A stretch of DNA of 64,000 bases from Leucothrix pacifica (GTDB taxonomy: Bacteria; Pseudomonadota; Gammaproteobacteria; Thiotrichales; Thiotrichaceae): assembly GCF_003172875.1 (NCBI RefSeq), contig NZ_QGKM01000013.1:62001-126000 (forward strand). The letters run 5' to 3'. Below, one piece after another: positions 1-64,000 of the stretch. The notes under the pieces are model-generated. The model saw only the letters and a program-made list of their open reading frames with translations, ran no database searches and had not been told where the DNA came from. Both the position numbers and the translations under genes were made by a program. Within the stretch, counting starts at the first letter, position 1. Every line of letters starts with the position of its first letter.

Positions 1-40
1 GAGCATATCGCCCAATGAGTGACTAACGATTAAGGGATAC

Positions 41-907
41 TTAGGACTGTTTTTTCAGATACGCATCGCGTGCAGACTTTGCATGACTAAACATATCCAT
101 AATGCCGCTACTGTCTGATTCAGCAACCATGTCATGCAGACTACTTAAATTTTTCTGGAAAGCTTCGATAGACTCCAGAATAGCATCACGGTTTTCCAGA
201 CAGATATCTCGCCACATCACCGGGTCACTGGAGGCAATGCGCGTAAAGTCACGGAAACCTCCGGCAGCATAGTGGAAGATATCTTCTGAGACTTCAGAAC
301 GAGATAAGGTATCGACCAGTGCGAAAGCCAGTGCATGTGGTAAATGGCTAGTTGCTGCCAATACACGATCATGGTTCTCGACATCCATACTCTCAACATC
401 AGCCCCTGCCGCTTCCCACATTGCTATGACACGCAGCTCAGCATCGCGACTAGTGTGAGCTAGTGGTGTAACAATCACTTTATGATCAACATATAAATCA
501 ATCAAAGCTGCTTCTACGCCACTTTTCTCCGCACCTGCAATGGGATGACCCGGTACAAAGTTTTCCGGAACAGTGCCGTAAACAGACTCTGCAGCCGCCA
601 CTACACTTGCCTTGGCGCTACCCGCATCCGTAATCACCGCATCCGCTGAAGTATGTCCTTTGATAGCTGATAACACTGAGGCCATCGCACCCATTGGCAC
701 CGCTAACAAGATCATGTCAGCATCTTTTACCGCTTCTGCCGGATCGAGTGTGTAGCGGTCTATAACCCCAAGCTCAACAGCCTTTTCTAAGCCTGATGCC
801 TGACGACTGCAACCAACGATTTCTTCACAATAATTCGCACGCTTTAAGGCTAAGGCCAAAGAGCCACCAATTAATCCAACACCAAATATGACTAACTTTT
901 TAATCAT
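41..907 (-). CDS. tyrA: Prephenate dehydrogenase
   Basis: Oxidatively decarboxylates prephenate to 4-hydroxyphenylpyruvate using NAD(P)+, the tyrosine branch of aromatic amino acid synthesis; cytosolic. The 288-residue protein opens with a Rossmann motif (FGVGLIGGS, residues 8-16), then TDAGSAK (93-99), GHPIAGAEKSG (120-130, with the conserved His121) and SHLPHALAFAL (187-197), the usual order in monofunctional TyrA. No chorismate mutase domain is fused to it; that domain sits on the neighbouring pheA product. It is the last visible gene of the gyrA-serC-pheA-tyrA series and begins 8 bases after the pheA stop, so it is almost certainly co-transcribed. In related bacteria aroA often follows, but only 40 bases remain here. 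A cyclohexadienyl dehydrogenase that also takes arogenate cannot be excluded. Confidence 0.95.
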   Translation of the reverse strand: MIKKLVIFGVGLIGGSLALALKRANYCEEIVGCSRQASGLEKAVELGVIDRYTLDPAEAVKDADMILLAVPMGAMASVLSAIKGHTSADAVITDAGSAKASVVAAAESVYGTVPENFVPGHPIAGAEKSGVEAALIDLYVDHKVIVTPLAHTSRDAELRVIAMWEAAGADVESMDVENHDRVLAATSHLPHALAFALVDTLSRSEVSEDIFHYAAGGFRDFTRIASSDPVMWRDICLENRDAILESIEAFQKNLSSLHDMVAESDSSGIMDMFSHAKSARDAYLKKQS

Positions 908-915
908 ATCAGCTC

Positions 916-2061
916 TTACAAAATCGCTTTGGCGTAGGAACCCAGCACACGAATGTACTCAGCTTCATCATCCAATTCAGCCAACGCAGCTTGCATCGCG
1001 TCTTCACTAATATGACCGTTAAGATCCATAAAGAAGAAGTAATCCCAATGCGTGTCAGGTGCCGGACGTGACTCAATACGGGTCATATCCAAACCATGTC
1101 GCTTAAGTGGTTCTAATAAATGATACAAAGCACCAGAGCCATTGTGAGTGGATATCAAAATGGAGGTACGGTCATTACCACTTGCTGGCACATCTTCTTT
1201 ACCAATCACCAGAAAACGAGTGACATTATTCGGTGAGTCTTCGATATGTGGTGAAATGATTTTCAAATCATAAAGTGATGCGGCATTTTCACCTGCAATC
1301 GCCGCTGACTTAGGATCCTCAGAGGCCAGACGCGCTGCTTCAGCATTACTTGCAACCGCGATCCGTGCAACACCCGGGTAATTTCTATCTAACCAGTCAC
1401 GACATTGCATCAAGGATTGCTCATGTGAGTAAATGCGCGTAACGCCACTCATATCCTTGGTTTTATTCATTAAATTCTGGTGAATCGCTAAATGTATTTC
1501 GCCGCAGATCTTTAGTGGAGAACTAACAAACCTATCCAATGTATGCGAAATCACACCACCAGTAGAGTTTTCAATCGGCACAACACCATAGTCTGCTGTT
1601 CCGGCTTCCACTTCGCGAAACACTTCAGAAATCAACATAAATGGCAGCGTACCTACCGCCTGACCAAAATGTTTTTGCGCCGCCGCTTCTGTGAAGGTGC
1701 CAGCCGGACCGAGATAAGCCACTTTGATTTGCTGTTCCAGCGCCAGACAAGAAGAAATGATTTCACGGAAGATTGCGGTGACACGCTCCCCGGCCAACGG
1801 CCCGGGATTTAACTCGGTGACTCTACGAAGGATTTGTGCCTCACGTTCCGGACGATAGAATTTGATATTCTTTTCACCCGCTTCCCGCTTGGTTTCCCCA
1901 ACCTCTTCAGCACAGTGTGCTCGTTCGCTGAGCAAACCGAGAATTTGGTTATCGATTGCATCAATACGATCCCGTATTCCACCGAGTTTAGTCAGTACTG
2001 CCTTTTCCGCATCCTTGGAATCTACTGAATCCATGGAGGTTGGTTTCCCCTCTTCGCTCAT
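916..2061 (-). CDS. pheA: Bifunctional chorismate mutase/prephenate dehydratase (P-protein)
   Basis: Converts chorismate to prephenate and then to phenylpyruvate for phenylalanine synthesis. The 381-residue protein has an AroQ-type mutase helix bundle at about 24-108 (IRDRIDAIDNQI), a dehydratase domain at about 113-288 (VAYLGPAGTFTEAA near 114; the catalytic TRF triplet at 281-283) and a C-terminal ACT domain at about 298-375 with GALYHLL (310-316) and ESRP (330-333), the phenylalanine-binding elements that give feedback inhibition. The gene overlaps the serC stop by four bases (ATGA), so translation is probably coupled. The first 20 residues are polar and not conserved in the family, so a slightly later start is possible. 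Confidence 0.96.
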   Translation of the reverse strand: MSEEGKPTSMDSVDSKDAEKAVLTKLGGIRDRIDAIDNQILGLLSERAHCAEEVGETKREAGEKNIKFYRPEREAQILRRVTELNPGPLAGERVTAIFREIISSCLALEQQIKVAYLGPAGTFTEAAAQKHFGQAVGTLPFMLISEVFREVEAGTADYGVVPIENSTGGVISHTLDRFVSSPLKICGEIHLAIHQNLMNKTKDMSGVTRIYSHEQSLMQCRDWLDRNYPGVARIAVASNAEAARLASEDPKSAAIAGENAASLYDLKIISPHIEDSPNNVTRFLVIGKEDVPASGNDRTSILISTHNGSGALYHLLEPLKRHGLDMTRIESRPAPDTHWDYFFFMDLNGHISEDAMQAALAELDDEAEYIRVLGSYAKAIL

Positions 2062-3143
2062 GTACTTGTCCGCTCAAATTCTTTCATAAAGTCAATCAAT
2101 GCATCCACGCCAGCCTCTGGCATTGCATTATAGATACTCGCCCGCATGCCACCCAAAATCCGGTGCCCTTTCAGATTCATCAACTGATGCTGCTCAGCCT
2201 GTGATAAAAACTCAGCTTCCCTGGATTCATCAGCCAATAAGAAAGTCACATTCATGATGGAACGTGAATCCATAGCTACGATATTTCGATAATAATCTGA
2301 TTCATCGATATAGGAATATAGCTTGGCTGCTTTCTGCTGATTACGCGCTTCCATGACCGTTAAACCACCCTGCGCCAGCAACCAGTCGAACACTAGCCCC
2401 GCCAGATACCAGCCATAAGTTGGTGGCGTATTAAACATAGAGTCGTTTTTGGCATAAACCGAATAATCCATCATTGACGGAACATTTGCGCCGGCATGAC
2501 CAATTAAATCATCGCGCACAATCGCTATCGTTAAGCCGGCAGGGCCAATGTTCTTCTGAGCTCCGGCATAGATCAAACCAAAGTTATTAACGTCTACCGG
2601 ACGAGAGAGAATGTTCGAAGACATGTCACACACCACAGGAACATCCGCAATGTCCGGCGTGCCAGCAAACTCAACACCTGCAATCGTCTCATTCGAGGTG
2701 TAGTGAATATAAGCAGCACTTTTATCGCAATCCCAGCTCGAAAACGCAGGCATTTGCATATAATTTTGCGATTCACCACTGGCTGCGATACGTACATTGC
2801 CACCAATTCTACGTGCTTCCTTAATGGCCTTAGTTGCCCAGATTCCGCTATCGATATAGTCCGCTGAAGCACCGGGCTGCAGTAGATTCATCGGTATCAT
2901 GGAAAACTGTGTGGTAGCACCACCCTGTAAGAACAGCACTCTGTAATGATCGGGAATTTGCAATAACTGGCGTAAGGCAGTCTCTGCATGGTCAGCAATC
3001 GACATGAAGTCTTTACCACGATGACTCATTTCCATCACGGACATGCCAGTTCCCTGCCAGTCCATGATTTCGTCGCGTGCTTGTTGTAGTACGGCTTCCG
3101 GCAAGACAGCCGGCCCCGCACTAAAGTTGTAACAACGGCTCAT
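2058..3143 (-). CDS. serC: Phosphoserine aminotransferase
   Basis: PLP-dependent transamination of 3-phosphohydroxypyruvate to phosphoserine in serine synthesis; the same enzyme also serves pyridoxine synthesis in many bacteria. The 361-residue protein is full length. It has FSAGPAVLPEAVL at the N-terminus, FLQGGATTQF (71-80), and YAGAQKNIGPAG around 192-203, where Lys197 is the Schiff-base lysine (Lys198 in E. coli). The ending (HRILGGMRASIYNAM) is also typical. It lies 27 bases behind gyrA and overlaps pheA by four bases. Putting serC with aromatic genes is a known gammaproteobacterial arrangement; hisC, which follows pheA in Pseudomonas, is absent here. Confidence 0.97.
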   Translation of the reverse strand: MSRCYNFSAGPAVLPEAVLQQARDEIMDWQGTGMSVMEMSHRGKDFMSIADHAETALRQLLQIPDHYRVLFLQGGATTQFSMIPMNLLQPGASADYIDSGIWATKAIKEARRIGGNVRIAASGESQNYMQMPAFSSWDCDKSAAYIHYTSNETIAGVEFAGTPDIADVPVVCDMSSNILSRPVDVNNFGLIYAGAQKNIGPAGLTIAIVRDDLIGHAGANVPSMMDYSVYAKNDSMFNTPPTYGWYLAGLVFDWLLAQGGLTVMEARNQQKAAKLYSYIDESDYYRNIVAMDSRSIMNVTFLLADESREAEFLSQAEQHQLMNLKGHRILGGMRASIYNAMPEAGVDALIDFMKEFERTST

Positions 3144-3170
3144 ATGTATCCCTGTAAAAGAATGGTCGGC

Positions 3171-5864
3171 CTATTCGTCGTTATCTGAGCTATCACCTGC
3201 AGCCTGATCACCTAAATCTGCATTCTCAGCGGACTCATCAGTACTTGTTTCGACTGTGGCTTCACCCGTTGGTGATTTTGCTGAAGCGTCATCCGGGGCA
3301 ATAGGATTACTCTCTTCGTCTAACTCCTCGTCATCATCACCTTCCATCTTGGCAATACGCTCAACCTGAGTCAGCAATTCACCTTTACCCAGTTTGATCA
3401 GCGTCACACCTTGCGTATTTCGACCGGTGACAGAAACGTCTTTAACTGCTGTTCTAACCAATGTACCGCCATCAGAAATCAGCATGATTTCATCTTCGTC
3501 ATCGACCTGAACCGCACCTACCGCATTACCATTACGCTCAGAAGTCTGGATTGCAATAACACCCATACCGCCACGTTTCTGTACTGAGAACTGATCCACT
3601 TCAGTTCGCTTACCAAAGCCGTGCTCCGTCGCCATTAATAAGCGACCCTCAGTCAGAATAAGCAGTGCATTAACTTTAGCACCCTCTTCCAACTTGATAC
3701 CGCGTACACCAGCAGCCGTTCGACCCATGCCACGCACATCATTCTCGTTGAAGCGGATTGCTTTACCGTTACTAGTGAACATCATTACATCGCTTTCACC
3801 ATCAGTAATCGCCACATCAACCAGCTGATTATCATCACGCAAGTCAATAGCAATAATGCCGGATGCACGCTGGTTAGAGAATGCTTTCAGATCAGTTTTC
3901 TTAACCGTACCGTTCTCAGTCGCCATAAAGATAAAGCGATTATCTTCATACTCACGAATTGGCAGCACAGCCTGTATATGTTCATCTTCCTGCAGCGGTA
4001 GCAAGTTCACCATCGGTAGGCCACGAGAGTTTCGGCTGGCGATAGGTAATTGATAAACCTTAAGCCAGTACAAACGACCCCGACTTGAGAAGCAAAGAAT
4101 AGTATCGTGTGTGCTGGCAATGAATAACTTCTCGATGAAGTCTTCATCTTTCATCTTAGTAGCAGCCTTACCTCGACCACCACGACGCTGCGCATGATAC
4201 ACATCCATCGATTGCGCCTTCACATATCCTGCATGCGACAGAGTGACTACAACCTCTTCATCAGGCACTAAGTCTTCCATGCCGAGGTTTTCACCAATAG
4301 TATTAATCTTAGTGCGTCGATCGTCACCGTACTGATCACGTGTTTCGATTAACTCGTCACGGATTACCTGAAGCAAACGCTCAGGGCTTGAAAGAATGTC
4401 TAAGAAGTCGATAATGCGATTCAGGATCTCACGATACTCATCCAGAATCTTGTCTTTCTCAAGACCTGTCAGGCGGTGTAAGCGTAACTCAAGAATTGCT
4501 GAAACCTGTGCTTCAGACAACCAGTAACCGTCATCCTTAAGCCCGTATTTAGGATGCAAATCTTCCGGACGTGCATCAGAAGAGTTACCTCTTTGCAGCA
4601 TTTCCAGCACGATTTCAGCAGACCAAGGCTTGGCCAGTAATGCCGCTCGCGCATCAGCAGGTGTTGCCGACGCTTTAATTGTCGCAATGACTTCGTCGAT
4701 ACTCCCCAGCGCAACCGCTAATCCTTCTAAGATATGCGCGCGTTCACGGGCTTTTCTCAGCAAGTAGATAGTACGGCGCGTCACTACTTCACGACGGTGA
4801 CGGACAAAGGCTGCAAGAATTTCTTTCAGATTTAGTAGTTTTGGCAGGCCATCGATCAGCGCCACCATATTGATACCAAAACTGGATTGTAGCTGGGTGT
4901 GCTTGTAGAGGTTGTTCAGCACAACTTCCGGCACTTCGCCACGCTTAAGGTCAACCACCATGCGCATACCGTCTTTATCAGACTCATCGCGCAGCTCGGA
5001 AATACCTTCAATCTTTTTCTCTTTAACAAGCTCAGCGATCTTTTCGATCAAACGAGCTTTGTTTACCTGATACGGCAATTCGGTCACGACAATGCGGTCA
5101 CGACCGTTTTTATCTTGTTCAAAATCAGCAACACCACGAATACGGATACTACCGCGTCCCGTATGGTATGCCTGATTAATTCCCGCAGCACCGTTGATGA
5201 TTCCGTGTGTTGGGAAATCTGGGCCGGGGATATATTCCATCAACTCATTAATATCCATTTCAGGATTATCAAGCAGCGCCAATACACCGTTAATCACCTC
5301 GGTCAGGTTATGCGGTGGAATATTGGTTGCCATACCTACCGCGATACCGGAGGAACCGTTGACCAGCAGGTTAGGAAGTCGCGTCGGGAAGACAGCAGGC
5401 TCGGATTCAGACCCATCGTAGTTTTCGATGAAATCAACCGTTTCTTTGTCAAGATCCGCCTGAAGCTCATGCGCCAGTTTAGACATCCGGACTTCGGTAT
5501 AACGCATCGCAGCGGGTGAATCACCGTCCACGGAACCAAAGTTACCCTGACCATCAATCAGCATATAACGCATGGAGAATGGCTGCGCCATACGAACCAT
5601 GGTGTCATAAACCGCAGTATCACCGTGAGGGTGGTATTTACCGATAACATCACCGACTACACGAGCCGATTTTTTGTAGGGTTTGTTCCAGTCGTTGCTG
5701 AGCACATTCATCGCGTATAAAACACGACGGTGAACTGGCTTGAGACCATCGCGTACATCAGGCAAAGCACGCCCGACAATAACGCTCATCGCGTAATCCA
5801 AATAGGATTTACGCATCTCATCTTCAAGGTTTATTGGTATTATTTCTTTTGCGAATTCGGCCAT
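3171..5864 (-). CDS. gyrA: DNA gyrase subunit A
   Basis: Breakage-reunion subunit of the A2B2 gyrase that introduces negative supercoils using ATP. The 897-residue protein has the catalytic Tyr122 in [11 protein letters not shown], the same number as in E. coli. The quinolone-determining region reads [10 protein letters not shown] (78-87), with Thr83 and Asp87; Thr at 83 is natural in some gammaproteobacteria (Pseudomonas aeruginosa, for example) and is not by itself a resistance change. The C-terminal beta-pinwheel carries the GyrA box QRRGGRGK, which separates gyrase from ParC. The last 55 or so residues form a highly acidic tail, typical of gammaproteobacterial GyrA. It heads the run to serC, pheA and tyrA. 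No clean promoter could be picked in the 102 bases upstream, so read-through from the iron-transport genes is possible. Confidence 0.98.
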
Positions 5865-5966
5865 AATTTTTGTCTAAGACGCTTCCTAAAATACATCGAT
5901 AGAAGTATAACAGAATTGTCACAAAAGAGTTCGTTTTCGCTGCGATTAAGTCCGCTTAAAATGGCT

Positions 5967-7022
5967 TTATGTTGTTGCGCAGCTATCGCTTGGAAACAGG
6001 CTCAAACGATCAGTCGATAATACGATACCAACAGACTCACCTAGCTGATGTTTTGCCAAAGAAGACAGCAATACCTGCAACTGCTCACCGGAGCTTAGTT
6101 GCAGTGTGTACATGTAATATCCGCCTCTGAACTGACGAGATACCAGCTCTGCCTGAATCGCTGATGAGACGCTAAGCTGAACATACTCAGGACGTACCAA
6201 CACCTTAACTTTATCACCAGATGAAAACGACTCTGCAGCGGTGGTCGATAAGACCCCCATCGCCGTTTCAACCCCCTGCTCTGTGATAGTGCCTTCCAGA
6301 AAGTTACTGCGACCGACAAAGCGCGCCACAAAGGCAGTTTTAGGATAATGATAAAGCATTCGGGCATCGTCCCATTGCAGTAGATGCCCATCATTCAACA
6401 CGCCAATCTTGTCCGCCATACTAAAAGCTTCGTGCTGATCATGTGTGACCATGACAGTAGTGATATTTTCGTGTTTTAAGATACTGCGGATTTCTTTGGC
6501 AAGCGTACCCCGTAATTCCACATCCATACTGGAAAATGGCTCATCCAACAATAGCAATCGTGGTCGGGGAGCCATCGCTCTGGCAAGTGCTATTCGCTGC
6601 TGCTGCCCGCCTGACAACTCATGTGGGTATCGATTCGCATAGCCTTGTAAACCGACCAATTCCAACAACTCATTGAGTCGCGCTTGTTTCTCCGCCTTCT
6701 TTTGATGACGAATACCAAAACAAATATTCTGCCCAATACTCAGGTGAGGAAATAAGGCGAAATCCTGAAACACCATGCCAATATTGCGCTTTTCGGTTGG
6801 TAGAGTATGGTTAGCAGAACTAAGCAGGTGTTGTGAGGACTTTATCTCACCGGACTGTAACGATTTAAATCCGGCAATCGCTCGCAGCAAGGTCGTTTTA
6901 CCGCAGCCACTTGGCCCCAGTAAACAGGCAATCTCACCCTCTTCCAGCGTCAGTGAAATTTCATTTAGCACCTGCTTATCTTGGTAAGCCAGCGATACTT
7001 TATCCAGTGTCAACACACTCAC
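5967..7022 (-). CDS. fbpC: Ferric iron ABC transporter, ATP-binding protein
   Basis: Energises the Fe3+ importer encoded with the two genes upstream. The 351-residue protein has Walker A GPSGCGKT (36-43), signature LSGGQ (136-140), Walker B LLLLDEP (156-162) and switch His194 (VTHDQHE). A C-terminal TOBE-like region (about 245-345) contains VLVRPEYVQL, as in the FbpC/AfuC/PotA class. Its ATG overlaps the permease stop by four bases, so the two are translationally coupled. The FbpC name rests on the partnership with the fused 548-residue permease and the ferric-binding-type periplasmic protein; sequence alone would also allow a closely related polyamine or thiamine importer ATPase. Confidence 0.9.
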   Translation of the reverse strand: MSVLTLDKVSLAYQDKQVLNEISLTLEEGEIACLLGPSGCGKTTLLRAIAGFKSLQSGEIKSSQHLLSSANHTLPTEKRNIGMVFQDFALFPHLSIGQNICFGIRHQKKAEKQARLNELLELVGLQGYANRYPHELSGGQQQRIALARAMAPRPRLLLLDEPFSSMDVELRGTLAKEIRSILKHENITTVMVTHDQHEAFSMADKIGVLNDGHLLQWDDARMLYHYPKTAFVARFVGRSNFLEGTITEQGVETAMGVLSTTAAESFSSGDKVKVLVRPEYVQLSVSSAIQAELVSRQFRGGYYMYTLQLSSGEQLQVLLSSLAKHQLGESVGIVLSTDRLSLFPSDSCATT

Positions 7023-8665
7023 TCTGCTGCTCCTCGGGGACGTGCTTTAGCAATTGCTTTACTTAATAAAATAACCGGAATGATGCCTGCCATCACAATC
7101 ATTAGCGATGGTGCTCCGGCATCCGCCAAGCGTTCATCTGACGCCATTTCATAAGCGCGTACTGCCAGTGTATTAAAATTAAATGGTCGTAGAATTAAAG
7201 TTGCCGGCAACTCTTTCAAGACATCCACAAATACCAATAATAATGCGGTCAGGACGGTACCTTTCATAATTGGCAGGTGGATTTTGCGTAATACGCCAAA
7301 CGGAGATAAACCGAGGCTTCTGCCAGCATCATCCATGGACGGTTTAATTTTACCTAAACCGGCATCGACAGCCTGTATCGACACTGACAAGAAGCGCACC
7401 GTATAGGCAAAGATGAGCGCGAAAAGCGTACCTGACAGCAACAAACCACTCGATATACCAAAGTACTCAGTAAGCCATTGGTCAATCGTATGATCTATCC
7501 ACGCCAGAGGCAGCATAACACCCACCGCAATAACAGTCCCGGGAACGGCATACCCCATGGAGGCGACAGCAACACTACCCTTTACCATCGGCGTTCCCAG
7601 TAAACGCTTAGCATAACTTAATAACAAAGCAAAACAGACAGCAACCACCGCAGCAATAGCGGCAAGCATGACACTATTAGTCGTTAACACGACAAAATCA
7701 GACGTAAAGGTGTGTTGCGCTGTTGTTAGTGTCCAATACAGTAATTGGCTGGCCGGAATTAAGAAGCCAAAAATAACTGGCAAGCTACACGACAAGGTTG
7801 CCCAAAATGCAGGCCAACCCTTCAGGGTGTAGCGCTGCCCACGCTGCTCTTTATTAGAGGTACTATGAAAACGTGCTTTTCGTCGAGAGTAACGCTCCAG
7901 CAAAATCAAGATCGCCACAAAGCTGAGTAATAGCGACGCTAGCTGTGCAGCAGAGACACTATCATCAAGGCCGTACCAGGTTCTGAAAATTCCGGTGGTA
8001 AAAGTGGTAACACCGAAATATTGAACGGTGCCGTAGTCCGCCAATGTCTCCATGAGCGCCAGTGACAGGCCAGTAATAATGGCGGGACGTGCCAGCGGAA
8101 GTGCTACACGCATAAAACCTTGAAACGGGGTATTTCCTAATGTGCGGCTAGCTTCCAACACAGAGACAGACTGCTCAAGAAAAGCAGCACGCGCCATCAT
8201 ATAAACGTAGGGATAGAGTACCAGCGATAACATCGCGACGGCACCGCCGATTGAACGGATTTCAGGAAACCAGTACTGACCGTATCGCCAGCCAAACCAT
8301 TCCCGTAACTGACTTTGCACAGGACCAGCAAAATCCAACACGCCGGTATAGGTATAAGCAATGATGTAAGCAGGTATCGCAAGCGGTAATAGTAATGACC
8401 AAGACAGCAGTCTTCGACCGGGGAATTCGCAGGTTGAAGTGAGCCACGCCGTTATGATGCCCATGGATAAAACACCCACAGTCACGCCTAACATCAGTAT
8501 TAAGGAGTTACTGATGTACTCACCAAGCAGATTGTCATACAGGTGTTGCCAGTTTTGATTAAAGGGCTGAAGCACAAAACCCAAAACCACCAACACAGGT
8601 AACGCCATCAGTAAGCCGATCAACACGACCCACCATGATCTGATACCGATCAATCCATTGTGCAA
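7019..8665 (-). CDS. fbpB: Ferric iron ABC transporter, fused permease
   Basis: Inner-membrane channel of the Fe3+ importer. At 548 residues it is a tandem fusion of two six-helix permease halves, typical of FbpB/SfuB. Each half carries an EAA coupling loop: LEASRTLGNTPFQGFMRVALPLARPAI in the first half, split here as the segment beginning LEASRTLGN, and DDAGRSLGLSPFGVLRKIHL in the second. Helices are visible from WWVVLIGLLMALPVLVV onward. The start used is TTG at 8665, with a weak AAGG about 8-9 bases upstream; TTG at 8653 is an alternative. It follows the binding-protein gene after 77 bases that include a hairpin, which probably lowers permease expression relative to the binding protein. 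Confidence 0.9.
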   Translation of the reverse strand: MHNGLIGIRSWWVVLIGLLMALPVLVVLGFVLQPFNQNWQHLYDNLLGEYISNSLILMLGVTVGVLSMGIITAWLTSTCEFPGRRLLSWSLLLPLAIPAYIIAYTYTGVLDFAGPVQSQLREWFGWRYGQYWFPEIRSIGGAVAMLSLVLYPYVYMMARAAFLEQSVSVLEASRTLGNTPFQGFMRVALPLARPAIITGLSLALMETLADYGTVQYFGVTTFTTGIFRTWYGLDDSVSAAQLASLLLSFVAILILLERYSRRKARFHSTSNKEQRGQRYTLKGWPAFWATLSCSLPVIFGFLIPASQLLYWTLTTAQHTFTSDFVVLTTNSVMLAAIAAVVAVCFALLLSYAKRLLGTPMVKGSVAVASMGYAVPGTVIAVGVMLPLAWIDHTIDQWLTEYFGISSGLLLSGTLFALIFAYTVRFLSVSIQAVDAGLGKIKPSMDDAGRSLGLSPFGVLRKIHLPIMKGTVLTALLLVFVDVLKELPATLILRPFNFNTLAVRAYEMASDERLADAGAPSLMIVMAGIIPVILLSKAIAKARPRGAAE

Positions 8666-8701
8666 ATTGCTCTACCTTGCATGATTAGCTGATAAACGAA
8701 A

Positions 8702-8725
8702 GCCCTCCGAACCACTCCGGAGGGC
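8702..8725 (-). terminator. Hairpin between fbpA and fbpB (partial terminator)
   Basis: An 8-bp perfect stem (GCCCTCCG/CGGAGGGC) with an 8-base loop lies just past the fbpA stop and is followed on the minus strand by a short TTTCG. The U-tract is weak and the next gene is in the same direction, so it more likely attenuates transcription or protects the fbpA message, as is common between binding-protein and permease genes. Confidence 0.6.
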
Positions 8726-8742
8726 CAAAGCTTGTTAGAGTA

Positions 8743-9765
8743 TTATCTCCAACCAGCGCGATCCATTAATTTTACTGCATCAGCGTTGTTTTCACCTAAT
8801 ACTGATAGATTTAATTGGTCAGCTTTGAACTCACCCCACTCTTTCATTAGATCACCCCACTTAGCACCTTCTAATACAGGGAATTCGCTATTCACTTCTG
8901 CGTACCATGCCTGCGATTCAGCATTGACTAAAAACTCCATCAACTGTTTCGCCTGATCAACATTTTTCGCCGCTTTAGTCATACCAATTCCACTCACATT
9001 AACGTGCGTGCCGCGATCTTCCTGATTAGGCCAGAAAATAGCGACTTTATTAGCAGCATCAATTTGATCCTGATCACCACTTGTCAACATGCCGCCGTAG
9101 TAGTAGGTGTTAGCTACGGCAATGTCACAAATTCCGGCAGCAGCTGCTTTAATTTGGTCACGATCTCCACCTTTAGGCGGTTGAGCAAAGTTCTTAACGA
9201 AACCTTCTGCCCATGCTTCAGTTTTTTCAGCACCGTTCGCCGCAATCAGTGAGGCCACTAGCGACTGATTGTAAATATTACCGGATGAACGAATACATAC
9301 ACGTCCTGCCCACTTCTCATCATCCAATGCTTCATAAGTAGATAACTCTGAAGGAACAACTTTACCTTTCACATAAAAGATTGGACGAGCGCGAACAGAG
9401 AGCCCAAACCAGTAAGATTCCGGATCACGTAAGTGCTCTGGTACGGCTTTATTTAAAACCTCAGAATCTACTGACTGCAATACATCGACACTTTTCGCGC
9501 GATACAAGCGACCAGCATCTGTTGTGATTAGCAGATCAGCCAGCGACTTATCACCCTCCAGACTAAGACGCTTCAATAGTGCATCCGCGCTACCTGTGAC
9601 GAGATTTACTTTGATATTGGTTTGCTCTGTAAACTTATCCAGCAATGGCTTGATTAACTGTTCTTTTCTCGCAGAGTATAAATTTACCTCTTCCTGATCA
9701 GCCGCATAGCTCGGTGCCATGCTTAACATTAGTCCACTGAAGAGCGCTACCTTTAACAATTTCAT
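8743..9765 (-). CDS. fbpA: Ferric iron ABC transporter, periplasmic binding protein
   Basis: Captures Fe3+ in the periplasm and delivers it to the fused permease. Starting at the ATG at 9765 the protein is 340 residues with a clear signal peptide: MKLLKVALFSGLML, then cleavage after APSYA (21). The open frame continues 40 codons upstream, but that part has no signal-peptide character. The mature protein begins with VNLYSARKEQLIKPLL, typical of FbpA/FutA, and has the tyrosine cluster at 221-223 (NTYYYGGM) corresponding to the iron-ligand tyrosines of the family. It is the first gene of a three-gene importer operon. Fur control would be expected, but no convincing Fur box was seen in the 218 bases upstream. 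Confidence 0.93.
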   Translation of the reverse strand: MKLLKVALFSGLMLSMAPSYAADQEEVNLYSARKEQLIKPLLDKFTEQTNIKVNLVTGSADALLKRLSLEGDKSLADLLITTDAGRLYRAKSVDVLQSVDSEVLNKAVPEHLRDPESYWFGLSVRARPIFYVKGKVVPSELSTYEALDDEKWAGRVCIRSSGNIYNQSLVASLIAANGAEKTEAWAEGFVKNFAQPPKGGDRDQIKAAAAGICDIAVANTYYYGGMLTSGDQDQIDAANKVAIFWPNQEDRGTHVNVSGIGMTKAAKNVDQAKQLMEFLVNAESQAWYAEVNSEFPVLEGAKWGDLMKEWGEFKADQLNLSVLGENNADAVKLMDRAGWR

Positions 9766-9983
9766 GTCATTTCTATCCGTGTTTAATTGATGAATAGATG
9801 CTAATGTAAATGCTAAAGATTCGCAACAACAATATCGTTCTATCTTGCTAAATGGTACATTTGTCAGCCTATAGATGAAGTTCATACCTACATTTAATAG
9901 ACTAGAAACTATAAGAGCGTGATTTGACCCACGACCTCACAATTAATAAACAATAAGCACTTACAAAGGCCCCACAAACAACG

Positions 9984-11045
9984 ATGGAAAAAATAGCCTT
10001 GATCATCAACTCCCTAAGCTCAGGCGGTGGGGAAAGAGTTGTCGCCACCCTTTCTCAGGGATTTGCAAAAAACTATGATGTCACCATCATTGTCTTTAAC
10101 AGTAATAATGTAGATTATGACTTTGGCGGCAAACTGATCGATATAGATTGCATTGAAAAGAAGAGCCTTATTGGTAAGTCTTACAACCTCCTCAAACGTA
10201 GCTACAAACTAAAGAAGTTATTTAATCGGGAAAAGTTCGATCATATCTTTGGCTTCATGGAGTCAGCTAACTACCCCGCGATACTGGCATCCAGAGAGAC
10301 CATCGCATCACTGCATATAGACTTTCATTTCCTCGGTGCGATTGACCGCTTATTGATTAGCTCTTTTTATCCTCTGGCGAAGCGCGTTGCACCAGTATCG
10401 GATGATATTGCCAGCTCGCTCAGAGAACAGCTCAAACTCAACAATGTTTCGCGAATCTACAACCCGGTGCCTTTTCAGGAACTGGAAACTTTGTCATCGG
10501 AGCCTTTTGAGCACCCTCGTAAGTTTATCATTGCTGTCGGGCGGCTAACCTACCAAAAGCACTTCGACCTGATGATTGATGCGTTTACTAAGTCTAAGGC
10601 GCAGCAAGACTGCGATTTGATCATCCTGGGAGATGGTGAGCTTCGGCAAGAGCTGGAGGCACAAGTGCAAGCACTCGGTATGGAGGATAAAATTCACCTG
10701 CCAGGGCGCCTTAAGAATCCTTTTGTTTATATGAAAAATGCGGAATTCATGACATTGTCAAGTCGCGCAGAAGGCTTTCCAATGGTACTTATTGAAGCCT
10801 TATCATTAAGCTGCCCTGTTATTTCTGCAGACTGTCCAACAGGCCCTCGTGAGATTGTGCAGAATGATGTCAACGGCTTTTTGATTGAGGAAGGTAATCA
10901 ACAGATTCTTACCGATACAATTGATAAGTTATTTTACGACAAGACATTGAGGGAAAAGTTGAGTGCGAATGCCCGACGTTCAGTTGAACACTTATCAGTA
11001 GAGAATATTTGTGCGGAATGGGTTGCACTGTCTAAACAAACTTAG
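9984..11045 (+). CDS. Glycosyltransferase family 4
   Basis: Retaining GT-B glycosyltransferase that moves a sugar from a nucleotide donor to a glycan or lipid acceptor, probably for surface polysaccharide or lipopolysaccharide. The 353-residue protein begins with the acceptor-side Gly-rich turn SLSSGGGERVV (12-22). It has FIIAVGRLTYQKHFDLMIDAF in the donor domain (split: FIIAVGRL, then YQKHFDLMIDAF), LGDGELRQEL, and the donor-site motif SRAEGFPMVLIEALS, whose two glutamates bracket EGFPMVLIE as in the GT4 EX7E signature. It stands alone between opposite-strand genes with no polysaccharide cluster nearby, so acceptor and pathway cannot be told. Confidence 0.88.
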   Translation: MEKIALIINSLSSGGGERVVATLSQGFAKNYDVTIIVFNSNNVDYDFGGKLIDIDCIEKKSLIGKSYNLLKRSYKLKKLFNREKFDHIFGFMESANYPAILASRETIASLHIDFHFLGAIDRLLISSFYPLAKRVAPVSDDIASSLREQLKLNNVSRIYNPVPFQELETLSSEPFEHPRKFIIAVGRLTYQKHFDLMIDAFTKSKAQQDCDLIILGDGELRQELEAQVQALGMEDKIHLPGRLKNPFVYMKNAEFMTLSSRAEGFPMVLIEALSLSCPVISADCPTGPREIVQNDVNGFLIEEGNQQILTDTIDKLFYDKTLREKLSANARRSVEHLSVENICAEWVALSKQT

Positions 11046-11080
11046 TGCAACCTCATCGCATACAGAAGATGGGCGAGATG

Positions 11081-11677
11081 TTAACCGTGCGAGAGTAACG
11101 TCCCCCACTCTCCCGTTTCATCATTATATATACGTATACGAGTCAGGCTGGCGTAGTCCACATTCAAACGAAACAGGTTCTCATCTTGCATACCGAGAAT
11201 ATGCATCATAATCACCCGTATCACACCGGCATGTGTAACCAGTAATATATTCTGCCCCGCATGTGTTTCAGTCACTTCATTGAAAGCCTTCAGTACACGA
11301 CTTCTAAAGTCCAGAAATGCTTCTCCATTCGGAGGAATAACACGGGTAGGCGCTTTCCACCAGGCATTCAGCGTTGCAGCATTTTCTTCTAAGATATCAT
11401 TAGGCGAAAGTCCTTCCCAATCACCAAAGTCAGTCTCCTGAAATTGATCATTGACCAGTAGCTCCAGCTCTTCCTGCGTGGCCAGAGATTCCGCAAACTC
11501 GTGACAACGCTGCAAAGGCGATGTAATGATTTTGTCCCAGCTTTCCTCGCTCTCCAGAGACTTTTGCATCTGCGCCCAACCTTTGTCACTTAACGCAGGA
11601 TCGGTACTTCCACAAAAAACATTACCCAACTCTACTTCGCCATGACGAAGTAGAGTAATCATGGTGGTTTCTGACAT
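11081..11677 (-). CDS. Histidine phosphatase family protein (CobC/phosphoglycerate-mutase-like)
   Basis: Phosphomonoesterase of the branch-1 histidine phosphatase family, acting through a phosphohistidine. The 198-residue protein has the RHG motif LLRHGE with His12, then GSTDPALSDKGWAQ, a substrate-side TPLQRC arginine, the acidic WEGLSPND segment and a second catalytic His in LVTHAGVIR. The pattern is closest to alpha-ribazole phosphatase (CobC), but no cobalamin gene is nearby, so the substrate stays open. It lies 64 bases downstream of greA on the same strand and ends 35 bases from the convergent glycosyltransferase gene. Neither possible start (ATG 11677, ATG 11662) has a good ribosome-binding site. 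Confidence 0.8.
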   Translation of the reverse strand: MSETTMITLLRHGEVELGNVFCGSTDPALSDKGWAQMQKSLESEESWDKIITSPLQRCHEFAESLATQEELELLVNDQFQETDFGDWEGLSPNDILEENAATLNAWWKAPTRVIPPNGEAFLDFRSRVLKAFNEVTETHAGQNILLVTHAGVIRVIMMHILGMQDENLFRLNVDYASLTRIRIYNDETGEWGTLLSHG

Positions 11678-11741
11678 ATTTTATAATTTTATGACACGCG
11701 TCGCGTGATCACCCTTGAGGTTATTTGTATCAGACTTATCG

Positions 11742-12221
11742 TCAGTCTGTGTAAGTCGCAGCCACAATCTCGTATTCACGCAGACCACTAGGCGCTTTTA
11801 CAACAGCCACATCACCTTCTTCTTTACCAATCAAAGCTCGGGCGATAGGTGAAGAGACGGCAATTTTGTTTTGCTTAATATCCGCTTCGATATCACCAAC
11901 GATCTGATAAACAACGATTTCTTCAGATTCCAGATCTTCAAGCTCAACAGTCGCACCAAAAACAACACGACCTTGAACACCTAAAGTTGCAACATCGATA
12001 ATCTGACCAGAAGACAGAACAGACTCTAACTCCTGGATACGACCTTCAGTAAAGCTTTGTTGCTCACGTGCAGCATGGTACTCGGCGTTCTCTTTCAAAT
12101 CGCCGTGCTCACGCGCTTCAGAAATCGCCTGAATAATTCTCGGGCGATCTTCTGTCTTAAGACGTAGCAATTCTGCTTTCAGTAGTTCTGCACCTTTCGC
12201 AGTGATGGGAGCTCTATTCAT
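11742..12221 (-). CDS. greA: Transcription elongation factor GreA
   Basis: Binds the RNA polymerase secondary channel and stimulates cleavage of backtracked RNA so stalled complexes can resume. At 159 residues it has the usual length. An N-terminal antiparallel coiled coil (about 1-75) carries the conserved tip [11 protein letters not shown], with the acidic residues that reach the active site, and a C-terminal FKBP-like domain follows (about 85-155). The start overlaps the carB stop by four bases. The order carA-carB-greA is widespread in gammaproteobacteria. Confidence 0.97.
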
Positions 12222-15200
12222 GACGCTTTCTCAATACCTTCATGTAAATCTTGTAGGCGATAAACCTCTTCACTATCCGTGAATGCCATTGCCTCACAAA
12301 GTGCCCAGGCACCTGTGATTGTGGTGGTATAGGTCACCTTTCCTTGTAACGCTTCACGGCGTATCTCATATGAATCGTTGATGGCCTTTTTACCCTCGGT
12401 TGTATTTATAATCAAGTTTATCTCATCATTCTTGATCATATCGACAATATGAGGACGACCTTCTCTGACTTTGTTTACCGGCGCACAGTCAAGACCTGCT
12501 TCATTAAGCAAACGGCATGTGCCACGAGTAGCCACCAGTGAGAAACCAAGTTCAACTAAACGCTTCGCAACATCAACCGCGTGCTTGCGATCGGCTTCAC
12601 GAACACTTAAAAATGCCTGCCCAGCTTTATCAGGGAAATCGATGCTCGCGCCACGCTGTGACTTACCATACGCTTCAGCAAAACTTCTGCCAACACCCAT
12701 GACTTCACCCGTCGATTTCATTTCTGGACCAAGTATCGGATCTACACCCGGGAATTTGATAAACGGGAATACTGCTTCTTTTACTGAGTAGTACTCAGGA
12801 ATCACTTCCTTCAATGTACCCTGCTCAGCCAATGTTGTACCTGCCATGCAACGTGCAGCGATCTTAGCTAACGGCTGACCGATTGCTTTAGACACAAAAG
12901 GGACAGTTCTTGATGCACGAGGATTTACCTCAAGCACATAAATATCGTCGTCTTTAATTGCGAACTGGACATTCATCAGACCAACAACATTCAGCGCCTT
13001 ACCCATTTTCACACATTGATCTCGCATACGATCCTGCAGCTCTTCGCTAAGTGAATAAGGAGGCAATGAACATGCAGAGTCACCAGAATGGACACCCGCC
13101 TGCTCGATATGTTGCATGATGCCGCCAATTAAGACATTTTCGCCATCACAAATAGCATCCATATCCACTTCAATAGCATCATCAAGGAAACGATCCAACA
13201 ATACTGGCGAATCATTTGATACTTGTACGGCATTCAACATGTAATGGCGAAGGTCTTCCTCGTTATAAACAATTTCCATAGCGCGACCACCCAATACATA
13301 GGAAGGACGTACAACCAATGGATAGCCAATCTCAGCAGCCAGTGCAGCACCTTGTTCAGGGCTTCTTGCTGTACGGTTTGGTGGTTGTTTCAGACCTAAA
13401 CGCTCAATCATTTGCTGGAAACGCTCACGATCTTCAGCCAAATCAATAGAATCAGGGCTGGTACCAATAATTGGTGTGCCACTTGCCTCTAATGCTTCCG
13501 CCAGCTTTAAAGGTGTCTGACCACCGTACTGAACAATTACACCTTTCGGTTTTTCAAGATCAACCACTTCCATTACATCTTCAAGCGTTAGTGGCTCGAA
13601 GTACAAGCGGTCTGACGTATCGTAATCCGTTGAAACAGTCTCAGGGTTACAGTTAACCATAATCGTTTCATAACCATCTTCCCGCATCGCCAAAGCAGCA
13701 TGAACACAACAATAATCAAACTCAATACCCTGACCAACACGGTTTGGACCGCCACCGAGTACCATGATCTTTTCACGATCACTTGGCGCAGATTCGCACT
13801 CTTCATCATACGTTGAGTACATATACGCAGTATCCGTCGAGAACTCCGCTGCACACGTATCCACACGCTTATAAACCGGGCGTACACCCTTGTTACGACG
13901 GTATTTGCTCATTTCTTTTTCGCTGACATTCAGCAATTTAGCCAAACGGCGATCAGAGAAACCTTTACGCTTTAGCTCAAATAAGTCTGCCTTATCAAGG
14001 TCACTCAGGAACTTGCCATCAAGGGATTGCTCCATTTCGAACAACTCCTGCATTTGATCCAAAAACCATGGATCGATGGCAGTATGTTCAAACAGTTCTT
14101 CAGCCGTCATACCAAAGCGGAAGCCATCAGCCACGTACAAAATACGCTCAGGCCCGGCTTCTGTTAACTCACGACGCAAGGTATCTTTTGCATCAGACGC
14201 TTTAAGGTCTAAACGTTCGTCCATACCATCGATGCCAGTTTCCAAACCACGCAATGCTTTTTGGAACGACTCCTGGAAAGTACGACCAATTGCCATCACC
14301 TCTCCCACCGACTTCATTTGAGTCGTTAGGCGATGATCGGCTTTCGGGAATTTCTCAAATGTGAAACGAGGAATCTTAGTGACAACGTAGTCAATTGTTG
14401 GCTCGAATGATGCTGGAGTTGCACCACCTGTGATCTCGTTACGAAGCTCATCCAACGTGTAACCAACCGCCAGCTTTGCGGCAATTTTTGCAATTGGAAA
14501 ACCTGTTGCTTTAGAGGCCAATGCTGATGAACGAGATACACGAGGGTTCATTTCGATAACAATCAAACGGCCATCTTTCGGGTTAACCGAGAACTGTACG
14601 TTTGAGCCGCCAGTATCAACACCAATCTTACGTAATACATCAACCGATGCATTTCGCATGATCTGATATTCTTTATCCGTCAGTGTTTGAGCAGGTGCTA
14701 CAGTGATCGAATCACCCGTATGGATCCCCATCGGATCCAGGTTTTCAATTGAGCAGATGATGATGCAGTTATCCGCAGTATCACGAACTACTTCCATCTC
14801 ATACTCTTTCCAACCAAGCAGTGACTCTTCCAAAAGAATCTCAGTTGTCGGAGACATATCTAAACCGCGCTCAGCAATTTCTTCAAACTCATCACGGTTA
14901 TAAGCGATACCACCACCCGATCCACCCATGGTGAACGAGGGACGGATAATCGTCGGGAAGCCGAGCCCTTTTTGGATCTGGCGTGCTTCTTCCATACTAT
15001 GCGCAACACCGGAACGCGCTGAGTTCAGACCGATATCTTCCATCGCACGACGGAATTTTTCACGATCCTCAGCCATGTCGATAGCTTCTTTTTTGGCGCC
15101 GATCATTTCAACGCCAAATTTTTCCAAAACACCTTCACGATCAAGGTCCAGAGCGCAGTTTAGTGCAGTCTGTCCACCCATCGTTGGCAATAAAGCATCC

Positions 15201-15448
15201 GGACGCTCTTTTTCGATAATCTTTGAAACGGATTCCCACTGAATCGGCTCGATGTAGATCGCATCGGCCATCTCAGGGTCTGTCATAATCGTTGCAGGGT
15301 TTGAGTTTACCAAAATGACACGGTAACCCTCTTCTCGCAATGCTTTACACGCCTGTGCTCCGGAATAGTCAAACTCACACGCCTGACCAATTACAATCGG
15401 ACCTGCACCGACGATCAAAATACTCTTTATATCTGTACGCTTAGCCAT
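12218..15448 (-). CDS. carB: Carbamoyl-phosphate synthase large subunit
   Basis: Makes carbamoyl phosphate from bicarbonate, two ATP and ammonia supplied by CarA, feeding arginine and pyrimidine synthesis. The 1076-residue protein shows the family's internal duplication: an N-terminal carboxyphosphate half beginning [20 protein letters not shown] and a second carbamoyl-phosphate half beginning near residue 558 ([20 protein letters not shown]). Both carry ATP-grasp signatures ([34 protein letters not shown]). The C-terminal 140 or so residues form the MGS-like allosteric domain. It starts 6 bases after the carA stop and overlaps greA. Confidence 0.98.
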
Positions 15449-15454
15449 GAGTGA

Positions 15455-16591
15455 TTAACCTTGGTTCTCCATCAGTGCAATGAATTTGTCGAAAATGGGG
15501 GCGATATCGTGCGGCCCTGGGCTTGCTTCAGGATGACCCTGAAAACTAAATGCAGGAACATCCGTTCGCTCGATTCCCTGAAGGCTATCGTCAAACAAAG
15601 AACGATGCGTCGCTTTTAACGTCTCAGGCAAGGTCGCTTCATCAACGGCAAAACCATGGTTTTGACTAGTGATCATCACTTTCTGTGTTTCCAAATCCTG
15701 AACAGGATGGTTCGCACCGTGGTGACCAAACTTCATTTTGGCAGTCTTAGCGCCACTTGCTAAACCAAGTAATTGGTGGCCGAGGCAGATACCAAAAGTA
15801 GGCACTTTATGCTCTAGTACCTCTTTAATCGCATCAATAGCATAGTCACAAGGCTCAGGATCTCCCGGACCATTCGACAAGAACACGCCGTCAGGCTTCA
15901 TCGCCAGTACTTCAGAAGCTGGCGTCTTAGCAGGAACCACAGTGACGTCACAACCACGGTCGACCAACATTCTGAGAATGTTGCGCTTAACACCGTAGTC
16001 GTAGGCAACCACTTTGAACTTAGCCTGATCAGCACTTAGCGTCAGTTGCTCAAGCGGAGGCAATTGCCAACTCCCTTCATTCCAGCCGTAAGCTTTGTCT
16101 GTGGTTACTTCTTTGGCAAGATCCATTCCCTTCAAACCCGCAAACCCTTGGGCAGCAGCCAATGCTTCTTCCTCAGACAAGTTTTCACCTGCCATGATAC
16201 AGCCGCGCTGAGCACCTTTTTCACGAAGGATTCGGGTAAGACGACGTGTATCGATATCAGCAATCGCCACGATACCTTTTCGTGACAGGTAGTCAGGCAG
16301 GCTTTCTTTACCACGGAAGTTGCTATAAATGCGTGGAACATCTTTAACGACAAGACCGGTAGAGAAAATGCGATCGCACTCTTCATCTTCTTCATTCACA
16401 CCAACGTTACCGATGTGTGGGTAAGTTAGCGTTACAATTTGCTGTGCATAAGAAGGATCCGTAAGGATCTCCTGATAGCCGCTCATAGACGTATTAAATA
16501 CGACCTCTCCAATGCTTTTTCCATCGCATCCGATTGATTCACCCTGAAAGATACTCCCATCTTCCAAGACTAAAAGTGCACGTTTTTTCAA
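15455..16591 (-). CDS. carA: Carbamoyl-phosphate synthase small (glutaminase) subunit
   Basis: Class I glutamine amidotransferase that hydrolyses glutamine and channels ammonia to CarB. I place the start at TTG 16591, not ATG 16603: a GGAGG lies five bases before the TTG but inside the longer frame, and the resulting beginning [17 protein letters not shown] aligns with E. coli CarA, which also starts with TTG. With this start the catalytic triad falls at Cys269 (GICLGHQ), His353 and Glu355 (GHPEASPGP), exactly the E. coli numbers. The protein is 378 residues. It heads carA-carB-greA. Arginine- and pyrimidine-dependent control is usual for carAB, but no operator was recognised upstream. Confidence 0.96.
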
Positions 16592-16716
16592 CGTTGCCTC
16601 CATAGTAGACTAATCCAGAGTTTGCTTGTTAACGGCTGTTGAGCACCACAACTGTCCCAGTATTCCAGTTGGGTGAAGGGATAAATCCCCAGTCTATATG
16701 TATTCCACATACAAAA

Positions 16717-16752
16717 CGGGATGGAGCTTTCAATGTTTGAAATCCCATCCCG
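16717..16752 (-). terminator. Terminator hairpin after the 388-residue membrane protein gene
   Basis: An 8-bp stem (CGGGATGG/CCATCCCG) around a 20-base loop, followed on the minus strand by TTTTGT and on the plus strand by TGTTTTTG. It sits about 100 bases past the stop of the upstream gene and 126 bases before carA, so it separates the two transcription units. It could act on both strands. Confidence 0.7.
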
Positions 16753-16852
16753 TGTTTTTGTCAGCGTAAACCTTCGCTATTCTAATCGAAAGCCGCTCTA
16801 AGATCTATGCGTGTTGGCTAAAAAGCGGAAGCTTTCCTAAACTTACGCTTAA

Positions 16853-18019
16853 TCAGTTATTCGCAGTCAGTACTTTAATTTTTTCATCGATATCGCGAAT
16901 TATTTGAGCCAATTTACGGTTATCATCAGCAACCTTGCTAAATTGATTTTTTAGAGACACATTCTCCTCGTTCGCAGCCTTCAACTTATCTGTGATCGAT
17001 TGCAGTTTCTTATATGAACTTTGGTATTCCAAGCTCACTTCGTCGGTTCCATTCATTAACACCTCATCAGGATCTGGCAGCACAACTAAATCAGCAGACT
17101 GTTTACCAAAGCCTTTTTGAGCGGCAGCCAAACCAAATGGTGACACGATATCCATACTCACCTTACTAACCGAGGTTGCAGTAGCCTCATCGGAAGATTC
17201 TTCAACCACCTCCGTTAAAACCGCTTCATCCGGAGCTTGGTATTTACTCAATGTCTCATTGACATCATCAATAATAATATCATCGCCTTCAAGCAGCACC
17301 ACCTCAAGCGGCTTCTCTTCTGCAAGGTTGAGATCTAAAAACCCAGACTGCTGTTCCGATAATAGCGGCACCTCAGAATTCGTCAGATTGATAAATGTGT
17401 CTTCATCTGTTTCTGTAGATGTAGTGACTACAGCACCTTCCTCTTGAGTCATCGCAACGACTTGCTCATCTGACTCTACGGGCTCAGGAGTATGCCGTCT
17501 TGGCCCTGACTTGAAAGGATTCTGATAAGGATCTTTGGGGCTTGCAATGATGGTTTGCTCTTGTTTCAGAGACGCATTGGGTGAAGATAGCTGCTCATCC
17601 CCGTCAACTGTTGTAACGGTTGAATCAGTTGCTGACATGATTTGTCCGGATATAGCCTCAGGCGCGACTAACATATCTTGAACACCATCACTCTCTGCAC
17701 CACCATCTACACCATCAACAGCCAGCGAGTCCTGCATGGCTGAGACCAGATTCTCACCACCGATTTTCACCGTTTCACCCGTGTCGGACAGCTTATCCAT
17801 GGATGATTCATTTACCTGCTGATCAACACCTAAGCCATCAGGTTTGAATGGTGAAGGTCTGTTTACCGCACGCTCTAACTCAGGTCTTGGAACCTCTGCG
17901 ACCCGAAGCGTTTCATCCGCTATCATCTCCGGACGCGAGTTCAGATAGCCATAAACCAAACCAAACAAGCCTAACGCTAGCAATCCAAACAGAATATTCT
18001 TTTTGTGACTTCTCAACAT
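16853..18019 (-). CDS. Membrane-anchored acidic protein with C-terminal coiled coil, unrecognised
   Basis: I do not recognise this 388-residue protein. A short basic start (MLRSHKK) is followed by one hydrophobic segment (about 8-25), which predicts a single helix with the rest in the periplasm. Residues 30-320 are acidic, low in aromatic residues and rich in Ser, Thr, Val, Asp and Glu, so probably disordered. A PYQNPFKSGPRRHTPEP patch near 165-180 is the only basic stretch in that part. Residues about 325-388 have heptad character (YQSSYKKLQSITDKLKAANE, then LKNQFSKVADDNRKLAQIIR) and should form a coiled coil. The architecture resembles envelope tethers or pilus-assembly accessory proteins, but no motif supports a function. 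A terminator follows. Confidence 0.7.
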   Translation of the reverse strand: MLRSHKKNILFGLLALGLFGLVYGYLNSRPEMIADETLRVAEVPRPELERAVNRPSPFKPDGLGVDQQVNESSMDKLSDTGETVKIGGENLVSAMQDSLAVDGVDGGAESDGVQDMLVAPEAISGQIMSATDSTVTTVDGDEQLSSPNASLKQEQTIIASPKDPYQNPFKSGPRRHTPEPVESDEQVVAMTQEEGAVVTTSTETDEDTFINLTNSEVPLLSEQQSGFLDLNLAEEKPLEVVLLEGDDIIIDDVNETLSKYQAPDEAVLTEVVEESSDEATATSVSKVSMDIVSPFGLAAAQKGFGKQSADLVVLPDPDEVLMNGTDEVSLEYQSSYKKLQSITDKLKAANEENVSLKNQFSKVADDNRKLAQIIRDIDEKIKVLTANN

Positions 18020-18229
18020 TTTATCTATCTCTTGGCTAACAGCAAAAACACCGTGTCAAAAGACAGATATCCCGTGCTGAAGTATCAAATATTAAGAAAT
18101 AGATTAGTGCAATATCAGCAAGTTACTCATGCCCTTCCCGACGAACTACCCGAACTCTGGGCGTGGCCGGAAAAAGCGATTATTTAGTTAATTCAAGCGT
18201 ATAGAAAGCATGGATGAACGGTTACATTA

Positions 18230-18553
18230 CTACCCTTCAGCCAACACTAGACTGTAACCCAGATAGTCAGCAAGGTGATGCATGTGGGCAGGACTGGTAA
18301 ACAGATAAACCAACACCACCAAACTTGCCAGCAGCATCAAATAGCACAATACGAGCCCGGCTACAGCCAACCTCATACCACCAAACCGATACGGGTTGTG
18401 TTTGATTCTGGCACAGGCTATATGTCCGAAAATAATGCCCGGAACAGCAATCAAGGCGCCTAAGAACAGAGATAAAAAACCAAAAATTAATGCAATAACA
18501 GATAATCCCACTTCCGGTTGATCCGGATTTGCAGGCATACTTACAGATGACAT
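18230..18553 (-). CDS. DUF4190-like small membrane protein
   Basis: A 107-residue protein with two transmembrane helices (about 16-45 and 60-88) separated by the signature loop HIACARIKHNPYRFGGMRLAVAG. That loop is characteristic of DUF4190, whose members place a Gly-rich helix, GH-x-A, then a second helix. The function of the family is not known. An AGGAGA seven bases before the ATG at 18553 fixes the start. The gene lies alone, divergent from the PqiA-like gene at 18693. Confidence 0.75.
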   Translation of the reverse strand: MSSVSMPANPDQPEVGLSVIALIFGFLSLFLGALIAVPGIIFGHIACARIKHNPYRFGGMRLAVAGLVLCYLMLLASLVVLVYLFTSPAHMHHLADYLGYSLVLAEG

Positions 18554-18692
18554 ACGACACTCTCCTTTCGCAGAAATCCGGCTTCTTTACTTTCGGTCCT
18601 TCGAAAGCTGGGGGAAAGATGAAGAACGATAAAAATCGAACCAGCCAGATCACATCATTAATTTACTTTTCACAGAGCTCTGACAAGAAAGA

Positions 18693-19187
18693 ATGACTCA
18701 CTCACTAATTAAGCGATTCACCATTCAGGGAATAGCGATCAATATCTTATTACTATGTAGCTTGGTCGCACTTGTCATCGGGGTTACAGCTCCACTGTTA
18801 ACCTTACAGAAACTTTATTTTATTGAAAACTCCATTTCTTTAATTTCAACTATACAGGTACTCTATCGCGATCAGGAATGGCTACTATTTAGCATCATTT
18901 CTGTGTTTAGTTTATGCGTGCCGGTAATCAAAATTGTCAGCCTGTTATTAATCACGAATGTTGAATATCGCCCCGGATCATTACTGGATAAATCACTCTC
19001 TCTAATAGAGACCCTCGGCAAGTGGTCGATGCTGGATGTATTCGTCGTGGCACTGCTGCTGGTTTCTGTCAAATTGGGGGCTCTCGCCAAAGTAGAAGTG
19101 CACTACGGTCTGTACGTGTTTGCATTCTCAGTCATTTTAACAATGGCTTTGAGTTTTTGGATTTACAGCCTCGCACACAAGAAATAA
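18693..19187 (+). CDS. Paraquat-inducible protein A family membrane protein (single-domain)
   Basis: A 164-residue integral membrane protein with four predicted helices (about 12-35, 60-82, 108-128, 136-158). The stretch GKWSMLDVFVVALLLVSVKLG and the preceding LIETLGKWS match the conserved core of the PqiA/YebS family, whose full-length members contain two such domains. This protein has one and lacks the cytosolic CxxC zinc ribbons. PqiA proteins work with MCE (PqiB) lipid-transport proteins; no MCE gene is in this window. It lies upstream of the OmpA/H3TH genes on the same strand, but the 272-base gap speaks against one transcript. Confidence 0.75.
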   Translation: MTHSLIKRFTIQGIAINILLLCSLVALVIGVTAPLLTLQKLYFIENSISLISTIQVLYRDQEWLLFSIISVFSLCVPVIKIVSLLLITNVEYRPGSLLDKSLSLIETLGKWSMLDVFVVALLLVSVKLGALAKVEVHYGLYVFAFSVILTMALSFWIYSLAHKK

Positions 19188-19459
19188 AGCCCATATATTT
19201 TAACTATGAGCCAATGATAAAAATTTAGCTGACCTTTTGCCTCGCTTTGCTACTACTAATTGATAGGAATCAGACAGATTCCATAGATTCATTACCGATC
19301 CTTAAGCTTTACGGGACATTAAACTTAACCTAATCCCATCAAAGCCATAGGAATATTGTTGATATTCATGCAATATATTAGGCAAAAGCAGATTTGTTAA
19401 CGCGCACTGGAAGCGCGAACCCCGCACAAACTGATACTTCACAGGAGATGAGAACCATC

Positions 19460-20620
19460 ATGATAAAACGAGCACTGCTACTACTATTGCTTACCGCCGT
19501 ATGGGCTTTTGGCAGTTGGTGGTACTACACCTGCATGATCAAAGGATTCTGTCGCGCAGATGGTGAGTTCACCAGCGTTGCAGATAAAGCCAAAACAGCC
19601 GCTGTTGGCGCAACTGCTGCAGCCACAGGCGCAATCGTTGCCGGTGCAGACAAAGTTGCTGACGCTGTTCAACCTAAAACCACTGATTTTGTTGATCAGG
19701 ATGGTGATGCAATATCGGATGAAGATGAGCGCGCACTGGGAACAGACCCGGCAAATGTTGATAGTGACGGTGATGGCGTTAATGATAATGAAGAGCTTGG
19801 TGTAGACCTTGTTAACCCAATCGACACTGACAACGATGGCATTATTAACGCACTGGACGAAGATGATGATAACGATGGTATCCCTAGTGCAGTTGAAGCA
19901 GGCTTAACCAGTAATCCACTAAGCGCAGACAGTGACGGCGACGGAGTCAATGATGGCGACGAACTGGGCGCAGACAAGGATAACCCTACCGATAGCGACA
20001 ACGACGGAATCATTGATCTGATTGACAACATTGATGATAACGCGGCTCAGGAAAAAGCTGATACATCTAAAGAGAGCGATGATGATGCCGCAGCAGCCGA
20101 TACTACTGAACAACAAGCTGCCACTGCGGATCAGGAACAAGCGCCTTCAGATGAAAACACTTCAGATGATGATTCTGCTAACGTCGCTCAAGATGCACCA
20201 GCTCCCGCTGCAGATGACGAAGTAACAGTAGATACCGGAGACGCGCAGCAAAATGCGAGTGCAACTTCAGACATCCCTGTTCAAAAGAGCCGTCTCTACT
20301 TCCCGTTCCGTTCAGCTAACCCGGGACTATCAGAGGCCGCAACTGAGTACTTTGAAGGTGTTGTTGCATGGCTTAACCAAAGCCCATCGAACTCCGTAGT
20401 ACTGACAGGCCACACCGATGATGTGGGTAAAGCTGAAACCAACCTTGATCTGGGCCTCAAACGTGCCGTGGAGATCAAGAACCTGATGACCAAGCTTGGC
20501 GCAGACCCTGCACAAGTTGATGTTGCATCAATGGGTGAGACTCAACCAATTGCCTCGAATAAAACTGATGAAGGCCGACGTAAAAACCGTCGTGTTGAGT
20601 TAATTCCGGCTATTAAATAA
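19460..20620 (+). CDS. OmpA-family envelope protein with TSP3-type calcium repeats
   Basis: A 386-residue envelope protein. It begins with a hydrophobic segment, MIKRALLLLLLTAVWAFGSW, then an odd conserved-looking WWYYTCMIKGFC (20-31). A short Ala/Gly-rich amphipathic segment follows (41-70). Residues about 76-192 hold thrombospondin type-3 calcium-binding repeats (DQDGDAISDEDE, DSDGDGVNDNEE, DTDNDGIINALDE, DSDGDGVNDGDE, DSDNDGIIDLID). After a disordered acidic linker (193-272) comes an OmpA-C peptidoglycan-binding domain (about 277-384) with LTGHTDDVG and NRRVEL, which contain the diaminopimelate-binding Asp and Arg. ATG 19460 is chosen because AGGAG lies 12 bases upstream; ATG 19448 directly abuts it. 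No lipobox or clear cleavage site is visible, so it may stay inner-membrane anchored. First gene of a tight trio. Confidence 0.82.
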   Translation: MIKRALLLLLLTAVWAFGSWWYYTCMIKGFCRADGEFTSVADKAKTAAVGATAAATGAIVAGADKVADAVQPKTTDFVDQDGDAISDEDERALGTDPANVDSDGDGVNDNEELGVDLVNPIDTDNDGIINALDEDDDNDGIPSAVEAGLTSNPLSADSDGDGVNDGDELGADKDNPTDSDNDGIIDLIDNIDDNAAQEKADTSKESDDDAAAADTTEQQAATADQEQAPSDENTSDDDSANVAQDAPAPAADDEVTVDTGDAQQNASATSDIPVQKSRLYFPFRSANPGLSEAATEYFEGVVAWLNQSPSNSVVLTGHTDDVGKAETNLDLGLKRAVEIKNLMTKLGADPAQVDVASMGETQPIASNKTDEGRRKNRRVELIPAIK

Positions 20621-20673
20621 TAAGTGAAATACATGGATTGCAGCCGAAAGGCCGCCGTGCTTGAGGATATAAG

Positions 20674-20823
20674 ATGTTTGAACACGCTGTAACAAAGACT
20701 TATGAAATGAAAGATGCCAGCCTGGAGTTGCTGATTATGCTTGCCGGCTCTTTCTTACTGGGCTGCCTGTTTTGCTGGGCACTTGGTTCTCGTAAACGCA
20801 AACGTAATCTGAAGGAGGTATAA
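20674..20823 (+). CDS. 49-residue single-helix membrane protein, paralogous to the N-terminus of the next gene
   Basis: A small open frame: ATG at 20674, TAA at 20821-20823, with GAGG seven bases upstream. The product has one helix (about 17-38) and a strongly basic tail, SRKRKRNLKEV, predicting the C-terminus in the cytoplasm. The helix reads LELLIMLAGSFLLGCLFCW; the next protein starts with LEILLMLLAAFILGWLFCW, so the two are clearly related or selected for the same membrane contact. The last codons (AAGGAGGTATAA) supply the ribosome-binding site for the downstream ATG at 20826, so translation is coupled. The function is not known; a helix-helix partner of the neighbouring proteins is the natural reading. 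Confidence 0.75.
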   Translation: MFEHAVTKTYEMKDASLELLIMLAGSFLLGCLFCWALGSRKRKRNLKEV

Positions 20824-20825
20824 GG

Positions 20826-22571
20826 ATGCCTGCAGACTACTCCTTACTAGATGCAACGCTAGAAATTTTGCTGATGCTGCTTGCCGCCTTTATCTTAGGC
20901 TGGCTATTTTGCTGGTTGATGAAAAAGCTTTTTGGCCGCAAGCAAAAAGACACAATTGAATACACCCACGATGCAAAGTCAGCCGACCTAAATCTACAGG
21001 TTACAGTTCCGGGGCAACGTACTGGCTTATCTGCCAGCAGTCGTGAGCGACTGTATGACCCTGAAGTTGGCATTCCAAGAGCTGATATTGATACGGATAT
21101 TGATGTAGACATCCCTACCATTAATGAGCCTAAGCTCGGTTCGGTTGATATCGACACACCAGATGTTGAGCTTCCTGATGTCAATATTGATACGCCACGC
21201 CCACGAATCGATATTCCTGACCTCAAGACCCCCGACGTCAGCCTGCCTGACCTCGATATAAAAGGAAAAGTAGATGCCGGGCTGGATGTTGGTAAAGGTG
21301 CTATTGGTAAAGGGCTAGGTGCAGCTGCAGCAGGTATCGGTGCTGTCGCTGTTGGTGCAGGCGCGCTAAAGGACAAAGCCGTGGATGCCGTTGGTGATAT
21401 TGAGCTGAAAAAGCCAGACATCGATTTACCAGACGTTTCAATGCCTACCCCTGACATTCATACACCAGACATCGACTTACCTGATGCTCCTGATACTGAC
21501 CTATCTGCAGATCTGGACCTGCCGCCAGATGTGAAGACTCCAAGCATTGATGCCGAGCTACCGGATTTGGACGTCCCCGATCTTACTGCTGATGTAGATC
21601 TTCCGGATATTGATGTACCTGACTTAGGGGCTGACGTAAGCCTGCCAGAGGTCGATCTGGATAGCTTAAAAGCAAAAATTGATCTACCAGATGTCGACTT
21701 ACCTGACTTAGATACTGATCTCAATATTTCAAAGCCATCAATTGATGTTGATATGCCTGACGTTGATTTACCAAGCATTGATACACCTGACCTTTCGGGT
21801 GCGGCTCAGGCTACCGTTGACAGCGGCAAAGGCCTTCTTGGAAAAGGTCTGGGAGCAGCAGCAGCGGGAATCGGAGCGGTGACAGCGGCAGGCGCAAGCC
21901 TCAAAGCCAAAGCTGCCGATAAAACGCAGGCAATGGGTGAAAGTCTGACTAGTCCTGACCTACCGAAGCGAAGAGACAACCCATCGGCTAGTGTTGATAA
22001 CCGCAAAGTCGATGCCTCAGAAACAGGTGATAATCTAACACGTATCTCAGGTATTGATGATTCCACGCAAGCGCTATTGAATAGCAAAGGAATAACCACC
22101 TATGAACAGCTTCGTACAACTGACCGTGGTACTCTCAAACGCTACCTCAGCGAGGCAAGCAACGACAAGCTAAGTGCGGTTGAACCTGCTAGCTGGCCAC
22201 ATCAGGCCAAACTCTGTGCTGACAAAAATTGGGTCAAACTTTCAGAGTATCAGTCATTCCTTGCTGGCAACACCAAAGATCTGACCGAGAAGCGCTCAAG
22301 TGCTTCCTTTGATGACCCCATAAAGGATGACCTGAAGAAGATTGAAGGCATTGGTCCGTTCTTTGAGAGCCTGTTAAACAAGGCTGGCATCACAACTTAC
22401 GAACAGCTGAAAAACAGCAGCAGAGATTCTCTTAAAGAAATTATCGATGCAGCTGGGCCAGACTATCGTATGCATGAACCTGAGACTTGGCCATATCAGG
22501 CCGGACTTGCTGATAGCGGAGACTGGAAGAAACTTCAGGACTATATTCAGTTCATGACTGGTCGCAGTTAG
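20826..22571 (+). CDS. Membrane-anchored repeat protein with two H3TH (FEN1-like, COG3743-type) domains
   Basis: A 581-residue protein of unusual build. Residues 12-32 form one helix followed by KKLFGRKQK, so by the positive-inside rule the long C-terminal part is cytoplasmic. Residues 87-147 and 191-323 are runs of a short acidic repeat, roughly (I/V)D-x-PD with variants DIDLPD, DVDLPD and DLDVPD. Each run is followed by a nearly identical Gly/Ala-rich segment (156-174 and 334-352, sharing GKGLGAAAAGIGAV). Residues 402-481 and 501-579 are two copies of an 80-residue domain: the second begins DDLKKIEGIGPFFESLLNKA, contains GITTYEQL and ends WPYQAGLADSGDW. This matches the helix-hairpin-helix module annotated as a predicted flap-endonuclease-1-like 5' nuclease (COG3743). 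Nuclease activity is doubtful because no acidic catalytic cluster is seen; DNA or protein binding is likelier. Confidence 0.78.
   Translation: MPADYSLLDATLEILLMLLAAFILGWLFCWLMKKLFGRKQKDTIEYTHDAKSADLNLQVTVPGQRTGLSASSRERLYDPEVGIPRADIDTDIDVDIPTINEPKLGSVDIDTPDVELPDVNIDTPRPRIDIPDLKTPDVSLPDLDIKGKVDAGLDVGKGAIGKGLGAAAAGIGAVAVGAGALKDKAVDAVGDIELKKPDIDLPDVSMPTPDIHTPDIDLPDAPDTDLSADLDLPPDVKTPSIDAELPDLDVPDLTADVDLPDIDVPDLGADVSLPEVDLDSLKAKIDLPDVDLPDLDTDLNISKPSIDVDMPDVDLPSIDTPDLSGAAQATVDSGKGLLGKGLGAAAAGIGAVTAAGASLKAKAADKTQAMGESLTSPDLPKRRDNPSASVDNRKVDASETGDNLTRISGIDDSTQALLNSKGITTYEQLRTTDRGTLKRYLSEASNDKLSAVEPASWPHQAKLCADKNWVKLSEYQSFLAGNTKDLTEKRSSASFDDPIKDDLKKIEGIGPFFESLLNKAGITTYEQLKNSSRDSLKEIIDAAGPDYRMHEPETWPYQAGLADSGDWKKLQDYIQFMTGRS
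21291..21881 (+). repeat. Duplicated Gly/Ala segment and acidic LPD-type repeats inside the H3TH protein gene
   Basis: Two DNA segments (21291-21347 and 21825-21881) encode nearly the same 19-residue Gly/Ala stretch; 18 residues or so are shared, differing mainly as GAIGKG versus GLLGKG. Between them lies the longer run of the 6-8 residue acidic repeat. Codon use differs between copies (GGTAAAGGGCTAGGTGC versus GGAAAAGGTCTGGGAGC), so the repeat is old and kept at protein level, not a fresh DNA duplication. Confidence 0.8.
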
Positions 22572-22594
22572 ACCGACGATCTCAACGCTATAAG

Positions 22595-22619
22595 AGCCTC
22601 CCTGACCGGAGGCTTTTTT
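22595..22619 (+). terminator. Intrinsic terminator after the OmpA/H3TH trio
   Basis: GCCTCC-CTGACC-GGAGGC hairpin, extended by one A-T pair, followed by six T residues, 24 bases past the stop of the H3TH protein gene. A standard Rho-independent terminator; it closes the three-gene unit. Confidence 0.9.
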
Positions 22620-22768
22620 ATTAGCCAAACTTCTGTTTTTAAAGCAATAATCCGACGAACTGCAAGAGCAGGTGCTTAACTTATTGTCAGACCATGCTAA
22701 TATTAGATTGATCAACAACAGTCATAAAAATAATGTTGACAACAAACATAATAAAGCAAGGTACCGAC

Positions 22769-23236
22769 ATGAAGAAATTCATCCTCCCCCTATTTCTGGT
22801 GTTATTGGGCACCCAAGTATCACACGCTGATATCTATAAATGGACTGATAAAGACGGCAAAGTCCACTACTCAGCAACTCCCCCTAAAGAACCCCAAAAA
22901 AATGTAGAAGACATTGAAGATGAAATCAAAGCTAATATAGGTAAAGTACAGCCCTCAACTTCTTATCAGGCACCTGCAGCGACTACTGAGAAAGCAGAAG
23001 AAAACGCTTCAAAAAAGCCCTCTGAGCAAAAAAATAAGGATCGTTATAAAGGCGACCGCTCACCAGCCAGAGTCGCTTATTGCAATAATTTGAAAAATAA
23101 TATCCATACAATGGAAAACAATAAAAACGCCAAGCTAGTCAAGGAAGGTGAGTCTAAACCTTTGACTAGTGAACAAGTCGAGTCCCAACTCAAGAAAGAC
23201 AAAGCCAGTTTAGCTAAAAACTGCATCGGGATTTAA
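22769..23236 (+). CDS. DUF4124 domain-containing exported protein
   Basis: A 155-residue protein from ATG 22769; the open frame extends 12 codons upstream without signal-peptide character. MKKFILPLFLVLLGTQVSHA is a signal peptide with cleavage after SHA (20). The mature protein starts DIYKWTDKDGKVHYSATPP, which is the DUF4124 signature (Y+W.D..G..hYsd.PP) of gammaproteobacterial periplasmic proteins with unknown role. The rest is Lys/Glu-rich and probably flexible, with a C-terminal segment (YCNNLKNNIHTMENNKNAKL) predicted helical and a cysteine pair that could form a disulfide (YCNN and KNCIGI). Confidence 0.85.
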   Translation: MKKFILPLFLVLLGTQVSHADIYKWTDKDGKVHYSATPPKEPQKNVEDIEDEIKANIGKVQPSTSYQAPAATTEKAEENASKKPSEQKNKDRYKGDRSPARVAYCNNLKNNIHTMENNKNAKLVKEGESKPLTSEQVESQLKKDKASLAKNCIGI

Positions 23237-23246
23237 TTGACTAAGA

Positions 23247-23289
23247 CACCACATCACTAATACGGCGCAACCTACTTAGTGATGTGGTG
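23247..23289. terminator. Long perfect hairpin without U-tract after the DUF4124 gene
   Basis: A perfect 14-bp inverted repeat (CACCACATCACTAA/TTAGTGATGTGGTG) around a 15-base loop, 11 bases past the DUF4124 stop. Only CACTCCTTTC follows, so there is no proper U-tract. It may end transcription inefficiently, protect the 3' end or block RNA decay. One of five such hairpins in the window. Confidence 0.6.
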
Positions 23290-23424
23290 CACTCCTTTCA
23301 TATATGATTATTACAATCCACCCCCTCATTTGATTGTGTTCGCCATACTTCCCAACGCTTTCTGATTAGTTGATTTAGCAGTATACTGTTCTGCCAAATC
23401 AACTTCAGAAGCCTGCGGACATTT

Positions 23425-25131
23425 ATGAGAGTTTCCCAATTTCCTATTTCTACCCTACGTGATACACCTGCCGATGCTGAAGTCATCAGTCATCAGCTAA
23501 TGCTCAAAGCAGGCATGATAAAACGCCTAGCGTCAGGTCTCTACACGTGGGGCCCGCTAGGCCTTAGAGTGCTTAGAAAAGTTGAGAACATCGTTCGTGA
23601 AGAAATGAACCGCTCCGGCGCGATTGAAGTGCTCATGCCATCTATCCAACCAGCAGAGCTTTGGAAAGAGTCCGAGCGATGGGAAGAGTATGGCCCTGAG
23701 TTATTGCGCATCAAAGATCGAGGTGATCGTGAGTTTTGCTATGGCCCGACACATGAAGAAGTCATCACAGACTACATTCGTAATGAGATAAATAGCTACA
23801 AACAGCTACCGGTTAATTATTACCAGATTCAAACCAAATTCCGCGATGAAATCCGTCCTCGATTCGGCGTAATGCGTTCGCGTGAATTCTTGATGAAAGA
23901 TGCCTATTCTTTCCATACTACTAGCGAGTCACTTCAGGAGACTTATGATGTGATGTATGAGACTTACCAACGCATTTTCACACGCTTAGGGTTAAACTTC
24001 CGTCCGGTACAGGCGGACAACGGCTCTATTGGTGGCAATGGCTCACATGAGTTTCACGTATTGGCTGACTCTGGTGAAGATGATATCGCATTTTCAAACA
24101 GCAGCGACTACGCCGCCAACATAGAAAAAGCACCCACAAAACCAAGTACGCTTGAGCGCCCCGCTCCTACGGAAGAAATGGTGAGCTTTGAGACGCCCGG
24201 CTTAAAAACGATCGATGCGCTAGCAGAGGCAATGAATATACCCGCAACGCAGCAGGTAAAAATCCTCTTAGTTGAAGGTGAGGATGATTCTACGGTCGCA
24301 TTGTTACTGCGTGGTGATCACAATCTGAATGAAATCAAAGCTGAAAAGATCGACGGCATCACGGCACCACTAACCTTTGCCACTGAAGAAACCATCATCA
24401 GGCTAACTGGCAGTAAGCCGGGATCACTTGGACCTGTGGGCCTTAACCTTCGCGTGATCGCAGATTATGCTGTCGCGCCACTATCTGACTTCGTTTGTGG
24501 CGCAAACAAAGAAGGATACCACCTTAAAGGTGTAAACTGGGTTCGTGATCTCCCTGAGCCTGAGTTTATGGATATCCGAAATATCGTTGCGGGTGACCCA
24601 AGTCCTGACGGTGAAGGCGAAATAGAAATTCGCAGAGGAATTGAAGTTGGTCATATATTCCAGCTTGGTACAAAGTACTCTGACAAAATGGGCGCTAAAG
24701 TACTCAATGAAAATGGCAAAAGCCAACTCATGACTATGGGTTGCTACGGTATCGGAGTATCACGTGTCGTCGCATCATGCATCGAGCAGAATAATGACGA
24801 TAAAGGAATCATCTGGCCAATAGCAATGGCTCCATTCCAGATCGCACTCGCTCCGTTGAACTACCACAAATCAGATGACGTTAAATCGACTGCTGATCAG
24901 CTGTATACGGATTTGACTGAGGCTGGCTATGATGTACTTCTTGATGATAGAAATATACGCCCCGGCGCAATGTTTGCTGATATGGAACTAATTGGAATAC
25001 CACACAGAGTAGTCATATCTGACAGAGGCCTTAAAAACCAGCAGCTGGAGTATAAATCAAGAGCCGCTGAAGAGGCTGAGACCATCGAACTGAAGAATGT
25101 AATTCAGACAATCACTGAAAAGCTTAGCTAA
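23425..25131 (+). CDS. proS: Prolyl-tRNA synthetase
   Basis: Class II aminoacyl-tRNA synthetase charging tRNA-Pro. The 568-residue protein is of the bacterial type: N-terminal catalytic core beginning [20 protein letters not shown] with motif 2 around [21 protein letters not shown] (split at FGVMRS), an inserted YbaK-like editing domain (about 225-400, containing the [14 protein letters not shown] segment) that clears alanyl-tRNA-Pro, motif 3 in [12 protein letters not shown], and a C-terminal anticodon-binding domain ([20 protein letters not shown], kept short here). Monocistronic between two hairpins. Confidence 0.97.
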
Positions 25132-25140
25132 ACACTCTAC

Positions 25141-25171
25141 AACCCACCTCACTAACGTTGTGAGGTGGGTT
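25141..25171. terminator. Hairpin after proS, weak U-tract
   Basis: A perfect 12-bp stem (AACCCACCTCAC/GTGAGGTGGGTT) with a 7-base loop, 10 bases past the proS stop, followed by only TAGAC after the stem's last Ts. It probably acts as the proS terminator despite the poor U-tract. Confidence 0.7.
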
Positions 25172-25208
25172 TAGACTGACACTTCTCTGATATCTGCAGC
25201 GCACTTAA

Positions 25209-26264
25209 TTATTCAAAAAAGTCACTTATCCGTCCCTTGAGCACTGAAAAGTAATCCGACTCTCCAGTCGGCTCATTCTCCGTCTCAGCACCGCCTCCCA
25301 AATCAGTTACAGACTTTGCCAACGCAAGTACCACTCGTGCTACTTGCGCATAGTTTAACACCACACTTTCAGGCATGTAGCCATCTGACACCCGTAAGCT
25401 CAACATATCGCTGACCTGAACTGCCGGGTAATCATTCAACCAATAGTTAACATGGTCAGATCCCGTTACTAATGGGAAGTTTTCCGGCGCGCTGAATGAC
25501 TCTACCGGCAAACCTAAAATACTAGCAAAGCTACCCTTAACAGATCGGGTAGTTGTGAAATCCTGAAAGCGACTCGATAACGCAATAAAATTCCCCTGAT
25601 CAGGATACAACATATTCATAAAGGAAAATGGATAACGCTGAGAATTCTCCTTCTCTGTAAAATAACCAACGCTTTTTAAAGAAATCATTAACTTTACAGG
25701 TATGTTTGCATCTCGTAGCAACTTTGCATGATGGTAACTTCCCATCTCGAGAGTACCGTTAGCGGCTACACCTGCTGAAGCATAGGCAACGAATTCAACG
25801 GATATAGGAAGCTCTTGATCTATTGCCGATAACAAACGGGCTGCTTCTAAGAATGCGGCTACACCGCTGGGATTCCAGTATTTTCGGGTTGAATCGGTCG
25901 GCGGTAAATACTGCACACCAATCACCACTCTTTCACTCGTTCTGGGACCAAGCCTCAGTCGAACATTGGTATGGCGACCACCCATTGTTGTATAGCCTTG
26001 CTGACTTGGCTTGCCGAGACGGGAAAAGTAATTGAATATGTAATTATCTGCAGAAAGTGCTTCGCTAGCCAATTCCCGGGATGTATTGATGTGAATCAGA
26101 TTAGTGACGTGATTTTGTAAGTTTGACTGATTGACCTGTGGAGGGTCATTTACAGCCTTTACAGGTAATAGCAATGGCTGAGTAATTAAAAACCACAGTA
26201 CTGCACACACGACGACTATAGCTATTAACCAATCAAGAGTTCGGGCAATAAACCTGCTCAACAT
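25209..26264 (-). CDS. M28-type peptidase-like membrane protein, catalytic residues lost
   Basis: A 351-residue protein with one N-terminal helix (about 10-35) and a periplasmic domain whose fold signature is that of M28 zinc aminopeptidases: RLGPRTSERVVIGVQYL, NPSGVAAFLEAARLL, ELPISVEFVAYASAG and SDHVNYWLNDYPAVQVSD. Aligned with active M28 enzymes, five of the six key positions are replaced: the GxHxD ligand pair is Gln118/Leu120, the bridging Asp before xxSG is Trp130, the EE pair after the third strand is Ala164/Gly165, and the Asp of the LDMVG strand is Lys197. Only His271 remains. It is therefore predicted to be a non-enzymatic relative, perhaps a binding or scaffold protein. The C-terminal 50 residues are polar. 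Monocistronic by appearance. Confidence 0.72.
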   Translation of the reverse strand: MLSRFIARTLDWLIAIVVVCAVLWFLITQPLLLPVKAVNDPPQVNQSNLQNHVTNLIHINTSRELASEALSADNYIFNYFSRLGKPSQQGYTTMGGRHTNVRLRLGPRTSERVVIGVQYLPPTDSTRKYWNPSGVAAFLEAARLLSAIDQELPISVEFVAYASAGVAANGTLEMGSYHHAKLLRDANIPVKLMISLKSVGYFTEKENSQRYPFSFMNMLYPDQGNFIALSSRFQDFTTTRSVKGSFASILGLPVESFSAPENFPLVTGSDHVNYWLNDYPAVQVSDMLSLRVSDGYMPESVVLNYAQVARVVLALAKSVTDLGGGAETENEPTGESDYFSVLKGRISDFFE

Positions 26265-26384
26265 AGGGCTAAAATCCTTATCAAATTACCTTACCAGAAT
26301 TAGAATGCCCCTAAATCACTAATCCAAGTACTACATTTATCAAAGCCCGGCACTATTGTAGATTATTATGATGAGACTTCCATA

Positions 26385-26410
26385 AAAAAACCGGCAAAAG
26401 CCGGCTTTTT
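26385..26410 (-). terminator. Intrinsic terminator after rpsT (bidirectional)
   Basis: CCGGC-AAAA-GCCGG stem flanked by A-runs on one side and T-runs on the other, so the stem extends into A-U pairs. On the minus strand seven U residues follow. It closes rpsT and could also act on plus-strand transcription. Confidence 0.9.
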
Positions 26411-26427
26411 TAAAATCGCGATGCTAA

Positions 26428-26688
26428 TTAAAGCGCGCGAATACGAGAGTTCAAACGGCTCTTATGACGAGCGGCTTTATTCTTGTGGATTAATCCTTTC
26501 GTAACACCTGCATCGATTGCAGGTACAGCAGCAGTGTATGCTTCAGTTGCTGTCTCTTTGTCGCCAGCTTCAATTGCTGTAACAACACGCTTGATCAACG
26601 TGCGCATACCAGTTGTGTAGTGCTTTTTATGAACACGACGCTCTTCTGACAAACGTACACGCTTCTTTGCTGATTTGATATTAGGCAA
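26428..26688 (-). CDS. rpsT: 30S ribosomal protein S20
   Basis: Primary 16S rRNA-binding protein of the small subunit. The 86-residue, Lys/Arg-rich helical protein begins MPNIKSAKKRVRLSEERRVH and ends AARHKSRLNSRIRAL, both typical. Family members are 86-90 residues. Monocistronic, followed closely by an intrinsic terminator. E. coli S20 represses its own translation; whether that holds here cannot be read from the sequence. Confidence 0.97.
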   Translation of the reverse strand: MPNIKSAKKRVRLSEERRVHKKHYTTGMRTLIKRVVTAIEAGDKETATEAYTAAVPAIDAGVTKGLIHKNKAARHKSRLNSRIRAL

Positions 26689-26793
26689 AACTATTCTCCC
26701 GTCCGGGCGTCAAAATTTAAGACGCGTATTGTGCCGGATCTAACAACTATCGGCAAGATGAATTTTCATCTTTTTTAGGCTTAACAATGAAAA

Positions 26794-26826
26794 CACCGAT
26801 AGCACTATGAATCGTGACTATCGGTG
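26794..26826 (-). terminator. Terminator after groEL
   Basis: A 9-bp stem (CACCGATAG/CTATCGGTG), with an extra inner CAC/GTG pairing, followed on the minus strand by TTTTC. It lies 60 bases past the groEL stop and separates groESL from rpsT. Confidence 0.75.
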
Positions 26827-26886
26827 CTTTGCAGACTTAACAGTAAACACGTGCTAAATCTTTTGGCTCAACGGTGTTGAGGGCAA

Positions 26887-28554
<1,668 letters not shown>

Positions 28555-28602
28555 TCAATTCTTTCTAAATGTCATTGCCACAGATTGGCAACAGTCAATT
28601 AT

Positions 28603-28893
28603 TTATGCTTCAACGACAGCCAGGATATCGTCTTCTTTCATCATCAGCAGCTCTTCACCATCAACTTTGATAGTCGTACCAGCGTACTGACCGAAAAGAA
28701 CCTGATCACCAACTTTTACATCCATCGCGCGCACATCACCAGAATCAGTGATCTTGCCATTACCAGCAGCAATAACCTCACCGCGATTCGGCTTTTCAGT
28801 GGCGCTATCCGGGATGATGATCCCGCTTGCAGTAGTACGCTCTTCTTCAGTGCGGCGAACTACGACGCGATCATGCAAAGGACGAATATTCAT
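28603..28893 (-). CDS. groES: Co-chaperonin GroES (Hsp10)
   Basis: Heptameric lid of the GroEL chamber. The 96-residue protein begins [20 protein letters not shown], contains the mobile loop ([20 protein letters not shown], about 20-38) and ends [19 protein letters not shown]. It is the first gene of the groES-groEL operon and lies downstream of fxsA, as in E. coli, but with its own heat-shock promoter and CIRCE operator. Confidence 0.98.
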
Positions 28894-28944
28894 GTTCTCA
28901 CTCCATACATATTTTAAGGGTTGTAACGTTAAATTGCCCTGCGA

Positions 28945-28971
28945 TTAGCACTCTGGGCTTGTGACTGCTAA
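28945..28971 (-). promoter_or_regulatory. CIRCE operator (HrcA-binding site) upstream of groES
   Basis: The plus strand reads TTAGCACTC, nine bases, GACTGCTAA. The CIRCE consensus is TTAGCACTC-N9-GAGTGCTAA, so there is a single mismatch and the spacer is exact. It overlaps the -10/start side of the heat-shock-like promoter and lies 52 bases before groES. An HrcA repressor is therefore expected in this genome; hrcA is not in the window. Confidence 0.93.
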
Positions 28972-29000
28972 TAATAGGGACGGCACAATAGCAGTTCAAG
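28971..29000 (-). promoter_or_regulatory. Sigma-32-like promoter of groES-groEL
   Basis: Minus strand: CTTGAA (29000-28995), 15 bases, CCCTATTA. This resembles the sigma-32 consensus CTTGAAA-N11-16-CCCCATNT. Together with the overlapping CIRCE it suggests combined sigma-32 activation and HrcA repression. The -10 match is partial. Confidence 0.6.
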
Positions 29001-29061
29001 GGACAATATTTAAAAAAATATAAATTTATATCTCAGAAAGACTTTTCTGAGCAGGAGGGCA

Positions 29062-29535
29062 TTACTTGTTACCGATGTGCTTGTCCGGCTTTTGACTGTA
29101 CTCACCTTCGATGATGTCCTCTTCGGTCACGACAGAAGCACGAAAACCAGAGGCACCGCCCATACCAGAGGCCTTGATCACGGATCGACTAATGAGCTGA
29201 TCAACCAGAAAACGACGTGTAAAAGGCACTAAACACATAAAACCCATTGCATCGGTAAAGAAACCGGGGGTCATTAACAAGGCACCACCGATCAACAACA
29301 ACACGCCCTCGATCATTTCACGCGCAGGCACGACGCCAGTAGACATATTTTTTTGAAAACGCGCTAGCGTAGAAAGCCCTTGCTGCCTCAATAAATAAGC
29401 ACCAATAACAGCCGTCGCGACAACCAGAAGGATTGTTGGTAGCGCACCGATCACAGTGCCGACCTGAATTAACAGATATATCTCGATGATCGGAACAACC
29501 AAAAACAGAAAAGCAAAAATGGGAAATGTGCGCAC
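29062..29535 (-). CDS. fxsA: FxsA family membrane protein
   Basis: A 157-residue inner-membrane protein of the FxsA family; in E. coli its overproduction relieves F-factor exclusion of phage T7, but the normal role is unclear. Helices at about 1-22 (IFAFLFLVVPIIEIYLLIQVG), 27-50 and 75-100 are visible, with the family-typical EIYLLIQVG near the start and LLLIGGALLMTPGFFTDAMG in the third segment. The hydrophilic C-terminal 45 residues are cytoplasmic by the positive charges. The gene lies upstream of groES in the same orientation, as in E. coli. Confidence 0.93.
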   Translation of the reverse strand: MRTFPIFAFLFLVVPIIEIYLLIQVGTVIGALPTILLVVATAVIGAYLLRQQGLSTLARFQKNMSTGVVPAREMIEGVLLLIGGALLMTPGFFTDAMGFMCLVPFTRRFLVDQLISRSVIKASGMGGASGFRASVVTEEDIIEGEYSQKPDKHIGNK

Positions 29536-29641
29536 AGTGCACCTTAAATCATATGAATATTAATTCGATAATGTATACGATTCTGCAAATTTCAAGAGCA
29601 CTGTAGCATATCCAAATGAATAACGACTCTCCTACCTGAAT

Positions 29642-31612
29642 CTAACTAGCCTTAGCCAAATAGATATTCTCAAAGGCAACAGGCTTACCACAGTGATAAC
29701 CTTGAGCGTAATCAACCCCCATACGCTTGAGTAGTTGCTTTGTTATGTCTGTTTCGACAGATTCGGCAATAGTAGCCAAATTCATCACCTGCCCTACTTT
29801 ATTGACCGCATCAACCATTGCTGCATCGACACGATTCTTACTCATATTGCGAATAAACCCACCATCAATCTTTAAGTAACTCACCGGTAGATCGCGCAAA
29901 TAGCTCAATGAAGAAATCCCGCTTCCAAAGTCATCAAGTGAGCCACAAGCACCAAGCTCTATTAGTTCATCCAGCAAAACCTGACTACGCATGAAATTCG
30001 CTAACACAATGGATTCTGATATTTCAAAACACAAGAAAGAAGCCGGCACATTGCGATCTTCAAGCACCGCTTTCACAAAGGAAACAAAAGTTTCGTCATT
30101 CACGCTATCAGCCGACAGGTTAATTGTGAAAATTTGTTTAACTTTTGTGTCGGAAATAAAATCACCGTTAGCAATACAATTTATCGTCTTATCTACCACC
30201 CAACGATCTAAACTTCCCATCAATCCTAAGCGCTGAGCAGATGGCATAAAGCTACCCGGAGACAAAATCTCACCTTCATGCGGAAGTCGGACCAGCACCT
30301 CATACTGCCTCTCCTGACACTCACCCTCCGCCTGCAATGGCATGATTGGTTGGACATATAAAGTAAAGCCATCGTGCTTTAAAGCGCTCTTGAGTACTTG
30401 CTCCCAGTTTTCGCCTTGTTCCTGCTTCTGCTGACTAGACTCATCATGAGACTCGATATCATCAACATATAACTGATTGCGACCGAGCTTCTTGGCGGTG
30501 TAACATGCCTCATCGGCACTCAACATTAAACGTCCCATATCTGTTACACGATAGCTCGAATCAAAGCCCACAGCACCCAGACTAACACCAACCTGAAACG
30601 TATTTTGACTCCAGGAAAAACGATACCCCTGAATATCTTCAAGTATTCGTTCCAGAATCACTTTGGCTCGTCCAACACCACAATCGACAAGTAATATGGC
30701 AAATTCATCACCGCCCGTTCTGGCTAAACAGTCCGTGCTTCTGACTCTCTTTGAGAATAAGTCAGCAACCTGCTTAAGTAATTCATCACCCGCAGCATGA
30801 CCACACACATCATTAACTGTTTTAAAGTGATCAAGGTCCATATAACAGAGAACATTTGTTGTCTTTTTCTCCTGACCTTCTGCCAGAGCCTTTTCCAGAA
30901 ACTCCTGAAAACTTTTGCGATTATAAAGACCAGTGAGAGAGTCTCGCGATGCCTGATTATAGAGCTCCTCCATAGCAACCCGGTCAGCCGTTACATCTTG
31001 TAAAACTAACGCCACGTACTCAATATCACCTTCTTCGCTTTGCACAGGTGCGGTCTTAATTTTTACGTATTTGGATTCTGATTTTTTACTGAGTAGCTTT
31101 ACATCATGAAGATCAAACATGCTATCCATTTTGCTGAACTGATCTTCAATTATCTGTACCAGAGTGTCAGCGCTACGACCACCATGCAAACTAACAATTT
31201 CGCTGATAGGACGATTCGCCGCGTCTTCATTACTCCATCCGGTGATGAGAGATGCTACATCGCTCAGATATTCAGCCTGCAAGTTTCTATTCACCCGGAT
31301 TACACCGCCAGCCGTTGCTCCGAGTAATGCTTCGGTGTTCTTAAAAGACAATCTTGATGCCTCATGCGTAAGACCCAGAATATCTTGGCTCTTCATCGAA
31401 TCAGACTTAATTTTATAGAAAGCGACACCCAGTGTCACAATCATAAGTAACAGAACCGACTGCAGCATTGGCAGATAGACTTGAAAACCAGAAACCTCGG
31501 TCACATCAAGGAATTGCCACCCAGCCAAGAGAACGCTGAGCACAACCAACAGTACTAAGGTCATGACAGGAACAGTGTTATTGTTATCCGGGAGAACGTT
31601 TCTGACTTTCAT
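29642..31612 (-). CDS. Membrane-bound PAS-GGDEF-EAL cyclic-di-GMP enzyme
   Basis: A 656-residue signalling protein. Two helices (about 17-33 and 47-66) form a small membrane anchor; a PAS-like domain follows (about 90-212). The GGDEF domain (about 213-385) has an intact active site GGDEF (300-304) and an RxxD inhibitory site (RSTD, 291-294) five residues before it, so cyclic-di-GMP synthesis with product feedback is expected. The EAL domain (about 405-650) has EVL at 438-440 in place of EAL but keeps the metal Glu, Asn (NLSAD), Glu (FEISES), DDFG (560-563), LKIDG, AESVE and the AQGYHCGKP Gln, so phosphodiesterase activity is plausible as well. Which activity dominates cannot be told. Lies upstream of fxsA. 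Confidence 0.9.
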   Translation of the reverse strand: MKVRNVLPDNNNTVPVMTLVLLVVLSVLLAGWQFLDVTEVSGFQVYLPMLQSVLLLMIVTLGVAFYKIKSDSMKSQDILGLTHEASRLSFKNTEALLGATAGGVIRVNRNLQAEYLSDVASLITGWSNEDAANRPISEIVSLHGGRSADTLVQIIEDQFSKMDSMFDLHDVKLLSKKSESKYVKIKTAPVQSEEGDIEYVALVLQDVTADRVAMEELYNQASRDSLTGLYNRKSFQEFLEKALAEGQEKKTTNVLCYMDLDHFKTVNDVCGHAAGDELLKQVADLFSKRVRSTDCLARTGGDEFAILLVDCGVGRAKVILERILEDIQGYRFSWSQNTFQVGVSLGAVGFDSSYRVTDMGRLMLSADEACYTAKKLGRNQLYVDDIESHDESSQQKQEQGENWEQVLKSALKHDGFTLYVQPIMPLQAEGECQERQYEVLVRLPHEGEILSPGSFMPSAQRLGLMGSLDRWVVDKTINCIANGDFISDTKVKQIFTINLSADSVNDETFVSFVKAVLEDRNVPASFLCFEISESIVLANFMRSQVLLDELIELGACGSLDDFGSGISSLSYLRDLPVSYLKIDGGFIRNMSKNRVDAAMVDAVNKVGQVMNLATIAESVETDITKQLLKRMGVDYAQGYHCGKPVAFENIYLAKAS

Positions 31613-31891
31613 AGCGGTATATTCTTATTTTTATTACCACTAAATTTACAGGCATCCGTTCAGTTATACTACATTTTTCCGACACCATCCGACGAACGTC
31701 ACATCTTCACCCACAAAAAATTAAATAAAATCTATTAACAACAACACCAACAATAAGACGAAGTTTTATCTACTCAATCAATCCTGATAAAAAATTTTAT
31801 ATATTTATATTATTAAACCGTAATTAATCTTGACTTAAAAATAGATTTAAATGTAAATATAATTCTGCATTAATAAAACTAGGTGATAAAC

Positions 31892-32215
31892 GTGAGTACT
31901 TTAGATTACGATCAGTTTGACAGAGCAACATTGCTACAAATAATGGATGAGATTCCACTTGAGTTAAAAAAGCGCGACAAAATAATGCGCCAGGAACTTA
32001 AGTCTAAAATGCAAAAGCTAGCTGAAGAGGCTGGCTATAGCCTTGATGATATTCTAACGGGTGGTAAAGCGAAGGCACCCACTAAAAAGGCGGCACCCAA
32101 GTATGAGAACCCGGACGACCCATCGACCACCTGGACCGGACGCGGCAGAAAACCACTATGGGTAGTTGCGGCACTAGAAGCAGGTAAAACACTGGAAGAT
32201 CTGGAAATCAGCTGA
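31892..32215 (+). CDS. H-NS family nucleoid-associated protein
   Basis: A 107-residue DNA-binding protein. The N-terminal part (about 1-55) is a coiled-coil oligomerisation region (LELKKRDKIMRQELKSKMQK) and the C-terminal domain (about 75-107) has TWTGRGRKPLWV, the AT-rich minor-groove binding core of H-NS, in which the GRG triplet acts as the hook. I choose GTG 31892 over GTG 31883: AGGTGA at 31881-31886 overlaps the earlier codon and sits five bases before the later one. The 279 bases upstream are very AT-rich, fitting self-repression, though no site is defined. It is a silencer of AT-rich, often acquired, DNA. Confidence 0.88.
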   Translation: MSTLDYDQFDRATLLQIMDEIPLELKKRDKIMRQELKSKMQKLAEEAGYSLDDILTGGKAKAPTKKAAPKYENPDDPSTTWTGRGRKPLWVVAALEAGKTLEDLEIS

Positions 32216-32230
32216 TCGAATTTAGCATTT

Positions 32231-32270
32231 AAGTCACCACCAGCACTTACATCACGGCCGGTGGTGACTT
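32231..32270. terminator. Hairpin without U-tract after the H-NS gene
   Basis: A perfect 11-bp stem (AAGTCACCACC/GGTGGTGACTT) around an 18-base loop, starting 15 bases past the H-NS stop and followed by CGATTTAG. A likely 3' end signal, but the U-tract is poor. Confidence 0.6.
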
Positions 32271-32469
32271 CGATTTAGCGCTAACAAATCTATAGCCACC
32301 TGAAGATACATTCTTTATACTTGACCGACTAATAATAAAAAGCAGTCAATAAATCCGCGGAAACGTTAGCATCCACGCACTAACCTTAGGCGTATATGGC
32401 ATGAACGTTACATAGTATACTTCGATAGGTATACCGTCAGTGACTGTGACATAAATCATTAAACCGGAC

Positions 32470-34881
32470 ATGCGAAATATCATGAAAGCTTTTTTCTCAG
32501 TTATAGTTTTACTCATTACCACAAGCTTGTACGCCGCTTCGGACACGCTCTTGCGGCCGAGCGAAGCTTTTAAACTAACGACTGAAACTATTGATTCACA
32601 GACTGTTCGTGCAACATGGACGATTGAAGAAGGTTATTATCTTTATCGCGATAAAATAGATTTCATCAGCGAAACACAAGACTCCAGCGTTGCAAACGTA
32701 TTCAAACCGGCTGGTAACCCAAAAAAAGACCCAACATTTGGGGAAGTCGACATCTACAGGGGCGTCGTTACTTTTGATATTTCATTACAGCACAACAACA
32801 GCAATTCTCCACAACTCATACAGTTACTGAGTAAATCCCAAGGTTGTGCGGACATCGGGCTCTGCTACCCTCCTCAAAAGCAGACGGTTAATGTAAAGCT
32901 GCCACCCAGCTTCTCCAATACGGCAACATCAGAAACACCATTGAATAACCCTATCAGCCCAGTTAGTCTGGCAGATGAGCTTGGTATCAGTAGCATCACA
33001 GGTACTAGTGAACCCGACAGTATTACCGGCATCGGTGGTATTAGTAGCATTGGTGGTAACCAAGCCAATGAACCACTACCACCTGATGAAGCATTTAGAT
33101 TCGATATTATTGCAACAGACAGTAATACACTCAATGCGAGATGGAATGTCACACCAGGCCATTATTTATATCAACATAAAATAGGCTTTAAAGTTGATGG
33201 CAATAAACACAATGTAACCTTAGGAAAGCCAAACTTACCCGAAGGTAAAGCTTACAAAGATGTCTATTTTGGAGATGTCGTTACCTATGATAAAGATTTT
33301 GAAGTTACTGTTCCTGTCAGTGGTTATAACGAAACGCTAGAAGTTATTACTGAATATCAGGGGTGTTCAGAACTAACCGGTATCTGCTATCCACCACAAA
33401 CCAAAACAGAATTAGTTGATTTCTCAGCTTTTCCTCCCTCAACGATTACAAAAGCCCAAACTGGTAGTGATGCATCAAATACTACCGATGCAACAACAAC
33501 TGAAAAGACAGCAACACCTACAGCCGACACTACCACTATTACAGAATCAGCTTCACAACAAAGTGCGCTCAGCGATGCATTGAAAAACAAGGGCATACTG
33601 GCTGTTATCGGACTATTTTTCTTGGGCGGTCTGTTATTAACCTTTACACCCTGTGTATTCCCGATGATCCCAATACTATCGGGAATCATTACTGGGCAAG
33701 GTGAAGATCTATCCCGAGGTAAAGCATTTGCTTTGTCATTAGCTTATGTCGTCCCGATGGCCCTCACTTATGCAGCAGCAGGTGTTATCGCGGGCTACAC
33801 GGGTGCAAACCTACAAGCAGCGCTACAAAACCCTTGGGTACTGAGCATGTTTGCATTGTTGTTTGTCATACTCTCACTATCAATGTTTGGCTTCTATGAA
33901 CTGCAGATGCCTAGCGCCATCCAAAATAAGCTGAACAATATTAGTAATACTCAGCGCGGCGGAAGTCTGGTTGGCGCTGGCATTATGGGTGTGCTATCGG
34001 CGCTCATTGTTGGCCCTTGCGTCACCGCTCCACTAATCGCAGCACTTGCTTACATCGCTGATACTAAAGATGTTGTACTTGGTGGACTTTCATTATTTAT
34101 GCTTGGCATGGGAATGGGCGCCCCTTTACTCGTTATCGGTGTGTCTGCAGGTAGCGTACTACCCAGAGCAGGCGCATGGATGGAGACTGTTAAACACATC
34201 TTTGGCGTTATGATGCTTGGTTTAGCCATCTGGATGCTCGACCGTATTGTCCCACCTCAAATCACCCTGCTATTAAGTGGTATTCTCTTAGTCGGTAGCG
34301 CGATCTTTTTGGGAGCAACCGACTCACTCAATGAAACGTCTTCGGGGTGGAAGAGACTTTGGAAAAGTAGCGGACTGGTCTCACTATTACTCGGCACCAT
34401 TCTAATTATAGGGGCTGCTGCGGGAAGTAAAAGTTACTTTGCTCCATTGTCAGGACTACTGGCGACTAATAGCCCTAATAATTCCAGCGACACTCTGGCT
34501 GAGCCGACTGGTTTACAATTTAAAAAGATATCAAGCCTGAGTGACCTTGACAGCACACTGCAACTGGCCAGAAACACCAACACCCCTGTAATGCTCGACT
34601 TTTATGCCTACTGGTGCTTACCTTGCCGGGAAATGGAACACACTGTGTTTAGTGATTCGGATGTTGTTGCTACATTGGAAAACACTATCGTCATACAAGC
34701 TGATGTAACTGATATGAATGAAAATGACAGCGCGCTCCTGAAGGAACTGGAAGTATTTGGCCCTCCTCATGTCATTTTCTACGATAGAAACGGTGAGGAA
34801 AGAAAAGACTTCCGAATCAGTGGTGAAATGAAGCTAGAACCATTTAAACAGCATATCCAGCGCTTCTTATCAAACGTCTAG
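32470..34881 (+). CDS. dsbD: Thiol:disulfide interchange protein DsbD with duplicated N-terminal alpha domain
   Basis: Carries electrons from cytoplasmic thioredoxin across the inner membrane to keep periplasmic thiols reduced (DsbC, cytochrome c maturation). The 803-residue protein exceeds the usual 560-620 because the periplasmic alpha domain occurs twice: residues about 25-145 with Cys126/Cys132 (QGCADIGLCYPP) and about 200-318 with Cys299/Cys306 (QGCSELTGICYPP). A Thr-rich linker (about 325-365) leads to the eight-helix beta domain with Cys394 (TFTPCVFP) and Cys517 (VGPCVTAP). A C-terminal thioredoxin-like gamma domain carries WCLPC (715-719). A signal peptide spans about 1-23. The second ATG (32482) is an alternative start. 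Both alpha copies keep both cysteines, so both could accept electrons. Confidence 0.93.
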   Translation: MRNIMKAFFSVIVLLITTSLYAASDTLLRPSEAFKLTTETIDSQTVRATWTIEEGYYLYRDKIDFISETQDSSVANVFKPAGNPKKDPTFGEVDIYRGVVTFDISLQHNNSNSPQLIQLLSKSQGCADIGLCYPPQKQTVNVKLPPSFSNTATSETPLNNPISPVSLADELGISSITGTSEPDSITGIGGISSIGGNQANEPLPPDEAFRFDIIATDSNTLNARWNVTPGHYLYQHKIGFKVDGNKHNVTLGKPNLPEGKAYKDVYFGDVVTYDKDFEVTVPVSGYNETLEVITEYQGCSELTGICYPPQTKTELVDFSAFPPSTITKAQTGSDASNTTDATTTEKTATPTADTTTITESASQQSALSDALKNKGILAVIGLFFLGGLLLTFTPCVFPMIPILSGIITGQGEDLSRGKAFALSLAYVVPMALTYAAAGVIAGYTGANLQAALQNPWVLSMFALLFVILSLSMFGFYELQMPSAIQNKLNNISNTQRGGSLVGAGIMGVLSALIVGPCVTAPLIAALAYIADTKDVVLGGLSLFMLGMGMGAPLLVIGVSAGSVLPRAGAWMETVKHIFGVMMLGLAIWMLDRIVPPQITLLLSGILLVGSAIFLGATDSLNETSSGWKRLWKSSGLVSLLLGTILIIGAAAGSKSYFAPLSGLLATNSPNNSSDTLAEPTGLQFKKISSLSDLDSTLQLARNTNTPVMLDFYAYWCLPCREMEHTVFSDSDVVATLENTIVIQADVTDMNENDSALLKELEVFGPPHVIFYDRNGEERKDFRISGEMKLEPFKQHIQRFLSNV

Positions 34882-34916
34882 TGTTTGACTGCTGCCTAAA
34901 ATATATTTAATTCATC

Positions 34917-34945
34917 TTGCATCTGCGAAATACCCACCCTATAAT
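34917..34945 (+). promoter_or_regulatory. Sigma-70 promoter of the tRNA-fMet/rimP-nusA-infB cluster
   Basis: TTGCAT (34917-34922), 17-base spacer, perfect TATAAT (34940-34945), ending 16 bases before the tRNA. The GC-containing stretch CTGCACC right after it would fit stringent control, as is usual for stable-RNA promoters. Confidence 0.85.
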
Positions 34946-34961
34946 CTGCACCTCATTCGGA

Positions 34962-35038
<77 letters not shown>

Positions 35039-35115
35039 ATTCACAATGAGTGATTTTAAAGACATTCGTTGTGGGCATCAGCTTGTATTCTTGATGCTTA
35101 CACAAAAATAAAAAG

Positions 35116-35138
35116 GCCCCGATAATCGGGGCTTTTTT
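35116..35138 (+). terminator. Intrinsic terminator between tRNA-fMet and rimP
   Basis: GCCCCGA-TAA-TCGGGGC stem followed by six T residues, 77 bases after the tRNA. It probably ends most tRNA transcripts while some polymerases read on into rimP-nusA, as at E. coli metY. Confidence 0.88.
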
Positions 35139-35167
35139 ATTATCTGCTTCATGGGATAGCAATATAA

Positions 35168-35611
35168 ATGCACGAGCAATTAGATCAATTAATTAACTCT
35201 ACAGTAGTTGGCCTGGGGTTTGAGCTCTGGGGTTATGAGTATCGCCCTCATTCTGAAAGCGCGTTATTACGCATTTTCATTGAAAAAGAAGGCGGTATTT
35301 CAATAGACAACTGCACTCAGGTAAGCCGCCAAATTGGTGCTGCGTTGGATGTAGAAGATCTGATTCCGGTTGCTTATATTTTGGAAGTATCATCGCCGGG
35401 TATTGATCGCGTGTTATTCACACCTGAACAATACCACAGATATATTGGTGAGCAATTAAAGGTACGAACCCGCTCCCCTATCGAAGGGCGTCGCAACTTT
35501 AGAGGCAGTCTCGAAGCAGCAACAGATACACATGTTTCCGTCTTAGTAGACAATGAAACATTTGAAATACCATTTGATGTAGTAGATCGGGCCCGTTTGG
35601 TGATGGCATAA
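35168..35611 (+). CDS. rimP: Ribosome maturation factor RimP
   Basis: Assists late assembly of the 30S subunit. The 147-residue protein has the family's two domains: N-terminal alpha/beta (about 1-80, with GFELWGYEYRPHSESALLRI and the conserved CTQVSRQIGAALD) and a C-terminal SH3-like barrel (about 85-147), joined at EVSSPGIDRVL, the best conserved motif of the family. First protein gene of the cluster, 37 bases before nusA. Confidence 0.95.
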   Translation: MHEQLDQLINSTVVGLGFELWGYEYRPHSESALLRIFIEKEGGISIDNCTQVSRQIGAALDVEDLIPVAYILEVSSPGIDRVLFTPEQYHRYIGEQLKVRTRSPIEGRRNFRGSLEAATDTHVSVLVDNETFEIPFDVVDRARLVMA

Positions 35612-35648
35612 AATTAAAAATGCCCGCTTTATTTTTAAGGAAGGACTC

Positions 35649-37190
35649 ATGAGCAAAGAAATTTTATATGTTGTTGACGCCGTCTCAAACGAAAAGAATG
35701 TCGATCCTGAGATTATTTTCGACGCAGTCGAGTCAGCACTAGCCACTGCAACGCGAAAGCGTTTCGGCATGGAAATGGACGTCCGCGTGACAATCGATCG
35801 TGAGTCTGGTGAGTACGATACATTCCGTCGCTGGCAAGTGGTTGATGACGAAGATCCGGAGTTTGAAAGCCCTGAGCGTCAGATTCTGTTGAGTTATGCA
35901 AAGGACAAAGGCCTGGATGCTGACATCGGCGATTTTATCGAAGAGCAAATTGAATCGGTAGAGTTCGGGCGTATCGCTGCACAAACTGCTAAGCAGGTTA
36001 TTGTACAGCGTGTTCGTCAGGCTGAGCGTGAGCGCATTGTTGAAGCATTCATGGACAGAATTGGCCAATTGGTACTAGGAACGGTTAAGCGTACTGACCG
36101 CCGCGGCATTGTATTGGACATGGGTGAAAACGCTGAAGCAATCATTCCTCGTGAAGAAATGATTCCTCGTGAGAATGCTCGTGTTGGCGACCGTATGCGC
36201 GGCTTGCTAAAAGAGATTCGCGAAGATGCCCGCGGCCCACAGATGATTGTGAGTCGTACTGATAACAAATTCCTTATTGAGCTATTGAAACTTGAAGTGC
36301 CGGAAATTGGGCAGGAGTTGATTGATATCATGGGGGCTGCCCGAGACCCTGGCTCTCGCGCTAAGATTGCGGTTCGTGCCAACGTACCAAATCTTGACCC
36401 TATCGGTGCTTGTGTTGGTATGCGTGGTTCACGTATCCAAACCGTTACCAATGAATTGAGTAATGAGCGTGTAGATATTATCCCTTGGGATGATGACGTT
36501 GCGAAATTCACCATTAACGCAATGCAGCCTGCTACTGTGACTTCTATCGTTGTTGATGAAGATCAGCAAACCATGGATATAGGTGTTGATCAGGAAAAAC
36601 TATCACAGGCCATTGGTAAAGGCGGCCAAAATGTTCGCTTGGCGAGCGAGCTGACAGGCTGGACGCTAAACGTCATGAGTGAAGATGACGCGGAGCAAAA
36701 AGCCCAGCAAGAAACAACGGCTATCATTGAGTTATTTGCTGAGCAATTGGATGTTGATGAAGAAGTCGCTACAATTCTTCACGAAGAAGGCTTTACCACT
36801 CTCGATGAAGTAGCTTACGTCCCTATTGAGGAAATGGCTCAGGTAGAAGAGTTCGACGAGGAAATCATCGAAGAGCTTCGTAGCCGTGCTCGAAACGCCC
36901 TACTCACCTTGGCAATTTCAGGTGGTAATGGTAAGCCAGCCAAAGACCTTCTGGAAATGGATGGGATGAGTGACGAGCTAGCAAACAAGCTGGCAGGTGC
37001 TGGCATTTGCACCATGGAAGACCTAGCCGAACAATCTATCGATGAACTTACTGTTCTTGATGGCATTGACGAAACCCAGGCGGGCGAATTGATTATGACC
37101 GCACGCGCACCGTGGTTCGCCGATGAAACTTCGGAAGACGACGCAACAGCAACCGACTCAACCATTAAGCAGTCTGAGTCAGATGTTTAA
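35649..37190 (+). CDS. nusA: Transcription termination/antitermination factor NusA
   Basis: Binds RNA polymerase and nascent RNA to promote pausing, hairpin termination and rRNA antitermination. The 513-residue protein has an N-terminal polymerase-binding domain (about 1-125), an S1 domain (about 132-200, [18 protein letters not shown]), two KH domains (about 200-345, with [15 protein letters not shown] and [12 protein letters not shown]) and two C-terminal acidic repeats (about 365-430 and 440-495) that are typical of gammaproteobacterial NusA. A strong AAGGA ribosome-binding site precedes the ATG. In E. coli NusA represses this same operon. Confidence 0.98.
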
Positions 37191-37210
37191 GGCGACAGGA
37201 GAAACAGAAT

Positions 37211-40200
37211 ATGTCAGAAATTACCGTAAAGAAACTATCCGAAATTGTGGGTGCTCCTGTCGAAACACTGCTACAGCAGATGAAAGACGCAGGCATTCAC
37301 GTTAATGGCGCAGATGACAGCATCACAGACCGCCAAAAACTTGATTTGCTAGAGCACATCCGTCAAAGCTCGGGCTCTACTGAAGAAACCACTGCAAAAA
37401 CAGGCAAGATCACTCTGAAGAAGCGCTCAAACAATGAGCTCAAGCTATCTGGTGGTGCGGGTAAAGGCTCTCGCACGGTCAATGTTGAGGTACGCCGAAA
37501 GAAGACGATTCTTCGTCGCAACCAAAATACTGCAGGCGCTGCTCAAGAGACAGAAGCTCCGGCAGCGGAACCAGCTGCTCCGACCAGCTCGAGCCGTACT
37601 GAAGAACTTGCGAAACAGAACGAATCAGAGCGCATTGCTCGTGAGCAAGCTGTACTTGCTCGCCGTGAAAAAGAGAGCAAAGCAAGTGAAGCGAAAGCTG
37701 CTGCTGAGCAAAAAGCTGCTGCAGAACAAGCAACATCGCAGGCAGAGACTCCTGCCGCTGATGCCCCACCTAAAGAAGCAGTTACAGCAAAAACTGAAAC
37801 AGTAACTCCGGCAGAAAAAGAAGCCCCTACTCCTGAAAAGGCAACTGAAGCAACACCTGCCCCCAAAGCCGAAGAAACGCCTGCACCTAAGCAGAAAGCC
37901 AAACCGGTTGAGGAAGCTAAACCTGCTAAGCAGGAAAAGCCAGCAAGTGAGCCAGAAGCTAAAGCTGAAACTCCGAAAGCTGACACAGCAAAAACCGAGA
38001 CAGCACAACCAGAAACAAAAGCTGCTGAGGCTGATAAGCCAACACTAACGGTTAATAAAACCAAAGTTGATGATAATGGCTTACCAACTGACCCAAAAGC
38101 ACGCCGTGCCGCTGTTGCAGCGAAAGCCCGCGCTGAAGCTGCCGCTATCTTTAAGAAGCGTCCTTCTCGCGCCAAGGTCGCTCCTAAACCTGCACCTGCC
38201 CCTGCTCCGGCTGCTGAACAAAAGCCAAAGGAAGCCGCAAAGCCGGCTGCTAAACCTGCCGCTACACCAGCGAAACCTGCTGAAAAGGCAAAGAAAAAGC
38301 CTTTCCAGGGTCGTGGTGGTGCTCCGGGTCCATTGCACATTAAAGATGGTCGTGGCAATCGCAAGCAAAAAGGCAAGCGGGGTCAACAGCGTCGTCAGGA
38401 AAATACAGTAGACCAGTCTACGGACCATGGTTTTGAAATGCCTACCGCACCAATCGTGCGTGAAGTTGAAATTCCGGAAACAATTGTTGTATCTGAACTG
38501 GCTCAAAAACTTGCCGTCAAAGGTGCTGACATTATTCGTGCCATGATGGGCATGGGTGTGATGGCAACCATCAATCAGGCACTGGATCAAGATACCGCTA
38601 TCCTGATTGTTGAGGAAATGGGCCATAAAGGTATTGTTGCTAAGTCACAAGATGAAGAGTCTCAAGTCGCTGACTTGATCGAAAACATTGGTGATTATGA
38701 GCAAACTTCCCGCCCACCGGTTGTTACTATCATGGGTCACGTTGACCACGGTAAAACATCGCTACTGGATTACATTCGTGCCTCACGCGTTGCTTCTGGC
38801 GAAGCAGGTGGAATTACACAACATATCGGTGCTTACCACGTTGAAACACCAAACGGTATCGTGTCATTCCTTGATACACCGGGACACGCAGCATTTACAG
38901 CAATGCGTGCTCGTGGAGCAAAAGCCACAGACGTGGTCATTTTGGTTGTTGCAGCAGATGATGGCGTAATGCCACAGACTAAGGAAGCGATTGAGCATAC
39001 CCGCTCTTCCGGTGTTCCTTTGATTGTTGCAATCAACAAGATTGATAAGCCTGAAGCTGACCCTGAGAAAGTAAAGACTGAACTATCTAACTTCGGTGTT
39101 ATCTCTGAAGATTGGGGTGGTGAAGATATCTTCGTCAATGTTTCGGCAAAAACCGGACAAGGCGTTACAGAACTACTGGAATCAATCCTGTTAGTGTCTG
39201 AACTACTGGAACTCAAAGCCAGAACTGATGGCCCAGCAACAGGACTTGTTATTGAATCTCGCCTCGAAAAAGGTCGCGGTGCGGTTTCTACCGTACTGGT
39301 TCAGCAAGGTACTCTGAAGCGCGGCGACATGGTACTAGCTGGTAGTGAGTACGGACGTATTCGTGCGATGTTGGACGAAAACGGCAAGCCAATCAACGAA
39401 GCTGGCCCATCTATTCCGGTAGAAGTACTTGGTCTATCAGGCACTCCATCAGCGGGTGAGCCAGTGATGGTGATGGAAAACGAGCGTAAAGCCCGTGAAA
39501 TTGCTGAGATGCGTCACAACAAAGAACGTGAAACCCGCTTTGCTGCCCAACAAGCTGCGAAGTTGGATGAGATGTTCTCTAAGATGAAAGATGGCGAGAA
39601 GAGTACGCTGAATATTATGCTAAAAGCAGACGTTCACGGCTCTTTGGAAGCACTCAAAGACTCTCTGAGAAAACTATCTACTGATGAAGTTGCCGTTAAG
39701 ATTGTTTCTTCTGGTGTGGGTGGAATCAGTGAGACTGATGTTTCATTAGCACAAGCCTCTGAAGCAATTATTATGGGCTTCAATGTACGTGCTGATGCAA
39801 GTGCTCGCCGTATTGCTTCTGAATCAGGTATCGAGCTTCGTTACTACAGCATCATCTATGAGCTAATCGACGATGTACGTAATGCACTGAGTGGATTGTT
39901 GAAGCCTGAACTGCGTGAAGAAATGACAGGTCTTGCTGAAGTTAAAGGTGTCTTCAAAGGCTCTGGCTTTGGTGCGATCGCTGGTTGTTTGGTCACAGAA
40001 GGTGTGGTCAAGAAAGGTAATCCAATCCGCGTATTACGTGACAATGTGGTTATCTTCGAAGGTGAGCTGGAATCATTGCGCCGTCATCAGGACGATGTTC
40101 AGGAAGTTCGCATGGGTACTGAATGTGGTATTGGTGTTAAGAACTACGATGACGTCAAAGAAGGCGACCAAATCGAAATCTATACTCGTACCTTGATTGA

Positions 40201-40219
40201 ACGGACGCTGGATAAATAA
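37211..40219 (+). CDS. infB: Translation initiation factor IF-2
   Basis: GTPase that brings fMet-tRNA to the 30S subunit and promotes subunit joining. The 1002-residue protein is long for the family. After an IF2_N helical domain (1-50) comes a 380-residue Ala/Lys/Glu/Pro-rich linker (about 100-395) with low-complexity sequence. A second IF2_N-like domain lies around 420-480. The G domain begins with GHVDHGKT (509-516), followed by DTPGHAAF and NKID. Then come domains II, III and IV (the fMet-binding barrel near the end). E. coli uses internal starts to make shorter forms; candidates exist but cannot be judged here. Its stop overlaps the rbfA start by one base (TAATG). Confidence 0.98.
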
Positions 40220-40590
40220 TGCCAAACGACTTTTCTCGTACTGACCGCATTGCCGAGCAGATCAAACGTGAATTAGCGGTCCTGATTCGTAATCATGTCA
40301 AAGACCCACGGGTCGGCATGATTGCGATTCTGGATGTTAAAGTCACTAAAGATTTGGCACAAGCTAAGGTCTACTTCGACACACTAGATACTGAATCCCA
40401 TCAAGATTGTGAAAAGGGCTTGAATCGTGCCGCAGGTTTCTTGCGTCGCGAACTTGGACGTGCCGTTAAACTACGTGCCACCCCTTCCCTGCAATTTATT
40501 TATGATGATACTGAGCTGAAAGCCAACCAGCTTTCTCACATCATTGATAAAGCAGTGGCATCTGACAAGAAAGACGACCCTACTGACTGA
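40219..40590 (+). CDS. rbfA: 30S ribosome-binding factor RbfA
   Basis: Cold-shock-related factor that binds 30S precursors and helps process the 5' end of 16S rRNA. The 123-residue KH-type protein has RIAEQIKRELAVLIRNHVKD, DPRVGMIAILDVKVTKDLAQ, then FLRRELGRAVKLRATPSLQF, in the usual order. Translationally coupled to infB and directly followed by truB (TGA-ATG). Confidence 0.96.
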   Translation: MPNDFSRTDRIAEQIKRELAVLIRNHVKDPRVGMIAILDVKVTKDLAQAKVYFDTLDTESHQDCEKGLNRAAGFLRRELGRAVKLRATPSLQFIYDDTELKANQLSHIIDKAVASDKKDDPTD

Positions 40591-41499
40591 ATGCCAAAAC
40601 CAAAGACTGGACAACCGTTGGACGGTATTGTTCTGCTCGATAAGCCCTTAGGTTTGAGCTCCAATGCCGCCCTCCAACGTACTAAACGAATCTTTAATGC
40701 ACGCAAAGCCGGTCACACCGGTAGCTTGGACCCATTAGCGACAGGCATGCTTCCCATTTGCTTTGGTGAAGCCACCAAAGTGTCCTCATTTCTGCTGGAC
40801 TCCGACAAGCGCTATATCACAACCGCTAAACTTGGTCAGACCCGAACCACGGGTGATCTGGAAGGCGATATCGTTGAAGCTCGCGAGGTTCCTGCTTTAA
40901 ATCTGGATACGATCGAAGCTGTTCTGGACAAGTTTCGTGGACCGATCGAACAAATTCCACCGATGCACTCTGCCCTCAAACATGAAGGCACTCCGCTATA
41001 TAAGCTTGCCCGAAAAGGCGTCACAATCGAACGCAAAGTGCGTCACGTCACCATCCATGAATTGAAACTACTGGACTTTACGGCTGACACGTTAACGCTG
41101 GAAGTGCATTGCAGCAAAGGCACGTATATACGCACGCTAATGGAAGATATTGGCGAGACACTGAACTGTGGCGCTCACCTGACTGAACTGCGACGCACCG
41201 AAGTATCTCCTTTTGGTGAATATACCATTTACACATTAGAAGCACTGGAAGCACTTGCCGAGTCTTCACAACTCACAGAAACTTTGCTGCCAATTGATTC
41301 CGCCATTCCGCATTGGCCAATGTTACAACTCACGAGCGAACAGACACAGCGCTTGTGTAACGGACTCAAAGTTGACCGCTCAGACCTGCCGGATTCTGAT
41401 GGAATACGCCTCTATGATCCGGAAGGAAAATTTCTTGGTATAGGCCAACGCCACGAATCAGGTCAATTAGCCGCAAAACGTCTAATGAGAACAGATTAA
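40591..41499 (+). CDS. truB: tRNA pseudouridine(55) synthase TruB
   Basis: Isomerises U55 in the T-loop of tRNAs. The 302-residue protein has DGIVLLDKPLGLSSNAALQR, the catalytic-Asp motif GHTGSLDPLATGMLPICFG and the second conserved block CSKGTYIRTLMEDIG. A C-terminal PUA-like region (about 235-302) follows. It starts immediately after the rbfA stop. Confidence 0.97.
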   Translation: MPKPKTGQPLDGIVLLDKPLGLSSNAALQRTKRIFNARKAGHTGSLDPLATGMLPICFGEATKVSSFLLDSDKRYITTAKLGQTRTTGDLEGDIVEAREVPALNLDTIEAVLDKFRGPIEQIPPMHSALKHEGTPLYKLARKGVTIERKVRHVTIHELKLLDFTADTLTLEVHCSKGTYIRTLMEDIGETLNCGAHLTELRRTEVSPFGEYTIYTLEALEALAESSQLTETLLPIDSAIPHWPMLQLTSEQTQRLCNGLKVDRSDLPDSDGIRLYDPEGKFLGIGQRHESGQLAAKRLMRTD

Positions 41500-41652
41500 A
41501 AGGCCTATCATGTGTTTAATCATGCACCTAAAGCATGATATGATGCGCCGCTTGACCCACCGCTTGGTATTAATGAATCCATCAATTAACTCTAGGCCTT
41601 GGGAATTTAAATCGATTCGCCTTGCGAATCAAACGTATGGAAATAAAAGACA

Positions 41653-41922
41653 ATGTCTTTAAATGCAGAAACTAAAGCAGCAATCGTTGCTGAATACGCA
41701 GTAAAAGAAGGTGATACTGGTTCTTGTGAAGTACAGGTTGCTTTGCTGACCGCAAACATTAAGCACCTGACTGAGCACTTCAAAGCGCACAAGCATGACC
41801 ATCATTCACGTCGTGGTTTGCTAAGAATGGTTAACCAGCGTCGTAAATTGCTGGACTACCTAAATGGTAAGGACTCTGGTCGTTACCAAGATCTGATCAA
41901 GCGCCTCGGTCTGCGTCGCTAA
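41653..41922 (+). CDS. rpsO: 30S ribosomal protein S15
   Basis: Binds 16S rRNA at the central-domain three-way junction and bridges to 23S rRNA. The 89-residue protein has the standard length and the motif [32 protein letters not shown], read here in parts as HDHHSRRGL and [11 protein letters not shown]. It lies 153 bases past truB. A small inverted repeat (ATCATGC/GCATGAT, 41519-41539) lies in that gap; E. coli rpsO is autoregulated through a pseudoknot overlapping its start, which cannot be confirmed here. Confidence 0.97.
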
Positions 41923-41936
41923 ATCGATTTCAAAAA

Positions 41937-41960
41937 ACACCGCTTCACGGCGGTGTTTTT
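41937..41960 (+). terminator. Intrinsic terminator between rpsO and pnp
   Basis: ACACCGC-TTCACG-GCGGTGT hairpin followed by five T residues, 14 bases past the rpsO stop. Matches the position of the rpsO terminator in E. coli; some read-through into pnp is usual. Confidence 0.9.
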
Positions 41961-42080
41961 AGTTGGGCAATATTACATGCCTGACACCGGGCAAATACTC
42001 ATAGCACAAAGTGCTCTCATTCACAGGTACTCACCTGCTATAAAGTTTGCCAAATAAGTATAACAAGTCGTCACGCAGGA

Positions 42081-42149
42081 AGGTTGTTCAAAAGCAGTTG
42101 TCTCCTACAAGCTTGAGCCAAACCGAAAACGACTATTTTTGAACAGCCT
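42081..42149 (+). promoter_or_regulatory. Long double-stranded hairpin in the pnp leader (probable RNase III site)
   Basis: Bases 42081-42100 pair with 42130-42149 over 20 positions with only one mismatch and a few G-U pairs; the loop is 29 bases. It ends 32 bases before the pnp ATG. In E. coli RNase III cuts a comparable leader duplex and PNPase then degrades the remaining strand, autoregulating pnp. The sequence itself is not obviously related, so this is a structural analogy. Confidence 0.75.
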
Positions 42150-42181
42150 GCCGGTGACTCAAATTTCAGAAAGGAATAATT

Positions 42182-44329
42182 ATGTTTTCTGTTGTAACTA
42201 CAACATTCCAGTATGGTGAGCATACTGTTGAGCTAGAAATGGGCGAGATCGCTCGCCAAGCAAGTGCTGCTGTCAAAGTTGATATGGGTGGTACTGTTGC
42301 ACTGGTTTCCGTGGTTGGAAAGAAAAACGCAGACCCTGGTCGTGACTTCTTCCCACTAACGGTTAATTACCAAGAAAAGGTTTACGCAGCGGGTAAGATT
42401 CCCGGTGGTTTCTTCAAGCGTGAAGGTCGTCCTAGCGAATCTGAGACATTGATTGCACGTCTGATTGACCGCCCAATTCGTCCATTATTCCCTGAAGGCT
42501 TCATGAACGAAGTTCAGGTAATCGTCACTATCATCTCTATCAACCCTGAAGTTGACCCTGCGATCCCTGCAATGCTGGGCACTTCTGCAGCACTAGCAGC
42601 ATCAGGTATTCCTTTTGCTGGCCCAATTGGTGCTTCGCAGGTTGGTTTCGTTGATGGTGCATACGTCCTGAATCCAAGCAAGACTCAACTTGAAGAATCT
42701 AAGCTAGACCTAATGGTTGCTGGTACTGACGGTGCGGTTCTGATGGTTGAATCAGAAGCTCAGGAGTTGTCTGAAGAAGTCATGTTAGGCGCTGTGGTAT
42801 TTGGTCATAACCAGATGCAAAGTGCGATTGCAGCGATTAAAGAGTTTGCTGCTGAAGTTGGCAACGAAGCGTGGGACTGGACTGCACCTGAAAAAGATAC
42901 TGCACTTGAAGAAAAAGTTGCTGAAATCGCTGAAGCAGACGTGATTGCTGCATTCCAGGTTGCTGATAAGCTGGATCGTCAGGATCAGGTTGCAGCTGCT
43001 CTGGACAAAATCATCGCGACATTGATTCCTGAAGATGCAGGTGAAGACGCGCCTTCAGTGGATGCAATCAAAGGTGCATTTAAAGACCTTGAAAAGAAAG
43101 TGGTTCGTGGCCGCGTTATTGCAGGCGAGCCACGTATTGATGGCCGTGATACTACAACCGTTCGTGGCATCGAAACTCGCGTTGGTGTATTGCCAAGAAC
43201 TCATGGTTCTGCCCTATTCACTCGTGGTGAGACTCAGGCACTGGTTGTTGCAACACTGGGTACTGCACGTGATGCACAGATTATTGATGCATTGAGCGGT
43301 GAGTACAAAGATCACTTCTTATTCCACTACAACTTCCCTCCATACTGTGTGGGTGAGACTGGTTTTGTCGGTTCACCTAAGCGTCGCGAAATCGGTCATG
43401 GCCGTTTAGCAAAGCGTGGTGTATTGGCTGTAATGCCTGATCAAGAGACATTCCCGTACACAGTCCGTGTTGTTTCTGAAATCACAGAATCAAATGGTTC
43501 AAGTTCGATGGCTTCTGTTTGTGGTTCATCATTGGCATTAATGGACGCTGGTGTTCCGATCAAAGCACCGGTTGCTGGTATCGCAATGGGCTTGGTTAAA
43601 GAAGGCGACAAGTACGCTGTACTGACTGACATCTTGGGTGACGAAGATCACCTTGGCGATATGGACTTTAAAGTGGCTGGTACTCGTGAAGGTATCAACG
43701 CACTACAGATGGACATTAAGATCGACGGTATCACGCAAGAGATCATGCAAACTGCATTGTCTCAGGCTCATGGCGCACGTCTTCACATCCTTGATGAAAT
43801 GGAGAATGCTATCTCTAAGCCTCGTGAAGAGCTATCTGAGTACGCACCTCGCTACGTTGTGATGAAGATCAACCCTGACAAGATTCGTGAAGTTATCGGT
43901 AAGGGCGGCGAAACAATTCGCAGCATTACAGAGCAGACTGGTGCACAGATCGATATCAGCGATGACGGCACCATCAAGATCGCTGCTATCGATGGCGTTG
44001 CTGGCAACAAAGCAAAAGCGATCATCGAGTCAATCACAGCTGAAGCTGAAGTGGGTAAGATCTACGACGGTAAAGTTGCCAAGATCATGGACTTCGGTGC
44101 ATTCGTTACAATCCTTCCGGGCAAAGATGGCCTGGTACACATCTCTCAAATCAGCAACGAGCGTGTTGAAGATGTTAATGCTCACCTGAAAGAAGGTCAG
44201 GAAGTACGCGTTAAGCTGCTTGAGATCGACCGTCAGGGACGTATGCGTCTAAGTATGAAAGAGGCGAATGCTGATGATGCAGCACCAGCTGAAGCAGATG
44301 CAGTGACTGAAGAAGCGCCTTCTGAGTAA
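42182..44329 (+). CDS. pnp: Polyribonucleotide nucleotidyltransferase (PNPase)
   Basis: Phosphorolytic 3'-5' exoribonuclease and degradosome component. The 715-residue protein has two RNase PH domains (about 10-230 and 320-540; the second with [20 protein letters not shown], a typical catalytic-core stretch), an all-alpha linker between them, a KH domain (about 555-615, [15 protein letters not shown]) and an S1 domain (about 622-692, [20 protein letters not shown]). The last 20 residues are acidic. AAAGGA precedes the ATG by five bases. The probable duplex leader upstream suggests RNase III/PNPase autoregulation. Confidence 0.98.
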
Positions 44330-44370
44330 ACTACTCGTGCAATACAGGGTCACTAAAACGTGATACCAGA

Positions 44371-44400
44371 AAGGCCTCTTCGATAAGAGGCCTTTTTTTT
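44371..44400 (+). terminator. Intrinsic terminator after pnp
   Basis: A perfect 10-bp stem (AAGGCCTCTT/AAGAGGCCTT) with a 4-base loop and an eight-T tract, 41 bases past the pnp stop. It closes the rimP-to-pnp cluster. Confidence 0.95.
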
Positions 44401-44487
44401 GGCATCCAAAAAGCATTACACTACGTTATTAATCACAACACTAATAAATGTTCCCGGGCTTGAATTCACCCGATGGAGCACTTAATT

Positions 44488-45042
44488 ATGGACACACCGA
44501 TGGAAGATAACTTTGCGGAACTTTTGCAGCGCTGTTCCCGGCAAGATCAGCAGGCATTTAAGCAGCTCTATCAGGAAGCATCACCAAAACTCTACAGTTT
44601 GGCATTACGATTGATGCAGAAGCCGGAATTAGCGGAGGATGTGTTACAGGAGGCGTTTATCAAAATCTGGCAAAAGGCCGACAGTTATAACGTACAGAAA
44701 GGTAAAGCACTGACTTGGATGGCAACAGTAACCCGTAACAAGGCTTTGGATAAATTAAGAAGTCTGAAACTTAAATATGCTGAGACGGATATTCAGTATG
44801 AAGGACTCGATTTTGCCTCTGATGATTTAGAACCAGAACATCAGGAAGACTTGAGTCAGGAAATGCAAAGGCTAAGGGAATGTCTGAAACAACTGCAGCC
44901 CGCACAACGTGAGTGTATTTTACTCTCGTATTATTACGGCCACACCCACCAAGAGCTGTCAGAAAAATTAAATAAGCCATTAGGAACCGTTAAGGCCTGG
45001 ATCCGTCGTGGATTGGAGACACTAAAACCATGTCTGAGTTAA
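44488..45042 (+). CDS. ECF-type RNA polymerase sigma factor
   Basis: A 184-residue sigma factor with regions 2 (about 20-90: AFKQLYQEASPKLYSLALRL, ELAEDVLQEAFIKIWQKADS) and 4 (about 125-182: CLKQLQPAQRECILLSYYYG, HQELSEKLNKPLGTVKAWIR). Region 3 is missing, so it belongs to the ECF class. ATG 44488 is chosen because GGAG lies nine bases upstream; ATG 44473 is five codons earlier and lacks a ribosome-binding site. The stop overlaps the next gene by 13 bases, so sigma and anti-sigma are made together. The pair resembles SigK/RskA; the signal is not known. A self-controlled promoter is likely but was not identified. Confidence 0.92.
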   Translation: MDTPMEDNFAELLQRCSRQDQQAFKQLYQEASPKLYSLALRLMQKPELAEDVLQEAFIKIWQKADSYNVQKGKALTWMATVTRNKALDKLRSLKLKYAETDIQYEGLDFASDDLEPEHQEDLSQEMQRLRECLKQLQPAQRECILLSYYYGHTHQELSEKLNKPLGTVKAWIRRGLETLKPCLS

Positions 45043-45752
45043 ATCGATATCAAAACCCGGAAATTTTTGAAAAGCTGGCGATGTCCTATGCTGCGGGCAC
45101 GCTGCACGGTCGGGCGAGACGCCGCTTTGAAGCACTCAAAGAACAGCACTTTTACCTTGAGGCAACCACTAACGCCTATGAGAGCCAGTTTGGCAGCTTG
45201 GTTGAATTATTACCCAACGAAAAGCCTTCGGATCAAGTCTGGAAAAATATTGAATCCAGTATTATGGCAGACATTAGTGAGAGCGAACCTAAGGCAGAGA
45301 AACGTCAGTGGTTCAGTTGGTTTAAGCAAAGCTATGCTTTTGCATTGATGGCTCTATTAGTAGCGACACTGGTTGTAATCAACCCTTTCTCGGAGATTGA
45401 GGAAGCAGTAGCCTACAGTGTCGTGTTCGAATCTGAAGACAAAACACCAATGGCGATCACACGTATTACACAAGATGATCTGTCTGTCTCGGTTGATATC
45501 GTCAAAGATATTCCGGTAGATGATGGCTCAGTTTTGAAGCTATGGTGTCGCCTGAAAAAAGGTGGCAAAGCCATGATGATGGGCACGATTTCCAAGACTG
45601 GTCGCACTGTGCTGAAGATAGATGAAAAAGAGTGGGATAACCTGAAGGCAGTTGGTATGTTGGAAATCACATCAGAATCTGCAAAGACAAGTGCTAGCCC
45701 AATGACTAAAAAAACCATATTATTAGGACAACTCAATCCGATTACTAGATAA
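45030..45752 (+). CDS. RskA-type anti-sigma factor
   Basis: A 240-residue single-pass membrane protein that should hold the upstream sigma factor inactive. The cytoplasmic N-terminal domain (about 1-85) has the RskA-type pattern: MSYAAGTLHGRARRRFEALK, then PNEKPSDQVWKNIESSI. It lacks the HxxxCxxC zinc ligands of ZAS-type anti-sigma factors. A helix at about 99-117 (FALMALLVATLVVINPF) follows, then a periplasmic RskA C-terminal domain (about 125-235). Release would need regulated proteolysis of this protein, as known for RskA; the proteases are not encoded here. Confidence 0.88.
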   Translation: MSELNRYQNPEIFEKLAMSYAAGTLHGRARRRFEALKEQHFYLEATTNAYESQFGSLVELLPNEKPSDQVWKNIESSIMADISESEPKAEKRQWFSWFKQSYAFALMALLVATLVVINPFSEIEEAVAYSVVFESEDKTPMAITRITQDDLSVSVDIVKDIPVDDGSVLKLWCRLKKGGKAMMMGTISKTGRTVLKIDEKEWDNLKAVGMLEITSESAKTSASPMTKKTILLGQLNPITR

Positions 45753-45765
45753 TTAGTAAAATAAT

Positions 45766-46767
45766 ATGAATAGATCGATTACATCATGCCTGCCAATTCG
45801 CGCAGGCATTTTATTACTCAGTGCTTTGCTATTAATGGCTTGTGGCACAACGGCTCACTCAACCTCCTACCGCGTGGCTCTCACTCCTGAGGGTTTTAGT
45901 GGCAATCAGTACATGAGAACCAAGCTTTTAGGCAGTATCGCGTTGAGCGGAGCAAAGACTAATGGCATTCCAATGGTTGAGTTATCCGATATCGCCTGGG
46001 ACCCAACAACTCAGACGCTTTATGGAATATCCGATAATGGCTACCTCTACACCATGAAACTGACATTCAGTAATGATCGATTGCTGAATACCAAAGTGGT
46101 CAAAGCAGTAAAACTAACCGGCTCCAACAACAAAGTACTCAGCGGTGCGAACAGAGACTCTGAAGGCTTAGATCTCATCAGAAAAAACAACCGTAGCGAG
46201 TTAATCATTTCTTTTGAAGGGAACAGCCGCGTTGAGCGCTATAACACTAATGGACAATATATCGGTACGATTGCCATACCTAAAAAAATTGCTAACAAAC
46301 GTAGCTACCGAAATGGCAACAAAGCACTGGAAAGTGTTGTTGTACACCCTAAATTTGGCGTACTAACCGCCGCAGAACTGCCGCTTAAAGCGAACTATAT
46401 CAATACCCAGACCATTTACTCACAACATGGTAAAGAGTGGAACTTCCCGCGATACAAAGCTGCAGAAAGCTCTATCACCGCGTTAGAGGTACTGTCCAAT
46501 GGCGATATACTGGTTATGGAACGCGCCTTCTCAGGAATCTTTCAGCCTCTGGTGATTAGTCTCAGACAATTACAGATAAACCAATGCGACCAAAAGAATA
46601 ACTGCCCTATTAAAGACATCGCTGTATTTAGCAGTGCTAATGGCTGGACTATGGATAACTTTGAAGGACTAAGTCACCTAAATGGGAATCGCTATCTAAT
46701 GGTATCGGATGACAATAAAAGCCCGATACAACAAACGCTTATGGTGATGTTCGAAGTATTGCTCTGA
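45766..46767 (+). CDS. Phytase/esterase-like beta-propeller lipoprotein
   Basis: A 333-residue predicted lipoprotein: the signal peptide ends in the lipobox LMAC, with Cys26 as the lipidated residue. The body reads as a beta-propeller of the 'esterase-like activity of phytase' family: ELSDIAWDPTTQTLYGISDN, GLDLIRKNNRSELIISFEGN, NGDILVMERAFSG and DNFEGLSHLNGNRYLMVSDD are its typical strands. Enzyme activity in this family is poorly established. It starts 13 bases after the anti-sigma stop on the same strand, so it is likely part of the sigma factor's own operon and a candidate target or sensor component. Confidence 0.78.
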   Translation: MNRSITSCLPIRAGILLLSALLLMACGTTAHSTSYRVALTPEGFSGNQYMRTKLLGSIALSGAKTNGIPMVELSDIAWDPTTQTLYGISDNGYLYTMKLTFSNDRLLNTKVVKAVKLTGSNNKVLSGANRDSEGLDLIRKNNRSELIISFEGNSRVERYNTNGQYIGTIAIPKKIANKRSYRNGNKALESVVVHPKFGVLTAAELPLKANYINTQTIYSQHGKEWNFPRYKAAESSITALEVLSNGDILVMERAFSGIFQPLVISLRQLQINQCDQKNNCPIKDIAVFSSANGWTMDNFEGLSHLNGNRYLMVSDDNKSPIQQTLMVMFEVLL

Positions 46768-46780
46768 GTGAGTAAATACC

Positions 46781-46794
46781 TGTCTGATCAGACA
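46781..46794. repeat. Perfect 14-base palindrome between convergent genes
   Basis: TGTCTGATCAGACA is perfectly self-complementary and lies 14 bases past the lipoprotein stop in the gap to convergent comF. It may be a cruciform-type terminator or a dyad site; no U-tract follows. Confidence 0.35.
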
Positions 46795-46857
46795 ATTCTC
46801 TTGTAAGAAAGAGACTGTTACGAATAAACGATGTGAGTGACTTCTGACTAAGACACC

Positions 46858-47562
46858 TTACCGGGCTGTGGCACGAGCGACAGCCCATACAGACACCTTT
46901 TCTACACCCGCATCTTTAAGTAATTGAGCGATCGTGTTTGTTGTTGCCCCAGTGGTAATTACATCATCTAAAATAACGATGTGACGAGGCAATTTAACAC
47001 CCTCTGTTAATTCAAATGCGCCTCGTAAATTCTCCTCACGCTCCTCTCCCTTCACCATCGTTTGATGCTTTGTATTTTTGATACGCTTGAGCCCCTTGAA
47101 CAAAGGCACGGGTAAATGCTTATTCATAGCCCGATAAAGCTCATGCGTCTGGTTAAATCCACGCGTTCTCAAACGCGCTTTATGCAAAGGCACCGGAACA
47201 ATAGCATCCGGCATATCTAGCGCTAACTGTGAGAGATGTCTGGCCAACAGAGTACCAAGTACGTTGGCATTCGCGAGCTGATTAGCATATTTCATGCGAG
47301 TGATGAGGTGATCAACCGGAGAGGCGTAGTGCAGAGCACACGTGACGGAATCAACAATAATAGGATGTAATTCACAGTTCAGGCAGACGGTCTGCTGTGG
47401 GTTTTCAATTGGAATACCGCAGTCACGGCAGGTATGAAGCAACCAAGGTAAATCTTGCTGGCACGCTGTACAAAGTGAGATACCATCATCACTGATCGCA
47501 TCACACAACACACAAGACGGTGCGAACCACTGTTTCAGCCTTGCGCCAAGCATAGCCCGCAC
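46858..47562 (-). CDS. comF: ComF family protein (phosphoribosyltransferase-like)
   Basis: A 234-residue relative of ComF/GntX, needed in competent bacteria for uptake or handling of transforming single-stranded DNA. The N-terminal zinc-binding part has four CxxC-type pairs (CVLC, LCTAC, CRDCG, CLNC; residues about 17-62). The C-terminal type I phosphoribosyltransferase domain has the PRPP motif VILDDVITTGATTNT (about 195-209) and PVPLHKARLRTRGFNQ. It lies 8 bases behind nhaD, an unusual partner, so probably shares its message. No other competence gene is in the window. Confidence 0.9.
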   Translation of the reverse strand: MRAMLGARLKQWFAPSCVLCDAISDDGISLCTACQQDLPWLLHTCRDCGIPIENPQQTVCLNCELHPIIVDSVTCALHYASPVDHLITRMKYANQLANANVLGTLLARHLSQLALDMPDAIVPVPLHKARLRTRGFNQTHELYRAMNKHLPVPLFKGLKRIKNTKHQTMVKGEEREENLRGAFELTEGVKLPRHIVILDDVITTGATTNTIAQLLKDAGVEKVSVWAVARATAR

Positions 47563-47570
47563 CGGTCTGT

Positions 47571-48995
47571 TTAGAATGACAAATTATAAATAAACATGTG
47601 CACCGCTATACTCGCCACGTAACCCAGTGCAATCGCCCACGTCCACTTTAAGTGAGACATAAAAGTATAAATGCCACGTGCTTGTCCCATCAATGCAACA
47701 CCTGCTGCAGAGCCAACGGACAACAAAGAGCCACCCACACCGGCTGTCAGAGTAACCAGTAACCACTGACCGTGTGAAAGTTCAGGATTCATACTTAGCA
47801 CGGCGAACATCACCGGAATGTTATCAACAATAGCAGACATCACACCCACTAGAATGTTGGCATAGGTTGGACCTAATACACCATAAAGCACACCAGAGAC
47901 CTGCGCCAGATAACCTAACGCCCCCAAGCCACCAACACAAAGGATGACGCCATAGAAAAACATCAAGGTGTCCCACTCAGAGCGTTGCAATTGGTTGTAA
48001 ATATCAAAGCGACCGATACGGTTATCATCAACTCTGGAACGATCACTATTTTTCAGGTGATGACCATAAAGTTGCAACAAACCAAGACCTGTCATCATGC
48101 CCAGCATTGGTGGCAGGTGGAACATATTGTGGAATGTAACTGCAAGGAAAATGGTAAAGACAAACAAGCCCACAACCACAAAAGCACCATATTTTAAACG
48201 AGTCTCTTCTGTTTTGGGCTGAGGGTGCGCCTTAGGCAAGAACATTGAAAAGATAAATGCCGGAATTAACCAGTTCACAAGCGCAGAAGGCAACAAACCC
48301 AGGAAGCCACCAAAACTGACTTTACCGGCCTGCCAAACCATTAGCGTCGTAATATCACCAAATGGACTAAACGCACCACCGGCATTGGCAGCAACCACAA
48401 TATTGATACAGGCAAGAACAACAAACTTTTTCGTCTTATCATTTTGTAAGATGGCTCTTTTACCACCCGAGACTGAGATCACCACCGCAGCCATCAATAA
48501 GGCAGTTGTCAGGTTATCGGCCAGTGGTGAAATAATGAAGGCCAGCACACCCGTAATCCAAAAGATTCCTTTCAAGGTAAAACCTTTAGAAATCAACCAT
48601 CCGCGTAACGAGTCAAATACGCCTCGCTCCTCCATTGTATTGATGTAAGTCATCGCTACTAACAGGAACAACAGAAGATACGCATACTCCAGCATATTGT
48701 GACTTAGGAATGCATCAACCTGATCAGACTGACCAATTCTTTGATAAGAAATAGCAACAATCACCCAAATAATACCGGCTGCAACAATGACCGGTTTTGA
48801 TTTTCTCAGGTGAATGACATCTTCCAGGATTACTAACGTGTAAGCCACCAGAAAGACCAGTACAGCAATCCAACTAAGGGGAGATGTTGTTAAATCATGA
48901 GGAACTAAGCCTGTGCTTCCGGAAGAGGCAAACGCAGGTGAAATACACGCAAGCAGCATGCCCAGCAGCAGCGCGATTTTAGGATTGGTAGGCAC
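47571..48995 (-). CDS. nhaD: Na+/H+ antiporter NhaD
   Basis: Expels Na+ (and Li+) in exchange for protons, typical of marine and halophilic gammaproteobacteria. The 474-residue protein of the ion-transporter superfamily has a cleavable-looking signal (ending SPAFAS, about 24) and 11-12 helices. Characteristic blocks are ISPLADNLTTALLMAAVVI, NAGGAFSPFGDITTLMVWQAG (cut at TTLMVW) and VGVMSAIVDNIPVMFAVLSM, where the Asp residues of LADNLT and VDNIP are the family's ion-site candidates. It is the first gene of a likely two-gene unit with comF. A sodium-rich, perhaps marine, habitat is suggested. Confidence 0.92.
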   Translation of the reverse strand: MPTNPKIALLLGMLLACISPAFASSGSTGLVPHDLTTSPLSWIAVLVFLVAYTLVILEDVIHLRKSKPVIVAAGIIWVIVAISYQRIGQSDQVDAFLSHNMLEYAYLLLFLLVAMTYINTMEERGVFDSLRGWLISKGFTLKGIFWITGVLAFIISPLADNLTTALLMAAVVISVSGGKRAILQNDKTKKFVVLACINIVVAANAGGAFSPFGDITTLMVWQAGKVSFGGFLGLLPSALVNWLIPAFIFSMFLPKAHPQPKTEETRLKYGAFVVVGLFVFTIFLAVTFHNMFHLPPMLGMMTGLGLLQLYGHHLKNSDRSRVDDNRIGRFDIYNQLQRSEWDTLMFFYGVILCVGGLGALGYLAQVSGVLYGVLGPTYANILVGVMSAIVDNIPVMFAVLSMNPELSHGQWLLVTLTAGVGGSLLSVGSAAGVALMGQARGIYTFMSHLKWTWAIALGYVASIAVHMFIYNLSF

Positions 48996-49089
48996 GATAA
49001 TATTCTCGAATTAGGTTATGCTTAATCTGAGCCAGATTAAAAAAGCGCGAATTGTAGCATGCCAAATTAGAGGATCGATAATACTCAAC

Positions 49090-49566
49090 ATGGATAAACT
49101 AAGCCATTTCAACCATAACGGAGAAGCTCACATGGTCAATGTGGGCAGCAAAGATATCACACACCGAACTGCAATCAGTACAGGGCGGATTGATATGTTA
49201 GATAGTACCCTTGAACATATTTTAAAGGGTGACAATAAAAAAGGTGATGTACTCGGTGTTGCCCGAATCGCTGGCATCATGGGGGCTAAACGTACCGCTG
49301 ATTTGGTACCACTTTGTCACCCCTTAGCACTGACTAAAGTCGAGATTGATTTGGAAACTCAAACGAATCCTCCCTCAGTGATTTGTACCGCCACGGTAGA
49401 AACCCGAGGACAAACAGGCGTTGAAATGGAAGCGCTCAGTGCCGTTCAAATTACTCTGTTGACTATTTACGATATGTGTAAAGCCGTGGATAAAGGAATG
49501 CGCATTGAAGGGGTGAGATTATTGGAAAAGCGCGGTGGAAAGTCAGGAACATGGAATGCTGAGTAA
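49090..49566 (+). CDS. moaC: Cyclic pyranopterin monophosphate synthase MoaC
   Basis: Acts with MoaA in the first step of molybdenum cofactor synthesis, forming cyclic pyranopterin monophosphate. From ATG 49090 the protein is 158 residues, the normal length, beginning [19 protein letters not shown]; the frame is open 24 codons further upstream without family similarity. It has [13 protein letters not shown] (the conserved His/Cys site), [14 protein letters not shown] and [10 protein letters not shown]. It stands alone here; other moa genes must lie elsewhere. Confidence 0.96.
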
Positions 49567-49659
49567 CCCAGCAAAGAAGGTATCGTGCACTAAACCTTAA
49601 GGATAATTAACTAAGCTCGTAATGAGCAGAGCATCCGGCAGCTTTAGGCTAGATAGAGC

Positions 49660-49691
49660 ATCCGCCACCAAAACGATGTGAGGTGGCGGAT
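49660..49691. terminator. Hairpin between convergent moaC and minE, no U-tract
   Basis: A perfect 10-bp stem (ATCCGCCACC/GGTGGCGGAT) around a 12-base loop, between the two convergent stops. Neither strand continues into a U-tract. Placed to serve both genes. Confidence 0.6.
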
Positions 49692-49704
49692 CAATCAAAG
49701 CCGA

Positions 49705-49974
49705 CTACTTCGAATCAGGCAGGGTGATATTGAGTTCCAGCATATCGAAGTCATCTCCCTTCTCCACCTGAAAATTCACATCATTATCACTGACCGATAC
49801 GTATTTACGAATCACTGCAATAATCTCTTCACGAAGCTTTGGCAAATAGTCCGGACCTTTGTGGCCACCCGCGCCCATCGCATGCTCGTGAGCAATCAGA
49901 ATCTGTAATCGCTCCTTTGCTGCCTTTGCCGTATTTTTCTTACGGTCCTGGCGAAATAAGTCAAATAAACCCAT
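49705..49974 (-). CDS. minE: Cell division topological specificity factor MinE
   Basis: Drives pole-to-pole oscillation of MinD by stimulating its ATPase, so the division inhibitor MinC stays away from midcell. The 89-residue protein from ATG 49974 begins MGLFDLFRQDRKKNTAKAAK (amphipathic membrane-targeting start), followed by the MinD-binding helix KERLQILIAHEHA and the C-terminal dimerisation domain (PKLREEIIAVIRKY). The open frame runs further upstream but overlaps minD and has no MinE similarity. It lies 16 bases after the minD stop. Confidence 0.96.
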   Translation of the reverse strand: MGLFDLFRQDRKKNTAKAAKERLQILIAHEHAMGAGGHKGPDYLPKLREEIIAVIRKYVSVSDNDVNFQVEKGDDFDMLELNITLPDSK

Positions 49975-49990
49975 AATTCTACGACTCTCC

Positions 49991-50797
49991 TTAGCCGAAC
50001 AGTTTCTTGAAGAAACCCTTCTTCTCAATATCCATAAATCGGTGAGGAATATCTTCACCAAGGAAACGGTCGATAGCATCAGAGTAAGCCATACCCGCGG
50101 TACTTGCCTTGTCCAGAATGACTGGCTGACCACTGTTTGACGCCTGCAATACACTGCCTGACTCCGGGATTACACCCAATAGAGGAATCGACAAAATCTC
50201 AACAATGTCGTCTACACTCAACATGTCACCGCCTTCAACACGCTCAGGAGAATAACGAGTCACCAGTAAGTGCTCTTTTACCGTATCGCCACGCTCAGCT
50301 GCTTTTGATCGGCTCTGAAGAATCCCAAGAATACGGTCAGAATCACGCACAGAAGACACTTCAGGGTTGGTAACAACAATTGCCTCATCCGCGAAATAAA
50401 GTGCCATAAAAGCACCCTTCTCAATACCAGCCGGAGAATCACAAACGATATAATCAAAGCCGTCTGCTTTCAGCTCTTCAATAACTGACTCAACGCCTTC
50501 CTGACTCAAAGCATCTTTGTCGCGGGTCTGTGAGGCAGGTAAAATAAACAGGTTGTCTACTCGCTTATCTTTGATCAGTGCCTGCTTTAATGTTGCTTCA
50601 CCATTGATAACATTAACAAAATCGTAAACAACACGACGCTCCACACCCATAATCAAATCCAGATTACGTAGGCCCACGTCAAAATCAATCACAGCAGTCT
50701 TATTACCTTTTTCAGCCAAACCGGTTGCGATCGCTGCGCTGCTGGTAGTCTTCCCCACACCACCTTTACCAGAGGTGACAACAATTACCTTACTCAA
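49991..50797 (-). CDS. minD: Septum site-determining ATPase MinD
   Basis: Membrane-bound ATPase that recruits MinC and oscillates with MinE. The start is placed at TTG 50797: AGGAG lies seven to eight bases upstream, and the protein MSKVIVVTSGKGGVGKTTSS then has the deviant Walker A lysines at 11 and 16, the E. coli numbers. The longer frame from GTG 50824 would put the ribosome-binding site inside the gene. The 268-residue protein has DFDVGLRNLDLIMG, the CDSPAGIE Walker B region and a C-terminal amphipathic membrane helix (KKGFFKKLFG). Confidence 0.95.
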   Translation of the reverse strand: MSKVIVVTSGKGGVGKTTSSAAIATGLAEKGNKTAVIDFDVGLRNLDLIMGVERRVVYDFVNVINGEATLKQALIKDKRVDNLFILPASQTRDKDALSQEGVESVIEELKADGFDYIVCDSPAGIEKGAFMALYFADEAIVVTNPEVSSVRDSDRILGILQSRSKAAERGDTVKEHLLVTRYSPERVEGGDMLSVDDIVEILSIPLLGVIPESGSVLQASNSGQPVILDKASTAGMAYSDAIDRFLGEDIPHRFMDIEKKGFFKKLFG

Positions 50798-50889
50798 TAG
50801 TGCTCTCCTAATTAATTCTGCCACCGACTATTCCCAGCCAATGGCATACAGCCCGCTCATCATAGCAAATAAACGTAAACGCTTATCTC

Positions 50890-51636
50890 CTAATCCAATG
50901 CTTCAATTATTAACTTTTCTCCATCCAAGCGAATCATCGCTGGTTTTCCGCGCAAATCAGTATCGCCTTCATCCAGTAATTGATAGCGCCCGGCAATCGC
51001 AATCAGTTCTGCGTCCAATGACCGGCAAAATATTCTGGCATTTGTATCACCATGCACACCGGCCAGTACGCGCCCTCTCAATGCGCCATACACATGCACA
51101 GAACCACTTGCCATAACTTCTGAACCCGCTGATGTATGTGTCAGCAGTACAGCGTCACCCTCTTCCACAAATACCTGTTGTCCTGAGCGAACCGGTTTTT
51201 CGATCAACTTGCTGATATTAGCCGATGCTACCGGCGTTTCCTCAACCTCAGCTGGTGCCTTTACCTCATCAGACTCAGAGGCTTCTTCTGCTACAGCAGC
51301 TGCTTCTGCTTTCTTAGATGACTTCGGGCCTGCTCTTAACACAGACCAACCTGCCTTGATAATTGCAGCTTGTTGCTCCGGCTCAACACCACGAACACCT
51401 ACCGGCACAAACATCAAATCGATCAAACGTTGCTTCAACGCAGCTAAATCTAACTCTGCTAGCGTCTCTACAATCAAACTACAGTCAACAATGACCGGAC
51501 TATTCAAAAAAAACGACGGTACCTCATCACGCTTTTTTTCCAGCTGGTCAGCAATCTCTTTCACATTAGTAGAGTGCAGATGCAATACGTTCAGCATTGA
51601 CATCTCACCTTTTATTTCCATCGCTGTATTACTCAC
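50890..51636 (-). CDS. minC: Septum site-determining protein MinC
   Basis: Inhibits FtsZ polymerisation away from midcell. The 248-residue protein has an N-terminal FtsZ-interacting domain (about 12-110, with FFLNSPVIVDCSLI), an Ala/Glu-rich flexible linker (about 115-150) and a C-terminal beta-helix domain (about 155-235) with RSGQQVFVEEGDAVLLT, GSVHVYGALRGRVLAG and ARIFCRSLDAELIAIAG, the MinD-binding surface. GTG 51636 has AGGGA seven bases upstream; ATG 51621 is an alternative. First gene of minC-minD-minE, divergent from mfd; the gap to minD is 92 bases. Confidence 0.95.
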   Translation of the reverse strand: MSNTAMEIKGEMSMLNVLHLHSTNVKEIADQLEKKRDEVPSFFLNSPVIVDCSLIVETLAELDLAALKQRLIDLMFVPVGVRGVEPEQQAAIIKAGWSVLRAGPKSSKKAEAAAVAEEASESDEVKAPAEVEETPVASANISKLIEKPVRSGQQVFVEEGDAVLLTHTSAGSEVMASGSVHVYGALRGRVLAGVHGDTNARIFCRSLDAELIAIAGRYQLLDEGDTDLRGKPAMIRLDGEKLIIEALD

Positions 51637-51740
51637 ACCGTGATCCCTGTGCTAATTTTCATGACCTGTGATAATAGCCCATTTAGCATCGCAACTCACC
51701 GTAAATACGCGTACAATCACCGCCTTTTAAGCTAAGTGCT

Positions 51741-54700
51741 ATGCCGACTCCAACACTGAATCCGGTTTACCCCTCAAAAACCAATAAACTGATCCATTGG
51801 GGACGACTACATGGCTCAGCACAAGAGCTACTGATTGCCAATGCTGCCAAGGAATTTCAGGGACTCATCGTCGTTGTGACTCCGGATACCCACAGTGCTT
51901 ATCTGGCACAGGCACATATCAAATTCTTCTCCGGTCTTGAAAAAGTAGATATTTTTCCGGACTGGGAAACATTGCCTTACGATGTTTTCTCACCCCATGA
52001 AGACCTGATTTCACAGCGTTTGAAAATGCTGCATCAATTGCCGCGCACTCAGAAAGGCGTACTGATTGTGCCGATATCAACCCTGATGCAACGCTTAGCG
52101 CCAACGGATTATGTGAATCAACATGCCTTGTTGCTCAAAAAGGGTGAAACACTCGATATCGATAACTTCAGGCAGCAGCTTGAAGCATCCGGCTACCGCC
52201 ATGTCACTCAGGTCTATGAACATGGTGAATACAGCAGCCGTGGCTCGCTGATTGACCTGTTCCCGATGGGCAGTGAAAAACCCATCCGTATTGATTTATT
52301 CGATGATGAAATTGACAGCCTGCGCACTTTTAATACCGAAGATCAGCGTACGCTGGAACAAGTAGATTCATTCGAGCTGCTACCCGCTCATGAATTCCCA
52401 CTGAGTCCGGACGGCATTAGCACTTTCCGTAAGCAATACAGCGAACAACTCGGTGGCGATTTATCCCGTAGCCTGATTTACGATAATGTCACACAAGGTA
52501 ATCCACCAGCGGGGATTGAATACTATCTGCCGCTGTTCTTTGATCATACCGCTACGCTATTTGACTACCTGCCAGAGAAAACACTCTTCATCTACAGCGA
52601 AGAGGTGAAAGCTGCTGCCGAGCACGTTGAAAAAACAGTGATTGAACGTCACGAGCAACGTCGCCATGATATCGAGCGCCCTATTCTGCCACCAGAGCGA
52701 TTATTCCTCAGTACCAATAGTTTGTTTGACCTGCTTGAAAATCTGAGACGTATCGAAACATCGCGCTTTGAACGACCAGAGCCTTGCCATAATTATGCGG
52801 TGCGTACGCTGCCATCCATGCTGATTCAGGCACGTAGCGAAAAGCCAATGATGTTGCTGGAGCAATTTCTAAAGCAACATGCCGGACGCTTATTATTCAC
52901 AGCAGACTCAGCGGGTCGCCGTGAAAATTTAATGGGCCTGCTACGGGACAATCACTTTTCACCAACGCTCAGCACGGATTGGCAAGAATTCATCGACACC
53001 ACTTCGCCGTTTGCTGTCACCACAGCACCGTTAGAAGAAGGCTTATGGGTACTCAATGAAACTGACCCAACTCAGTCATTAGCCGTCGTTCCTGAATCCA
53101 TGCTGTTCGGTCAGCAGGTGCAGCAAAAACGTCGTCGCCGCAAACCCACGCGTGATGCCGACGCTATTGTTCGCAACCTGACAGACCTTACCGAAGGCTC
53201 GCCAGTGGTTCATGAAGAGCATGGTGTAGGTCGCTATTTAGGCATGCAAAAGCTCGATGCCGGCGGTATTCCTCAGGAATTTATTACGCTGGAATATGCG
53301 GATAAGGCAAAGCTATATGTGCCGGTTGCCTCGTTACATTTAATTAGTCGATATACAGGCACATCCGCTGACAAAGCACCGCTGCATAAGTTAGGTAACG
53401 ACCAGTGGGATAAGGCACGCAAGAAAGCCGCTCAAAAAGCACATGATATCGCTGCTGAATTATTGGAGATTCACGCCCATCGTGCTGCACAAAAAGGTCA
53501 TGCTTATACGCTGGATGAGCTGGAATATAATTTATTCGCAGATGCCTTCGGTTTTGAAGAAACACCGGATCAGGCCACGGCGATTGAAGCGGTAATTGAA
53601 GATATGTGCGCACCACGCCCTATGGATCGTGTGGTCTGTGGTGATGTTGGTTTTGGTAAGACGGAAGTGGCTATGCGCGCTGCGTTTGTCGCCGCCAATG
53701 CGGGCAAACAAGTCGCCATGATTGCACCAACAACACTTTTAGTTCAGCAGCACACCCGTAACTTTCAGGATCGCTTCGCTGACTGGCCGTTTGAGATTGC
53801 CTCACTGTCACGCTTTGGCACAGCCAAGAGTACCCAACAGACACTGGATGGCATTGCCAGTGGCCGCATTAATATCATTATCGGCACGCACAAACTGATT
53901 CAGGGTACGGTTGAGTTTAAAAACCTTGGCTTGGTCATCGTCGATGAAGAGCATCGCTTCGGTGTGCGCCACAAAGAACAGCTGAAGAAAATGCGCGCCA
54001 ATGTCGACATGCTGACCATGACCGCCACACCGATTCCGCGAACGCTGAATATGTCACTGTCTGGTCTGCGTGATCTCTCAATTATTGCCACCGCACCTGC
54101 CGCGCGACATGCCATTAAAACCTTCATTAATGAGTGGGATAAAAACACCATTCAAGAAGCTTGTGCCCGTGAGCTTTCACGGGGTGGTCAGGTGTACTTC
54201 CTTCACAACGAAGTAAAAAGCATTGCCAAAATCGCAGATGATTTACGCGCTATGCTGCCTGATGCCAATATCCGCTTTGCTCATGGCCAAATGCCAGAAA
54301 GCGAACTCGAAGGCATTATGAAAGACTTCTACCATCAGCGATTCCAAATACTGGTGGCAACGACCATTATCGAAAGTGGTATCGATGTGCCTTCGGCGAA
54401 TACCATACTGATTAATCGTGCGGATAAATTAGGGCTGGCGCAGCTCCATCAGTTGCGTGGTCGAGTTGGTCGCTCCCATCACAAGGCTTATGCCTACCTG
54501 ATCGTTCCGAACCGCAAGAACTTAACCAGCGATGCGAAGAAGCGTCTGGAAGCACTGGAGTCACTGGAAGAGCTGGGTGTTGGTTTCACACTGGCCTCAC
54601 ATGATTTGGAAATTCGTGGTGCAGGTGAATTACTGGGTGATGATCAAAGCGGCCAGATCCAGGAAATCGGTTTCACTATGTATAACGACTTGCTGGAACG

Positions 54701-55196
54701 TGCAGTCAAAGCACTCAAAGCCGGCAAACTGCCAAAGCTGGAAGTCGGTGGCGGCAAACAAACCACGGTTGACTTAGGTGTACCCGCCCTTATTCCGGAC
54801 GACTACCTACCGGATGTGCATAACCGTTTGATTCTCTACAAGCGTATTGCCAGCGCAGAAGATGCGGAATCCTTACGTGATTTACGTGTAGAAATGATTG
54901 ACCGCTTTGGCCTACTGCCTGAAGCCACGGCCAATCTATTTGAAACAACACGCTTAAAACAAATTGCTCAGGACCTCGGCATTCTCAAGCTGGAACTTGC
55001 GGCGGAAGGCGGACGTATTGTTTTCAATGACTCACCGAATATTGACCCAATGAAGTTGATTCAGCTGGTACAAAAACGCCCTTGGGAGTTTAAGTTACTG
55101 GGGCAAGATAAAATTAGTTTTGAATACGCTGAATCCACTGTTGAACAACGCGTGCAGTGGGTGAAAAGGTTGTTTAATGATATTAAGCAGGAATAA
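51741..55196 (+). CDS. mfd: Transcription-repair coupling factor Mfd
   Basis: Removes RNA polymerase stalled at DNA lesions and recruits UvrA. The 1151-residue protein has an N-terminal UvrB-like part (about 15-350) with RGSLIDLFPMG, a CarD-like RNA polymerase-interacting domain (about 475-545, PVVHEEHGVGRYLGM), a RecG-like translocase with Walker A GDVGFGKT (634-641) and DEEH box (735-738), the QLRGRVGRS motif VI, and a C-terminal TRCF domain (about 1000-1100). Divergent from minC with 104 bases between starts. Confidence 0.98.
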   Translation: MPTPTLNPVYPSKTNKLIHWGRLHGSAQELLIANAAKEFQGLIVVVTPDTHSAYLAQAHIKFFSGLEKVDIFPDWETLPYDVFSPHEDLISQRLKMLHQLPRTQKGVLIVPISTLMQRLAPTDYVNQHALLLKKGETLDIDNFRQQLEASGYRHVTQVYEHGEYSSRGSLIDLFPMGSEKPIRIDLFDDEIDSLRTFNTEDQRTLEQVDSFELLPAHEFPLSPDGISTFRKQYSEQLGGDLSRSLIYDNVTQGNPPAGIEYYLPLFFDHTATLFDYLPEKTLFIYSEEVKAAAEHVEKTVIERHEQRRHDIERPILPPERLFLSTNSLFDLLENLRRIETSRFERPEPCHNYAVRTLPSMLIQARSEKPMMLLEQFLKQHAGRLLFTADSAGRRENLMGLLRDNHFSPTLSTDWQEFIDTTSPFAVTTAPLEEGLWVLNETDPTQSLAVVPESMLFGQQVQQKRRRRKPTRDADAIVRNLTDLTEGSPVVHEEHGVGRYLGMQKLDAGGIPQEFITLEYADKAKLYVPVASLHLISRYTGTSADKAPLHKLGNDQWDKARKKAAQKAHDIAAELLEIHAHRAAQKGHAYTLDELEYNLFADAFGFEETPDQATAIEAVIEDMCAPRPMDRVVCGDVGFGKTEVAMRAAFVAANAGKQVAMIAPTTLLVQQHTRNFQDRFADWPFEIASLSRFGTAKSTQQTLDGIASGRINIIIGTHKLIQGTVEFKNLGLVIVDEEHRFGVRHKEQLKKMRANVDMLTMTATPIPRTLNMSLSGLRDLSIIATAPAARHAIKTFINEWDKNTIQEACARELSRGGQVYFLHNEVKSIAKIADDLRAMLPDANIRFAHGQMPESELEGIMKDFYHQRFQILVATTIIESGIDVPSANTILINRADKLGLAQLHQLRGRVGRSHHKAYAYLIVPNRKNLTSDAKKRLEALESLEELGVGFTLASHDLEIRGAGELLGDDQSGQIQEIGFTMYNDLLERAVKALKAGKLPKLEVGGGKQTTVDLGVPALIPDDYLPDVHNRLILYKRIASAEDAESLRDLRVEMIDRFGLLPEATANLFETTRLKQIAQDLGILKLELAAEGGRIVFNDSPNIDPMKLIQLVQKRPWEFKLLGQDKISFEYAESTVEQRVQWVKRLFNDIKQE

Positions 55197-55339
55197 AGCC
55201 CTCAGCGATATCAGCCTTCTTTCTGAGGAGGCTGATTACTACATCAAGCGACTCGCCTCTTGTCACTCCAAATTTTGTCACACGCCATTCATAAAACCAG
55301 CCTATAATTCTGTCTTTTAAAAGCGACAGGTATTCGTTC

Positions 55340-56335
55340 GTGGCAAACATAGGCATTAATGGTTTCGGGCGCATGGGTCGTCTCGGTATTCGCGCGGCAT
55401 GGGGTAACCCTGCATTTAATTTCACTCACATCAATGAAATTGCAGGCGATGCGGCAACCTCAGCACACCTTCTTAAATTTGACTCGGTTCAGGGAACTTG
55501 GCCAGTGGATTGCAGTGCTGAAGGCAGTGAAATGATCATTGGTGACCACACACTCACTTACTCCAGCAATCAAGCCATTGAAGACACCGACTGGTCTGGC
55601 TGCGACATTGTGCTGGAGTGTAGTGGCAAGTTTAAAACTGTTGAATCCTTACAAGCCTATTTTGACCAAGGCGTGAAAAAAGTCATTGTGTCAGCACCAG
55701 TCAATGATGTGCTGAATGTGGTTTATGGCGTGAATGATCACCTCTATAACCCAGCAGAAGATCATATTGTTACAGCGGCATCCTGTACCACTAATTGTCT
55801 GGCGCCAGTGATTAAAGTAATGCATGAAAAAGTCGGCATTAAACACGGCTCGATGACTACCATTCATGATATTACCAACACTCAAACCATTATTGATAAA
55901 GGCCATAAAGACCTGAGACGTGCGCGTGCTTGTGGGCAATCTCTTATCCCGACCAGCACAGGGTCAGCTAAAGCCATTACCAAGATCTTTCCAGAGCTGA
56001 CGGGAAAATTGAATGGGCTGGCAGTTCGCGTGCCACTGCTAAACGCTTCACTCACCGATTTAGTGTTGGAAGTTGAACGCGAGATTACCGCTGAAGAAGT
56101 CAATGCACTATTCAAAGAAGCCTCTGAAAGCTATCTGAAAGGCATTCTTGGTTATGAAGAACGCTCGTTGGTATCAGTTGATTATAAGGGCGATCCCCGC
56201 TCCTCTATTGTTGATGCGCCATCCACCATGGTGATCAATGGTACGCAGGTGAAGATTTATGCCTGGTATGACAACGAGTGGGGGTATATGAATCGCATGA
56301 TGGAGTTGTGTGAGAAGGTAACACAAACTCTATAA
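55340..56335 (+). CDS. ArsJ-associated glyceraldehyde-3-phosphate dehydrogenase
   Basis: A 331-residue GAPDH with NAD-binding [13 protein letters not shown] (6-18), catalytic Cys149 in ASCTTNC and partner His176. The N-terminal block [20 protein letters not shown] differs from housekeeping GAPDHs and resembles the version encoded with ArsJ. That enzyme uses arsenate in place of phosphate to form 1-arseno-3-phosphoglycerate, which ArsJ exports, giving arsenate resistance. An arsJ gene lies 1.6 kb downstream on the same strand, which supports the reading. The start is GTG 55340. It carries no glycolytic neighbours such as pgk. A plain GAPDH role remains possible. Confidence 0.85.
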
Positions 56336-56343
56336 TCACCTGC

Positions 56344-56376
56344 TTGACTGGCAGGTTATCCAACGCTGCCAGTCAA
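56344..56376. terminator. Perfect hairpin between GAPDH and selO genes, no U-tract
   Basis: An 11-bp perfect stem (TTGACTGGCAG/CTGCCAGTCAA) around an 11-base loop, 8 bases past the GAPDH stop. No U-tract follows, so it may lower read-through into selO or stabilise the GAPDH message. Confidence 0.6.
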
Positions 56377-56417
56377 ACTGATATAGCATAAGCCCAAACT
56401 CAAACACGGCCTTATCA

Positions 56418-57905
56418 ATGAGCAACTCTCCTGCATTCAAATTCGACAATAGCTACGCCAGACTTTCTGAAGACTTCTATGCCTCAGTTGATCCTACACC
56501 AGTCAAAAGTCCCTCGTTAATCAAATTCAATACAGCGTTGGCAGAGCAATTAGGCATCAACGTATCAGCATTAAGTGATCAGCATCTGGCAGAACTTTTT
56601 TCAGGGAATGAACTAGCAGAGGGTTCTGAGCCGATCGCAATGGCCTACTGCGGGCATCAATTCGGCAATCTGAACCCGCAATTGGGCGACGGGCGCGCCA
56701 TCTTGCTTGGCGAAGTTATTGCAAAAGACGGCCTACGCTACGACATTCAACTCAAGGGCCCCGGTCGCACACCATTTTCAAGAAATGGCGATGGACGTGC
56801 CGCACTTGGCCCAATTCTTCGCGAATACTTACTCAGTGAGTCTATGCATGTATTGGGTGTGCCAACTACGCGAGCTCTGGCAGCTGTGAGTACTGGTGAA
56901 ATGGTGAGGCGTGAACAGCTGTTACCTGGGGCCATCATAACTCGCGTTGCTCGTGGCTTTGTCAGAGTCGGCACCTTCCAGTATTTTGCGATTCGTGGAA
57001 AAATTGATGGCACCAGAAAGCTGGCTGACTATGTGATTGATCGCAACTACCCCGAACTCAAAGCGACTGAAACTCCCTATCTATCGCTATTAGAGTCAGT
57101 AATCGAGCAGCAAGCCAAACTCATTGCGAAATGGATGCAGCTTGGCTTCATACATGGTGTGATGAACACCGATAATATGTCTGTTTCAGGCGAAACCATC
57201 GACTACGGCCCCTGTGCCTTTATCGATGAATTCCATCCGACAAAAGTATTCAGCTCAATTGACAGGCAAGGCCGATATGCCTATCAAAACCAACCTGCCG
57301 CGGGTCATTGGGATTTGTGCCGGTTCGCTGAGGCCTTAGTGCCCTTGCTTGATGAGGATCAGGAAACAGCTGGTGAAAAAGCCCAACAGGCGATCAATAC
57401 CTTTCCAAAGCATTATGAGCATTACTGGCTCACAGGAATGGCGCAAAAGCTCGGTTTGAGCGCTCCCACTGAAGCAGACCGTGGACTTATCAACGCCCTA
57501 CTGGATTGCATGGCAGAAAATAAGGCCGACTTCACTCTGACATTTTACCATCTCTCCAATGCACTAGCAGAGAGCACTGAAAACGATGGAGCTATTCGTC
57601 ATTTATTTAGCAACCCAGAGTCATTTGATGATTGGGCTAAGACCTGGCGCAAGCGATTAAGCACCGAGCAAACAAGTGATGAAGCGCGCCAGATCGCAAT
57701 GCATGCAGTAAATCCACTTTACATACCCCGCAACCACTTAGTCGAAGCGGTCATTCGTGCTGCCGAAGATCGAGGCGATTACCAACCGTTTTATGAGTTA
57801 TTAGAGGTGCTGCAACAGCCTTATACTGAACAACCAAGAAGGGAGCGATTAGCAGAACCACCAAAGCCCGAGGAAGTCGTTCTGAATACGTTTTGCGGGA
57901 CTTAA
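56418..57905 (+). CDS. selO: Protein adenylyltransferase SelO (YdiU family)
   Basis: A pseudokinase-fold enzyme that transfers AMP to Ser, Thr or Tyr of target proteins; in E. coli it is linked to redox protection. The 495-residue protein has FDNSYARLSEDFY at the start, YCGHQFGNLNPQLGDGRA, QLKGPGRTPFSRNGDGR (the nucleotide-binding Lys/Arg region), SMHVLGVPTTRALA and FIHGVMNTDNMS (catalytic-loop Asn/Asp). It ends TFCGT, with a Cys three residues from the end, at the place where selenocysteine occurs in animal SelO and Cys in E. coli. It lies between the ArsJ-type GAPDH gene and arsJ, 37 bases before arsJ. Confidence 0.94.
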   Translation: MSNSPAFKFDNSYARLSEDFYASVDPTPVKSPSLIKFNTALAEQLGINVSALSDQHLAELFSGNELAEGSEPIAMAYCGHQFGNLNPQLGDGRAILLGEVIAKDGLRYDIQLKGPGRTPFSRNGDGRAALGPILREYLLSESMHVLGVPTTRALAAVSTGEMVRREQLLPGAIITRVARGFVRVGTFQYFAIRGKIDGTRKLADYVIDRNYPELKATETPYLSLLESVIEQQAKLIAKWMQLGFIHGVMNTDNMSVSGETIDYGPCAFIDEFHPTKVFSSIDRQGRYAYQNQPAAGHWDLCRFAEALVPLLDEDQETAGEKAQQAINTFPKHYEHYWLTGMAQKLGLSAPTEADRGLINALLDCMAENKADFTLTFYHLSNALAESTENDGAIRHLFSNPESFDDWAKTWRKRLSTEQTSDEARQIAMHAVNPLYIPRNHLVEAVIRAAEDRGDYQPFYELLEVLQQPYTEQPRRERLAEPPKPEEVVLNTFCGT

Positions 57906-57941
57906 TGAATTAGCACTCACTACCCAAGCAGAAAACAATCC

Positions 57942-59141
57942 ATGACCAGAGATCTCAAAAACTACCTAACCGTCACCGGCGGTTATTGGGCATTTACCCT
58001 TACCGATGGCGCCATCCGTATGCTGGTGGTTTTGTATTTTCATCAACTCGGATACTCAGCACTCGCCATCGCTTCGCTGTTTTTGTTCTACGAGTTTTTT
58101 GGTGTCATTACCAATCTGGTTGGCGGTTATCTGGCGTCACGACTCGGTCTGAATGTCACCATGCATATCGGGATGGCCATGCAAGTGGTTGCGCTCGTTA
58201 TGCTGGCTGTACCTGAGGCATGGTTATCCGTTGTTTATGTCATGGCGGCTCAGGCCTTGTCAGGTATCGCGAAAGACCTCAATAAAATGTCTGCCAAAGC
58301 TAGTGTCAAAACGCTGGTTACTGATGACAGCAACGGTCAATTATTCAAATGGGTAGCAATACTCACCGGCTCTAAAAATGCATTAAAAGGAGTTGGCTTT
58401 TTTCTTGGCGCTGCACTGCTGCAATGGCTTGAGTTCAGAGGGGCACTATTCGCTTTAGCAGGTGGCCTTTTAATCGTGCTAATCATCACTTGGATGCTGC
58501 TGCCTAATGAACTTGGCAAGGCTAAAGCCAAACCCAAGTTCACCCAAGTCTTCTCACAAACAGCCGCAATCAACTGGTTGTCAGCCGCACGCTTTTTCTT
58601 GTTTGGTGCGCGTGACGTTTGGTTCGTCGTCGCCCTACCCGTATTTTTGCACAGCGTACTTGGCTGGAGTTTTGTCACCGTAGGGAGCTTTATGGCGTTG
58701 TGGGTGATTGGCTACGGCTTTGTGCAAGCTGGCGCGCCTGCATTGCTACGTAAAAGCGCACAGGGCCAACAACAGAAGCTTGCCCGGCACTGGGCACTCA
58801 TCTTATTAATAATTCCCTCTGCGATGGCGATAGCCCTGTCACAAGGCTTTTCACCATCGGTTGTGGTCATCGCCGGACTTGCCTTATTTGGCGTGGTGTT
58901 TGCGATTAACTCAGCGCTGCACTCCTACCTGATTCTGGCGTATGCCGATGGCGATAAAGTATCTCTCAATGTCGGCTTCTACTATATGGCAAATGCAGGT
59001 GGCAGACTCATCGGCACTATATTATCTGGCTGGGGATATCAACAGTTTGGTCTGGAAGGTTGCCTGTGGATTTCAGCGTTATTTATTGGACTAACCTTTT
59101 TGCTTTCGTTCAAGCTCCCTCAGCTCGGCAGAGCCGCTTAA
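57942..59141 (+). CDS. arsJ: Organoarsenical efflux MFS transporter ArsJ
   Basis: Inner-membrane exporter of 1-arseno-3-phosphoglycerate. The 399-residue MFS protein has about 11-12 helices and the blocks LTDGAIRMLVVLYFHQLGYS (15-40 region), FLFYEFFGVITNLVGG and QALSGIAKDLNKMSAKASVK, which are distinctive of ArsJ, followed by LFKWVAILTGSKNALKGVGF. It works with the arsenate-using GAPDH encoded upstream. No arsR, arsC or arsB lies in the window, so control and other arsenic genes, if any, are elsewhere. The terminator at 59203 closes the unit. Confidence 0.9.
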   Translation: MTRDLKNYLTVTGGYWAFTLTDGAIRMLVVLYFHQLGYSALAIASLFLFYEFFGVITNLVGGYLASRLGLNVTMHIGMAMQVVALVMLAVPEAWLSVVYVMAAQALSGIAKDLNKMSAKASVKTLVTDDSNGQLFKWVAILTGSKNALKGVGFFLGAALLQWLEFRGALFALAGGLLIVLIITWMLLPNELGKAKAKPKFTQVFSQTAAINWLSAARFFLFGARDVWFVVALPVFLHSVLGWSFVTVGSFMALWVIGYGFVQAGAPALLRKSAQGQQQKLARHWALILLIIPSAMAIALSQGFSPSVVVIAGLALFGVVFAINSALHSYLILAYADGDKVSLNVGFYYMANAGGRLIGTILSGWGYQQFGLEGCLWISALFIGLTFLLSFKLPQLGRAA

Positions 59142-59202
59142 GCCATCGCGAGCAAGTAAAGCTTTGTTGAAGCAGCGCTTGCAGAATAACAGACACAAAA
59201 AA

Positions 59203-59230
59203 GCCTCGATAAACATTTGCTTACCGAGGC
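59203..59230 (-). terminator. Terminator shared by tRNA-Ser (minus) and arsJ (plus)
   Basis: GCCTCG/CGAGGC stem with a 16-base loop. On the minus strand six U residues follow, fitting the end of the tRNA-Ser transcript 43 bases after its CCA. On the plus strand the following TCTTTCTATT is a weaker U-rich tract. Confidence 0.8.
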
Positions 59231-59272
59231 TCTTTCTATTACTGATCGTGGTCAGTACCAGTAACTAAATCT

Positions 59273-59363
59273 TGGCGGAGAGACAGGGATTCGAACCCTG
59301 GGTGGGCTACAAACCCACGCCGGTTTTCAAGACCGGTGCATTCGACCACTCTGCCATCTCTCC
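59273..59363 (-). tRNA. tRNA-Ser (TGA)
   Basis: A 91-base class II tRNA with encoded CCA. The minus strand starts GGAGAGATGGCAGAGTGG, has the anticodon loop CTTGAAA (TGA), a long variable arm, the T-loop GGTTCGAATCC and a 7-bp acceptor stem (GGAGAGA/TCTCTCC) with discriminator G73, the serine identity base. It stands alone. Confidence 0.97.
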
Positions 59364-59427
59364 GAAGAGCGCGTATAATAATCAAAAACCATCATACACG
59401 CTAGTGCTTTTTCAAACTTTTTTAAAA

Positions 59428-59760
59428 TTATTCCTTAGACCCGCCAGAACCTGACGCACTAGGGAAAACTGCAACATTCGTACCGTCATCATAGTCCGAT
59501 ATTTTGCACACACCGCGCTCTTTCACTTCATCAATGCGTACCACACTATGCAGAGGAATAAAGCTACGCTTCACACCATCAAACTCTGCTTTCAGCTTCT
59601 CTTCGCTAGGATCAATCACGATCTCACTAGCGTTGCCAAACACGATCTCTTCAACCGCTAAGAACCCGTATAAATCGGACTCATAGACCTGTTTAGCGAA
59701 GATATCGTAGACCTTATCTTTATTGATAAAACTGATTTTGTACAGCCGTGAATCGTTCAC
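59428..59760 (-). CDS. DUF1820 family protein
   Basis: A 110-residue protein of a gammaproteobacterial family with unknown function. [35 protein letters not shown] and [20 protein letters not shown] followed by HSVVRIDEV are the conserved blocks. I use GTG 59760 because AAGGTGGG lies seven bases before it and the family starts at that point; the longer frame to TTG 59820 would overlap the end of lptE. A Ser/Gly-rich tail closes it. It takes the place where holA (DNA polymerase III delta) normally follows lptE. Confidence 0.85.
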
Positions 59761-59820
59761 GCGGATCCCACCTTGAATAAATTGATCGGCCTTTCTACCA
59801 GATAAAGATAGCGACCGCAA

Positions 59821-60315
59821 TTAAACCGCGAGACTTTTTAATTTAAGCAGAATCAAACGTGCCGCATCCTCGCGTAAAGCCTTGCGAATCTGGCTTGCTT
59901 CTTCCCGCTTACCAAGGACATAGTCTGCATCGTAGTTCATGGTTTTATCAAGTTTAACCTGATCTGACGCGACCGTTTTTCCATCAATAATAATTTTATA
60001 ATCAAACAGGATGAACAGCATGTACTGGCGCACATCAAGATCTGCATCGAAAGAAGCAGTACGTCTGTCCTCTGATAACCGACTAATGACTAATCGTGTA
60101 TTCGATTTACTACGGGTGGATAAATTACTGCGCGCATCTGTAAAACTGTCTTTGAGCACCCGACCAAAACCAGATCCCGTACTAATACCCTCCAGTTTTA
60201 CTTGCTGAAGGGTATCTGGTAACGCAGTCGTTTCCCGCAGGTGAAAACCACAGGCAGTAAGCGCTAACAAAAGCACTACACTCAGAGATATTGTACCGAT
60301 ATGAGCGAGCTTCAT
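59821..60315 (-). CDS. lptE: LPS-assembly lipoprotein LptE
   Basis: Outer-membrane lipoprotein that plugs the LptD barrel and helps insert lipopolysaccharide. From ATG 60315 the protein is 164 residues: signal peptide, then lipobox LTAC with Cys22, and GFHLRETTALPDTLQQVKLE, the typical start of mature LptE. A GGAGG four bases upstream fixes this ATG; the frame reaches 60360 but lacks a signal there. It overlaps nothing and starts 31 bases after the leuS stop. The C-terminal part (QIRKALREDAARLILLKLKSL) is the conserved helix. Confidence 0.93.
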   Translation of the reverse strand: MKLAHIGTISLSVVLLLALTACGFHLRETTALPDTLQQVKLEGISTGSGFGRVLKDSFTDARSNLSTRSKSNTRLVISRLSEDRRTASFDADLDVRQYMLFILFDYKIIIDGKTVASDQVKLDKTMNYDADYVLGKREEASQIRKALREDAARLILLKLKSLAV

Positions 60316-60346
60316 ACTGCCTCCAGTTGATGGCACTTGCCGGGTA

Positions 60347-62983
<2,637 letters not shown>

Positions 62984-63107
62984 TTAACCCCATCTGCTAG
63001 TGATGAATGTTAGTTAATGTGGATATTTAGTGTTGTTTTTTGTTTTTTATCACCCACTTGCAGCCCTACATAAAGCCACTTTATCTGCTTATTGATCCTA
63101 CTTTTAT

Positions 63108-64000
63108 TTAAAGGTTTTCAATTACTTCGCGAGCTATCCGTTCGCTGTAGGCGTGTATCTTCCAGTGGCCCGGACTCCAGCCTTTTAAAAAGCGATAAAA
63201 ATCTGTCCAGGCGATTGGGTACATCGGTCTCCAGGCAACCTCAACATCCGATGGATTAATCTGCGGCTGATGAACGGCTAATGCAGTAGTCAATTCTGTA
63301 AAATAAATATTCAATAAATCAGTTTCGTAACGCTCGCAATCCGCTTCATTCAGGCAGCTACTGATAAAGTAGGCAACATCTTTCATGCCGCAACCACCAC
63401 CCACATACTGAAAGTCGACAGCAGCGACCTGCTTGCCATCCTCTGAAAAACAAAAGTTGGCCAATTTGGCATCACCGTGCACAAAGGTCTGGAATGGTGC
63501 TTCGTTTAATCGATCATCTAATACTGAAGCGGCTTGTTTCAGCGCCCCTTCTTCCATACCTGCAAGCTCATCAGGCCGTGTTGCCAAGTGCCAATAGGTA
63601 CCAACCGGCCACAGCTGCTCTGGCGTTTTCCCCAGAAACGTTGCATGAAAGTTGGCTAACCACTTCAGGCAAGCGGTTATGTGTTCCCAATTCGCATTAC
63701 AAACCAGTGACGGAAAACCATTACTGCTAAGGTCTTCCAATATCATGATAAAACTATTTTCTTGTTGCTCCAGACCAAGCGTTTTTGGAACGCGACAGTG
63801 CTCGTTACTATGGTCTGCCCAACGTTGGTACCATGCCGTTTCTATTTGGTAAGAACGCAGTTTGCGGTGATGTGAAAAATCCGTATTCCAGCCTCTGGGG
63901 TGCTGACTTAACTCTGGCAAGCGGACGTGTTTGACAATGACTGATGACCATTGAGAACCGGTTAATTCATACCGCTCCAAGCTGCCGTAACCGCTCCACA
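63108..64000 (-). CDS. Aminoglycoside-phosphotransferase-like kinase, 5' end outside window
   Basis: The frame is open to the right edge (residues WSGYGS precede the TTG at 63980), so the N-terminus is probably missing. The visible part has SVIVKHV (nucleotide-binding Lys), [20 protein letters not shown] (an ecdysteroid-kinase/choline-kinase-like signature), the Brenner motif [13 protein letters not shown] with the catalytic Asp and Asn, and [21 protein letters not shown] with the metal-binding Asp. This is the EcKinase/APH fold that phosphorylates small alcohols. The substrate is not known; nothing suggests antibiotic resistance. Confidence 0.8.

Follow-up and report, generated by a model that had tools for sequence, protein, structure and literature searches.

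The mycobacterial arfABC (ompATb) operon codes for an OmpA-C protein with an N-terminal helix (ArfA, Rv0899), a one-helix protein of about 50 aa (ArfB, Rv0900) and a one-helix protein with a C-terminal domain; the channel activity of this family is disputed. MotB/MotD and the long form of TssL are also inner-membrane proteins held to peptidoglycan by OmpA-C, and we know of no H3TH partner for them. We carried out a computational analysis of a 64,000-nt window of Leucothrix pacifica (GCF_003172875.1, contig NZ_QGKM01000013.1, positions 62,001 to 126,000, forward strand), to which all coordinates refer. A locus in this window has this same three-gene layout, including the tiny one-helix protein, so the statement in the initial annotation that no described system of this build was known needs correction. 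It differs in that the window OmpA protein has TSP3 repeats where ArfA has BON, and the third protein bears H3TH domains. The features are as follows.

19460-20620, + strand: gene 1, OmpA-C/TSP3 protein, 386 aa (ORF, translation, Pfam)
19472-19528, + strand: likely transmembrane helix of gene 1 (sequence, by eye)
19694-19756, + strand: best of three TSP3_bac stretches, residues 79-99 (Pfam)
20306-20590, + strand: OmpA-C peptidoglycan-binding domain, residues 283-377 (Pfam); Asp, Asn and Arg present
20674-20823, + strand: gene 2, 49 aa, single helix; paralogue of the gene 3 N-terminus
20826-22571, + strand: gene 3, 581 aa, membrane-anchored H3TH protein (ORF, Pfam, AlphaFold2)
20847-20933, + strand: transmembrane helix of gene 3, residues 8-36; N-out/C-in by charge
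20940-22025, + strand: acidic, repetitive, probably disordered linker, residues 39-400, net charge -43
22029-22262, + strand: H3TH domain 1 (sequence match, structure model)
22323-22556, + strand: H3TH domain 2 (Pfam, sequence match, structure model)
about 22592-22617, + strand: hairpin with U-rich 3' side, z -4.5; likely intrinsic terminator

The three ORFs lie in one direction, as initially annotated. Translational coupling between genes 2 and 3, also part of that annotation, is plausible because only 2 bases separate the gene 2 stop from the gene 3 ATG and GGAGG is present (by eye) within the 3' end of gene 2. The terminator placed at the end of the locus is likewise made likely by the strong hairpin 3' of gene 3. 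This hairpin was not listed by a simple promoter and terminator scan, perhaps because its T run pairs into the stem, and the matches of that scan were no commoner than expected by chance.

In gene 1, the Pfam OmpA model scored 66.3 bits (cut-off 27.2). The Asp and Arg of OmpA-C, which we take to be peptidoglycan-binding residues, were both present in the window; among 78 relatives, Asp was conserved in 74 and Arg in 76. TSP3_bac was found in three stretches; BON was absent at E up to 1, the Pfam matches being OmpA, TSP3 and a sub-threshold PPR_1. The N-terminus has a signal-anchor-like helix and a W-x-x-G-S-W-W-x-x-C...C motif, and the motif also occurs in orthologues from the family. Charge alone leaves the orientation of this helix ambiguous; the periplasmic placement of the OmpA part in the initial annotation agrees with the N-in/C-out orientation suggested by the presence of a peptidoglycan-binding domain. 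Assignment of gene 1 as a Pal lipoprotein (TIGR02802, 70.5 bits, cut-off 125.35), MotD (56.3, cut-off 283) or TssL (62.7, cut-off 139.8) was rejected.

Gene 2 codes for one hydrophobic helix and matches the N-terminus of gene 3 at 46% over 41 aa; judged by sequence, it is a paralogue of the gene 3 helix region. It had no NCBIfam family at E up to 1, and a weak Pfam match to LapA_dom (18.5 bits, cut-off 28) was set aside. The small gene was present in 28 of 44 family loci (27 detected by script and that of L074 by eye), and in the other 16 the H3TH protein itself bears an N-terminus of the small-protein type. When gene 2 was searched for in 30 genomes, the outcome was in line with these locus counts and with a split/fusion of the helix: 13 genomes had both ORFs, 1 had the small ORF alone, 9 had the H3TH frame alone and 7 (five g3 and two g7) had no match.

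Gene 3 contains HHH_5 in two stretches (33.4 bits, cut-off 27) and DUF4332 (24.5, cut-off 23.2). AlphaFold2 predicted one helix and two well-predicted helical domains, pLDDT being mostly 26-43 across residues 38-400, so that the full-length model is poor everywhere except in the helix and the H3TH domains. The linker includes 66 Asp. Foldseek searches of the PDB with two models returned nothing at E up to 0.001. VIA-align showed a fold of the HhH/Rad51-N-terminal kind, matching the RadA N-terminal domain, polymerase domains and NusA AR2 at Z 7-9; these proteins have mixed functions, and the matches may reflect only a common arrangement. The initial annotation predicted cytoplasmic H3TH domains, and the charge around the helix agrees with it, suggesting N-out/C-in in all 44 family loci and a cytoplasmic C-terminus in 20 of 21 loci of a family of another class. 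The presence of HhH domains beside envelope genes would also fit a ComEA-like receptor, whose H3TH domains would lie outside the inner membrane and capture incoming DNA near the wall, but with this predicted topology such a receptor is very improbable.

Conservation of the locus, a check proposed in the initial annotation, was found both in the window's family and beyond. We picked 47 family loci at strong H3TH matches (L086 via an OmpA search), counting loci with the gene rather than genomes; L044 and L045 were left out because they appear to duplicate the contigs of G002 and G005. By script, 44 loci had an OmpA gene immediately upstream of the H3TH gene and on its strand; coordinates showed the same arrangement for a 45th (G025). 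The remaining two are interrupted by contig ends, and hence all 45 intact loci are linked. The genes flanking the trio vary between genera of this family. Outside the family, OmpA was directly upstream in 14 of 19 membrane-anchored H3TH hosts, the other 5 being without it, versus 0 of 22 other H3TH hosts, including ribosomal proteins, NuoE-type and NrfD-like proteins and phasin (Fisher p 3e-7, with relatedness ignored). As background, 519,750 bases contained 4 OmpA hits at distances above 1.5 kb. This set included all matches of one search, four weaker G533 matches and the other-family matches of another search except G215. L151 and L169, many-helix NrfD-like proteins, were counted among the other hosts, and two extra non-membrane H3TH fragments of L182 were left out (0/24 if included). 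OmpA genes about 4 kb off on the same strand (L151, L152) or 2.8 kb downstream (L176) were not counted as adjacent.

The family of another class had the OmpA-H3TH pair in 21 of 40 loci and no adjacent OmpA in 19; a tiny one-helix gene was found in 18 of the 21 paired loci (12 in a first count over a narrower span). These 40 were the best match per genome by score among 67 matches; G377 and G456, already in the outside-family set, were skipped, and L245 and L249, whose frames have no helix, were retained. In this second class, H3TH matches were found in 3 of 39 genomes of a first sample and in 57 of 59 genomes of a family-level sample. The window's genome also has a second trio, at C81, with a different gene order. 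The unlinked loci (5/19 and 19/40) would fit chance neighbors with separate roles, but linkage is kept where the surrounding genes change, occurs in two phyla and recurs in this second copy, which makes chance a most improbable explanation.

The ligand of the H3TH domains was considered with regard to charge and to other hosts of the domain. The mean net charge of H3TH domains from L046-L100 was -2.7, and only 8 of 101 were positive; this set is nearly all from the window's family (the others are L046, L093, L094 and L096-L100), and the set of 90 domains used alongside linker charges includes L093 and L094 from other families or hosts. Among HhH controls from the same genome, named by eye, the RuvA and UvrC repeats (presumably DNA-binding) had +3 and the NusA repeat (presumably protein-binding) -11. 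Besides, the same domain occurs on L21, L27, L17, S2, an S1-domain protein, NuoE-type and NrfD-like proteins, phasin and the RC-LH1 protein-O; in plasmid records, a related tail was seen on L21 only, in 3 Riemerella records. Because the H3TH domains are acidic and are shared with ribosomal, respiratory and phasin proteins and protein-O, we favor a protein partner over naked DNA. Our preferred reading, with a probability of roughly 50%, is an assembly with the arfABC layout that serves as a tether between wall and cytoplasm or as a docking site. In it, the N-terminal helix of gene 1 would act as anchor while OmpA-C, at the end of a periplasmic stalk of TSP3 and acidic sequence, grips peptidoglycan; gene 2 would add a second short helix to the inner-membrane assembly; and gene 3, through its paralogous helix and a long disordered acidic leash, would keep its two H3TH domains on the cytoplasmic side. 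What docks there might be a protein assembly carrying or recognizing H3TH domains; ribosomes, PHA granules and respiratory complexes are candidates.

The DNA partner of the initial annotation is not supported as it was stated, since the domains and linker are net acidic and the domain is found on ribosomal and respiratory proteins. A wall-nucleoid tether, in which the trans-envelope complex is unchanged but its H3TH domains hold chromosomal DNA without sequence specificity, is a less likely alternative. The HhH fold (Pfam, VIA-align) is in its favor, as is another H3TH protein of the same genome, phasin-like by eye, whose linker is very basic (+24 in 100 aa); of the four "phasin" domains in the linker-charge comparison, only L172 passes the Pfam phasin model, the other three being named by eye. 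Gene 3 also matches NF045508 PhasinPhaH at 30.1 bits, weakly (cut-off 250) and in the H3TH part only. According to a review, the Caulobacter granule protein PhaH tethers granules to DNA and binds DNA non-specifically via its HhH domain (PMC13052382), and this related phasin is why a DNA partner retains some probability. Against such a tether are the negative mean charge of the H3TH domains relative to the DNA-binding controls, the window linker at -43 and the ribosomal and respiratory hosts.

A broader and rather speculative possibility is that H3TH is a shared cytoplasmic "tag-and-dock" domain, with the OmpA/small-helix/H3TH complex as a wall-anchored dock and the H3TH-tailed ribosomes, PHA granules and respiratory complexes of different lineages as clients. 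If so, the cell wall would position translation, storage and respiration. In a dock/tag co-evolution test in Bacteroidota, H3TH domains of the same genome were not alike in the way expected of a co-evolving pair; ribosomal tails were mostly nearest to other ribosomal tails and envelope domains to envelope domains, G570 and G640 being among the exceptions. Among 13 H3TH matches in the window's genome, none was seen as a tagged ribosomal protein, and C121 (E 7e-4) was unassigned. For the docking assembly as a whole, we counted as adverse the ambiguous charge of gene 1, the DNA binding that the review reports for PhaH, the nearest studied relative for which a ligand is given, the RadA/polymerase-like fold, the unlinked loci, the dock/tag result and the lack of a ribosomal tag seen in the own genome.

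With regard to arfABC itself, the trio could instead be a transport or channel-accessory module that moves or senses a solute or stress, with a regulatory H3TH part. The OmpA protein of a relative, L173, is above the ArfA_OmpATb_N cut-off (89.6 vs 81), and Rv0899 was the top PDB match, across the OmpA part, for the OmpA proteins of L178 and the own C81. Pfam finds BON in both (L178 under cut-off); the ArfA N-terminal model was absent among the NCBIfam matches listed for them. The ArfB model matched something in 21 genomes, and in 6 of them its best hit lay in these loci. However, all ArfB hits were under the cut-off and none was in the window's own locus, gene 2 did not match ArfB_Rv0900 (NCBIfam) at E up to 1, and the window OmpA protein, with TSP3 and without BON, had another OmpA protein as its top PDB match and Rv0899 only eighth. 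Together with the disputed channel activity, these results make such a module unlikely.

If the docking assembly is correct, it would be a general peptidoglycan-cytoplasm link present in two phyla; no description of such a link was found in the open-licence full-text PMC papers searched. Gene 1 resembles MotB/MotD and TssL in combining inner-membrane anchoring with OmpA-C. The best PDB relative of the window H3TH domain is the C-terminal domain of protein-O from the Dinoroseobacter shibae RC-LH1 (8yy9 chain O). According to the section on protein-O in its description, this protein, like gene 3, has an N-terminal membrane part, a flexible linker and a C-terminal domain; it differs in having two helices and a gene between nuoE and nuoF, and that section gives its function as unknown and mentions no OmpA partner (PMC12079452). 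The trio also connects several poorly understood elements, namely operons resembling arfABC, the protein-O subunit of a photosynthetic complex, and the H3TH tails of ribosomal and respiratory proteins.

The three-gene locus reported in the initial annotation was confirmed by open reading frames (ORFs), Pfam domains and, closing the group, a hairpin that is stable and U-rich on its 3' side:

19460-20620, + strand: gene 1, OmpA-C/TSP3 protein, 386 aa (ORF; Pfam OmpA and three TSP3 stretches)
20674-20823, + strand: gene 2, small one-helix protein, 49 aa (ORF)
20826-22571, + strand: gene 3, membrane-anchored H3TH protein, 581 aa (ORF; Pfam HHH_5 in two stretches)

Only 2 bases separate the end of gene 2 from the start of gene 3, and GGAGG is located within gene 2. 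Gene 2 is paralogous to the N-terminal 45 residues of gene 3. An AlphaFold2 model of the H3TH protein based on four sequences contained a single helix, a low-confidence linker, which is acidic (net charge -43 across 362 residues), and two helical H3TH domains.

We searched 144 related genomes, including that of the window, and found matches to gene 3 (E <= 1e-3) in 67 and to gene 1 (E <= 1e-15) in 56, some of which were repeats or other proteins. Among 47 loci fetched from the family, 44 had an OmpA gene immediately 5' of the H3TH gene and in the same orientation; a 45th case, in genome G025, was recognized from search coordinates, and the remaining two loci break off at a contig end. In most loci of the window's genus, a PqiA-like gene precedes the group and DUF4124 and proS-like genes follow it (PqiA and DUF4124 were assigned by Pfam, other flanking genes by eye). 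Downstream genes were different in L047 of the same genus, and the loci of genera g2, g4 and g6, among those listed, had different genes on both flanks. The OmpA-H3TH pair is retained while flanking genes change.

Outside the family, an alignment of the H3TH domains was used as query. It matched 15 of 397 genomes of the window's phylum at 1e-8 (two belong to the window's family) and 12 of 148 genomes of Bacteroidota, the phylum of Lewinellaceae record L046, at 1e-10. OmpA was directly upstream on the same strand for 14 of 19 membrane-anchored H3TH proteins, a class defined by an N-terminal anchor of one helix (two adjacent helices in L182), versus 0 of 22 other H3TH hosts (Fisher p 3e-7, relatedness ignored). 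As background, these stretches total 519,750 bases and contain only 4 OmpA hits at a distance of >1.5 kb from an H3TH domain. In one family of another class of the window's phylum, 57 of 59 genomes had a close H3TH match; OmpA was directly upstream in 21 of 40 fetched loci, with a tiny one-helix ORF between the two genes in 18 of these, and the absence of the pair from the other 19 limits the claim of a conserved module. With these data, the claim of a conserved module is strongly supported.

The other H3TH hosts identified by Pfam included ribosomal proteins L27, L21, L17 and S2, an S1-domain protein, NuoE-type ferredoxins, NrfD-like proteins and one phasin. The domain was appended to L27 in loci L148, L152 and L184, to L21 in L156, L158, L160 and L181, to L17 in L164, to S2 in L166 and L167, and to the S1-domain protein in L154. 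The ribosomal proteins bearing it differ between genomes, mostly from Bacteroidota, as though a tail of the ribosome had shifted from protein to protein. Besides, NrfD-like membrane proteins ended in a C-terminal H3TH domain (L151:5751-7601 and L169:6453-8180).

The small gene was found in 28 of 44 family loci, of which a script identified 27 and inspection by eye the last one; in the other 16, the H3TH protein itself bears an N-terminus of the small-protein type (MF, then V, mostly followed by T). A gene 2 search of 30 family genomes agreed: 13 had a match in a separate small ORF as well as in the H3TH N-terminus, 1 in a small ORF alone and 9 in the H3TH frame alone, and 7 had no match. Judging from these sequences, the small protein resembles a membrane helix that was split off or duplicated, so that each of these loci would furnish a helix of this type once.

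In all 44 family loci, the flank after the helix of the H3TH protein was more positive than that before it, and an N-out, C-in orientation is therefore predicted by charge, in agreement with the cytoplasmic H3TH part proposed previously. The small protein had the same orientation in 16 of 27 loci, the reverse in 1 and a tie in 10. For gene 1 flank charge was ambiguous, and its OmpA-C domain argues for periplasmic placement. Asp and Arg residues of this domain, which we take to be those binding diaminopimelate, were conserved: of 78 domains in the alignment, 74 kept the Asp and 76 the Arg. The best reading is that the trio would tether the cell wall to the cytoplasm.

This part of the original proposal was retained; its DNA or nucleoid partner is possible but not favoured. 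DNA binding is suggested by the HhH fold of the H3TH domains, by its matches to RadA and polymerase domains, and by Caulobacter phasin PhaH, which binds DNA via its HhH domain according to a review (PMC13052382). However, charge, a weak test whose sole controls were an acidic NusA HhH repeat and basic RuvA and UvrC repeats of the same genome, points the other way: 101 distinct domains (L046-L100, nearly all from the family) averaged -2.7, only 8 being positive, and the linker of the gene 3 protein (-43) contrasts with the +24 of the 100 residues before the domain in an H3TH protein of this genome that looks phasin-like by eye. Mean domain charge was +3.5 for phasin-type (n=4, one Pfam-confirmed), +1.0 for NuoE-type (n=5), -2.8 (n=90) and -2.2 (n=18) for envelope, and -4.4 for ribosomal proteins (n=11); OmpA-adjacent domains of the other-class family were near neutral (-1.1, n=21). 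We tentatively place a protein partner ahead of DNA.

Additional H3TH genes were present in the window's genome. Contig C81 (L097) encodes an 1123-aa protein whose N-terminal helix is accompanied by six H3TH domains, together with DUF533 and BON+OmpA proteins and a one-helix protein of 56 aa; it is a second copy with the same three components in different order. A phasin-like protein (by eye; L098:8593-9507, contig C56) combines a single H3TH domain with a strongly basic linker. A small protein with two H3TH domains and no evident membrane helix (L096:8669-9319, contig C122) is encoded downstream of unrelated enzyme genes. Outside this genome, in ten loci of genus g2, a second H3TH gene follows the first in tandem (L052:9370-10830, whose product has an N-terminal helix, with counterparts in L057, L064, L067, L070, L072, L079, L082, L083 and L084).

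The best PDB relative of the H3TH domain was protein-O of the Dinoroseobacter shibae RC-LH1 complex, a protein described (PMC12079452) as being of unknown function and as having a C-terminal domain similar to those found in NuoE and other proteins. Other papers report a COG3743 H3TH hit for Halomonas PHA synthase (PMC8686332) and describe ComEA-type HhH domains as DNA-binding (PMC4777378). A protein-O-like, two-helix H3TH protein (L182:1023-1967) was encoded just before a gene judged NuoF-like by eye, matching the arrangement reported for D. shibae.

The initial annotation knew of no described system of this build, and this should be revised, as the layout of the trio recalls the mycobacterial arfABC operon, whose layout and roles serve as background for the comparison. 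The L173 OmpA protein passed the NCBIfam ArfA/OmpATb model (89.6 vs 81), and Rv0899 (ArfA) was the best PDB match of the L178 and C81 OmpA proteins, over the OmpA part. In contrast, gene 1 best matched 6jfw, with Rv0899 eighth. The ArfB (Rv0900) model reached its cut-off in none of 23 genomes searched (E up to 10). Of the 21 genomes with any hit, 6 had their best or only one within these loci: G000 (the window's genome), G006, G243, G748, G711 and G760; sub-cut-off hits also occurred in 10 of 14 control genomes, and those of G000 were at C81, with none at the window's locus. Genes 1 and 2 failed the ArfA and ArfB tests, and membership of arfABC was rejected by the tests run. The most fitting description of the system, which occurs in two phyla, is an arfABC-like layout that includes H3TH domains.
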